From Fibrobacterota bacterium (GTDB lineage: Bacteria > Fibrobacterota > Fibrobacteria > UBA11236), in contig JAQBPO010000090.1 in the NCBI GenBank assembly GCA_028287465.1, positions 1 to 38,226 of the forward strand: a stretch of DNA of 38,226 nt. The letters are read 5' to 3'. The notes beneath the pieces were generated by a model, which saw nothing but the letters and a program-made list of their open reading frames with translations, made no database searches and had not been told where the DNA came from. Within the stretch, counting starts at the first letter, position 1; the number at the start of each line of letters is the position of its first letter. Positions 1 through 38,226 of this stretch are shown one piece after another. The translations under genes and the position numbers were made by a program.

Positions 1-1
1 C

Positions 2-1630
2 ATTTCCGATTCCCTGGAAACGGGCAACCGGGAAATCTCCCGCAACCCGGGCACCACCATCACGGTGCGCAATCTGTTCCAGCACAATCCGGCCCGGCGC
101 AAGTTCATGGGGTCCGGCAAGAACGAGGCCGCGCGCATCCTCAACATGCTCAGTCGGGTGTCGCTGGCCCATCCCGGCACCGGTTTCCGCGTCCTGGACA
201 AGGGCCGGGAAATCCTGTCCCTGTCCGAGGGGACCCTCAAGCATCGCGTGGGCGAAGTGCTCGGCTTCAACATCACCAACGATCTGGTCCCGGTCGAGTG
301 GACCGACAGCGCCAACGGCGGCGCCGGGTCCATCCATGTGGAAGGGTACGTTTGCACTCCCCAGCAGGCGCGCTTGCGTTCCACCCACCAGTACTTCTAC
401 ATCAACCGCCGCAGCATCCAAAGCGGCCTCATCTCCCGTTCGCTTTCGCAAAGCTACGATGTGCTGCCTCCGGGGCGCTTTCCCATGGCGGTGCTGTTCC
501 TGACCATGCCCACGGAAGAGGTGGACGTCAACGTCCATCCCACCAAGAAGGAAGTCCGCTTCCTCAATGAGAGCCGGATCTACTGGGCCATCGCCCAAGC
601 CGTCAAGACCGCCCTGAGGAAGATGGCCGACGCTCCCATGCTCGATCTGATGGGGCCGGGACCCGAAGATCGCGGGAGCATTCCCGGAAGCTATGCGGCC
701 GGCCCCGCCGACATGCCTCCGCCCTTCCAATACCGGCCTTCCCACGCGCCGGAAACGGGTACCGAGGCGACGGAAGCCTCGCTTTCCCTGCCGGGATATT
801 CCAGGGTCGCCGAATCCGCCGGCGAACCCCCGCGGCCGGCGCCTTTCCCCGGTCTGGCGCCTTCCGCCGGAAGCCCCGAACCCGGGGTAACGGATGGGTT
901 ACTGCCCGGCCCGGATCGCCAGGCGGCGAACAACCAGATCCGGCTCTTCCCGGCCGATGCGCGCCAGGCTCCCGTCCCGGTATCACGATTCTTCCCGGAC
1001 GCGCCCGTGCAGCCGGCGTCGCCGGGCGCCAAGACCAGGGCTTCCGAGGTCCCTTACCTGCAGTTGCACAACGGATTCATCCTCTTCGGCGTGGAGAGCG
1101 GCCTCATGATGGTCAATCAGCAGGCCGCCCATGAGCGCATCCTTTTCGAGAAGGCCCTGGAAGAGATGCGGCAACCCGGACGGTTCTCGTCCCAGCAGTT
1201 GCTTTTCCCGGAAGTCCTGGAGCTCGCCCCCGGGGACAGCCTTTTCCTGGAGGAGCACCTCGGCCGCCTGCAGGCCCTGGGTTTCGATCTCGAATCCTTC
1301 GGCGGTAACGCCTTCCAGTTGCGCGGGTTGCCCATGGAGGTGAAGCCCGATCAGGCGCGCCGGGTCGTGTACGAGATGGTGGAAGGGCTGCTGCGTCCCG
1401 AAAGGGGGGCCCTGTCCAACCGCGGGGAGGATTTCCAGCAACGCCTTGCCAAGGTCTATGCCCGCGTCACCTCGGTCAAGCTCGGCGAGCACTTGGACTA
1501 TCCCCAGGTCTCGGCCCTGATCGACGGCCTGTTCGCGACCCAGAACCCCTACGTTTCGCCTTCCGGCGCCCCCATCGTCGTGCGCTTCTCGATCGAGGAA
1601 ATCCACCGCAAGTTCGGGCTCAAGCTTTAA
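2..1630 (+). CDS. mutL: DNA mismatch repair protein MutL, 5' end missing
   Basis: The reading frame is already open at base 2, so the N-terminal ATPase motifs lie outside the window. MutL couples MutS mismatch recognition to strand processing. The visible part begins in the GHKL/transducer region (GTTITVRNLF then NPARRKF), continues with the YFYINRR motif near 390-418 and VDVNVHPTKKEV at 521-556, then a Pro/Ala/Gly-rich linker of roughly 140 residues, then the C-terminal dimerisation domain from about 1040. In that domain the nuclease motif DQHAxxE reads NQQAAHE (1115-1150), the ACxxAxK region reads ARVTSVK, and the terminal CPHGRP motif reads SPSGAP (1556-1573), so the metal-binding residues of endonuclease-type MutL look lost. 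The family call is secure; lack of nuclease activity is inferred. Confidence 0.95.
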   Translation: MSDSLETGNREISRNPGTTITVRNLFQHNPARRKFMGSGKNEAARILNMLSRVSLAHPGTGFRVLDKGREILSLSEGTLKHRVGEVLGFNITNDLVPVEWTDSANGGAGSIHVEGYVCTPQQARLRSTHQYFYINRRSIQSGLISRSLSQSYDVLPPGRFPMAVLFLTMPTEEVDVNVHPTKKEVRFLNESRIYWAIAQAVKTALRKMADAPMLDLMGPGPEDRGSIPGSYAAGPADMPPPFQYRPSHAPETGTEATEASLSLPGYSRVAESAGEPPRPAPFPGLAPSAGSPEPGVTDGLLPGPDRQAANNQIRLFPADARQAPVPVSRFFPDAPVQPASPGAKTRASEVPYLQLHNGFILFGVESGLMMVNQQAAHERILFEKALEEMRQPGRFSSQQLLFPEVLELAPGDSLFLEEHLGRLQALGFDLESFGGNAFQLRGLPMEVKPDQARRVVYEMVEGLLRPERGALSNRGEDFQQRLAKVYARVTSVKLGEHLDYPQVSALIDGLFATQNPYVSPSGAPIVVRFSIEEIHRKFGLKL

Positions 1631-1706
1631 CAATCCCTGCAGGTTTCCTGGCCCGGTCGCCCGCTTCCGACGTGTATCTTTCGGGAATGCGTGCGATAAT
1701 GGAAGC

Positions 1707-2345
1707 ATGCAAAGCGTTGCGAAGACCCTGCTCGCCCTGGCCCTCGGCCTGGGATTCCTGGCCCTGGACCTGCATGCCCGGCCCACCGTGGCCTTCCTGG
1801 GCCTGGACCCGGAATCCAACCCCCAGATCAGCGGGGACATCGCCAAGCGTATCCATTGGGAGCTGAGCGCGGATACCGGCCTTTCCGCCTTCACCCTGGA
1901 TGAAGTCTCCCAGCTCTTCGCCAAAGGCATCCTCGCCGGTCCTGAGGCCGCTCCCGCCGACATGCCCAAGCTGGCCAAGGGTCTCGGCGCCCAATACTAT
2001 GCCTTCGGCAAGCTGGAGCCCATCGCCGTAACCAGCAAGCGCATCCTCTGGATGCCTTGGTCGCTGAAGGTGAAGTGGTCCCAGGGAATGCGGTTGCGCA
2101 TCCTGGACGGGACGAACGGGCAAGTGGTCTTCGACGGATTGGTGACGGGCGAGATCCCGGAGAAGGCCTTATTCATGGGCCCGGACGGAAGGATGGGGGA
2201 CCTGTCCCCATTGGAACGGGAATCCCGGATGCGAAAGATGGCCGCCGTGGTCTCGGTGGAATCGGCGAAGACGGTGGCCAAGGTGGTCAAAGAAAAGGCC
2301 GCTGGCGCGGCCGGAGGAGCGGAAGCCAAGCCCGCGGGCGGTTAG
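1707..2345 (+). CDS. Exported protein of unknown function
   Basis: 212 residues beginning with a clear Sec signal peptide (hydrophobic core LLALALGLGFLALDL, likely cleavage after LHA near residue 24). The mature part opens with a beta-strand-like TVAFLGLDPES, followed by alternating helices and strands and an Ala/Lys-rich C-terminus. The layout recalls the small alpha/beta domains of TolB-N/CsgG/FlgO-like periplasmic proteins, but no diagnostic motif is visible, so this is a weak analogy. GATAAT lies six bases before the ATG, and GGA within GGAAGC could be a weak ribosome site. It follows mutL by 76 bases and ends at a pair of hairpins shared with the convergent gene. Function unknown. Confidence 0.7.
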   Translation: MQSVAKTLLALALGLGFLALDLHARPTVAFLGLDPESNPQISGDIAKRIHWELSADTGLSAFTLDEVSQLFAKGILAGPEAAPADMPKLAKGLGAQYYAFGKLEPIAVTSKRILWMPWSLKVKWSQGMRLRILDGTNGQVVFDGLVTGEIPEKALFMGPDGRMGDLSPLERESRMRKMAAVVSVESAKTVAKVVKEKAAGAAGGAEAKPAGG

Positions 2346-2358
2346 CTTCCATTTCATG

Positions 2359-2399
2359 CGCGGGCACCGGGCCCGCGAAACGGGCATCAACCGCCCGTT
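2359..2399. terminator. Tandem hairpins between convergent genes
   Basis: Two consecutive perfect 7-bp stems lie in the 66-base gap between convergent genes: CGCGGGC/GCCCGCG (2359-2377, 5-base loop) and AACGGGC/GCCCGTT (2379-2399, 7-base loop). There is no long U tract, so a bidirectional transcription stop is inferred from position and stem strength only. Confidence 0.5.
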
Positions 2400-2411
2400 C
2401 CCGGACTGGAA

Positions 2412-3128
2412 TCAGTCCTCTTTCCAAATCAGGATGCTGCCGCAGCTTTCGCAAGTGAGCAGCGCGTTCTTCTTGCTGATTTCGATCACGCGCTGGGGCG
2501 TCTGGGTGCGGTTGCAGACCAGGCAGGCCTTCTGGCTTCGGTTGATGGCCGCGATGACGTTGGGATTGCCGCGGCGCTTGACCACGCGGTCGTAAACGGC
2601 CAGGACCTTCTTGTTGATCTTGTTGCGCGGCTCGTCGGCCTTGGCGGTCTCGGAGGTCATCTTGTCCTCGATGCCGTTCAATTCTTCCGTAAGCCGGTTC
2701 AACTCGGGCCCGTTCGCGTCCAGCACCGTCTTATAGGCCAGATCCGCGGTCTCCTTTTCCTTCAGCAGGTTCTCGAGGATCTGCTGGAAGTGGATGACAT
2801 TGGCTTGGGCATTGTCGATGTTGCGCTTATGGGTCGCGATTTCCAGATGGACCGCATCGTACTCGCGGTTGGTGCTGATGGCTTCCAGACGCCGGTTGCT
2901 CTCGGTCAGGGAGGCCTGCTCCTGCACCGCCATGTCCTGGTTTTCCTGGATCTTGGTCTTGGTCTCGGCGATGGCCGCGGTGGTCTTTTCCGCGTTGGAC
3001 TTTTCGCGTTCGATATCGTCTTTAAGGGTTTGGATCCGGACAGGAAGATCCTTCTTCGTGAGCTTGAGCTCGTAGACCTTCTTGTCCACCGCCGAGAGCT
3101 CTAAAAGGTACTGTAAATCCTCTTGCAT
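2412..3128 (-). CDS. Coiled-coil protein with C4 zinc ribbon (COG1579/zf-RING_7 type)
   Basis: 238 residues from the ATG at 3128. Residues 1 to about 175 are a long antiparallel coiled coil (LLELSAVDKKVYELK, then Glu/Lys/Gln-rich heptads with a TNREYDAVHLEI turn typical of this family). The C-terminus holds a four-cysteine zinc ribbon, CLVC then CESCG about 22 residues later. COG1579 proteins are widespread and their role is poorly defined; the chlamydial relative CT398 binds sigma-54 and secretion-related proteins. The frame stays open upstream to 3284, with other possible starts at 3203 and 3284. I prefer 3128 because family members begin just before the first heptad, and because 3129-3200 is AT-richer and contains stem-loops. 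It lies downstream of pth on the same strand. Confidence 0.85.
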   Translation of the reverse strand: MQEDLQYLLELSAVDKKVYELKLTKKDLPVRIQTLKDDIEREKSNAEKTTAAIAETKTKIQENQDMAVQEQASLTESNRRLEAISTNREYDAVHLEIATHKRNIDNAQANVIHFQQILENLLKEKETADLAYKTVLDANGPELNRLTEELNGIEDKMTSETAKADEPRNKINKKVLAVYDRVVKRRGNPNVIAAINRSQKACLVCNRTQTPQRVIEISKKNALLTCESCGSILIWKED

Positions 3129-3404
3129 CCTGAATACCTGACTTTCAAGTGAGGCTTCCTGCTCCAGGGTCTGCTTCGCAGGCTCCACGCAGGTCGCATT
3201 CATTATTCCACATAGCAAACTAGCAAAAATCGCGCTTATGGACCGTTGCGCGGATTCCGAACCGGAGTGGAATCCCGATTCCATGGCTCATTCCCTTTTG
3301 GAGAGTGCGGCCGATGGAAGGTAGGTCCCTTTCAAAAAAAGATAAAATATCGGGACTAACCCTTCAACAGCGAAGGGTGGGTTCCTTCCGTGTTGCGTTC
3401 CGAA

Positions 3405-3992
3405 TCAGGCCCCTGCGTCCTTTGGGCCGCCACGGCGGTTGAAGTCGGAACCCGCCCGCTCCCAACCCAAGGACAAACCGGTTTCGATGATGGGCTTAGC
3501 CTGGGACAGGACCTTATCCAGAACCGAGGCTTCCTCGGTCCCGTACTTCCGCAGGACGAAATCCGCCTTGTCATGTTCCGGGGGCACCGGGCCCACTCCG
3601 ATGCGCAAGCGTGTGAACGCGTCCCCGCAATGTTCCATGATGTTCCGCAACCCGTTATGGCCGCCATGGCTTCCCTGGGTCCGGATGCGGACCGCGCCCA
3701 GATCCAGGTAGATATCGTCCACGACCACGATGAGGTTGCGCGGATTCACCTTGTAGAATTGGAGAAGAACCTGGGCGGCTTCGCCGCTCAGGTTCATAAA
3801 GGTCTGTGGTTTAGCGATGAGGAGGGAAAGGCCGGCGACGGTGACCTTGCGGGTGAGGCTTTTGGCCTCGGTCTTCCAGGTGCCGGCTTGGCCCGAATCC
3901 GCCGCAACCTGATCCGCGAAATCGAATCCGATGTTGTGGCGGGTGCGATCATACTTCGGGCCCGGATTGCCCAGGCCCAAAAGGATGTGCAC
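3405..3992 (-). CDS. pth: Peptidyl-tRNA hydrolase
   Basis: 195 residues, normal length for bacterial Pth, which cleaves peptidyl-tRNAs that drop off the ribosome. The N-terminal LGLGNPGPKY, the catalytic histidine in TRHNIGF (residue 19), the substrate-binding asparagines in TFMNLSG and GGHNGLRNI, and the aspartate in VVVDDIYLD are all present. The start codon lies 3 bases after the rplY stop, so the two are almost certainly cotranscribed and translationally coupled; rplY-pth is a widely conserved pair. A 7-bp stem-loop (3359-3378) lies just beyond the stop but has no adjacent U tract. Confidence 0.97.
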   Translation of the reverse strand: MHILLGLGNPGPKYDRTRHNIGFDFADQVAADSGQAGTWKTEAKSLTRKVTVAGLSLLIAKPQTFMNLSGEAAQVLLQFYKVNPRNLIVVVDDIYLDLGAVRIRTQGSHGGHNGLRNIMEHCGDAFTRLRIGVGPVPPEHDKADFVLRKYGTEEASVLDKVLSQAKPIIETGLSLGWERAGSDFNRRGGPKDAGA

Positions 3993-3995
3993 GGC

Positions 3996-4676
3996 TTACT
4001 TCTTGTCCTTGCCGCCCTTGTCTTCCTTCTTGTCGGCGGGCTTGGCGCCTGCCTTGTCGCCGGCCTTGGCATCGGCGGCGGGAGCGGCAGCGGCAGCCAC
4101 GGGCTTGACTTCCTCGACCTCGGCCTTACCGGTGGTCACGCCGTAGAGGGCGGTCTTCCCGGGGGTCACGAAGGTGCCCTTGTCGAACTTCAGGTCGCGC
4201 ACGTAGATGATGGTGCCTGACCGGATCTCGGAGACGTCCATGTCGAACTTGTCCGGGATGTCCTGCACCTTGGCGCGCAGCTTGACGAACTTCTTCATGG
4301 TGGAGAAGACGCCGCCTTCGGTCTTCACGCCGAACGGAATGCCGAAGGTGGTTACCGGCACGTTCACGATGACGGGATGCTCGTTGTCGACGCGGAGGAA
4401 ATCGATGTGCACGAGGTCGCGGCGGATGGGGTCGCGTTCGACGGCCTTGATGAGGACCTTCTCGGAAATGCCGCCGTCGAGGGAGATCTCGATGACGTGG
4501 TTCCGCTGGGTGAGGTGCGGGCGCATGTCCACGGAGGCCACTTCGACCATCAGGGGTTCCCGGTTGAGGCCGTACACGATGGCGGGTACGCGGCCTTCCT
4601 TGCGCATGTTCTTGAGGGCGGCCTTGGTGGTCCGTTCCCTTTTCTTGGCGGCGAGATTCAACAATGCAGTTGCCAT
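3996..4676 (-). CDS. rplY: Ribosomal protein L25, long CTC/TL5 form
   Basis: 226 residues from ATG at 4676, supported by AAAGGA seven bases upstream (an in-frame extension to 4904 runs through the tRNA and is not coding). L25 binds 5S rRNA in the large subunit. The N-terminal 5S-binding domain (RKEGRVPAIVYGLNREP) spans residues 1 to about 95. It is followed by the TL5/CTC C-terminal beta domain (DIPDKFDMDVSEIRSGTIIYVRDL) to about 185 and a low-complexity Ala/Lys/Asp tail. The tail is common in this family outside the Gammaproteobacteria. It sits 136 bases downstream of tRNA-Gln and directly before pth. Confidence 0.96.
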   Translation of the reverse strand: MATALLNLAAKKRERTTKAALKNMRKEGRVPAIVYGLNREPLMVEVASVDMRPHLTQRNHVIEISLDGGISEKVLIKAVERDPIRRDLVHIDFLRVDNEHPVIVNVPVTTFGIPFGVKTEGGVFSTMKKFVKLRAKVQDIPDKFDMDVSEIRSGTIIYVRDLKFDKGTFVTPGKTALYGVTTGKAEVEEVKPVAAAAAPAADAKAGDKAGAKPADKKEDKGGKDKK

Positions 4677-4812
4677 TACGATTTCCTTTGTCCGGTACAC
4701 GCGCTCGACCTTCGGCGCGCCTTCCCGATTTTGTATGACGTTCCTGGGTCGGGGAGAAGGCCGGAATGCATCCGGAAGTCTCCCTGCGAATCGGACCTTG
4801 CCCGATTCGCCC

Positions 4813-4887
4813 TGGTTGGGGCGGTAGGATTCGAACCTACGGTAAACGGCTCCAAAGGCCGTTGTCTTACCACTTGACGACGCCCCA
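4813..4887 (-). tRNA. tRNA-Gln (UUG anticodon)
   Basis: A full cloverleaf of 75 bases with encoded CCA. The acceptor stem TGGGGCG pairs with CGCCCCA. The anticodon stem ACGGC/GCCGT closes the loop CTTTGGA, giving anticodon TTG, which reads CAA (Gln). The T arm GTAGG-TTCGAAT-CCTAC is canonical. It precedes rplY on the same strand. A weak TTGCAG-N17-TACTTT promoter-like pair lies about 15-45 bases upstream. Confidence 0.97.
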
Positions 4888-5024
4888 CCGGGAACGGGGG
4901 TCAAAAGTAAGAAGAAAAAGGGGGGGCTGCAACCGGGTAAGGGGCGTAAACTTGGGTATTTAGGGTGAAAACGGGGTCGGCAGGTACCAGGCTTCCGAAT
5001 CAGCCGGGAGGTGCGGTCCCGGGA

Positions 5025-5918
5025 TCAGGTCACGAATTCCGCGAGACAGGAAAATCGGCACTGGGGTTTGATTTCCGCCAGGCATTGATCCGCCGCGCCT
5101 TTTTCCCGGAAGAGGCTGAAGACACTGGCTCCGCTGCCGCTGAGCAGGGTCTTGACCGGGGAGAAGGACTGCATGCGCTGGGCGAGGGAATCGATTTCCG
5201 GGAAATGCCTGCGCATGGGCGCGTCGAAATCGTTCCGGAGCACCTGGTAGAACTCCCAGTCCTCGAAATAGGTGAAGTAGAGCGCCTTGAACCGGGCCCA
5301 TTCCCGTTTACGGGCGGGATCCAATTGGCCGTAGGCCCAACCGGTTTCCACCCGGCAATTCGGCGTGCCGATGACGATGTGGAACGGATAGGGGCTGGGA
5401 GCGGGCTTCAGGATTTCGCCTTTGCCTTCCCCGAAATAACACCCGCCGTATAGGAAGAAGGGGACGTCCGCGCCCAGGCGGGCCGCCGTCGGGAGCAGTT
5501 CCGCATCGGTGAGGCCCATGCCCCAGATGCGGTTGCACAGTTGCAGGGCCGCGGCCGCGTTCGAGCTCCCTCCACCCAGGCCCGCGCCGGTGGGGAGGAT
5601 CTTCGCGAGGGAGAACCGCATGCCGGCATCGGCCTTGACGCGCTCCGGAAAGGTTTCCCGCAGGAGCTTGGCGGCCTTGATGACGAGGTTATCGTCCGGA
5701 GTGGCGGTGATGCCTTCCGCGCAATCGAGGGAAAGCATTTCCGCGGATTCGGCGCTGAGCCGATCCCCGCAATCGATGGTGTGGAAGAGGGTCCCCAGGT
5801 TATGGAACCCGTCGGTACGGCGGTCCTGGATTTCCAAAAAGAGGTTTATTTTCCCGTAGCATGGGACGGTCTCGGATGGCCCGGTCTTATTCTGTGCGGT
5901 TTCGGCTGCGTTGGTCAT
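5025..5918 (-). CDS. ispE: 4-diphosphocytidyl-2-C-methyl-D-erythritol kinase
   Basis: 297 residues of the GHMP kinase fold. IspE phosphorylates CDP-methylerythritol with ATP, the fourth step of the MEP route to isoprenoid precursors. YGKINLFLEI near residue 21 contains the substrate-contacting lysine. The ATP-binding loop LPTGAGLGGGSSNAAA spans residues 109-124. GADVPFFLYGG at 149-159 contains the catalytic aspartate. The C-terminal SGSGASVFSLF is the third GHMP motif. AAGG eight bases before the ATG serves as ribosome site. It is divergent from argF. Confidence 0.97.
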   Translation of the reverse strand: MTNAAETAQNKTGPSETVPCYGKINLFLEIQDRRTDGFHNLGTLFHTIDCGDRLSAESAEMLSLDCAEGITATPDDNLVIKAAKLLRETFPERVKADAGMRFSLAKILPTGAGLGGGSSNAAAALQLCNRIWGMGLTDAELLPTAARLGADVPFFLYGGCYFGEGKGEILKPAPSPYPFHIVIGTPNCRVETGWAYGQLDPARKREWARFKALYFTYFEDWEFYQVLRNDFDAPMRRHFPEIDSLAQRMQSFSPVKTLLSGSGASVFSLFREKGAADQCLAEIKPQCRFSCLAEFVT

Positions 5919-6032
5919 TTGCGCCTTAAAATTAACCTTTTTTATTTATAAGATTTAGGGTTGGCGGGGCCGTATATTCATTTGTCCTCCGCCGGATGGA
6001 AACCACTTAAAACCGGATAAATCCCTGGAAAA
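5919..6032. promoter_or_regulatory. AT-rich divergent promoter region, ispE/argF
   Basis: A 114-base intergenic stretch far richer in A+T than the flanking genes. TATAAA on the minus strand (5945-5950) could be the -10 of ispE, and TATATT on the plus strand (5973-5978) the -10 of argF. No convincing -35 is visible for either. Confidence 0.35.
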
Positions 6033-6998
6033 ATGAATCAATCCAAGCTTCAGCACCTGAATACCCTGCTGGATTTGGACCGGAGCCAAGTGGAGCACCT
6101 GCTCGATCTGGCCGCCGCCATCAAGCGGGAATACAAGACCTCCGGCCCCAGCGACGCCCTTAAAGGCCGGACCGCCGCCATGATCTTCGAGAAACCAAGC
6201 CTGCGCACTCGGGTGACCTTCGAGGCCGGCATGGTCCAGCTCGGGGGCGCCGCCATCAACCTGGATCCGTCGCAAATCTCCCTGGGCAACCGCGAGTCCG
6301 TCAAGGACGCGGCCTTGTGCCTCTCCCGCTGGGTCGATGCCATCATCGCGCGCACCTTCAGCCATAAACTCGTTCTGGACCTGGCCAAATACGCTTCCGT
6401 GCCCGTCATCAACGCCCTCACGGACCTGCACCATCCCTGCCAGGCCTTGGCCCTGGGCCAGACCCTGATGGAAAAACGCGGCAAGCTCGCCGGCCAGACC
6501 CTTGCTTTCGTCGGGGACGGCAACAACGTGGCCAATTCCCTGGCCGAACTCGCGGCGCATCTCGGCATGCACTTCGTATTGGCCTGCCCCAAAGGGTATG
6601 AACAGAACCCGGACGTGCTCAAATCCCTGGAACCGTACTTCAAGAGGTCCGGCGGGTCCTATACCGTCACCCATGACGCGGATGCGGGCGTGGCGAAGGC
6701 CGATTGCATCTATACGGATGTTTGGGTGAGCATGGGCGAGGAAGCCCAGGCCGAGCAGAAGAAAAAGCAATTCGCGGGATTCCAGGTCAATTCCAGGCTC
6801 CTGTCCAAGGCCCCGGCGGATTGCCTGGTGACCCATTGCCTGCCCGCGCATGTGGACGAGGAAATCACGCAAGAAGTGATGGACTCTCCGCGCTGCGTAT
6901 GCTTTGATGAAGCTGAGAACCGGCTGCATGCGCAAAAAGCGGTGCTCCTGACCCTGATATCCGGCCCGAACGGCGCCGGACAGGTCTCCGGTCGATAG
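6033..6998 (+). CDS. argF: Ornithine carbamoyltransferase
   Basis: 321 residues. The enzyme makes citrulline from ornithine and carbamoyl phosphate in arginine synthesis. The carbamoyl-phosphate loop reads EKPSLRTRVTFE (STRTR variant, residues 54-65). The HPCQ motif is at 135-138. The ornithine-side loop is DVWVSMGEE and the catalytic cysteine lies in HCLPAHVDEE. The length and the SLRTR form fit anabolic enzymes. The next gene starts 18 bases after the stop, so argF may be the first gene of the transcript that carries the KaiC-like cassette. Confidence 0.97.
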   Translation: MNQSKLQHLNTLLDLDRSQVEHLLDLAAAIKREYKTSGPSDALKGRTAAMIFEKPSLRTRVTFEAGMVQLGGAAINLDPSQISLGNRESVKDAALCLSRWVDAIIARTFSHKLVLDLAKYASVPVINALTDLHHPCQALALGQTLMEKRGKLAGQTLAFVGDGNNVANSLAELAAHLGMHFVLACPKGYEQNPDVLKSLEPYFKRSGGSYTVTHDADAGVAKADCIYTDVWVSMGEEAQAEQKKKQFAGFQVNSRLLSKAPADCLVTHCLPAHVDEEITQEVMDSPRCVCFDEAENRLHAQKAVLLTLISGPNGAGQVSGR

Positions 6999-7016
6999 AG
7001 GATTCAGAGGAGAATT

Positions 7017-7799
7017 ATGCTGGAGAGAGCGGCTTTCGGAATCGAAGCGTTGGACAAGATGATCGGCGGCGGCGTGGTCAGGGGAAGCGCCACCGTGGTG
7101 GAAGGCGCGCCCGGCACAGGCAAAACCACGCTGGGCATGCAGTTCATCGTGAACGGCATCGAGAAGTTCCAGGAACCGGGCCTCATCCTCACCTTCGAGG
7201 AATTCCCTTCCCAGTACTACCATGATGCCCTGAACTTCGGATGGGATCTCAAGAAGTACGAAGAATCCGGGATGCTCAAGATCATCTTTTCCGATCCGTC
7301 CACCGTGGCCAGCGAAGTGGAAGAGCTGGGCGGGGGTCTCGAAACCCTCATCGACGAGATGGGCATCAAGCGCTGCCTGGTCGATTCCCTGACCCATTTC
7401 GAATACGCTGCGGAAGAATCCGACGACCTGCGCGAGATGGAATTCGATTTCATCACCAGCCTCAAGCGCGAAGGCATCACTTCCCTTCTGCTCCGCGAAA
7501 ACAGCAATCTCCTGGGCGATACCAGCAGCCTGTCCCAAGCGCCCTTCATCGCCGACAATTATTTCATCCTCCGCTACGTCGAGATCGACAGCGCCATCTC
7601 CAAGGCCATCCTGGTGCTTAAGATGCGCGGCAGCCAGCACGCGAAGGACATCCGCCAGTTCCATATCGCCAAGGGCGGCATCGAGATCATGGAGAAGTTC
7701 GTCGGGCGCCAGGGCGTCATGAGCGGATCGCCGGTTAAGACCGATGCCGACACCTTCGTCGAGGCGTTCAGCGCCTTCGGCAAACGCAAGGGTAAGTAG
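7017..7799 (+). CDS. Single-domain KaiC-like (RAD55-type) ATPase
   Basis: 260 residues, one RecA/KaiC domain instead of the two in cyanobacterial KaiC. Walker A is EGAPGTGKTT (29-38). The paired catalytic glutamates follow the second strand (TFEEFPSQ, E61-E62). Walker B ends in LVDS (D123). The KaiC-family signature KMRGSQHAKDIRQFHI (202-217) supplies the arginine finger region. Such proteins act as ATP-dependent signalling switches or kinases in bacteria and archaea; the substrate here is unknown. AGGAG precedes the ATG. Two small membrane proteins and a receiver follow within 2-4 bases each, so this looks like the output or input ATPase of a membrane-linked relay. No KaiA or KaiB is visible, so a circadian role is not implied. 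Confidence 0.92.
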   Translation: MLERAAFGIEALDKMIGGGVVRGSATVVEGAPGTGKTTLGMQFIVNGIEKFQEPGLILTFEEFPSQYYHDALNFGWDLKKYEESGMLKIIFSDPSTVASEVEELGGGLETLIDEMGIKRCLVDSLTHFEYAAEESDDLREMEFDFITSLKREGITSLLLRENSNLLGDTSSLSQAPFIADNYFILRYVEIDSAISKAILVLKMRGSQHAKDIRQFHIAKGGIEIMEKFVGRQGVMSGSPVKTDADTFVEAFSAFGKRKGK

Positions 7800-7801
7800 G
7801 C

Positions 7802-8092
7802 TTGTCCACGATCCAGGCGGTGGGCATGTTGCTGACTTCGCTGCTGTTCAGCGTCGTGGGCTTCTACCTGACCCTTATCGCCAAATTCTACCGTCAGAAG
7901 TTCCGCAAGGGGCCCCCGCACCGGTACCTGCAGATCGCCTTGGGCGTATTGGTCGCGGGACTCGTCCTGAAGCTGGAATTCTTCACCGCATTCGTCCCCG
8001 CATACGTTCCAAACGGCATCATCTGCGCCGGCGGGCTGGCATTCTCCGGCCTGGGCTATGCCTTGTACCGCACAATGATGAGCGTGGATTAG
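7802..8092 (+). CDS. Small three-helix membrane protein of the KaiC cassette
   Basis: 96 residues starting at a TTG two bases after the kaiC-like stop (an ATG at 7826 is the alternative). Predicted helices are at about 5-27, 43-62 and 71-90. A strongly basic loop (KFYRQKFRKGPPHRY) lies between helices 1 and 2, which places that loop in the cytoplasm. I recognise no family. The next protein has the same length, helix spacing and basic loop. The position between an ATPase and a receiver suggests a membrane anchor or sensor. Function unknown. Confidence 0.75.
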   Translation: MSTIQAVGMLLTSLLFSVVGFYLTLIAKFYRQKFRKGPPHRYLQIALGVLVAGLVLKLEFFTAFVPAYVPNGIICAGGLAFSGLGYALYRTMMSVD

Positions 8093-8096
8093 CCCT

Positions 8097-8396
8097 ATGG
8101 TACCCATTTCCGCCGTCACCATTATCATCCTGCACCTGACCTTCATCGTCACCTTCCTGGTCGTCGCTTCCCTGAGCCGCATTTTCGGGGCGGCGCGCAA
8201 GAAAAAGCCCTTATACAAGCTTTTCTACGTAGCGAGCCTGCTCATGTCCCTGTCCATGGTAGTGAGCCTGCTGGGGTTGGATCTGCAATACATGGCCTTG
8301 GCCGCAGTAGGGCTCGATTTGGTGGGCCTGATATTGGGATGCGCGGTAACTTATTTCTACTGGGACTGGCTCCCTCGTGAATTGTCAAAGGGGTAG
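8097..8396 (+). CDS. Second small three-helix membrane protein of the KaiC cassette
   Basis: 99 residues. Helices are at about 4-28, 43-60 and 66-86, with a basic segment RIFGAARKKKPLYK after the first. It starts 4 bases after the preceding membrane gene and ends 2 bases before the receiver, so the whole group must be one transcript. It aligns loosely with its neighbour (first helix, basic loop ending in P-x-x-Y/K, second and third helices), suggesting an old duplication and possibly a hetero-oligomer. No known family recognised. Confidence 0.75.
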   Translation: MVPISAVTIIILHLTFIVTFLVVASLSRIFGAARKKKPLYKLFYVASLLMSLSMVVSLLGLDLQYMALAAVGLDLVGLILGCAVTYFYWDWLPRELSKG

Positions 8397-8398
8397 GA

Positions 8399-8779
8399 AT
8401 GGCGAAGATACTTTGCGTCGACGACGAAAGGGACATCGCGGACCTCGTGAAGCTCGTGCTCGAGCTGGGGCAGCATCAGGTGACGGTCGTGACCGAACCG
8501 GAGAACGCCGTTTCGACCGCCCTTGAACTCAAGCCGGATTTGATCCTGCTCGACGTGGTGATGCCCCACGTGGACGGCTTCGACATCTTCCGCGAGCTCC
8601 GCGAACAGCCTTCCCTGGCCAAGATCCCCATCGCCTTCCTCACGAGCAACAACAAGTCCGTGGACCTGATGGTGGGCCTTCACGTGATGAAGGCCGAAGA
8701 CTACATCACCAAGCCCTTCGGGAAGCAGGAGCTTCTCGACCGGGTGAATGCCTTGCTGAAGAAGCACGGGAACCATTGA
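8399..8779 (+). CDS. Stand-alone response-regulator receiver (CheY-like)
   Basis: 126 residues, a complete receiver with no output domain. It has the acidic pair D8-D9, the phospho-acceptor D52 in LILLDVVMP, the switch threonine T82 in FLTSNN and the conserved lysine K105 in ITKPF. The helix before the lysine (GLHVMKAEDYITKP) is typical. It is the last gene of the KaiC-like cassette and overlaps the same transcript by spacing (2 bases). No histidine kinase is adjacent; the only kinase in the window is creC, more than 22 kb away. The phosphodonor is therefore unknown and could be an orphan kinase elsewhere. Confidence 0.95.
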   Translation: MAKILCVDDERDIADLVKLVLELGQHQVTVVTEPENAVSTALELKPDLILLDVVMPHVDGFDIFRELREQPSLAKIPIAFLTSNNKSVDLMVGLHVMKAEDYITKPFGKQELLDRVNALLKKHGNH

Positions 8780-8804
8780 GGCTTCCGCCCGCGGTCCGGT
8801 AACG

Positions 8805-8832
8805 AAAAAGGCCCGCTCAAGCGGGCCTTTTT
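8805..8832. terminator. Strong bidirectional intrinsic terminator
   Basis: A perfect inverted repeat (AAAAAGGCCCGCT, two central bases, then its complement) gives a GC-rich stem with A5 on one side and T5 on the other. It therefore works in both directions. It separates the KaiC-like cassette from the convergent gene at 8870-9532. Confidence 0.93.
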
Positions 8833-8869
8833 CGATCCATGGCAGGAATAGCCGTAGGCGAGAGGCGGA

Positions 8870-9532
8870 TTACCAGGCGTCCTTGGCCGAGTCGCTCTCC
8901 TGCTTGGCCGAAGCGAGGGATTCCTCGAGATCCTTGGCGGCGGCGATGTAATCCGGGTTCTTGTGGGTCTTTCCCTTGAAGTGCTCGAGGATCACCGCGA
9001 GCTTTTCCTCGGTGAAGGTCAGCTTCATCTGCTTGGTGACCTTGCCTTTGTATCCCCACTTCTTCATCAGCTCTTCGCTCAGCTCGAAGGAATCCTCGGC
9101 TGTGTAGAAATTCATCTCCTCCGACTGGAACGCGAAGCACTCGTCCATGTCCATGCATTCGGGCGCGGGGGCTCCGCTTTCCTTGGTCTCCATCCATTTG
9201 TGGACATGGCGCTTGCGCACCTCGAGGATCTTGTCCAGGCGCATGTAGCCGACGATCAGGAACTTGCCGCGATACGCTTCAACCGCTCCCTGGTACCGGG
9301 TGCCGAAGAGGAAATAGCGCCGGCGGTTCTTCATGGTGGCCAAGCGGGTTTTGGCATTCACGCACTGCAGGAATCCGTAGGTACCGGTTTCGTAATTGGG
9401 CTCCACCACCGGGTGCCCTTGATCGTCCACGGGTTCGCGTACCGCAAGTTCATGCTGCTTGGCCGAATCCAGGTGGATGAGCACGCCTTCGCCTTTTCCC
9501 CGATAATCCTGCCAGTTTCCCGTGCTCAACAT
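8870..9532 (-). CDS. Conserved-looking protein of unknown function
   Basis: 220 residues, soluble, no signal peptide or membrane segment. The N-terminal half is beta-rich (RRYFLFGTRY, RGKFLIVGYMRLDKI) and reminds me of small PUA/EVE-like nucleic-acid-associated barrels, but this is only an impression. The middle carries an acidic, Met/Cys-containing stretch (PECMDMDECFAF). The C-terminus is a charged helical region with VILEHFKGKTHKNPDYIAAAKDL. AAAGG nine bases before ATG 9532 supports the start. It has its own good promoter about 100 bases upstream and a strong terminator downstream, so it is a single-gene unit. I do not recognise the family. Confidence 0.75.
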   Translation of the reverse strand: MLSTGNWQDYRGKGEGVLIHLDSAKQHELAVREPVDDQGHPVVEPNYETGTYGFLQCVNAKTRLATMKNRRRYFLFGTRYQGAVEAYRGKFLIVGYMRLDKILEVRKRHVHKWMETKESGAPAPECMDMDECFAFQSEEMNFYTAEDSFELSEELMKKWGYKGKVTKQMKLTFTEEKLAVILEHFKGKTHKNPDYIAAAKDLEESLASAKQESDSAKDAW

Positions 9533-9630
9533 AGAATAGGACCTTTCGGCTGAAGGAAAAGGCGGAAGCCGGTTTTCCCGATTCCCGCCAATATTGTCGG
9601 CATGGGCTTTTTAGGCCCGCCGTTACGGTC

Positions 9631-9660
9631 AATATAGGGAATATTCCAAATTCGCGTCAA
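9631..9660 (-). promoter_or_regulatory. Sigma70-type promoter with a palindrome in the spacer
   Basis: On the minus strand TTGACG (9655-9660) and TATATT (9631-9636) are separated by 18 bases, a near-consensus promoter for the gene starting at 9532. The spacer contains the perfect 10-bp palindrome GGAATATTCC (9638-9647), a plausible repressor site. The leader would be about 90 bases. Confidence 0.55.
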
Positions 9661-9677
9661 ACATTATCGGTTCGCGC

Positions 9678-10580
9678 CTAAATCGCGATTTTTTCCGATA
9701 TGACCGGGTGCCCGAGGAAGACTTCCGAGAGGCGATCAAAGCCTTCGGTCTGATCCGTGGTCAGGAAGCGCTGGGTCCGGTTCCGGCTCAGGAGGGACTC
9801 CACTTCGGGATGCCGCGAGAGGTAATCGGCCAGGCTGGGGGCGACGATATCGCCTTGGACCAGGATGTCGACTTCCGGAGGGACGATGGCGCGGATGCGG
9901 GGAAGCAATAGGGGATAATGGGTGCAAGCCAGCAGCAAGGCGCCGATGCGGTCCCGTTCCGGGGAAAGGGATCCGGGATCGACGGCCGTGCCCGTGGTGG
10001 AGATCCCCGTCCCGGCGGAGCCCGGGGTATTGGCCTCCGAAACGGCCAGGGCTACGGTTTCGCGCCAATATTTCGCGATATAATGGTCGATGCCGGCGCC
10101 GTCCAGTTCGCCGGCCTCCACCATGGGGACCAGCAGAGGGCATGCCTTTTGGATGAGGCCCAGGCCGGGGGCCAGCTTTTCCAGTTCCAGGGCGAAGCTC
10201 TGGGATTTAACCGTGCCTTCGGTGCCCCACAAGGCCACGCTCCGGGTGCGGGGATGATGGGAGAGCGCTTCCGCGGAGGGTCGGATGATTCCCAGTACCT
10301 TGCGGTCGGGATGCTCGACGGGCAGGACCTTCTGCTGGATGGTGCGCAGGGCCTTGGCGGAGGCGGTATTGCAGGCGATGACGACCAATTTGCAATCGCG
10401 CGCGAAAAGCTCCTCGAGGCATTCCCGCGTGAAGCGGAAAATCGCGTCGAAGGAACGGCTGCCGTAGGGAGTGCGCGCATTGTCGCCCAGGTAGACGTAA
10501 TCGTATTGGGGGAGCCGGGCCCGGATGCTCTTGAAGATGGTCAGGCCCCCGAAGCCGGAATCGAAGATACCGATGTGCAT
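9678..10580 (-). CDS. murI: Glutamate racemase
   Basis: 300 residues. MurI supplies D-glutamate for peptidoglycan. IFDSGFGGLT (residues 5-14) carries the conserved Asp-Ser. The two catalytic cysteines are C70 in ACNTAS and C219 in ACTHYPLL, and GDNARTPYG is also present. Residues about 183-210 form a Gly/Thr/Ser/Pro-rich insert before the second cysteine that is longer than usual and looks like a surface loop. It diverges from the SEC-C gene at 10686. The 105 bases between contain GTTAAATTAAC (10647-10657), an AT-rich inverted repeat that may belong to the promoter. Confidence 0.96.
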   Translation of the reverse strand: MHIGIFDSGFGGLTIFKSIRARLPQYDYVYLGDNARTPYGSRSFDAIFRFTRECLEELFARDCKLVVIACNTASAKALRTIQQKVLPVEHPDRKVLGIIRPSAEALSHHPRTRSVALWGTEGTVKSQSFALELEKLAPGLGLIQKACPLLVPMVEAGELDGAGIDHYIAKYWRETVALAVSEANTPGSAGTGISTTGTAVDPGSLSPERDRIGALLLACTHYPLLLPRIRAIVPPEVDILVQGDIVAPSLADYLSRHPEVESLLSRNRTQRFLTTDQTEGFDRLSEVFLGHPVISEKIAI

Positions 10581-10685
10581 GGCTTATTCCTTGAGAGGCC
10601 TTCGGCTAGGAGCCCGCAAAGGCAGACTCCGGAACCGACCCGATTAGTTAAATTAACGGGAGAGGGCCAAGTCTGGCTTCCCGGC

Positions 10686-11981
10686 ATGGATGCAAGCAAG
10701 TTAAGAAATTCCTGCATTTGCGGAAATACGCGACCGTACCTTGAATGTTGCGGCCGATTCGCCGATCCCCTCCCGGATGCGCCGGAACCCGGGGTTTCCG
10801 CGGTCCCTCCCGATTCCGGCCCTGCCATCCCCATGCCGTCCCCTGGTGACGCGGACGCGGCCCTGTACCATGCCTTCCGTCACAGCCTGCATGAACTCTC
10901 CATGGCGCTCTTCCCGCTCCGCGCCCTGTACCAGGCCTACTGGGAAAAGCTGGCCAAGGAGGAATATCCCCATGACATGCTCATGGAGGATCCCGAATAC
11001 GGCCGCGCCATCATCGAGAATTTCTTCTGGGATCACTTCGTCCAGTATTCGGATGCGCGCCCCATCCTGCGCACCGCGCGCGAATTGGAGGGCCGGGACC
11101 TGCGCCTGGCGCATGATCTCATGCAATGGTCTTATGCGCCCCTGTGGTTCTACCGCGTGCAGGAGCGCACCGCGAAGACCGCCCGCCTCATCAATATGGG
11201 CAACCTGAAAGCCCATACGGTCCACCATGCCGGACGCTTCCCGGAGGCCGGCGAAGGCGTACTGACGCGGATCCTGTCCTTCCGGGGCAAGGAATTCTGC
11301 GGGCATACCGTACTGGTATTCTCGGATGGGTCGGCTCCCGCGAGCGCCGCCGCGGCCGCGCGGCTGGACTCCCTGTTCCGCGCCGGCTGCAGGGAACTGG
11401 GCGTCAAACCCTCCGTGACCTTGCGGCCTGACGTGCATTGCGACGAATGGCGCCGCCATGGCGCGGTGTTCCTGGCGCTCTGGCGCGCCGAGGCTTACGA
11501 CTCAAGCGTGGGGCGCCCTACCCGCGGATCGGGATCGGCCCCGGTTTTCAACCTGGCCTTGCGCAGTCGCGAAGCCATGCTCTCCTCCCTCGCTTCGGCT
11601 CCGGACGTCCGCGCCTCCGGGGCGGGGCAATGGGATTTGCGCTTCCGCGCCCTCAGGGTGGCGCGCCTGGAGGCCAAGGCCGGAAACCTGCTGGTTACGG
11701 TGGCGGATCCGGCCTTCCGCGCCCACGTCCGGGACTGGATCCGGGATCGCCTGGCGGGCACCGTCGGCCTCCCGGAGGAATCCGCGGTGGGATCCTTGCC
11801 CGGGGACAGCGCCGAATCCCAGGATATGTGGGTGCACACCCCCCTGGACGTGCTGAACGGTCAGACCCCGATCCAGGCCAGCACCCATGATTGGGGCCGC
11901 CGCCGGCTGAATCTCCTCATGAAAGACCTGATCAAACAGGGCCGGGACGTGGTTTCCCTCAAACGCCAGCTGGGATTATGA
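10686..11981 (+). CDS. Protein with N-terminal SEC-C zinc motif, unknown function
   Basis: 431 residues from the ATG at 10686 (the frame is open further upstream but that part overlaps murI antisense). Residues 10-23 read CICGNTRPYLECCG, the CxC-x8-CC pattern of the SEC-C zinc-binding motif, here at the N-terminus instead of the C-terminal position seen in SecA. Residues about 60-190 are helical and aromatic-rich (FFWDHFVQYSDARPILRTARELEGRDL). The C-terminal half is a mixed alpha/beta region ending in DWGRRRLNLLMKDLIKQGRDVVSLKRQLGL. No catalytic motif is seen. The start has no strong ribosome site. Hypothetical; possibly nucleic-acid or protein binding. Confidence 0.8.
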   Translation: MDASKLRNSCICGNTRPYLECCGRFADPLPDAPEPGVSAVPPDSGPAIPMPSPGDADAALYHAFRHSLHELSMALFPLRALYQAYWEKLAKEEYPHDMLMEDPEYGRAIIENFFWDHFVQYSDARPILRTARELEGRDLRLAHDLMQWSYAPLWFYRVQERTAKTARLINMGNLKAHTVHHAGRFPEAGEGVLTRILSFRGKEFCGHTVLVFSDGSAPASAAAAARLDSLFRAGCRELGVKPSVTLRPDVHCDEWRRHGAVFLALWRAEAYDSSVGRPTRGSGSAPVFNLALRSREAMLSSLASAPDVRASGAGQWDLRFRALRVARLEAKAGNLLVTVADPAFRAHVRDWIRDRLAGTVGLPEESAVGSLPGDSAESQDMWVHTPLDVLNGQTPIQASTHDWGRRRLNLLMKDLIKQGRDVVSLKRQLGL

Positions 11982-12006
11982 TGCGGGATGGTGTAGAATC
12001 AAACCC

Positions 12007-13890
12007 GTGAAGCGCGTGCATGCAAGCCTATCCGCCCTGGCCTGTGCCGGCCTTTCGGTCCTGCTTCCTGCGGTGGCCCGTGCCGGCCTCCTGGACCTGG
12101 ATTCCGTCCGGACCATGGTCATGGACCCGAACGGGGTCACCCCTCGGGACATTTCGCTTTTGCCCGTTTCCGGACGCCCGGATCCTTTCCGGCTGTCGCG
12201 GGTGGAAAACATCTTGCGCGAGCCTTTCCTACTGGAGGGCGTGACCGCGGAAATAATGTCGCGCACGGCTCCCGATTCAGGCCGGCCGGCGATGCCCATC
12301 TCCCCGGATTCCCTATGGCCCCTTTTGGACGTGGATCCTTCACGGTCCTCCTATGGAAACCCGCAAGGGTCCCAACCCGCCGCCGCATCCGCGGATTCCG
12401 CCGTCCATGCGCCAGGGCCGACGGACGGTTTCGATCTGGAACGGGCCTTGGGGGACATCCGGGAAGGTCTGCGCGAGCATACGGCCGATCTCACCCCGGC
12501 GGAAGCTTCCTTCCTTTACCGGGAAGCGCCCGGGCTTTTCCTGCAGGAGGAAGAGGATACCTCCCGTACGGCCGTGGAAGGCGAACTCCGGCGCCTGGAA
12601 GACGATGCCCGTTCCCACCGGATCATGGAACTCGCGCGCAAGCTGCGCTGGCAAGGCCTCGTACGGGCCTCGGCAGGGGCCTGGCGCCTTGAGAACTGGC
12701 TGATCCAATCCCTGCGGTCGGGATCGGAATCCCGCGCCATCGCGAGGCTCAAGAAAGCGGCCGGAAAGGAATTCCCCGTCCACGTCGGCACCAAGGGATC
12801 CGAGCGGCAGACGGTGGGGCAGGGGATCTGGATCGATCCGGGCGGGGACGATGAGTACGTTTTCTCCGGCCCCGGCAAGCCGGGCTCTTTCACCCTGGTG
12901 GTGGACGCGGGCGGTAACGACATCTATCTCTCCAAGGACAGTCTGCAGCAATCCGCCGGGAACATGGGAGTAGGGGCCATCGCGGACCTGTCCGGATCGG
13001 ACCGTTACCTGGGTTCCAACTTCGCCTACGCATCGGCCGAATTCGGATTCTCCTCCCTCTTCGACGCCGCGGGTCATGACTATTACGAGGGACGGTGCGC
13101 ATCCCTCGGCTTCGCCTTTTTCGGGATCGGGGTCCTGCAGGACGAGGCCGGTAACGATGTATATTCCGCCAGCCTGATGTCCCAGGCTTCCGCGTCGACC
13201 AAGGGGGCCGGCGTGCTCCTCGATCGGGCCGGGGACGATCGCTATCTGGCGCGGCCGACCTTCCAGGATGACCTTCGCTATACGGATCATTACATCCAGA
13301 TGGTGCAGGGTTTCGCCACCGGCTTCTCCCCCGATTTCGGAGGCGGCATAGGGCTCCTGCGCGATACGCGCGGCAACGACATATACCTGGCCGACATCTT
13401 CGGGCAGGGCACGGGCTACTGGTATGCCCTGGGGATGCTCATCGACGAGGCCGGGGATGATCGGTATGAAGCCCACCAATACGCCCAGGGGGCCGGCGTC
13501 CATATCGCGGTGGGCGCCTTGCTGGACTTCGGCGGCAACGACCATCGGGCCTCCAAGGGCGTCAGCCAGGGGTGCGGCCATGATCTCGGCTTCGGATACC
13601 TCTACGATAAGGGCGGCCACGACAATTACCTGGCCACGGACATGAGCCAGGGGGCGGGCAGCGCGAACGGGCTCGGCATCCTGCAGGATACGGAAGGGGA
13701 CGACATGTACAGCTCCCTCAATCCGGACATGGCCCTGGGCCACGCGGACATGCGGCGGGACCGGGGCAGTTTCGGTTTGTTCCTCGATCGCGCGGGCTAT
13801 GACCGTTATACCCGGCGCAAGAGCGAGGGCGCCGCCTGGCGCGTATACAACGGGAAGTCCAAGGGGAACGGGTTCGGGTTGGATAATTGA
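12007..13890 (+). CDS. Secreted GxDxY-repeat solenoid protein
   Basis: 627 residues from GTG 12007, with a signal peptide ending near residue 26 (AVARA-GLL). Residues 30-270 are a non-repetitive helical region. From about 275 to 610 there are about twelve degenerate repeats of 25-45 residues with the core G-x-L-x-D-x-x-G-[DN]-D-x-Y-x-A, often followed by QGxG (for example DEAGDDRYEAHQYAQGAG). The regular Asp/Gly turns and Tyr suggest a beta-solenoid, and the Asp clusters could bind calcium as in RTX-like repeats, though the canonical RTX nonapeptide is absent. TAGAAT lies 7 bases upstream of the GTG and there is no Shine-Dalgarno sequence. An extracellular or surface location is likely; function unknown. 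Confidence 0.85.
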   Translation: MKRVHASLSALACAGLSVLLPAVARAGLLDLDSVRTMVMDPNGVTPRDISLLPVSGRPDPFRLSRVENILREPFLLEGVTAEIMSRTAPDSGRPAMPISPDSLWPLLDVDPSRSSYGNPQGSQPAAASADSAVHAPGPTDGFDLERALGDIREGLREHTADLTPAEASFLYREAPGLFLQEEEDTSRTAVEGELRRLEDDARSHRIMELARKLRWQGLVRASAGAWRLENWLIQSLRSGSESRAIARLKKAAGKEFPVHVGTKGSERQTVGQGIWIDPGGDDEYVFSGPGKPGSFTLVVDAGGNDIYLSKDSLQQSAGNMGVGAIADLSGSDRYLGSNFAYASAEFGFSSLFDAAGHDYYEGRCASLGFAFFGIGVLQDEAGNDVYSASLMSQASASTKGAGVLLDRAGDDRYLARPTFQDDLRYTDHYIQMVQGFATGFSPDFGGGIGLLRDTRGNDIYLADIFGQGTGYWYALGMLIDEAGDDRYEAHQYAQGAGVHIAVGALLDFGGNDHRASKGVSQGCGHDLGFGYLYDKGGHDNYLATDMSQGAGSANGLGILQDTEGDDMYSSLNPDMALGHADMRRDRGSFGLFLDRAGYDRYTRRKSEGAAWRVYNGKSKGNGFGLDN

Positions 13891-13910
13891 GCCTGAGAGA
13901 AGCGGGGATT

Positions 13911-14050
13911 TTGAAATTTGCAAATTGAAGATTGCAAATTGAAAATGTAAGGCGAAGATGAAATCGAAAGCCGGAATCTTTTACATGCGATGGTATGCGA
14001 TTGGAAGCTCTTCCAAATTGCAAATCGCGATTTGCAATTTTCAATTTGCG
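13911..14050. repeat. AT-rich inverted-repeat element overlapping a gene start
   Basis: GCAAATTGAAGATTGCAAA (13920-13938) recurs in inverted orientation at 14031-14049 with one mismatch over 19 bases. The left arm also holds two direct copies of TTGCAAATTGAA at a 14-base period (13918-13929, 13932-13943). The right arm overlaps a perfect 26-bp palindrome at 14015-14040 (half-site AAATTGCAAATCG). It is strikingly AT-rich against a GC-rich background. It contains the start codon and signal-peptide codons of the gene at 13958. Confidence 0.8.
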
Positions 14051-14911
14051 ATATTCTTTTCCGCTTTGGCTTCTGTTCTGGCAAACGCCTCGCCACCGGC
14101 CCCAGCTACCGCCCCGTCCCATCCGGCCTCGGCCGCCTTCCGATTCATCGCGCCCGTCCTGACCCATCAGGATTCCCTCTTCATCGTTGCCTCGACGGGC
14201 GAACCGCGGTTCAAGGCCAAGCGGGATTCCGCCGAAGCCGGGCTCATCGCCGGGGATACGGCCACCCTGGATTACCTGGTGGCGAACCGCATGGGCGGCC
14301 AGACCGCGCGCCAGCGGCACTACGTGGAAAACCTGTTCAAGGCGATTTCCGATTCGGGCCGCAACCACGCCCCCGTTACCCGCATCGCGACCGCCCTGTC
14401 CGGCGCGGCCGACACCATCAAGGTCCAGCTCCTGCATATCGGATCGGAATTGGGAGACAGCACCTTCCTTCCCATCGCGCGCCAATACCTGCGCGCGGAC
14501 AGCCTGGAAGTGCGGAAGACGGCGGTCCGCTGCCTGGGGTCCTATCCGTCCCCGGCCAATGTGTTCCTCCTCTTCGACGGCCTGGACAAGACGAAGGACC
14601 TCGAGAGGCAGCAGCGCCTTTGGGCCTTGTCCCGGCAACCCGATCTCAAGGATTGGCCGCGCCTCCTGCCCCTGATGATGGACAGCAACCTGTACAACCG
14701 CCAGCTCGTGCGGCAGATCGTCGGCAAGGCCTGCGGCGGGAACTGGCCCATGGTGGAACGGTACATCCCGCAAACCCTGGATCCCCGGGCCCGCCTGGAA
14801 TGGATCCAACTGGCCCTGGAGACCTCCGGGATAGACGCCAAGGCCTACGTCCGTAAGAACGCTCCGCTGTTGGACAATTACGAGCGACGCTTCATCCAAT
14901 CGATGTACTGA
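13958..14911 (+). CDS. Secreted helical-repeat (HEAT-like) protein
   Basis: 317 residues from ATG 13958 (AAGG six bases upstream); ATG 13985 is an alternative. The hydrophobic core of the signal peptide, LQIAICNFQFAIFFSALASVLA, is largely encoded by the right arm of an AT-rich inverted repeat, after which base composition returns to the local GC-rich style. The mature protein is a series of amphipathic helices in pairs (TIKVQLLHIGSELGD, FLPIARQYLRADSLEVRKTAVRCLGSY, LYNRQLVRQIVGKACG), consistent with HEAT-like repeats of the kind that mediate protein contacts. It follows the GxDxY-repeat secreted protein on the same strand by 67 bases, so they may be functionally linked. Function unknown. Confidence 0.75.
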   Translation: MKSKAGIFYMRWYAIGSSSKLQIAICNFQFAIFFSALASVLANASPPAPATAPSHPASAAFRFIAPVLTHQDSLFIVASTGEPRFKAKRDSAEAGLIAGDTATLDYLVANRMGGQTARQRHYVENLFKAISDSGRNHAPVTRIATALSGAADTIKVQLLHIGSELGDSTFLPIARQYLRADSLEVRKTAVRCLGSYPSPANVFLLFDGLDKTKDLERQQRLWALSRQPDLKDWPRLLPLMMDSNLYNRQLVRQIVGKACGGNWPMVERYIPQTLDPRARLEWIQLALETSGIDAKAYVRKNAPLLDNYERRFIQSMY

Positions 14912-15044
14912 GGCCGCGCGATCGGGGCGCCTGGGGTATCGCCGCGGTCAACCGGATGTCAAGGCCCCTGGAACGGCCCATATTTCCGCCAAAGCGAAGG
15001 GAATCGGGATATTTCCAGGCTTTTTTAAGCGCGGGGGCAGGTTG

Positions 15045-15050
15045 TATAAT
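15045..15050 (+). promoter_or_regulatory. Consensus -10 of gdhA
   Basis: An exact TATAAT lies 46 bases before the gdhA start codon in a 185-base intergenic region. The -35 position holds only a T-rich run (TTTTTTAA at 15021-15028), so an activator may be needed. Confidence 0.5.
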
Positions 15051-15096
15051 ATGAGTGAGCCCTTGGGCCGTTTGAGATGAATCCAGGAAAGGACCC

Positions 15097-16353
15097 ATGA
15101 TCCAACCCACCGCCAAACTTACCCCCTTCGGGGCCGTAAACGCCCGAGTCAACCGCGCCTCCGACCTCCTCGGAATCAAGGAAAATTACCGCAAGCTTCT
15201 GACCTCATGCTGGCGCGAGACCAAGGTTTCCCTGCCCTTCACGGACGATAAGGGCGAGATGCGCGTCTACGAAGGCTATCGCGTGCAGCACAACGGCGTT
15301 CGCGGACCGTATAAGGGCGGCGTGCGTTACCATCCGGAAGTGGACCTGGACGAGGTGAAGGCGTTGGCATCCCTGATGACCTGGAAGTGCGCCATCGTGA
15401 ACATCCCGTTCGGCGGGGCCAAGGGCGGGATCAACGTGGATCCCACCAAGCTTTCCGATCGCGAGATGCAGACCCTGACCCGGCGCTTCGTCTACAGCGT
15501 GAAGAACATGATCGGGCCTTACAAGGATATCATGGCCCCGGACATGGGCACCAACCCCAAGGTGATGGGTTGGATGATGGACGCATACGGGCTAATCCAC
15601 GGGTATACGCCCGCCATCGTGACCGGCAAGCCCGTCAACCTGGACGGGACCCCGGACCGCCTGGACGCCACGGGCCTTGGCGTGGCCATGATCACCCGCC
15701 GGGTGCTGGAGGATCGCAAGGAATTCCTCAGCGGCAAGACCGTCGTCGTGCAGGGCTTCGGGAACGTGGGCAGCTTCGCCGCGCTCCACCTCCATCGCAT
15801 GAACGCCAAGGTCATCGCCATCGGCGACGTTTCGGGAGTGGTTCGCGATCCCCGCGGCATCGATGTGGAAAAGCTGATGGCCCACTTCGAGGCCAAGCGC
15901 ACCCTGGTCGGATATCCGGAAGGGGAATTCGCCACCCGGGAGCAATTGGACGTGATGGGCATCGAATGCGATATCCTGGTCCCGGCCGCCCTGGGCCACG
16001 TGATCCATTCGGGCAACATGGAAAAGGTCAAGGCGCGTTACATCATCGAAGGGGCCAATGGCCCCATCACCCCGGAAGCGGATGATTACCTGGGCCGCCA
16101 GGGCACCATCATCGTGCCGGACATCCTCGCCAATGCCGGGGGCGTGGTGGGCTCGTATTTCGAGTGGGCCCAGAACATCCAGGTGCACCACTGGGAACGG
16201 GCGGAGAGCAAGCTCGAGCTGGATAAGTTCATGTCGAGCGCCCTGCTGGGCGTATCCGCCGCGGCCAAGAAATTCGGCATCAATTACCGGGAAGCCGCGT
16301 TCGTGGTGGGCGTGGACCGGGTCTACCAGGCGGCGGTGGCCAGAGGTCATTGA
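15097..16353 (+). CDS. gdhA: Glutamate dehydrogenase (Glu/Leu/Phe/Val family)
   Basis: 418 residues, the length of hexameric bacterial and archaeal GDHs of the small type. It interconverts glutamate with 2-oxoglutarate and ammonia using NAD(P). Substrate-site lysines are in GPYKGGVRYHP (K73), TWKCAIV (K97) and the catalytic PFGGAKGG (K109). The dinucleotide-binding turn is GFGNVGSFAA. The acidic or neutral residue after the second strand (IGDVSG) leaves cofactor preference open. Single gene with its own promoter; a stem-loop without U tract follows the stop. Confidence 0.96.
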   Translation: MIQPTAKLTPFGAVNARVNRASDLLGIKENYRKLLTSCWRETKVSLPFTDDKGEMRVYEGYRVQHNGVRGPYKGGVRYHPEVDLDEVKALASLMTWKCAIVNIPFGGAKGGINVDPTKLSDREMQTLTRRFVYSVKNMIGPYKDIMAPDMGTNPKVMGWMMDAYGLIHGYTPAIVTGKPVNLDGTPDRLDATGLGVAMITRRVLEDRKEFLSGKTVVVQGFGNVGSFAALHLHRMNAKVIAIGDVSGVVRDPRGIDVEKLMAHFEAKRTLVGYPEGEFATREQLDVMGIECDILVPAALGHVIHSGNMEKVKARYIIEGANGPITPEADDYLGRQGTIIVPDILANAGGVVGSYFEWAQNIQVHHWERAESKLELDKFMSSALLGVSAAAKKFGINYREAAFVVGVDRVYQAAVARGH

Positions 16354-16357
16354 AAGG

Positions 16358-16382
16358 GGCCTTGAAAGGGACTTTAAAGGCC
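16358..16382. terminator. Stem-loop after gdhA
   Basis: GGCCTT/AAGGCC outer stem and AAAG/CTTT inner stem separated by one mismatch, with a 3-base loop, start 4 bases after the gdhA stop. No U tract follows. It lies between convergent genes. Confidence 0.35.
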
Positions 16383-16435
16383 GTTGAGAAGCCAGTGAAG
16401 GCCTGGACCGCATGCCGGGGCGAGGCTTTCCCGGC

Positions 16436-17050
16436 CTAGGGGACCACGTAGAACAGGTGGATGCCCGTCGTGATGTAGACGAGCTCGGATCGTCCCGGCA
16501 GGTGGCCGGAAAAATACCGCGTCAGTTCCAGGTTGAGATCCAGACCCATGGGCTGGTTGTCGAAAGGCATCCAGTATTTGCCGAGGGATAGGGTTCCGAA
16601 CGGTTTAAGTCCGGCCTTCCCCCCTCCGAAATTGTAGGCGAAGAACCCGCCCGCGGAGAGGCCGAAGTACTCGCTGTTGCGGATGGGTTCCTTGTCTTCG
16701 TCCCCGAGCCAGAGCATGCGCGTCGCGAGATTGACCTGCGGCAGGAAGTCGTAGCCGGAATGGGCGATCCCGGGGGCTACCCGCGCCTGGATCCCCATTT
16801 GCCATGTTTCCGTAAGGTCGCGGAATGCTCCCAGCTGGGGCTGGGCGCCCAGATCGCTTCCGATGGCGATGGTCGTTCCGGCTTCGAGCATGGTGGAAAG
16901 TTTGGCGGGAGGCCTTTCGGTACCGTCGGGGGCCAGGCCTTTGTCGGAGGCGGAAAGGGGACTCGAGGCGGACGCGGTGAACAGCGCCGCGAAGAGGAAG
17001 GAACGCGCAGCGGTCCGGTATCCGCGCAGCGGGTCAGGCCGACGGGCCAT
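16436..17050 (-). CDS. Probable outer-membrane or periplasmic beta-rich protein
   Basis: 204 residues with a Sec signal peptide (SFLFAALFTASASSPLSA, cleavage near 35). The mature part is rich in alternating aromatic beta-strands (GFFAYNFGGGKAGLKPFGTLSLGKYWMPF, LDLNLELTRYFSG) and ends in ELVYITTGIHLFYVVP. This suggests a small beta-barrel, although the last residue is not the usual Phe. The start overlaps the 3' end of pyrD by 17 bases, implying cotranscription and translational coupling. No family recognised. Confidence 0.7.
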   Translation of the reverse strand: MARRPDPLRGYRTAARSFLFAALFTASASSPLSASDKGLAPDGTERPPAKLSTMLEAGTTIAIGSDLGAQPQLGAFRDLTETWQMGIQARVAPGIAHSGYDFLPQVNLATRMLWLGDEDKEPIRNSEYFGLSAGGFFAYNFGGGKAGLKPFGTLSLGKYWMPFDNQPMGLDLNLELTRYFSGHLPGRSELVYITTGIHLFYVVP

Positions 17051-18233
17051 AACCGTCCAGGCTCTGTATGCCCCGGGCGCGCATGGAGTCGAGCAGCTCC
17101 CGGTTCATTTTGCGGACGGCGTTCCACCGGTAGGCGAGGACGGTGTAGCATTGCACCGCATCGGCGCCGGCGTCCAGCAGGTCCAGGACTTTGGCTCCGT
17201 GGTCCACGCCGCCGCAGGCGAAGATGGCGAGCTTGGGCAACTGGCGCCGGATGTACTGAACGGCCGGCAGGGTGTTCTTGTACAGGATGCGTCCCGAAAG
17301 ACCGCCCTTGGCGCCCGCGGAGGTGACCGGCAGGATGTCCGCTTCCGGGGTGGCCATGCGAAGGTAGCGCGCCTTGTCCCCGGGAAAGGTATTGAAGAGT
17401 ACCAGGCCGGTGACGCCCGCATCCGAGATGATCTGCAGGTTCGCATCGAGCGCGCGCGCGCTCAGGTCCGGGGAGATCTTCACCAGAACGGCCTTCTTGG
17501 GGGCCAGGCTCTTGCGCGCTTCCATGATCTCGCGCAGCAGATCCGTCAGGAATGCCTCTTGGGTATCCATGCGGTTTTCGCCCGTGTTGGGGCAGCTGAC
17601 ATTGAGCTCGATGTAATCGGCGGCGCGATAGGCGCGGCGGAAGGTGGCGAGCACGTCCGCGATCTTCGCATCCGCGTCCTCGACGCCGGGCGTATCCGCG
17701 ACGCTGATGCCCAAGGCCAGCTTGCGGCGATGGCTGGCGCCCAAGGCCTTGTCCACTTCCGTTGCGATGGTCTCGATGCCGGGATTGTTCAGGCCCATGG
17801 AATTGCTCATGGAGCGATCGCGGGGCAGCATGCGCATGCGCGGCCGGAAGGGGTTCCCGTCCCGCGCGCCGCTGGTGGCCGAGCCCACGGTGACGGCGCC
17901 GAAACCCAGGGAGCTGAAGGCCGGCAGGTGCTCGGCGAATTTGTTGCCTCCGGCGGCCAGCATGATTGGGCTGGCCAGGGTGATGGGCATGCTGCGATCG
18001 TGGAAGCGGACGGTCTTTTCCAGGTCGGAATGGGGGCGGCTGCGCGGAGGGATGGCGTCCGTGAAGGCGGCATAGGTCCCGAGCAGATGATGCCTGGTCT
18101 CGGGGTTGCGGATGAGGGCCTTGCCCGTCTCCAGCATCAAATCCCCCAAACCCCGGCCATAGTCGTGATGGACCACGCCTTGGCTGCGTTGTTCGATTTT
18201 CAGGGTGTCCGGCATGTTTCCAGCAGTGCTCAT
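17034..18233 (-). CDS. pyrD: Dihydroorotate dehydrogenase, class-2-like
   Basis: 399 residues (or 393 from ATG 18215). It oxidises dihydroorotate to orotate in pyrimidine synthesis. The N-terminal extension with RNPETRHHLLG resembles the membrane-associating helices of quinone-dependent class 2 enzymes. The class 2 pattern GNPFRPRMRMLPRDRSMSNSMGLNNPG is also present. At the active-site loop it reads NVSCPNT (C214, codon 17592-17594), where class 2 enzymes have serine and class 1 have cysteine. The FMN-phosphate loop region ACGGVDHG and LDAGADAVQCYTVLAYR is intact. ATG 18215 has the better leader given a promoter at 18239-18268. pyrE lies about 11 kb away. Confidence 0.9.
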   Translation of the reverse strand: MSTAGNMPDTLKIEQRSQGVVHHDYGRGLGDLMLETGKALIRNPETRHHLLGTYAAFTDAIPPRSRPHSDLEKTVRFHDRSMPITLASPIMLAAGGNKFAEHLPAFSSLGFGAVTVGSATSGARDGNPFRPRMRMLPRDRSMSNSMGLNNPGIETIATEVDKALGASHRRKLALGISVADTPGVEDADAKIADVLATFRRAYRAADYIELNVSCPNTGENRMDTQEAFLTDLLREIMEARKSLAPKKAVLVKISPDLSARALDANLQIISDAGVTGLVLFNTFPGDKARYLRMATPEADILPVTSAGAKGGLSGRILYKNTLPAVQYIRRQLPKLAIFACGGVDHGAKVLDLLDAGADAVQCYTVLAYRWNAVRKMNRELLDSMRARGIQSLDGYGPSA

Positions 18234-18238
18234 CGCTA

Positions 18239-18268
18239 ACTATAAAGTAATAAACGGACCGGCTGCAA
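18239..18268 (-). promoter_or_regulatory. Candidate pyrD promoter
   Basis: TTGCAG (18263-18268) and TATAGT (18239-18244), 18 bases apart on the minus strand. Transcription would begin at about the first ATG (18233), so either the mRNA is leaderless or translation starts at ATG 18215, which has a 17-base leader containing GGAAA. Confidence 0.4.
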
Positions 18269-18383
18269 GGCTGAAAGCCTCGAGAAAGGCCGCTGGAAGG
18301 GGTGGTTCCATTTTGCTAGATTGTGGGCGTGTAGCGGTCCTTGAGGCCGGTCCCCGCACCCTAATCCATTGATCGGCAACGTT

Positions 18384-18980
18384 ATGGCCAAAGTCGTGAA
18401 AACATCGGAAACGCCGAACCCGCTCGCCATCCGGTTCCACCTGGATTGCAAGGTGGTGGCATCCGGCTCCCGTTCCTTCCCGGATGCGGAGTCCGCCCAG
18501 GCCGATCGCACCGCCACCAAGCTTTTCGAGCTGCCCCATGTCACCTCCGTATTCTATGTAGGTACTACGGTCACGGTGAACAAGGACGAAGATGGCGACT
18601 GGAACGATTTGATCTCGCCCGTCGCCGACATCCTCGAGGAAAGCGTAACCCCGCCGGATGAGCCCAAGGCCGCGGAACCCGAAGCCGAGTTCGATGCCTA
18701 CGCCGCGGGCGCCCATATCCAACGTCCGGAAGACTTCTTCAAGCTCACCCTGGAAGATCAGGTCGGGCACCTCAACCGCATTTTCGACGAGATGGTCAGG
18801 CCTGGCCTGGCCGGCGACGGCGGCGGCCTGGAGCTCATGGGCATCGAAGGTACCACGGTGCGCATCCACTATGAAGGAGCCTGCGGCAGCTGCCCGAGCG
18901 CCACTTCCGGCACCCTGATGTACATCGAGGGAGCCATCCAGCGCAAGGCGCATCCGGAGCTCACCGTAGCCAGCGACTGA
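18384..18980 (+). CDS. Nfu-type Fe-S cluster carrier
   Basis: 198 residues. Residues 7-90 are an Nfu N-terminal domain (TSETPNPLAIRFHLD, then LFELPHVTSVFYVGTTVTVNK). After an acidic linker, residues 124-195 are the NifU C-terminal domain with GGGLELMGIEGTTVRIHYEGACGSCPSA. The CxxC pair C167/C170 ligates a 4Fe-4S cluster shared between two subunits. Such carriers deliver clusters to enzymes such as aconitase; acnA is encoded about 5 kb away, but no direct link is shown. The ATG at 18384 is chosen over TTG 18369. A terminator follows. Confidence 0.93.
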   Translation: MAKVVKTSETPNPLAIRFHLDCKVVASGSRSFPDAESAQADRTATKLFELPHVTSVFYVGTTVTVNKDEDGDWNDLISPVADILEESVTPPDEPKAAEPEAEFDAYAAGAHIQRPEDFFKLTLEDQVGHLNRIFDEMVRPGLAGDGGGLELMGIEGTTVRIHYEGACGSCPSATSGTLMYIEGAIQRKAHPELTVASD

Positions 18981-18999
18981 ACCGCGGCGATCCGGTTGG

Positions 19000-19022
19000 G
19001 GGACCGGGCGGTCCCGTTTTTT
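19000..19022 (+). terminator. Intrinsic terminator after the Nfu gene
   Basis: GGGACC/GGTCCC stem with a GGGC loop, followed by G and six T residues; starts 20 bases after the stop codon. Confidence 0.85.
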
Positions 19023-19050
19023 CCGACTCCGTTCCCGTCCTGTTCCTAAT

Positions 19051-20217
19051 TCAATCCTTCTTCAAACTTCCGGCCGAAGCGGCCATTTTCCGCCTCCACG
19101 ATTCGAAGGCCGGCTCCAGCACGCCGGCGCGTTGCCCTGACGCGAGCCTGCGGATCATCTCCTTGCCGAACTCCAGGCTGGGCCGGAACAGGTCGGGAAG
19201 CAGCGGCAGGGACAGCAGGAAACCCCGGAGGTACGGGGAGCGGGAACGGCCCGCCCATTGCCAGGGAAACCGTTCCGAAAGCCATCGGCCCAGGAGGATC
19301 AGGTTCGCCAGGCGAAGCGAATACAGGGCGAAATTGGAGGCCCCTTCCCGGGTGATGGTTTCGCCCAGGACATACGCGCCGGAGGTATGGAAGAGGTGCA
19401 GCCAGCCCAGGTAGAAAAAGAAAGGCCATGCATGCAGGAGCAAGCGGCCGCCACCGCGCCGGCCGGCCGTGGCCGCGAGCAGGGCCAGGGTAGGCGCCTG
19501 CACGCGGAAATCGGGGAACAGGAACAAAAGGATCAGGCCCGCGAGCCCGGCCAGGAATGCCGAGGGATTCACCCGCTCAGGCGGATTGGGCGGTACCGAT
19601 CCCCCTTCGCTTCCACAATGCGCTTGCACCGCGAACAGCCCCGCCAGTTCGCGATCGGAAAACCGGATCAGCAAGGCGACGGCGGTCCCGGATAAGAGCG
19701 ACCAGGCCAGGATGGGGCCCGTCTGGAAGTAGAAACCGGAATGGCGGATCAAGGTAAGGTTAACCACGGCCAACTGGATCAGGTTGAATCCTGAGGCCAG
19801 CAGGACGGATGCCCCTAGGATGCCCATCCAGCCTCGCCGATAGGCCCAGAAGACCGGTTGTCCCAATCCGATGAAGGCGAGGGTCCCCGATGCGCTCCCT
19901 ATCAGAAAGGTGGTCAGGGGCTGTCCCCCGTAAAGGATGGAGATGAAGTTCCGCGCCAGGAAAAGCGCCAACGCCGCCCGCGGGCCGTATCGCAAAAGGA
20001 ACGGCAGGATCACGACATAGGAAAACCCTACGCGCATCCAGGGGAACAAAGGGATCCGGGGCAGGATGTTTTCCATGATCTGGAGGCTTGCGGCGATGAG
20101 CAAGGCGAGAGCGAACCCTTCCGGGGTGACCTGGGGGTTACCACCGGGCGGCTCAACCCCCGATGGGTCAGAAGGTGACCGCATCGGTCCCCTCCCGGGC
20201 GCTGCCGTCCGGCTCAT
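19051..20217 (-). CDS. Gx transporter-family membrane protein with EcfT-like C-terminal half
   Basis: 388 residues (ATG 20184 is an alternative start). Residues about 30-190 match the Gx/heptaprenyl-diphosphate-synthase-component-I family: LQIMENILPRIPLFPWMRVGFSYVVILPFLLRYG, then LARNFISILYGG and a run of helices resembling ECF S-components. Residues about 215-388 form a second membrane region, with LHLFHTSGAYVLGETITREGASNFALYSLRLANLILLGRWL. That stretch resembles the helix-to-cytoplasm transition of ECF T-components (EcfT/CbiQ), which couple S-components to the ATPases. The fusion is inferred by eye. It overlaps the NusG-II gene upstream by up to 50 bases, so the two are coupled. Substrate unknown. 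Confidence 0.8.
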   Translation of the reverse strand: MSRTAAPGRGPMRSPSDPSGVEPPGGNPQVTPEGFALALLIAASLQIMENILPRIPLFPWMRVGFSYVVILPFLLRYGPRAALALFLARNFISILYGGQPLTTFLIGSASGTLAFIGLGQPVFWAYRRGWMGILGASVLLASGFNLIQLAVVNLTLIRHSGFYFQTGPILAWSLLSGTAVALLIRFSDRELAGLFAVQAHCGSEGGSVPPNPPERVNPSAFLAGLAGLILLFLFPDFRVQAPTLALLAATAGRRGGGRLLLHAWPFFFYLGWLHLFHTSGAYVLGETITREGASNFALYSLRLANLILLGRWLSERFPWQWAGRSRSPYLRGFLLSLPLLPDLFRPSLEFGKEMIRRLASGQRAGVLEPAFESWRRKMAASAGSLKKD

Positions 20218-20563
20218 CCCCCTCGACCACGATAAGCAGGTGCGCGGGCATGCATACGATTTCGGAATGGCTGTGCCGGATGGCGCCGGTCTTTACGCAG
20301 ACCTTGTTGCGACAGGGGGAGGCCGCCACCCGGACGGTACCGTCCCCGATTTCCATCCGTACCGTCCCAAGGGAGGTGGGAATGGAAACCTGGCGCTTCG
20401 GCCCGTCCAGGGTATACCACCCGTATTTCCCGTCCCCTATGAACACGACCGCGCGCGAGCCTTCGGTCACGCGGAAGGACATGAAGCCCCAAGCGGATGC
20501 GGCAGCAACCAGGAGGATCAGGAAGGCGTCCAGTGGACGGAAGAAATCGCGGGATTGGGTCAT
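20168..20563 (-). CDS. Membrane-anchored NusG domain II protein
   Basis: 131 residues from ATG 20563. One N-terminal membrane helix (AFLILLVAAASAWGFM) is followed by a beta-rich domain with the family signature SPCRNKVCVKTGAI and IVCMPAHLLIVV. This domain is found in small exported proteins that travel with Gx-family membrane proteins, including the EetA/EetB pair of Gram-positive flavin electron-transfer loci as I recall it. The cysteines lie outside the membrane and could form a disulfide or a redox site. It is the first gene of the pair. No ndh2, fmnB or pplA is visible nearby. Confidence 0.85.
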   Translation of the reverse strand: MTQSRDFFRPLDAFLILLVAAASAWGFMSFRVTEGSRAVVFIGDGKYGWYTLDGPKRQVSIPTSLGTVRMEIGDGTVRVAASPCRNKVCVKTGAIRHSHSEIVCMPAHLLIVVEGDEPDGSAREGTDAVTF

Positions 20564-20625
20564 GAGCCGTAACAAGATAGCATGGGCGCGCCCTCAGGCG
20601 CAGCGTCGGATCGTCGGAGGCGGTT

Positions 20626-21528
20626 TCACCGCCGGACCAGGGAGGCTATGGCGACCTTTTCCCCTTCGGCCAAGGCGACGTCCGGGACGCCGAACAGGAA
20701 GCGTTTCCGGAATACCCCCGCATCGGCCACCTCTTCAAGGGCGAATCCCCGCCTGGCCAGGAAAGAGCCGAGATCCCGGGTGGATAGGCCCCAGGTGAAG
20801 CGTTGCCCCCGAAGCCTCTGCCATGCGGCAAGCAACCGCGACGCTCCCCGGAAGGAAATCGCTCCGTTGCCGTCCGGCTCCATGAAGGTGAAGGCGAAAC
20901 GCAAGGCGGGACAGGGCAAGGCCGCCAATTGGTCGAAGAGGTTTTCCGCGGCCTTGGGATCGAAATGCATCAGGACGCCTTCGCACAGAAAAAAGGCCGG
21001 CTCCCGGGGATGGAATCCCGGCAATGCCATCAGGGCCGCCCCGAGGTCCGTGCGGCGGAAATCCCAGGGGATGAGCGAAAGGTTCGGTGCCAGGAATCCC
21101 GAATGACCGAGTACCCTGCGTTTGGCGGCCAAGGCCGAAGGACGATCGATTTCCAGGAAACGTGCTTGGGGGTATCGCCGGGCGAGCCGCGCCGCCAAGG
21201 TATTGAAACCGCCGCCCAGGATAAGGACTTGTTCCATGCCGGCTTCCAGGCCGTGGATGGCGGCCTCTTCCAAGGACAAGTTGCGGAGCGCCTGGTGCAA
21301 GGCCATGCCGGGCACCATAAAGGCCTCGAAGCGCTCGAACCAGAGATGGAAGCCGCGGCGTGCGGCCAAGTCCAGCCAGAACCGGAAACGGGGCCGGTCG
21401 GCCAGAAAGCGGGTGGCCAGGTCACCGGCTTCGCGTGAAACCAGGTGCCCGAAATCGGGGCGCCGCGCGGTCGCGGCCAAGTTGAACGGGACCATGGGAG
21501 AGGACGGGCCGGCAAGGGAAAGTTTCAT
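20626..21528 (-). CDS. Leucine carboxyl methyltransferase-family SAM-dependent methyltransferase
   Basis: 300 residues of the LCM/PPM1-like group (TIGR00027 type). VLILGGGFNTLAARLARRYPQARFLEIDRPSALAAKRRVL (about residues 101-139) is the SAM-binding glycine loop plus the acidic ribose-binding strand with the family's D-x-P. FFLCEGVLMHF near 185 is the family's E-G-x-x-x-Y/F-like motif. Bacterial members modify secondary metabolites or unknown substrates. The gene stands between the NusG-II/Gx pair and an unrelated protein, with no pathway genes nearby. Confidence 0.85.
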   Translation of the reverse strand: MKLSLAGPSSPMVPFNLAATARRPDFGHLVSREAGDLATRFLADRPRFRFWLDLAARRGFHLWFERFEAFMVPGMALHQALRNLSLEEAAIHGLEAGMEQVLILGGGFNTLAARLARRYPQARFLEIDRPSALAAKRRVLGHSGFLAPNLSLIPWDFRRTDLGAALMALPGFHPREPAFFLCEGVLMHFDPKAAENLFDQLAALPCPALRFAFTFMEPDGNGAISFRGASRLLAAWQRLRGQRFTWGLSTRDLGSFLARRGFALEEVADAGVFRKRFLFGVPDVALAEGEKVAIASLVRR

Positions 21529-21595
21529 CCCGATTAGACGGCCGTACGGGGAGGCCGGGTTACCTCGCGGGTCTCAATAGCCGTTGACCAATCCG

Positions 21596-21621
21596 TTTTC
21601 CGGCTTTTTGGGCCGGAAAAA
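21596..21621. terminator. Stem-loop in intergenic region
   Basis: Perfect 9-bp stem TTTTCCGGC/GCCGGAAAA with a 7-base loop, between two minus-strand genes. The T run is on the wrong side for a standard intrinsic terminator in either direction, so termination is uncertain. Confidence 0.4.
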
Positions 21622-21644
21622 TCAGGCCTTCCGCCGATTCCGGC

Positions 21645-22406
21645 TCAGGCCAGGCCGACATCCCCCGAAGTGGCGGGGTTGTTTGCGGTATCGCCGGAGT
21701 CCTGCGCGGCGCCGGCCCCGGAACCGCTGTCGGAGCCGCCCAGCCAGGAATCAAGGCTGGCGGTCATTTTCAGATGCACCTCGCTCCGGAATTCCCGGTA
21801 CTCCATGGAGACGCGCCCGGCGGAAGGTTTCCAGGCATCCAACTTTTTGCGCACGTCGTCCTCGAAGTCGGCCTTGGCGCCGCCGGCGCGGGCATGCTCC
21901 ATATCGAGATGCTGGATCAGTTTATCCGCCAAGTCTTGCGGTTCGGTCAGTTGAGGGAAATGATGGCGGCGTTTATGCTGATGCCGACCTTCGGATTTGT
22001 CCAAGGCGTCGAGGAGGGCATTCACGAATCCGCCCGCGGACAAGGCGTCGGGATCGCCCGCTCCGTCCATTGCGGCGGCATCACCGGCCTTATCGATCTT
22101 CCCGCCAGCCGGGCCTTTGGCGCCTTTTGCGCCCTTCGCCGCGGATCCCGCATCGTCGATCAAGAGAGTGCCTGATACCTGGATGGTCTCCGCTTCGATG
22201 CTGAGGGTGAAGGTGTCGCCGTCCTTGTTCCGCTGGCACGGTCTGCCCTTGTCGTTGCCTGCCGCGGCAGGCATGGCTTCGGCTCCGGACTGGTCCGTTG
22301 CGTTGCCCGGTTTCGCGTCCAGGGTCTTCCCGGGGGCGGTGGAGCTCGAGACCTGGGCATAGAGGCTGATCCGGGTGTAGGTAGCCTGGTAGGAGATCTT
22401 TTCCAT
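21645..22406 (-). CDS. Low-complexity protein of unknown function
   Basis: 253 residues, no signal peptide. The N-terminus MEKISYQATYTRISLYAQ and a later DGDTFTLSIEAETIQVSG look like beta-strands. The centre is Ala/Gly/Lys-rich (AAKGAKGAKGPAGGKIDKAGDAAAMDGAGD). A helical part follows (LADKLIQHLDMEHA, FEDDVRKKLDAWKP, MEYREFRSEVHLKMTASLDSWL), then a Ser/Gly/Ala tail. A 7-bp hairpin (GGGAGGC/GCCTCCC, 22419-22441) sits in the leader 13 bases before the ATG. I do not recognise the family. Confidence 0.6.
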   Translation of the reverse strand: MEKISYQATYTRISLYAQVSSSTAPGKTLDAKPGNATDQSGAEAMPAAAGNDKGRPCQRNKDGDTFTLSIEAETIQVSGTLLIDDAGSAAKGAKGAKGPAGGKIDKAGDAAAMDGAGDPDALSAGGFVNALLDALDKSEGRHQHKRRHHFPQLTEPQDLADKLIQHLDMEHARAGGAKADFEDDVRKKLDAWKPSAGRVSMEYREFRSEVHLKMTASLDSWLGGSDSGSGAGAAQDSGDTANNPATSGDVGLA

Positions 22407-22639
22407 GTTGGGTCCAAAGGGAGGCCATGCGAAAGCCTCCCGCTGTTCCTATCGGAAGGATTTCCGGGAACCTTAGGACCATTTTCGGGCCTGGATCACG
22501 CCGAAGTCAAAGCTCGCGGGGATGTTAACGTGGAAGTTACAGGGGATTCCGGCATCCGGCCCGGATCAGGGGCGGAACCTGGAGCGGAACCTCAAGTTGA
22601 TGCCGGAGTTGAAGCGGAACCGGAAGCAGAAGCGGAGCT

Positions 22640-23542
22640 TCAGGGGAGGCGGGCGGGAAGGTGCAGGCTCGAGCCGCAACGCCGGCAAAACGCCGAGTCG
22701 CTTTCGTGGCCCCCGAGGCCGCATCGCGGGCAGGGGCGCTCCTCCTGCATCCTGCGCGATGCCTGCGCTATCTCAACCGACACGATCCCGGTGGGCACGG
22801 CCAGGATCGAATAGCCCAAGAGCATGACGAGGGCGGCGATGGCCTGGCCCGCCGGGGTCTTGGGGGTCACATCGCCGTAGCCTACCGTGGAAAGGGTGCT
22901 GATGGCCCAGTAGATGGACTTGGGCATGCTGGTGAACCCGTTCGCCTCGCCTTCCACCAGGTACATGAGCGCCCCCATGCAGATGACGATGCCCGTCAGG
23001 GCGGTGAGGAACACCGTGATCTTGGGCAGGCTGGCGCGCAACGCCGTCAGCAGCACCCGGGCTTCCCGCATATAGCGTACCAGCTTGAAGATGCGGAACA
23101 AGCGCAGGAAACGGAATACGCGGACCACGGAAAACGCCTGGGCGCCGGGGATGAAAAGGCCCAGGTAGGTGGGCAGAAAGGAAAGGATGTCCACGATCCC
23201 GAAGAAGCTGCGCGCGTACGCGAAGGGCTTGCGCAGGCTCGCCAGGCGCAGGCAATATTCGACGGAGAAAAGGATGGTGAAGGTCCATTCGATGAAGTCG
23301 AAGAGGGTGCCGGCCTTCGCCCGCAATTCCGCCACGCTTTCCAGGAGGACCGCGGCCACGCTGATCAGGATGGCCCAGACCAGCGCGATGTCGAACGCGC
23401 GGCCCGCGGCCGTATCGGCCTTGAAGATGATCCGGTGGGCGCTCCGGCGGATCGCGGAGAACGCCGCGTTGCCGGGCACTTCCTCGAAGGGGACCGGAGC
23501 CTCGGGCTCCGGTCCGGGCGTCCGGACCTGGGGTTCCGGCAT
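22640..23542 (-). CDS. Voltage-gated potassium channel with C-terminal zinc ribbon
   Basis: 300 residues, six helices. S1-S4 lie in 45-160, with an arginine-rich S4 (VVRVFRFLRLFRIFKLVRYMR, 139-159). The pore helix and selectivity filter are AISTLSTVGYGDVTP (214-227), followed by S6 (ALVMLLGYSILAVPTGIVSVEI). The cytoplasmic tail ends in CPRCGLGGHESDSAFCRRCG (C271, C274, C286, C289), a four-cysteine zinc ribbon in place of the usual RCK domain. The start codon ATG overlaps a TGA that closes the short peptide GIALNLMN, a probable remnant of a second aconitase end. acnA lies 40 bases upstream on the same strand. Confidence 0.93.
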   Translation of the reverse strand: MPEPQVRTPGPEPEAPVPFEEVPGNAAFSAIRRSAHRIIFKADTAAGRAFDIALVWAILISVAAVLLESVAELRAKAGTLFDFIEWTFTILFSVEYCLRLASLRKPFAYARSFFGIVDILSFLPTYLGLFIPGAQAFSVVRVFRFLRLFRIFKLVRYMREARVLLTALRASLPKITVFLTALTGIVICMGALMYLVEGEANGFTSMPKSIYWAISTLSTVGYGDVTPKTPAGQAIAALVMLLGYSILAVPTGIVSVEIAQASRRMQEERPCPRCGLGGHESDSAFCRRCGSSLHLPARLP

Positions 23543-23568
23543 CAGTTCATGAGGTTCAGGGCGATGCC
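23542..23568 (-). pseudogene. Remnant of an aconitase 3' end
   Basis: Immediately beyond acnA, these 27 bases encode GIALNLMN-stop, against GSALNLMN-stop at the real acnA end. All codon differences in the shared ALNLMN part are synonymous (for example CTG for TTA, AAC for AAT). The TGA overlaps the ATG of the K+ channel gene as TGATG. Confidence 0.5.
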
Positions 23569-23569
23569 G

Positions 23570-23610
23570 CGGCAGTGCATGGTCAATTCATCAGGTTTAA
23601 TGCACTGCCG
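23570..23610. repeat. Inverted repeat around the acnA stop codon
   Basis: Perfect 11-bp arms CGGCAGTGCAT (23570-23580) and ATGCACTGCCG (23600-23610) with a 19-base loop that contains the acnA stop codon. It may be a recombination scar or an mRNA 3' structure. Confidence 0.6.
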
Positions 23611-25829
23611 GCCTTGAACCACTCGATCTGCTCCTGATTGAAGGTGTGCGTCACCTCGAAGGCGTCGCTGCTCCCGTCGGCGTGCTTGAGGGTGACCTTG
23701 AGGTTCTTGCCTGGGGCGAAGGACTGCAGGCCGGTGATGCCGACAAGGTCGTCCTCGCGCACCTTGTCGTAGTCCGCGACGTTGGCGAACTTGAGGGGCA
23801 GCAGGCCCTGCTTCTTGAGGTTGGTCTCATGGATGCGGGCCATGCTCTTGGCGATGACGGCGCGCGCGCCCAGGAAGCGCGGGGACATGGCGGCATGCTC
23901 GCGGGAGGAGCCTTCGCCGTAGTTCTCTTCGCCGAACACGACCCAGCCCTTGCCTTTCGCCTTGTAGTCGCGGGCGATCTGGGGATAGGTCTTCCCGGTT
24001 TCGCCCGTCAGCACGTTCTTGCCGGTGCCGATGGCGCCTCCGAACGCGTTGGTCGCGCCCACGAGCATGTTGTCCGAGATCTTGTCCAGATGGCCGCGGA
24101 ACTTGAGCCACTTGCCTGCGGGGGAGATATGGTCCGTGGTGCATTTGCCCTGGGCCTTGGCCAGGACCATGGCGTCCTCGATTTCCTTGCCGTCCCAGGG
24201 CTTGAACGGTTCCAGAAGCTGCAGGCGGTTGCTGTCCTTTGCCACCTTGACTTCAACCGCGGCTCCGTCCGTTGCGGGTGCGATGAATCCGTTATCGTTG
24301 AAGGCATAGCCGTTCTTGGGCAGGGCGTCGGCGACCGGGGCCCGTAGCTTGTAGGAAGAGCCGTCCGCGGCCTTGAGGGAATCCGTGAGGGGGTTGAACT
24401 TGATCGTTCCCGCCAGGGCCATGGCCGTTACCAGCTCCGGGGAGCCGATGAAGGACAGGGTGGCGTTGTTGCCGTCGTTGCGGCCGCGGAAGTTGCGGTT
24501 GAAGGAGGTGATGATGGAATTGGCGGTGCCTTCGGCCAGATCCTTGCGCTGCCATTGCCCGATGCAGGGGCCGCAGGCGTTGGCCATGACCACGGCGCCC
24601 ATCTTGTCCAGGGTGTCCAGGTAACCGTCGCGTTTCGTCGTATCGAACACCTGCTCGGAACCGGGGCTGACGAAGAACTGGGAGGCGGCCTTGGAGCCGC
24701 GGGCCAGGGCCTGGGACGCCACGAAGGCGGCACGGCCGACATCTTCGTAGGAGGAATTGGTGCACGAGCCGATCAAGGCGGCGGACAGGAGCTCGGGATA
24801 CTTCTCCTTCTCGATCTCCTCCTTGAACTTGGAGATGGGGCGCGCCTTGTCCGGGCTATGCGGCCCGACCACGTAGGGTTCCAGGGTATCGAGATCGATC
24901 TCGATGACCTCGTCATAGTAGGCGGAGGGGTTGGCGAGGACTTCCGGATCCGGATTGAGGAAGGCCTTGTACTTCTCGGCCAGGTCCGCCACGTCCGCGC
25001 GGCGCGTGGCGCGCAGGTAGTCGCCCATGGACTTGTGGAACGGGAACAGGGAGCAGGTGGCCCCGAGTTCGGCGCCCATGTTGGTGATGGTGGCCTGGGC
25101 GGTGCAGGACAATGTCTCCACGCCCTTTCCGAAGTACTCGATGATCTTGTTGGTGCCGCCCTTGACCGTGAGGATCTCCAGCAGCTTGAGGATGACGTCC
25201 TTGCCGGAGGTCCAGCCGTTGAGGGTGCCTTTGAGGTGGATGCCCGTGACCTTGGGATAGAGCACTTCCCAGGGCATGCCTACCATGACGTCCACGGCGT
25301 CGGAGCCGCCCACGCCCACGGCCATCATGCCGAGGCCGCCCGCGTTCGGCGTATGGGAGTCGGTGCCGATCATCATGCCGCCGGGGAAGGCGTAGTTCTC
25401 GAGCACGACCTGATGGATGATGCCGGAGCCCGGTTTCCAGAAGCCCATGCCGTACTTGCGGGCGGCGGAGCTGAGGAAGTCGAAGACCTCCTTGTTCTCG
25501 TGGTTCGCCATGTCGACGTCCTTGGAGGCGCCGTCCCGGGCGATGATCAGGTGATCGCAATGCACCGTGGTGGGCACGGCGACCTTGGCCTTTTGCGCCT
25601 GCATGAATTGGAGGATGGCCATCTGGGCGGTGGCGTCCTGCATGGCCACGCGATCGGGGCGGAGCAGGGCGAAGGACTTGCCGCGTTCCAGCTTGGGTTG
25701 GGCGGCGTCGTGGAGATGCGACCAGATGATCTTTTCGGCGAGGGTGAGGGCCTTGCCCAGGGTCTTGCGGGCGTAGGCATGCTTGGCATCCAGTCCGGCA
25801 TAAATCGCTTTGATATCGAGGCCTTCCAT
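23583..25829 (-). CDS. acnA: Aconitate hydratase, mitochondrial type
   Basis: 748 residues from ATG 25829, with GGAG nine bases upstream. It isomerises citrate to isocitrate in the TCA cycle through a 4Fe-4S cluster. The three cluster cysteines are in IGSCTNSSYEDVGRA (one) and NACGPCIGQW (two). GTDSHTPNAGGLGMMAVGVGGSDAVD and the domain 4 motif GEGSSREHAAMSPRFLGARAVI (catalytic Ser/Arg) are intact. The sequence is closer to the mitochondrial-type family than to AcnA/IRP or AcnB. The gene symbol is given by function. The 3' end lies in an inverted repeat and is followed by a second, partial copy of the last codons. Confidence 0.96.
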   Translation of the reverse strand: MEGLDIKAIYAGLDAKHAYARKTLGKALTLAEKIIWSHLHDAAQPKLERGKSFALLRPDRVAMQDATAQMAILQFMQAQKAKVAVPTTVHCDHLIIARDGASKDVDMANHENKEVFDFLSSAARKYGMGFWKPGSGIIHQVVLENYAFPGGMMIGTDSHTPNAGGLGMMAVGVGGSDAVDVMVGMPWEVLYPKVTGIHLKGTLNGWTSGKDVILKLLEILTVKGGTNKIIEYFGKGVETLSCTAQATITNMGAELGATCSLFPFHKSMGDYLRATRRADVADLAEKYKAFLNPDPEVLANPSAYYDEVIEIDLDTLEPYVVGPHSPDKARPISKFKEEIEKEKYPELLSAALIGSCTNSSYEDVGRAAFVASQALARGSKAASQFFVSPGSEQVFDTTKRDGYLDTLDKMGAVVMANACGPCIGQWQRKDLAEGTANSIITSFNRNFRGRNDGNNATLSFIGSPELVTAMALAGTIKFNPLTDSLKAADGSSYKLRAPVADALPKNGYAFNDNGFIAPATDGAAVEVKVAKDSNRLQLLEPFKPWDGKEIEDAMVLAKAQGKCTTDHISPAGKWLKFRGHLDKISDNMLVGATNAFGGAIGTGKNVLTGETGKTYPQIARDYKAKGKGWVVFGEENYGEGSSREHAAMSPRFLGARAVIAKSMARIHETNLKKQGLLPLKFANVADYDKVREDDLVGITGLQSFAPGKNLKVTLKHADGSSDAFEVTHTFNQEQIEWFKAGSALNLMN

Positions 25830-25964
25830 CTTCACTCCAATGCTGAGGGGCAGCGTTAAACGTTAGAATTTTGCCTGTTTCCCGGCAATTTCAAGGGGGC
25901 CGGCGGCGTCCCGCGCGTCCGCGCCGGTGGGGAAATCCGCGCTTCGATCGCCCTCCGGGCCGTT

Positions 25965-25985
25965 TTTACCCGGGTGCCGGGTAAA
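25965..25985. promoter_or_regulatory. Inverted repeat upstream of the TPR gene
   Basis: Perfect 9-bp arms TTTACCCGG/CCGGGTAAA with a 3-base centre, in the divergent acnA/TPR intergenic region. It contains TACCCGGGT, nine of the ten bases of the palindrome core found twice near 34.5 kb. A second inverted repeat CCGCTT/AAGCGG (25994-26011) abuts a -10-like TAGAAT (26012-26017). Confidence 0.4.
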
Positions 25986-26032
25986 CAATGGATCCGCTTC
26001 CGCGCAAGCGGTAGAATTCCTACCTGTACGCT

Positions 26033-27016
26033 ATGACTCCCGCCCCATCCAAATCATCCCCCGCCCGGGAACGCTTCCGGATGGGACCCGCTCTCCGGCG
26101 TCTTGGGGTTGCGGCCGCCCTGGCTTCCCTTATCCTGTTGCCGGCGATGGCGGAAGTCTACGTTGACGATTGGGGGAGCCCGGCCTCCGAATCCGCCCCG
26201 CGCGTCTCCCTGGATCAATCCCGCAAGGTCCAGAACCTTAAGGAGCGGGGCAATGCGCATTACCGCGCCAAGCGCTATGCGGAAGCCTGCCGCGCCTATC
26301 GCGAGGCCTCCCTGCTGGACAGCAACGACGCCGGGATCCGCAACGATCTGGGCAGTTGCTTTTTCAAGGTTGGGAGCAAGGATTCCGCTTTGCAGTTCAC
26401 CCGCGAGGCCCTGCGATTGGCGGATCGCGGTCTTGCCGTCACTCCGGATCCGCTCTGGTCCTTCCCTGATCTCCGCGCCCGCAAGACCGCCTATTTCAAC
26501 CTGGACAAGCTGGGCGGGCCCATGCCGGAACCGCTTCCCGGAAAATGCGAAACCTGGTCCTCCCTGGCCAATTGCAACGGCCGGTTCCACGTCTGCGTCG
26601 AGCAAGGCGCCCGCGCCTCCGAAGGCGGGACCTTGCGCTGGCAGGTACTGCGGGTCGCCCTTTCCAAATCGAGGGCGCTGTTTTCCTACGATGAGGTGGA
26701 AGTGCCCGCCCAGGTCCCCCATCCGGAATTGCGCGACATGGAGGAGATGTCCATCGAGGGCGACCCGGAAAGCAGGCAGCGTTGGGTGAACCGCGATTCC
26801 TCCGTCATCATCCCTCTTGGCGATTTCATGGAAACGGCCGACTCGACGTGCGAGGGTAAATGCGGCAAGCTCGAGACCGTCCTGAGCGAATGCCGCGTCA
26901 TCCACTTCGATCCGTGCGCCGGGCTGGTCGGAGTCGCCTGCGGGATCCAGGAGGGCCCGGGCCGGGATCGCATCGTGATCGGGGAATTCTACCTGATACC
27001 CGCGAAGCAGCCCTAG
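26033..27016 (+). CDS. Secreted TPR protein with cysteine-rich C-terminal domain
   Basis: 327 residues from ATG 26033, or 311 from ATG 26081, which gives a tidier signal peptide (RRLGVAAALASLILLPAMA). Residues about 70-130 hold two tetratricopeptide units (GNAHYRAKRYAEACRAYREASLLD, then NDLGSCFFKVGSKDSALQFTREAL). The rest is a beta-rich domain with at least nine cysteines (KCETWSSLANCNGRFHVC, TCEGKCGKL, DPCAGLVGVACG) likely to form disulfides outside the cytoplasm. Its stop codon overlaps that of the convergent M3 peptidase gene (shared CTAG). Function unknown. Confidence 0.8.
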   Translation: MTPAPSKSSPARERFRMGPALRRLGVAAALASLILLPAMAEVYVDDWGSPASESAPRVSLDQSRKVQNLKERGNAHYRAKRYAEACRAYREASLLDSNDAGIRNDLGSCFFKVGSKDSALQFTREALRLADRGLAVTPDPLWSFPDLRARKTAYFNLDKLGGPMPEPLPGKCETWSSLANCNGRFHVCVEQGARASEGGTLRWQVLRVALSKSRALFSYDEVEVPAQVPHPELRDMEEMSIEGDPESRQRWVNRDSSVIIPLGDFMETADSTCEGKCGKLETVLSECRVIHFDPCAGLVGVACGIQEGPGRDRIVIGEFYLIPAKQP

Positions 27017-28902
27017 CCGGGATTGCGGTTGTGCAGCCACTCCGCGAAGCCGCGCTCGATATCATCGAAGGTCTTCCCGTTCTCGTTGCTGGCGATGACC
27101 TCATCGCCGTGGACGATGCGGATGACCGCATCCAGATCCACCTTGCGTGAGGACCCCGTGGCGGCCTGGGCTCCTCCCGCCCCCGTACCGGCGATGCGGC
27201 GTTGGGCCGTCTCCACTTCCGCCAGGGCTTCTTCCAAGGGCCTGTTCACCATTTCCACCGTGGCTTCCGCGCCGAAGGGCTGGCCGGTGAGGCCCTGGAT
27301 CATGTCCAGGAAGGTGCGGGCGTTGCCGGGCTTCCAGTAGTGCTCGGCCAGGTCCTTGCCCACCAGGGGATTGTCGACCAGGGCCCCGTCCCGTTGCATG
27401 AAGAAGCGCCGGGTCTGGTGCACGGCCATCTCGGCCAGGACGTAACCGTGGTAATACGCCGAGGATTCGCCCGAAAGCAGGTGGGGCACGCTGAGGACGG
27501 GGCGGGTGCCTTCATTCAGGAACTGCATCTCCCGTTCAATTTCCCGCAAGGTCCTGATGACGTTTTCCGCAGTGAGGTCGGCCTCGGGCATCTCGTAGAT
27601 GGCCTTTTCCGCGAAGCAGACCGTGAGCATGGCGCGGAGGGAGAAGGCCTTGTAGGGATGCTTCTTGATGATGTTGTCCCGGATGAGATCCAGGGGCATG
27701 GGCATGTCGCGTTCGTCCCGCGCGTAGCGCAGCAGCCATTCCGGCGTCTCGATGAAGCTGTCCAGGAACATGCTCTGGGTCTCCGCGAAGGCCACCGAGG
27801 TGGGCGCGTACTCCTGGGAGAAGCAGGGCGCGGGCATGAGGATGTTGCTGAAATGGGCCGCGTGCCCGCCTTCGTGGAACAGGGTCTCGGTGGCGCGATG
27901 ACCGCTGCCGACCTGGCCGGGAATGGCGTTGGCGGTGAAGTTGATCCGCGCCGGCAGGTATTCGCCCGCGTCCATGAATCCCGGCACGGGGCCGTGCATG
28001 AAGCCGTTCTCGTATTTGCCTTTGCGATCCAGGAGGTCCAAGGTCAGGGTCGCGCCCCGGTATTTGATGCCCAAGGCCGTGAAGGAGCGGCCCCAACGGC
28101 CGAGCGCGGTCCCGAAACCGAAGTAGGGATCCATCTGGGTGGTGACGTCCCCGGCGGTGAGATACAGGAAGTTCCAGGCTTCGCGCCCGGATGCCCCTGA
28201 CTTGGCGGCCAAGGCGTCGATGGAGGCCTTGCAAGCTTCCCGGGTCCGCTTTTCCAGATCGCCCAGGATATCGAACAGGACCCGCTTGGAGAAGCCCTCG
28301 TTGCGAGAGACCTTGTAGTCATAGTAATCCTCGTATCCGAGCATTCGTCCGAGCTTGTTGCGCTCGCGCACGATATCCAGGAACCCCTTGTCCAGCATCT
28401 CGCGTTCGATCGATTGGAGTCCGCGATGGGCGGCCTTCCGCAAGGCCTCGTCCGGGGAGGTCCGCACGAGCAGGCCCAACCGGATGGAGCTTGCCGGGGT
28501 GAATGCTCCCGTGCCCGGATCGGCATAGCCGAGTTTCATGGCCTGGCGGGCCTCCTGCAGCCGGCCTTCCATCTCGACCAGGCGGTTGGCCAGGTCCTTG
28601 GCGTCCGGATTCTCGATGGCATGGACCTCGAAGAAGCGCAACCAGCCCTGCAGGCCGATGCGGTCTTCCGGCGCGAGCCCGGGTTTGGCGATTTCCGCCC
28701 GCAGGGCGGGCAGGTATTTCGGGTCCGAAATCCATCCTTGGAGGCGGATCTCCTTCTTCTCGAAATCCCCGGGGACCTTGGCCGAGAGCGCCATCTTGTC
28801 CTTCCAGAACGCATCCTCCTTTTCGAAATGGGCCTGGAGGTAGGTCCGGTTCAATTCCTGAAGCAACGGATTGACGGCGGTCTGGGATGCTTTGGCTATC
28901 AT
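27013..28902 (-). CDS. M3-family metallopeptidase (oligoendopeptidase-like)
   Basis: 629 residues with AGGAG nine bases before the ATG. The zinc site is LFHEGGHAAHF (H343, E344, H347), with the third ligand E374 in AFAETQSMFLDSF. This is the HExxH-plus-Glu arrangement of M3/thimet-type peptidases, which cut short peptides in the cytoplasm. GPVPGFMDAGEYLPARINFTANAIPG and SSAYYHGYVLAEMAVHQTRRFF are further family landmarks. There is no signal peptide. A C-terminal extension after about residue 575 (Ala/Gly stretch, then VDLDAVIRIVHGDEVIASNENGKTF) is not part of the core. It ends in a 4-base overlap with the convergent TPR gene. Confidence 0.92.
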   Translation of the reverse strand: MIAKASQTAVNPLLQELNRTYLQAHFEKEDAFWKDKMALSAKVPGDFEKKEIRLQGWISDPKYLPALRAEIAKPGLAPEDRIGLQGWLRFFEVHAIENPDAKDLANRLVEMEGRLQEARQAMKLGYADPGTGAFTPASSIRLGLLVRTSPDEALRKAAHRGLQSIEREMLDKGFLDIVRERNKLGRMLGYEDYYDYKVSRNEGFSKRVLFDILGDLEKRTREACKASIDALAAKSGASGREAWNFLYLTAGDVTTQMDPYFGFGTALGRWGRSFTALGIKYRGATLTLDLLDRKGKYENGFMHGPVPGFMDAGEYLPARINFTANAIPGQVGSGHRATETLFHEGGHAAHFSNILMPAPCFSQEYAPTSVAFAETQSMFLDSFIETPEWLLRYARDERDMPMPLDLIRDNIIKKHPYKAFSLRAMLTVCFAEKAIYEMPEADLTAENVIRTLREIEREMQFLNEGTRPVLSVPHLLSGESSAYYHGYVLAEMAVHQTRRFFMQRDGALVDNPLVGKDLAEHYWKPGNARTFLDMIQGLTGQPFGAEATVEMVNRPLEEALAEVETAQRRIAGTGAGGAQAATGSSRKVDLDAVIRIVHGDEVIASNENGKTFDDIERGFAEWLHNRNPG

Positions 28903-29004
28903 GGCCTGTTCTCCTGGAGGAGGAGGGAAGATACAATTCTTGGCTTGGGAGGTCCCGGATTTCCCGCCCGGAAAGGCGGTCGGGAAGGGGCGGATGTCAG
29001 GGGT

Positions 29005-29382
29005 TCAGCAGACGGCGCGGCCGTACTTTTTTTCCGCGTCTTCCAGGGAAGGGAAAATCTCGAAGAGGGTGGCGAGCTGGCTGCCCTCGAGGACCTGGAG
29101 GATCTGGGTCGGCACGTCGACGAGCACCATTTCGCGGGCGAGATGGCCCAAGGCCTTGTGCTGGTTCGCGAGGGTGGCCAGGGCCTGGGAATCTATGGTA
29201 TAGCATCCCTGCAGGCTCAGGAAAAGCTTGCCGCGGGCATGCGCCAGGGTGCGGTTGAAAATCGCGCTCAGCTTCGCGGCGTTGTTCCCGGCCAGGTTGC
29301 CGGCGACCCGCAAGAAGGTGTTGGTCTGGCCGATGCCCAGGGTGTAGTTCAGGTCTCCGAGAGTGACATCCATGACGGGCAT
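29005..29382 (-). CDS. STAS-domain protein (anti-sigma-factor-antagonist-like)
   Basis: 125 residues. The single STAS fold has VAGNLAGNNAAKLSAIFNRTLAHARGKLFLSLQGCYTIDSQALATLANQHKAL. The D64-S65 pair is in the position of the phosphorylated serine of SpoIIAA-type antagonists. No kinase or phosphatase partner is adjacent. GGGAGG lies 12 bases before ATG 29382 (an ATG at 29373 is also possible). A 10-bp palindrome GGCATATGCC is at 29401-29410 in the leader. Divergent from pyrE. Confidence 0.85.
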   Translation of the reverse strand: MPVMDVTLGDLNYTLGIGQTNTFLRVAGNLAGNNAAKLSAIFNRTLAHARGKLFLSLQGCYTIDSQALATLANQHKALGHLAREMVLVDVPTQILQVLEGSQLATLFEIFPSLEDAEKKYGRAVC

Positions 29383-29520
29383 AATTTGAGTATACCTCCC
29401 GGCATATGCCTAGGCGAGGGAAAAAGATCTTCGCCACGGGAGGATCCGTTCCGACCCCGGCAGTTGTTATCTTGCAGGGTCGCGGCACGTGATGCCGGAC
29501 ACGGAGGACGGGGTCGGGCC

Positions 29521-29557
29521 GCGTAGGCCGGGCCGCGTAGGCCGGGCAGCGTACCGG
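29521..29557. repeat. 14-bp tandem repeat in the pyrE leader
   Basis: GCGTAGGCCGGGCC is repeated as GCGTAGGCCGGGCA and then partly as GCGTACCGG, about 2.6 units, 50 bases before pyrE. Confidence 0.6.
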
Positions 29558-29606
29558 ACGGAACACCCGCCGGGTCGCCGGCGGATAGGGCAACGGGGAA
29601 AAGTTG

Positions 29607-30293
29607 ATGGAAAATCTGAAGTACGGCTTCATCGAATTCATGCTGTCGGCGGGAGCGCTGCGGTTCGGGGACTTCACGACCAAAAGCGGACGCAAGACTC
29701 CCTATTTCATCAACACGGGAGCTTACGTGAAAGCCTCCCAGATCCGCAAGCTCGGGGAATTCTACGCCCACGCCATCCAATCCGCTTTCGGATCCGATGT
29801 CGATAATCTTTTCGGTCCCGCCTATAAGGGCATCCCCCTGGCGGTCACCGCCTCCATCGCCCTGGATGCCCTTTACAAGCAGGACGTCACCTATACCTTC
29901 AACCGCAAAGAACCCAAGGACCATGGGGAAGGCGGGACCCTCGTCGGTTATAATTACGCTTCCCATCCGGCCTCGGGCAAGCCCTGCAGGGTGGTCATCA
30001 TCGAGGACGTAACCACGGCCGGAACCTCGATCCGGGAAAGCATGCCTCTGATCTCCCTTCCGGGCATCAAGCCCTTGGGCCTGGTCGTTTCCGTGGACAG
30101 GATGGAGCGGGGCAAAGGGGACCGTCCCGCGCTCCGGGAAATCGAGGAGGATTACGGCCTCAAGACCACGGCCATCGTGACCCTGCTCGACATCCTCGGC
30201 TTCCTGGAATCGGGCGCCGGAGATCGTTTCCTGACCCTCGACCCCGGGCTGCTCGAACGGATGAAGGCCTACCGCAAGGAGTACGGGACCTAG
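29607..30293 (+). CDS. pyrE: Orotate phosphoribosyltransferase
   Basis: 228 residues. It converts orotate and PRPP to OMP in pyrimidine synthesis, the step after PyrD. The N-terminal FGDFTTKSGRKTPYFINTG is the OPRTase substrate region. FGPAYKGIPLAV and YTFNRKEPKDHGEGG form the flexible active-site loop. The PRPP motif reads VVIIEDVTTAGTSI. GGGGAAAAG precedes the ATG. creB starts 33 bases after the stop, so the two may share a transcript. Confidence 0.96.
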   Translation: MENLKYGFIEFMLSAGALRFGDFTTKSGRKTPYFINTGAYVKASQIRKLGEFYAHAIQSAFGSDVDNLFGPAYKGIPLAVTASIALDALYKQDVTYTFNRKEPKDHGEGGTLVGYNYASHPASGKPCRVVIIEDVTTAGTSIRESMPLISLPGIKPLGLVVSVDRMERGKGDRPALREIEEDYGLKTTAIVTLLDILGFLESGAGDRFLTLDPGLLERMKAYRKEYGT

Positions 30294-30326
30294 GTTCCCG
30301 CCCTCCCGTCCCGGTCCGCGCATACG

Positions 30327-31055
30327 ATGAAGCATCGCATCCTCATCATCGAAGACGAACCGGCCATCGCCGACAATATCGTGTATGCCCTGGAGACCGA
30401 AGGCTTCCTCTGCCGGTGGTGCGCCACAGGCGGCGAAGGCCTCCGCGCCCTCGGGGAACATTTCGATCTGGCGGTGCTGGACGTGGGATTGCCCGATATC
30501 GGCGGCTTCGATCTGTGCCGGGAAATCCGCAAAACCCATGACCTGCCCATCGTGTTCCTGACGGCACGGGCGGGTGAAATCGATCGGGTGGTGGGCCTGG
30601 AAATCGGCGCGGACGATTACGTGGTCAAGCCCTTCAGCCCCAGGGAACTGGCCGCGCGCATCAAGGCCATCCTCCGCCGCACCGCGGTTGCGAAACCGCC
30701 CCGGCCGGAAGCCTTGCCTATAACGATGCCCATCGCGGCTCCGGATCCGCTTTCGGCCTTTCCGTTCCGGGTGGATGCCGATCGGCTCCTCATCGCCTAT
30801 TTCAACGTCCCCCTGGAACTTTCCCGGTACGAATACCGGCTCCTGGCCGTCCTTCTGGAAAAGCCCGGACGCGTCCTGTCCCGCGAGCAGCTGATGGAAA
30901 AGGCCTGGGATTCCCCGGAATCCAGTCTGGACCGCACCGTGGACGCCCATGTCAAAAGCCTCCGCGCGAAATTGCGCGCGGTCCGCCCCGAGATCGATCC
31001 CATCCGCACCCACCGGGGCACGGGTTATTCGCTTAAGGAAGACTGGCTGCCGTGA
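30327..31055 (+). CDS. creB: CreB-like response regulator
   Basis: 242 residues, OmpR family. The receiver spans 1-120 (acidic pair E9-D10, phospho-acceptor D52 in LAVLDVGLPDIGGFDLC, FLTARAGEIDRVVGLEIGADDYVVKPFSPREL). The winged-helix DNA-binding domain spans 150-240 (LSRYEYRLLAVLLEKPGRVLSREQLMEKAW, DRTVDAHVKSLRAKLRAVRPEIDPIRTHRGTGYSL). Both halves match the E. coli CreB pattern closely. It overlaps creC by 4 bases. CreB binds direct repeats TTCAC-N6-TTCAC, and such repeats are present before creD. Confidence 0.93.
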   Translation: MKHRILIIEDEPAIADNIVYALETEGFLCRWCATGGEGLRALGEHFDLAVLDVGLPDIGGFDLCREIRKTHDLPIVFLTARAGEIDRVVGLEIGADDYVVKPFSPRELAARIKAILRRTAVAKPPRPEALPITMPIAAPDPLSAFPFRVDADRLLIAYFNVPLELSRYEYRLLAVLLEKPGRVLSREQLMEKAWDSPESSLDRTVDAHVKSLRAKLRAVRPEIDPIRTHRGTGYSLKEDWLP

Positions 31056-32500
31056 AACTGCGCACCCGCCTGTTCCTGGGCTTCTTCCTGCTTTCGGGAG
31101 CGGGCTTCTATTTCCTCGTGAACCGGATCCTGGATGATCTGCGGCCCCGCTACCTGGAATCCTCCGAGGTGGGCCTGATCGATACTTCCAACCTTCTCGC
31201 CGCCTTGCTGGAATCGGACCTCAGCAGGAACGGGATCCCGGTGCAAAGCCTGCGCGAAGCCTTCAGGAAGATGCCGGAACGGATCATTTCCGCAAAAGTA
31301 CGGGACATCGTCAAGACGGGGATGGACCTGCGCGTCTACGTGACCGATTCAGCGGGCATGGTCGTATTCGATTCGGACGGCGGGCGCGACGAGGGCAAGG
31401 ACTATTCGCGTTGGAACGACGTATACAGGACCTTGCGCGGCCAGTATGGCGCGCGTTCCACCCGGACCGATCCGGAAAAGCCCTCCACCTCCTTCATGTA
31501 CGTCGGCGCGCCGATCCGCAAGCCCGGTTCGCAGCGGGTCGCGGGAGTGGTCACGGTTTCCAAGCCTTCCAACAGCATCGACCTGTTCATCAGCGCCGCG
31601 CGCGGGAAGATCGTGGCCGGCGGCCTGGTGGCGGCCTTCGCCGTCGCCCTGTTGGGGATGGTTGTCTCGGCCCTCATCCTGCGCCCCATCCAACGCCTGA
31701 CCGACTACGCCCGCGCCATCCGGGACGGGCGCCCTGCGCCGCTCCCGGCCCTGGGACGCAGCGAAATCGGGGAGATGGGACGCGCCTTCGAGGAGATGCG
31801 CGAAGCGCTGGAAGGCCGCAAATACGTGGAGCAATACGTGCATACCTTGACCCACGAGTTGAAGAGTCCGATGTCTTCGGTGCGCGGGGCCGCGGAGCTC
31901 CTCCAGGAGGACATGCCCCGGGAAAAGCGGGCGGGATTCCTGGCCAACATCCGATCGGAAATCGATCGCATGCAATCCCTGGTGGACCGTATGCTCGACC
32001 TTTCGGGATTGGAAAGCCGGCGCGGCCTGGAGGAGTCCCAGCGCGTGGAGCTTTCCGGTCTGGCGATGGAAGTGCGGGACCGGCTGGGCGCTCCCCTCGT
32101 CCGCAAGGAAATCGACCTGCACGCCTCCCTGGAGTCCGGGTTATGGGTGCTCGGTGAGAAGTTCCTGCTGCAACAGGCCTTCCAGAACCTGCTCGACAAT
32201 GCCATCGCCTTCAGCCCCAAGGGCGGCCGCCTGGACATCCGCGCGGGACGGGTGGGTGGCCTGATCCAGCTCGAGGTCCTCGATCAAGGGCCCGGCATCC
32301 CGGGATACGCCCGTGAAAAGGTCTTCGGGAAATTCTTCTCCCTGCAAAGGCCGGACACGGGACGCAAGAGCTCGGGCCTCGGCCTGACCATAGTCCATGA
32401 AATCACCCGGCTGCACCAGGGAACCATCCGCCTGGAAGCGCGCCCGGAGGGTGGTCTCCGGGCGGTATGGAGCCTCCCGGCTTCCATCTCCTTGAACTGA
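31052..32500 (+). CDS. creC: CreC-like sensor histidine kinase
   Basis: 482 residues from GTG 31052, overlapping the creB stop. A first helix (FLGFFLLSGAGFYFLV) and a second (about 188-210) enclose a periplasmic sensor with the CreC hallmark DYSRWNDVYRTLRGQYGARSTRTDP (about 117-141) and SFMYVGAPI. HAMP follows (RPIQRLTDYARAIRDGRPAPLP). The phospho-accepting H268 lies in THELKSPMSSVRGAAELL. The ATPase has NLLDNAIAFSPKGG, DQGPGIPGYAREKVFGKFFSL and SSGLGLTIV. CreC in E. coli responds to carbon or redox state through an unsettled signal. creD, the usual next gene, is displaced by about 2.2 kb. Confidence 0.93.
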   Translation: MKLRTRLFLGFFLLSGAGFYFLVNRILDDLRPRYLESSEVGLIDTSNLLAALLESDLSRNGIPVQSLREAFRKMPERIISAKVRDIVKTGMDLRVYVTDSAGMVVFDSDGGRDEGKDYSRWNDVYRTLRGQYGARSTRTDPEKPSTSFMYVGAPIRKPGSQRVAGVVTVSKPSNSIDLFISAARGKIVAGGLVAAFAVALLGMVVSALILRPIQRLTDYARAIRDGRPAPLPALGRSEIGEMGRAFEEMREALEGRKYVEQYVHTLTHELKSPMSSVRGAAELLQEDMPREKRAGFLANIRSEIDRMQSLVDRMLDLSGLESRRGLEESQRVELSGLAMEVRDRLGAPLVRKEIDLHASLESGLWVLGEKFLLQQAFQNLLDNAIAFSPKGGRLDIRAGRVGGLIQLEVLDQGPGIPGYAREKVFGKFFSLQRPDTGRKSSGLGLTIVHEITRLHQGTIRLEARPEGGLRAVWSLPASISLN

Positions 32501-32505
32501 TCCCG

Positions 32506-33888
32506 TCAATCCTCCTTGCCCACCCAACATCCATGGAAACCGACGGGGATGCGATGGGGAATGCGGACTTCCGCGATGGGACCCTTATCTATCCGCAGGG
32601 AATCCAGGATCAACAAATCGCTCGTGCCCGATTCCCCGCGGTAGGCCAGGGTCAGCAGGTACCCTTCGCCTTCGCCCCCACCTGATTTCGGAACGAAGCA
32701 GGCCTCATTCAGGACGTCATCGCCAGGCAAGACGAAGACGCGCCGGCCCTTGGTCCGGAAGTCGATATGGACGATGGCGTCCCAAAGGCCGTCCGTCCTC
32801 GTTCCGTGCGACTGCGCGACGAAAAACCCGTGACGGTATTCCTGGCCGCAGAACCGCTCATCCATCCTCGGCATTTCGCCCCCGGTCCCGTCCAGGATTT
32901 CCTTGTTTACCGTGCGCGACTCCGGATCCAGGGTCCACCTGACGAGCCGGGTCGGGAAATCGTCCTTCCCCTCCTGGAACGGCTTCGCATCGTCCGGAAT
33001 CCTGTCGCCAACCATGGCGTCGAGCATGATGCTTCCGTCCTTCTCGAAGGCATTCATGAAATGGAAGGCGAAACAGGCGTCGGTCCGGAGCCAAACGACC
33101 TCGCCTCTTCCATGCCGAGGCATGATCCCGAAGCGCGTCCCGAGCCCGGGTTCCCAGGCGATGGGGGATAGACCCTTGGAGGCCCTTTCCATGTCCAGGG
33201 TAAGGGGGAATACGGGGAATACGACATGGTTTTCGGTGACGGCGAAGTCATGCATCATGGACGGGTAGGGTACGGGGATCTTCCTGGTTTCCACCAGGTT
33301 GCCGGCCTTGTCCGCCCGGAAAAAGACGAGTTCGCGCGCCGCTCCGAATACGTTGCTGAAGAAAAGGAGCTCACCCGTAAGCGGATCGATCTTGGGATGC
33401 GCGGTCATCGCGCGATCGAGCCGTCCATGGAAATCCCATGGGCCCCTGGTTTCGAGGGTTTGCGGATCGAGTTCGATGGGGAAGCCCGCTTCCCAAAGCG
33501 CGAGCAACCTGCCCCCATGCCGGATCACGTTCGTGTTCGCGACGTTGCCGGATCGATCCGCCACCGACGGGTCCTTCCAGCGGTTCCGCATCCCGCCGAA
33601 CAGGCTCCTGCCCGCGGCGCGCTCCAGGCCGAACTTCTCCGTGCGCACCCATTTGTTCCTGTAGCCCACGCCCCGGTCCGTGAAGGCGAAGGCATGCACC
33701 ATGCCGTCCCCGTCGAAAAGGTGGTAGCGCTCATCCGATACGAATTGGGGGTTGGGGCCGTTGCGGTAGAAGACGCCGCGCAAATCCATCGGTATCGTCC
33801 CTTCTATGATCAGGTCATGGATCATGCCTTCGTTCGGCCAAGGCTCGAATGCGCCTTGCAGGGAAGGATTCGCGGGAAACGGTTTCAC
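32506..33888 (-). CDS. Carotenoid oxygenase (RPE65/lignostilbene dioxygenase family)
   Basis: 460 residues from GTG 33888. Members use a four-histidine Fe(II) site to cleave a double bond in carotenoids, apocarotenoids or stilbenes. Candidate ligands are H164 (TAHPKIDP), H213 (MMHDFAVTENH), H276 (FHFMNAFE) and H452 (VGFHGCW), at the expected positions. FYRNGPNPQF near the N-terminus is the family entry motif. The GTG overlaps the stop of the DUF2239 gene, making a two-gene operon. No carotenoid-synthesis gene is in the window, so the substrate is unknown. It ends 5 bases from the convergent creC stop. Confidence 0.93.
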   Translation of the reverse strand: MKPFPANPSLQGAFEPWPNEGMIHDLIIEGTIPMDLRGVFYRNGPNPQFVSDERYHLFDGDGMVHAFAFTDRGVGYRNKWVRTEKFGLERAAGRSLFGGMRNRWKDPSVADRSGNVANTNVIRHGGRLLALWEAGFPIELDPQTLETRGPWDFHGRLDRAMTAHPKIDPLTGELLFFSNVFGAARELVFFRADKAGNLVETRKIPVPYPSMMHDFAVTENHVVFPVFPLTLDMERASKGLSPIAWEPGLGTRFGIMPRHGRGEVVWLRTDACFAFHFMNAFEKDGSIMLDAMVGDRIPDDAKPFQEGKDDFPTRLVRWTLDPESRTVNKEILDGTGGEMPRMDERFCGQEYRHGFFVAQSHGTRTDGLWDAIVHIDFRTKGRRVFVLPGDDVLNEACFVPKSGGGEGEGYLLTLAYRGESGTSDLLILDSLRIDKGPIAEVRIPHRIPVGFHGCWVGKED

Positions 33889-34478
33889 TTCGCGCCTGCT
33901 TCGAAAACCGGTCCCGCGAGATCGAGCGCATGCGCCTTGACGTCCTCCGGCCAGCCTTCCATCCGCATCGCGAAGGCCTTGCGGTCCTTCTTGTACAGGG
34001 CCCGGATGGCCTCTTCGTAACCCGGCAGATCCCCGGCGATCGCGAACATGAACTTGTAGGTCCTTTCCTGGATCCGATTGACGGAGTTGCCGTCCGTGGA
34101 TTTCCTCTTGGCCTCATCCACCAGCCTGCGCAAGACGGCCGAGGCGCCTCCCGATTGCGAGGCGAGCCATTCCCATTGGCGGGGCAGCAAGGATACCTCC
34201 CGGGAAACCACCCCGAGCCTGGGCCTGCCCGGGCCCGGGTTTTCCGGTTCCGGAGCCGCGTCGTCCTTTACGAAAACCTCCAGGCGCCTGAGTACATCCT
34301 TTTCCGTGCCCTGGAAATTGAAGTCCATGGTATTCCCGGTCGCATCGCTGAAGATCAAGGCGGACGTGTGTTCCGTCCGGCCCATCCTCCGCTTTATCCC
34401 CAGCACCACGTCCGGTAGAGGGCCGCGGTTAATCAGCCTGCCGCCTTCGAATGCGGTATAGGTATTCGCTTGCTCCAA
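33885..34478 (-). CDS. DUF2239-family protein
   Basis: 197 residues starting at TTG 34478, which is fixed by a strong ribosome site (GGAGG, 34484-34488) and an ideal promoter. It matches my memory of the DUF2239 family: N-terminal TYTAFEGGRLINRGPLPDVVLGIKRR, then LIFSDATGNTMDFNFQGTEKDVLRRL, GRPRLGVVSREVSLLPRQWEWLASQSGGASAVLRRLVDEAKRK and FMFAIAGDLPGYEEAIRALYKKDR. The function of the family is not known. It is the first gene of the operon with the carotenoid oxygenase, under tight-looking repressor control. Confidence 0.9.
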   Translation of the reverse strand: MEQANTYTAFEGGRLINRGPLPDVVLGIKRRMGRTEHTSALIFSDATGNTMDFNFQGTEKDVLRRLEVFVKDDAAPEPENPGPGRPRLGVVSREVSLLPRQWEWLASQSGGASAVLRRLVDEAKRKSTDGNSVNRIQERTYKFMFAIAGDLPGYEEAIRALYKKDRKAFAMRMEGWPEDVKAHALDLAGPVFEAGAK

Positions 34479-34501
34479 GATTTCCTCCCTTGACTGCGGA
34501 G

Positions 34502-34525
34502 TTAATTATACCCGGGTATAATTAA
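34502..34525. promoter_or_regulatory. Operator 1: perfect 24-bp palindrome over the -10
   Basis: Half-site TTAATTATACCC followed exactly by its complement. It covers the whole -10 hexamer of the DUF2239 promoter, the typical position of a repressor site. Confidence 0.8.
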
Positions 34526-34533
34526 TTTGTCAA
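34505..34533 (-). promoter_or_regulatory. Exact consensus sigma70 promoter of the DUF2239/carotenoid oxygenase operon
   Basis: On the minus strand TTGACA (34528-34533) and TATAAT (34505-34510) are separated by exactly 17 bases, a perfect consensus. Transcription would begin near 34498, giving a 20-base leader with GGAGG before the TTG start. Confidence 0.88.
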
Positions 34534-34536
34534 TAT

Positions 34537-34546
34537 TACCCGGGTA
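34537..34546. promoter_or_regulatory. Operator 2: core palindrome upstream of the -35
   Basis: TACCCGGGTA, the central ten bases of operator 1, recurs with its centre 28 bp from that of operator 1, just upstream of the -35. Confidence 0.65.
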
Positions 34547-34609
34547 TAAATATTCCGGGCCATTCTCCATAAACCCTTTCTTCGGGCGGAACACGCGAAA
34601 ACCCCCGAA

Positions 34610-34647
34610 TTCACGCCGAATTCATCTCCGGTTCATAGTCCCTTCAC
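34610..34647 (+). promoter_or_regulatory. Tandem cre-tag array before creD
   Basis: Four pentamers TTCAC, TTCAT, TTCAT, TTCAC start at 34610, 34621, 34632 and 34643, each separated by 6 bases (11-bp period, one face of the helix). The known CreB site of enterobacteria is TTCAC-N6-TTCAC. A -10-like TATCCT (34658-34663) lies 10 bases after the last repeat, the geometry of PhoB/OmpR-type activated promoters. Confidence 0.75.
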
Positions 34648-34709
34648 ATGGGAACCCTATCCTTTGGGCATGGGGCGCGGGTGTTCCGCCTCCCTCGCAA
34701 AGGAAGCCT

Positions 34710-36125
34710 ATGGCCGACAGGATGGATGGAAACCCGAACATGGATGGGACCCGGGATGGAATGGTCAGAACCCCGTGGACGGCCCTGGCCAATGCGGCCA
34801 ACGGCAAATCCGGCGCCGCCTCCGTCGGCAAGCTGGCCTTCATCGGAGTATTGATGGCCTTGTTGCTCATTCCCGTGGGCATGATCAAGGACCTGGTGAC
34901 GGAACGGGAGTCGAGCCGATCCGCGGCGGAGACCGAGGTGGCGGCCAAATGGGGCGGGGCCCAGGAAATCGCCGGGCCCATCCTGACCGTGCCCTACCGG
35001 GTGATCACCAAGAATTCCCTGGGGATTTCCGATACCGTGATTGAATACGCCCACTTCCTGCCCGAGACCATCAAGGTGGATGGACGGCTGGAACCGGAAA
35101 TCCGCCACCGCGGTATTTTCGATGTGGCGCTTTTCAAGGCGGATCTCGATCTGGAAGGCCGTTTCACGCAGCCGGATTTTTCCGGTTGGCGCATCCCCGC
35201 CGGGGACATCCTCTGGGGCGACGCCTATATCAGCCTGTCCGTGCCGGACGTGCGCTCCCTGGCGGACGCCCTTCCCCTGGAATGGAACGGATCCACGGTT
35301 GCCTTCGTTCCCGACAACTACGTCGGGAGTCCCGTAACCGGCGGGTTACAGGCCCGCGCTCCCATGACCGCCTCCGCTCCGGCGGAGGGGTATCCCTTCA
35401 AGCTTCACGCGCGACTCAACGGCAGCGGCGCCATGCGTTTCCTGCCCATGGGCAAGGAGACCCTCGTATCGGTAACCTCCCCCTGGAGGACGCCGAGCTT
35501 CACCGGAGCGTTCCTGCCCCGGGACAACCAGGTGGACGGGAAAGGCTTCCGGGCCCGCTGGATGACCCTGCACCTGAGCCGCAGCTTCCCCCAAAGCTGG
35601 CGAGGCCAGGAGGTGGGGCCGGTGGATTGGGAACCTTTCGCCTTCGGGGTGGAATTGCACCTGCCCGTCGACCGTTACCAGATGGCCATGCGCTGCGCCA
35701 AGTACGCCATCCTCTTCATCATCCTCACCTTCCTGGTCTTCTTCCTCAACGAGACCTTCGATCGCAAGCGCATCCATCCCTTGCAATACATGCTGGTCGG
35801 ATTCGCGCTCTGCCTCTTCTACCTGCTGTTGCTGGCCCTGACCGAGCATCTCGCCTTCAACCTGGCCTACGCCGCGGCAGGCGCGGGGACGGTCGGGCTG
35901 ATAACCGCCTACGGCCTGGCCGTTCTCTCCACCCGCAAAAGGGCCATGGCCCTGGGAGCCATGCTGGCGGGCCTGTACGGATATCTGTTCACCTTGCTGC
36001 AGATGGAGGACTTCGCCCTGTTGATGGGCGCCTTGGGATTGTTCGTCATCCTGGGCGGCGTCATGTTCCTGACGCGCAAGCTCAACGTCGACGCCGCCGG
36101 GCCGGCCCTGGAGGGCGCGGCATGA
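34710..36125 (+). CDS. creD: CreD-family inner-membrane protein
   Basis: 471 residues from ATG 34710 with AAAGGAAG upstream. One N-terminal helix (KLAFIGVLMALLLIPVGMI, about 48-66) is followed by a large periplasmic domain beginning with the CreD pattern ERESSRSAAETEVAAKWGGAQEIAGPILTVPY. From about 330 several packed helices follow (YAILFIILTFLVFFLNE, HPLQYMLVGFALCLFYLLLLALTEHLAF, GLITAYGLAVL). CreD is the main output of CreBC and in some bacteria affects envelope integrity and beta-lactam or colicin tolerance; its mechanism is not established. A cre-tag array precedes it, so it is probably still under CreB although separated from creBC. Confidence 0.94.
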   Translation: MADRMDGNPNMDGTRDGMVRTPWTALANAANGKSGAASVGKLAFIGVLMALLLIPVGMIKDLVTERESSRSAAETEVAAKWGGAQEIAGPILTVPYRVITKNSLGISDTVIEYAHFLPETIKVDGRLEPEIRHRGIFDVALFKADLDLEGRFTQPDFSGWRIPAGDILWGDAYISLSVPDVRSLADALPLEWNGSTVAFVPDNYVGSPVTGGLQARAPMTASAPAEGYPFKLHARLNGSGAMRFLPMGKETLVSVTSPWRTPSFTGAFLPRDNQVDGKGFRARWMTLHLSRSFPQSWRGQEVGPVDWEPFAFGVELHLPVDRYQMAMRCAKYAILFIILTFLVFFLNETFDRKRIHPLQYMLVGFALCLFYLLLLALTEHLAFNLAYAAAGAGTVGLITAYGLAVLSTRKRAMALGAMLAGLYGYLFTLLQMEDFALLMGALGLFVILGGVMFLTRKLNVDAAGPALEGAA

Positions 36126-36262
36126 TGTCCCGGTTCTTCCGGGAATGCCTGGAATATTACCGATGGAACGCCGGAGAACCCTTCAATAGACGATGTGTTC
36201 CCGGGAAAGGAACAACTCGGCCCTCCGGATCACCTTGGCCCTTGCCTCGGCGGAAAGCGTAA
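36122..36262 (+). pseudogene. Possible truncated reading frame coupled to creD
   Basis: An ATG overlaps the creD stop (ATGA) and opens a 46-codon frame beginning MMSRFFRECLEYYRWNAGEP. Only the first 20 or so codons are free of the convergent gene at 36183, and the rest looks non-coding. It may be the stump of a former gene following creD, or chance. Confidence 0.25.
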
Positions 36263-36509
36263 CCTCCCGGCTACCCCGCCAGGCCTCGAAGTGGCCCCGG
36301 GTTGGCATGCTCAGGACATGGATCTCGTCGGGGCCGGAGCCGGCCGGTCCCGGACCGGCCGTTGCGGGGGCGGGGGCGGGCTCAGGTTTGAAGGCTGCGA
36401 TGAGGCTTCCTCCCATGGACCGGAAGTGCCGGAGCGCCTCGGTTTCATAGGCATGGAAGGCTTCTTCCATCCCATCCTGCAGGTAGAGATGGGCGATGAT
36501 GTGGAGCAT
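36183..36509 (-). CDS. Small dimeric alpha/beta-barrel protein (DUF1330/ABM-like)
   Basis: 108 residues. LHIIAHLYLQDGMEEAFHAYETEALRHFRSMGGSLIAAFKPE is the first beta-alpha-beta unit of a ferredoxin-like dimeric barrel, and DEIHVLSMPTRGHFEAWRGS followed by AKVIRRAELF is the second. A Pro/Ala/Gly-rich linker of about 18 residues separates them. Members include small monooxygenase-like and stress-related proteins; no catalytic residue can be named. A 7-bp inverted repeat lies 55 bases upstream and may be an operator. Convergent with creD. Confidence 0.75.
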   Translation of the reverse strand: MLHIIAHLYLQDGMEEAFHAYETEALRHFRSMGGSLIAAFKPEPAPAPATAGPGPAGSGPDEIHVLSMPTRGHFEAWRGSREVTLSAEARAKVIRRAELFLSREHIVY

Positions 36510-36563
36510 TTTTGCCTCGTCAAAGGAATGGTTTATCCCAGCCTTTTCAACAATCTATCCCCA

Positions 36564-36582
36564 TGCGTACAAAGTGTACGCA
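36564..36582. promoter_or_regulatory. Inverted repeat, possible operator
   Basis: TGCGTAC and its exact complement GTACGCA are separated by AAAGT. It lies upstream of the small alpha/beta-barrel gene (start 36509) in a 149-base intergenic stretch. Confidence 0.4.
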
Positions 36583-36585
36583 GAA

Positions 36586-36638
36586 ACCGGAAAAAGAGCC
36601 TATCCGGCGGTTTTGAAACCTTTTCCGGAACCTAGGTT
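36586..36638. repeat. Cluster of small inverted repeats downstream of recQ
   Basis: CCGGAAAAAG pairs with CTTTTCCGG (one bulge). GGTTT/AAACC and the palindrome AACCTAGGTT (36629-36638) lie within or beside it. These could be the recQ transcript end or REP-like debris; no U tract adjoins the main stem. Confidence 0.4.
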
Positions 36639-36658
36639 GAAACCTATCGGCTTGGTTC

Positions 36659-38226
36659 TCAACCCGCGTATTCGCGGATCTCCTGCACGAACTCGAACCC
36701 GTACTTATCGCGCTTGGCATCGCCCACGCCCGAAATCTCGCGCAGGGCCGCCAAGGTCTTGGGCCGGTGGCGGCACATCTCATGCAGGGTCTTGTCGGAA
36801 AAGACCATATAGGGAGGGACGTTCTGGCGCTGGGCGAAGGTCCGGCGCAAGGCCTTGAGGCGGCCGAACAGTTCCTGATCGACGTCCTCCATGTCCGCGG
36901 CCGATTTGGACGCGCGAACCTTGCCTTCCCCGCCGGACTTTTCCTTCGCCACCATTTCCAGGATCTGGAAGGTTTCCTTGCCTTGCAGGACGGGCAGGCA
37001 GGCGGGCGCCAGTTTGAGCACGGGGTAGGGGCCATCGTCCAGGGCGAGCAGCCCGCGGCCAAGCATTTCGCCCATCAGGGAGCGCCAGAAGCCCTTGTCG
37101 CGGTGCTTGCCCACGCCGTAGGTCTTGATTTGATCATGGCCCAGTTCGCGGACCTTCTTGGTGTCCGCGCCCGTCAGCACGTCCACCACATGGCCGGCGC
37201 CGAAACGCTCGCCGGTGCGGACCACGGCCGAAAGGACCATCTGGGCCTCCCGGGTGGCGTCCAGGGTTTCCGCCTTGCCGGTGCAGATATCGCAGGAGGC
37301 GCAATTGGCTTCCGGGTACGTTTCCTCGAAATAGGCCAGCAACTGACGGCGGCGGCACAGGTTGCGCGACGCGAAATCCGCCATCTGGTTGAGGCGTCGG
37401 ATGGCCAGGGCCTTTTCCTCCTCGTCGACGATCTGATCGAGGAAATGCCGGAGCTTGGGGATGTCCCCGCCGCCATAGAACAGCACGCACATGGAAGGGT
37501 CGCTGTCGCGCCCCGCGCGGCCGGTCTCCTGGTAATAGCCCTCCAGGTTCTTGGGCAGGTCCGCGTGCAGGACGAAGCGCACGTTGGATTTGTCGATGCC
37601 CATGCCGAAGGCGATGGTCGCGACCACGACCTGGGTTTCGTCCCGGCTGAAGCCTTCCTGGTTGGCCTCGCGTACCTCCTGGGGCAGGCCCGCATGGTAG
37701 GGCAGGGCCTTGATGCCCTTGCGGTTCAGGTACTCGGCGGTCTTTTCCACCCCCGTGCGCGTGGTGCGGTAGATGATGCCCGGCTCGTCCGGATGTTCCT
37801 TGATGAACTCGAGCAATTGGGCGTCCACGTCCCGCTTGGGCCGGACTTCATAGTAGAGGTTGGGCCGGTTGAAGGAGGCGCGCACCTGGAACGGGTTCTT
37901 GAGGGTGAGCTTGTTGAGGATATCCTGCTGCACGGAGGAGGTGGCCGTGGCGGTGAAGGCGGCGATGGGGGACTTGGGGAAATGCCGGCGGATGGCCGCC
38001 AGGGAAAGGTAGTCCGGCCTGAAATCGTGGCCCCATTCGGAAAGGCAATGGGCCTCGTCGACGGCGAAGAAGGAGATGCGCGCGGCCTTGAGGCTGTCCA
38101 CGAAGGAGTCCATGGCGAAGCGCTCCGGCGAGATGTACAGGAGATCGAGCTTGCCCTCCTCCAGGCTGCGGTAGACCTTGGCCGCTTCCGATCCCTTCAA
38201 GGAGCTGTTCAGGTAGGCCGCGGCCA
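36659..38226 (-). CDS. recQ: ATP-dependent DNA helicase RecQ, 5' end outside window
   Basis: About 522 residues are visible; the frame continues off the window edge (AAAYLNSSL is the first part seen), so the Walker A region is missing. RecQ unwinds DNA 3'-5' in recombination and fork repair. Present are the DEAH box VDEAHCLSEWGHDFRPDYLSL, motif III AFTATATSSVQQDIL, motif V VATIAFGMGIDKSNVRFVLHADLP, and motif VI GYYQETGRAGRD. The RQC zinc site is CRRRQLLAYFEETYPEANCASCDIC. The C-terminal HRDC domain runs LRRTFAQRQNVPPYMVFSDKTLHEMCRHRPKTLAALREISGVGDAK. This is the full RecQ-type architecture. Confidence 0.96.
   Translation of the reverse strand, partial: AAAYLNSSLKGSEAAKVYRSLEEGKLDLLYISPERFAMDSFVDSLKAARISFFAVDEAHCLSEWGHDFRPDYLSLAAIRRHFPKSPIAAFTATATSSVQQDILNKLTLKNPFQVRASFNRPNLYYEVRPKRDVDAQLLEFIKEHPDEPGIIYRTTRTGVEKTAEYLNRKGIKALPYHAGLPQEVREANQEGFSRDETQVVVATIAFGMGIDKSNVRFVLHADLPKNLEGYYQETGRAGRDSDPSMCVLFYGGGDIPKLRHFLDQIVDEEEKALAIRRLNQMADFASRNLCRRRQLLAYFEETYPEANCASCDICTGKAETLDATREAQMVLSAVVRTGERFGAGHVVDVLTGADTKKVRELGHDQIKTYGVGKHRDKGFWRSLMGEMLGRGLLALDDGPYPVLKLAPACLPVLQGKETFQILEMVAKEKSGGEGKVRASKSAADMEDVDQELFGRLKALRRTFAQRQNVPPYMVFSDKTLHEMCRHRPKTLAALREISGVGDAKRDKYGFEFVQEIREYAG

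Follow-up and report, generated by a model that had tools for sequence, protein, structure and literature searches.

The window, a 38,226-nucleotide contig (JAQBPO010000090.1) from a member of the Fibrobacterota, carries four closely spaced genes encoding a single-domain KaiC-like ATPase, two small membrane proteins (TM1 and TM2) and a CheY-like receiver (REC), and this gene order is conserved across the phylum. We see an even chance that the block encodes a KaiC-type signalling switch that is docked at the membrane and specific to the Fibrobacterota; we infer its docking, coupling and output. To our knowledge, KaiC-family ATPases are widespread and little is known of their partners outside the cyanobacterial clock. 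A minimal four-gene unit that is inherited and lost as a whole, with a KaiC unable to use the clock dyad, would be a clean system in which to study ring function by nucleotide state alone, and the block offers an entry point to two membrane-protein families that lack annotation. A search of the literature available to us yielded no paper on both KaiC and Fibrobacter*, and the module, which combines a receiver with members of a known ATPase family and of these two membrane families, is apparently undescribed, in agreement with an initial sequence-only reading that had suggested it may be little described.

Layout, distribution and joint absence of the block

The sequence-only reading had proposed four tightly spaced genes, and all four open reading frames were found in place, separated by 2, 4 and 2 bases (Table 1). 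About 30 bp 3' of REC lies a terminator-like hairpin (fold energy -27.5 kcal/mol, z -6.7), which is predicted to close both the four-gene unit and the convergent gene. The hairpin is absent from the output of a simple promoter/terminator scanner, probably because its T run pairs with an A run and is counted as stem. The argF-like gene is encoded on the same strand 18 bp upstream of KaiC and is probably co-transcribed with the block; it is counted outside the unit. The product of the convergent gene (window 8870-9532, minus strand), UNK220, has 220 aa and no credible Pfam match; in the taxonomic family of the window the gene keeps its place between murI and argF (or the block). Within the genus all four genes of the block are under purifying selection, with median dN/dS values of 0.04 (KaiC), 0.14 (TM1), 0.11 (TM2) and 0.05 (REC).

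Table 1. Features of the four-gene block and its immediate surroundings in the window
Feature	Position	Strand	Basis
argF-like carbamoyltransferase, upstream neighbour of the block	6033..6998	+	PF00185/PF02729
Single-domain KaiC-like ATPase, 260 aa	7017..7799	+	PF06745 match, E 2.9e-51
TM1, three-helix membrane protein, 96 aa, TTG start	7802..8092	+	AlphaFold, hydropathy, alignment
TM2, three-helix membrane protein with short C-terminal helix, 99 aa	8097..8396	+	AlphaFold, alignment
REC, stand-alone CheY-like receiver, 126 aa	8399..8779	+	PF00072 match, E 1.1e-24
Terminator-like hairpin, 7 bp GC stem, TCAA loop, T run	8810..8832	. (bidirectional)	Sequence and fold

A search of the phylum detected cassette-type KaiC proteins well beyond the genus, with 51-62% identity, and gene order was read in 37 loci. 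KaiC, TM1, TM2 and REC follow each other in the same order and nearly abut in the window's own genus, in family f5 of its class and, beyond that class, in families f6-f12; the gaps in these homologous blocks are near zero, with occasional overlaps. In distant loci TM2 is only 19-32% and TM1 11-28% identical to the window copy. Thus, the order has outlived the sequence, and its conservation across the phylum means that the arrangement is not due to chance. The block is preceded by argF in 34 of the 37 loci, and in many loci outside the window's class (L079-L106) it is followed by a second receiver, REC2 (~140 aa), and uvrA. Since the flanking region with pth, rplY, argF and uvrA is itself syntenic, co-occurrence and joint absence carry more weight than gene order by itself.

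Profile searches found the cassette KaiC and TM1 together in 44 of 168 genomes. The KaiC count leaves out G159, which has only a paralogue, and G354, a longer protein from outside the phylum; the TM1 count, from a search of the phylum only, leaves out one chance-level hit (E 0.0016). TM2 was present in 42 of the 44 genomes, and the contigs of the other two (G026 and G045) end before it. KaiC, TM1 and TM2 each occur in one copy per genome. The proposal of one conserved cassette is borne out by the shared order and by the identical set of 44 genomes that carry KaiC and TM1. Two findings had been named beforehand as speaking against it, namely genes not kept together in relatives and membrane proteins paired with unrelated partners: order and co-occurrence proved to be conserved, and neither membrane-protein family was seen away from the cassette KaiC in the genomes searched, TM2 being absent from 224 searched genomes outside the phylum.

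Some close relatives cleanly lack the block. In G019, whose genus mates carry it, 9 bp separate the argF stop from the start of REC2, uvrA comes next, and none of the four genes remain (locus L166). In G160, G162 and G163, which belong to the window's sister genus, argF is directly followed by UNK220, with murI next in G160 and G163, where this was read; in the window both genes come after REC. These absences affect separate parts of the phylum, are probably independent events and may reflect loss or gain alike. Absence of the block as a whole argues for one functional unit and, as the flanks are kept, defines this unit as the four genes, with REC2 and uvrA outside. Synteny of the flanking housekeeping genes would also be expected if the four genes were neighbours without joint function and the whole argF-uvrA region were simply inherited. 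We consider this highly improbable, because exactly these four genes are missing between retained flanks, both membrane-protein families are single-copy and exclusive to the cassette KaiC, and the genes nearly abut or even overlap.

The block occupies a fixed chromosomal place across the phylum, and PADLOC gave only trivial domain hits, which does not point to an anti-phage defence system. Mirror-tree rate covariation of KaiC, TM1, TM2 and REC (OTC baseline) at first suggested a coupling of KaiC with TM1 and TM2 that leaves out REC, and was rejected as evidence because control neighbours gave similar values (KaiC-PTH 0.39, KaiC-REC2 0.56); the pairs of KaiC with the membrane proteins were not separated from unrelated neighbours.

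The KaiC-like ATPase and known KaiC systems

The KaiC-like protein scored 174.5 bits against PF06745 (gathering score 26.6) and is thus a member of the KaiC/RAD55 family. ATPase and ring-contact residues are retained: across 38 homologues no variation was seen in the Walker A motif GAPGTGKTT, the catalytic glutamates (EE, residues 61-62), D123, the K202/R204 finger or a KMRGS..H motif, in line with the single-domain ATPase with intact catalytic residues that the sequence-only reading had described. We take K202/R204 to be the arginine finger, and presume the S431/T432 numbering of the autophosphorylation dyad, from established knowledge of KaiC structures. At the positions aligned with this dyad, the first residue is P in 36 and S in 2 of the 38 homologues, and the second is F in all of them. 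This replacement makes a clock-type phosphocycle at the dyad very unlikely.

In most members, the C-terminal tail of the cassette KaiC (residues ~240-260) reads (T/S)xx(D/E)AFVxxFGKK. This conserved tail follows the end region kept from clock KaiC and contains basic residues and two phenylalanines that do not vary. It is present in the cassette KaiCs and absent from a paralogue (group B) that has no membrane-protein partners. Group B consists of single-domain KaiC proteins (G000:C3:19204-19917, locus L114; also L111-L113 and L115-L118) that are 43-49% identical, were seen only in the window's own class and have different neighbours. In the KaiC tree, which is poorly resolved and leaves the mutual order of the two unsure, cassette KaiCs and group B stand together apart from the two-domain KaiC and archaeal hits (93/93).

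The best solved relatives of the cassette KaiC are clock KaiCs (PDB 8zn5 and 1u9i), with similar scores to both KaiC domains. The likeness to cyanobacterial KaiC covers the RecA/KaiC fold, Walker A, the catalytic glutamates and the KMRGS..H arginine-finger motif, and by analogy with the family the protein would form a hexamer. The block differs in its single-domain KaiC with P/F in place of S431/T432, in the aromatic-basic tail unique to it, and in having membrane-protein partners and no partnership with KaiA/KaiB. The circ_KaiC model gave a score of 145.8 against a cut-off of 546 for this one-domain protein. KaiB was detected above the cut-off in 13 of the 44 block-bearing genomes, and in the window genome it adjoins two-domain KaiCs, not the block. 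KaiB tracks the two-domain KaiCs, so that the proposed independence of the block from KaiB stands. A timing device in the form of a reduced, membrane-anchored KaiC clock would fit the clock KaiCs being the closest solved relatives; with the autophosphorylation dyad absent, a single domain and no tracking with KaiB, we find it scarcely credible.

Bacterial KaiC-KaiB loci share the KaiC family with the block and differ from it in being another locus with a two-domain KaiC beside KaiB. Two contigs of the window genome (G000), C76 (L169) and C49 (L170), carry a two-domain KaiC and KaiB with large receiver-containing proteins nearby, a separate KaiBC-type system.

ArlH/FlaH is likewise a single-domain KaiC-like protein, and its model NF052589 gave 42.2 bits against a cut-off of 215, so the cassette KaiC does not qualify as its equivalog. 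ArlH acts in the archaellum motor with the polytopic membrane protein ArlJ (PMC13286277), whereas the membrane partners in the block are two proteins of ~100 aa. By the tests run, the block is neither a KaiABC clock nor ArlH. KaiC-like "signal hubs" and KaiC-REC fusions have been described in archaea (Makarova 2017, cited in PMC5847659). Such fusions, which like the block link a KaiC-family ATPase to a receiver domain, are confined to Methanosarcinaceae; the block differs in its separate genes, its bacterial phylum and its two dedicated membrane proteins. The archaeal KaiC loci that were read (L074-L078) contained no TM1- or TM2-like neighbours.

The membrane proteins and the receiver

TM1 and TM2 had no credible Pfam or NCBIfam match and none in the PDB, and neither family has a homologue with a known function; single-sequence Pfam hits of their members were scattered and weak, and a profile comparison detected no homology between the two. 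AlphaFold predicts three long helices for each (pLDDT 92 for TM2 and 78 for TM1), hydropathy concurs, and the charge distribution predicts an N-out/C-in topology. TM1 has a conserved basic loop (FYxxKF), predicted to be cytoplasmic, and TM2 a conserved LSxxxGxA loop and a YWxWL tail; the earlier description of two three-helix membrane proteins with basic loops agrees with this. The best-conserved residues are I26, F29, Y30, K33, L88 and M92 in TM1 and L26, S27, G31, A33, Y88, W89, W91, L92 and E95 in TM2. The invariant positions are concentrated in the basic loop and the C-tail, on the predicted cytoplasmic side or its membrane border, and conservation is poor in the transmembrane and external segments. 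This pattern seems to resemble a docking surface more than a sensor for an outside ligand.

REC scored 87.1 bits against PF00072 and belongs to the CheY-like receivers. D9, D52 and K105 are invariant in 35 homologues, position 82 is T or S, and the phosphorylation site D52 is intact. No histidine kinase lies next to the block, and the sole one detected in the window lies at a distance of 22 kb, so block and kinase do not form a classical two-component pair; the claim of a receiver without a kinase holds in the sense of no adjacent kinase. This kinase (31052-32500, plus strand) is a membrane protein with HAMP-HisKA-HATPase architecture, and among the part of its neighbours that was scanned no receiver was identified beside it. 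An RPE65/carotenoid oxygenase-like protein is encoded at 32512-33888 on the minus strand.

Among the 38 loci read over a sufficient length, 36 carry REC. The two without it (L109 and L110) belong to genus g31 of family f8 and amount to a natural deletion of a single part: KaiC, TM1 and TM2 are kept with no REC at the locus, and KaiC retains its C-tail and TM2 all of its nine most conserved positions. This argues against REC being essential and marks the receiver as the separable, loosest part of the block. Furthermore, the persistence of tail and TM2 core where REC is lost suggests that these two point to each other and not to REC. The coupling between the ATPase state of KaiC and phosphorylation of the receiver that the sequence-only reading had suggested is thereby weakened as an obligate link.

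The loss of REC in g31 would also suit TM1 and TM2 being a channel or membrane sensor that is driven or read by the KaiC ATPase, with the receiver incidental, as would the presence of two unrelated three-helix membrane proteins after KaiC on every contig long enough to include them. We regard this as decidedly unlikely, since conserved cytoplasmic faces combined with poorly conserved transmembrane and external parts are unlike a shared pore or ligand site; a fold search of the PDB with the TM2 model gave nothing above generic helical bundles, and no channel fold stood out.

Proposed mechanism and a possible flagellar link

In the membrane-docked switch that we favour, the core is probably a KaiC ring at the membrane, with the receiver as a separable input. 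The KaiC-like protein would form a hexameric ATPase ring. TM1 and TM2 would reside in the inner membrane, their N-termini facing outwards and the C-terminus and conserved basic loop lying on the inner side, and would hold the ring at the membrane, probably through its conserved C-tail. ATP binding and hydrolysis would change the state of the ring without a Ser/Thr phosphocycle, and REC, phosphorylated by a kinase encoded elsewhere, would serve as separable input (or read-out) of the complex. An envelope-linked behaviour, for example motility, would be the most plausible class of output. Tentatively, and with less than even confidence, we propose that the state of the ring is set by the two-protein membrane platform together with the phospho-receiver, which would replace KaiA, KaiB and Ser/Thr autophosphorylation in a wiring specific to the phylum.

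The block might instead be a motility accessory, with an ArlH-like KaiC ring docked by TM1 and TM2 near the flagellar motor and REC as CheY-like input. This appears rather unlikely: ArlH models score far below the cut-off, several flagellate lineages (genera g5-g7 of family f4, families f13 and f14) are without the block, and the correlation between flagella and block is confounded by ancestry and genome size. The link is further weakened by G037, a 96% complete genome that has the block and neither FlhA nor FliG. In favour of a motility accessory, FlhA or FliG was found in 43 of the 44 block-bearing genomes, and most members of the phylum without FlhA are also without the block. ArlH and CirA are both KaiC-like proteins tied to archaeal motility (PMC13286277).
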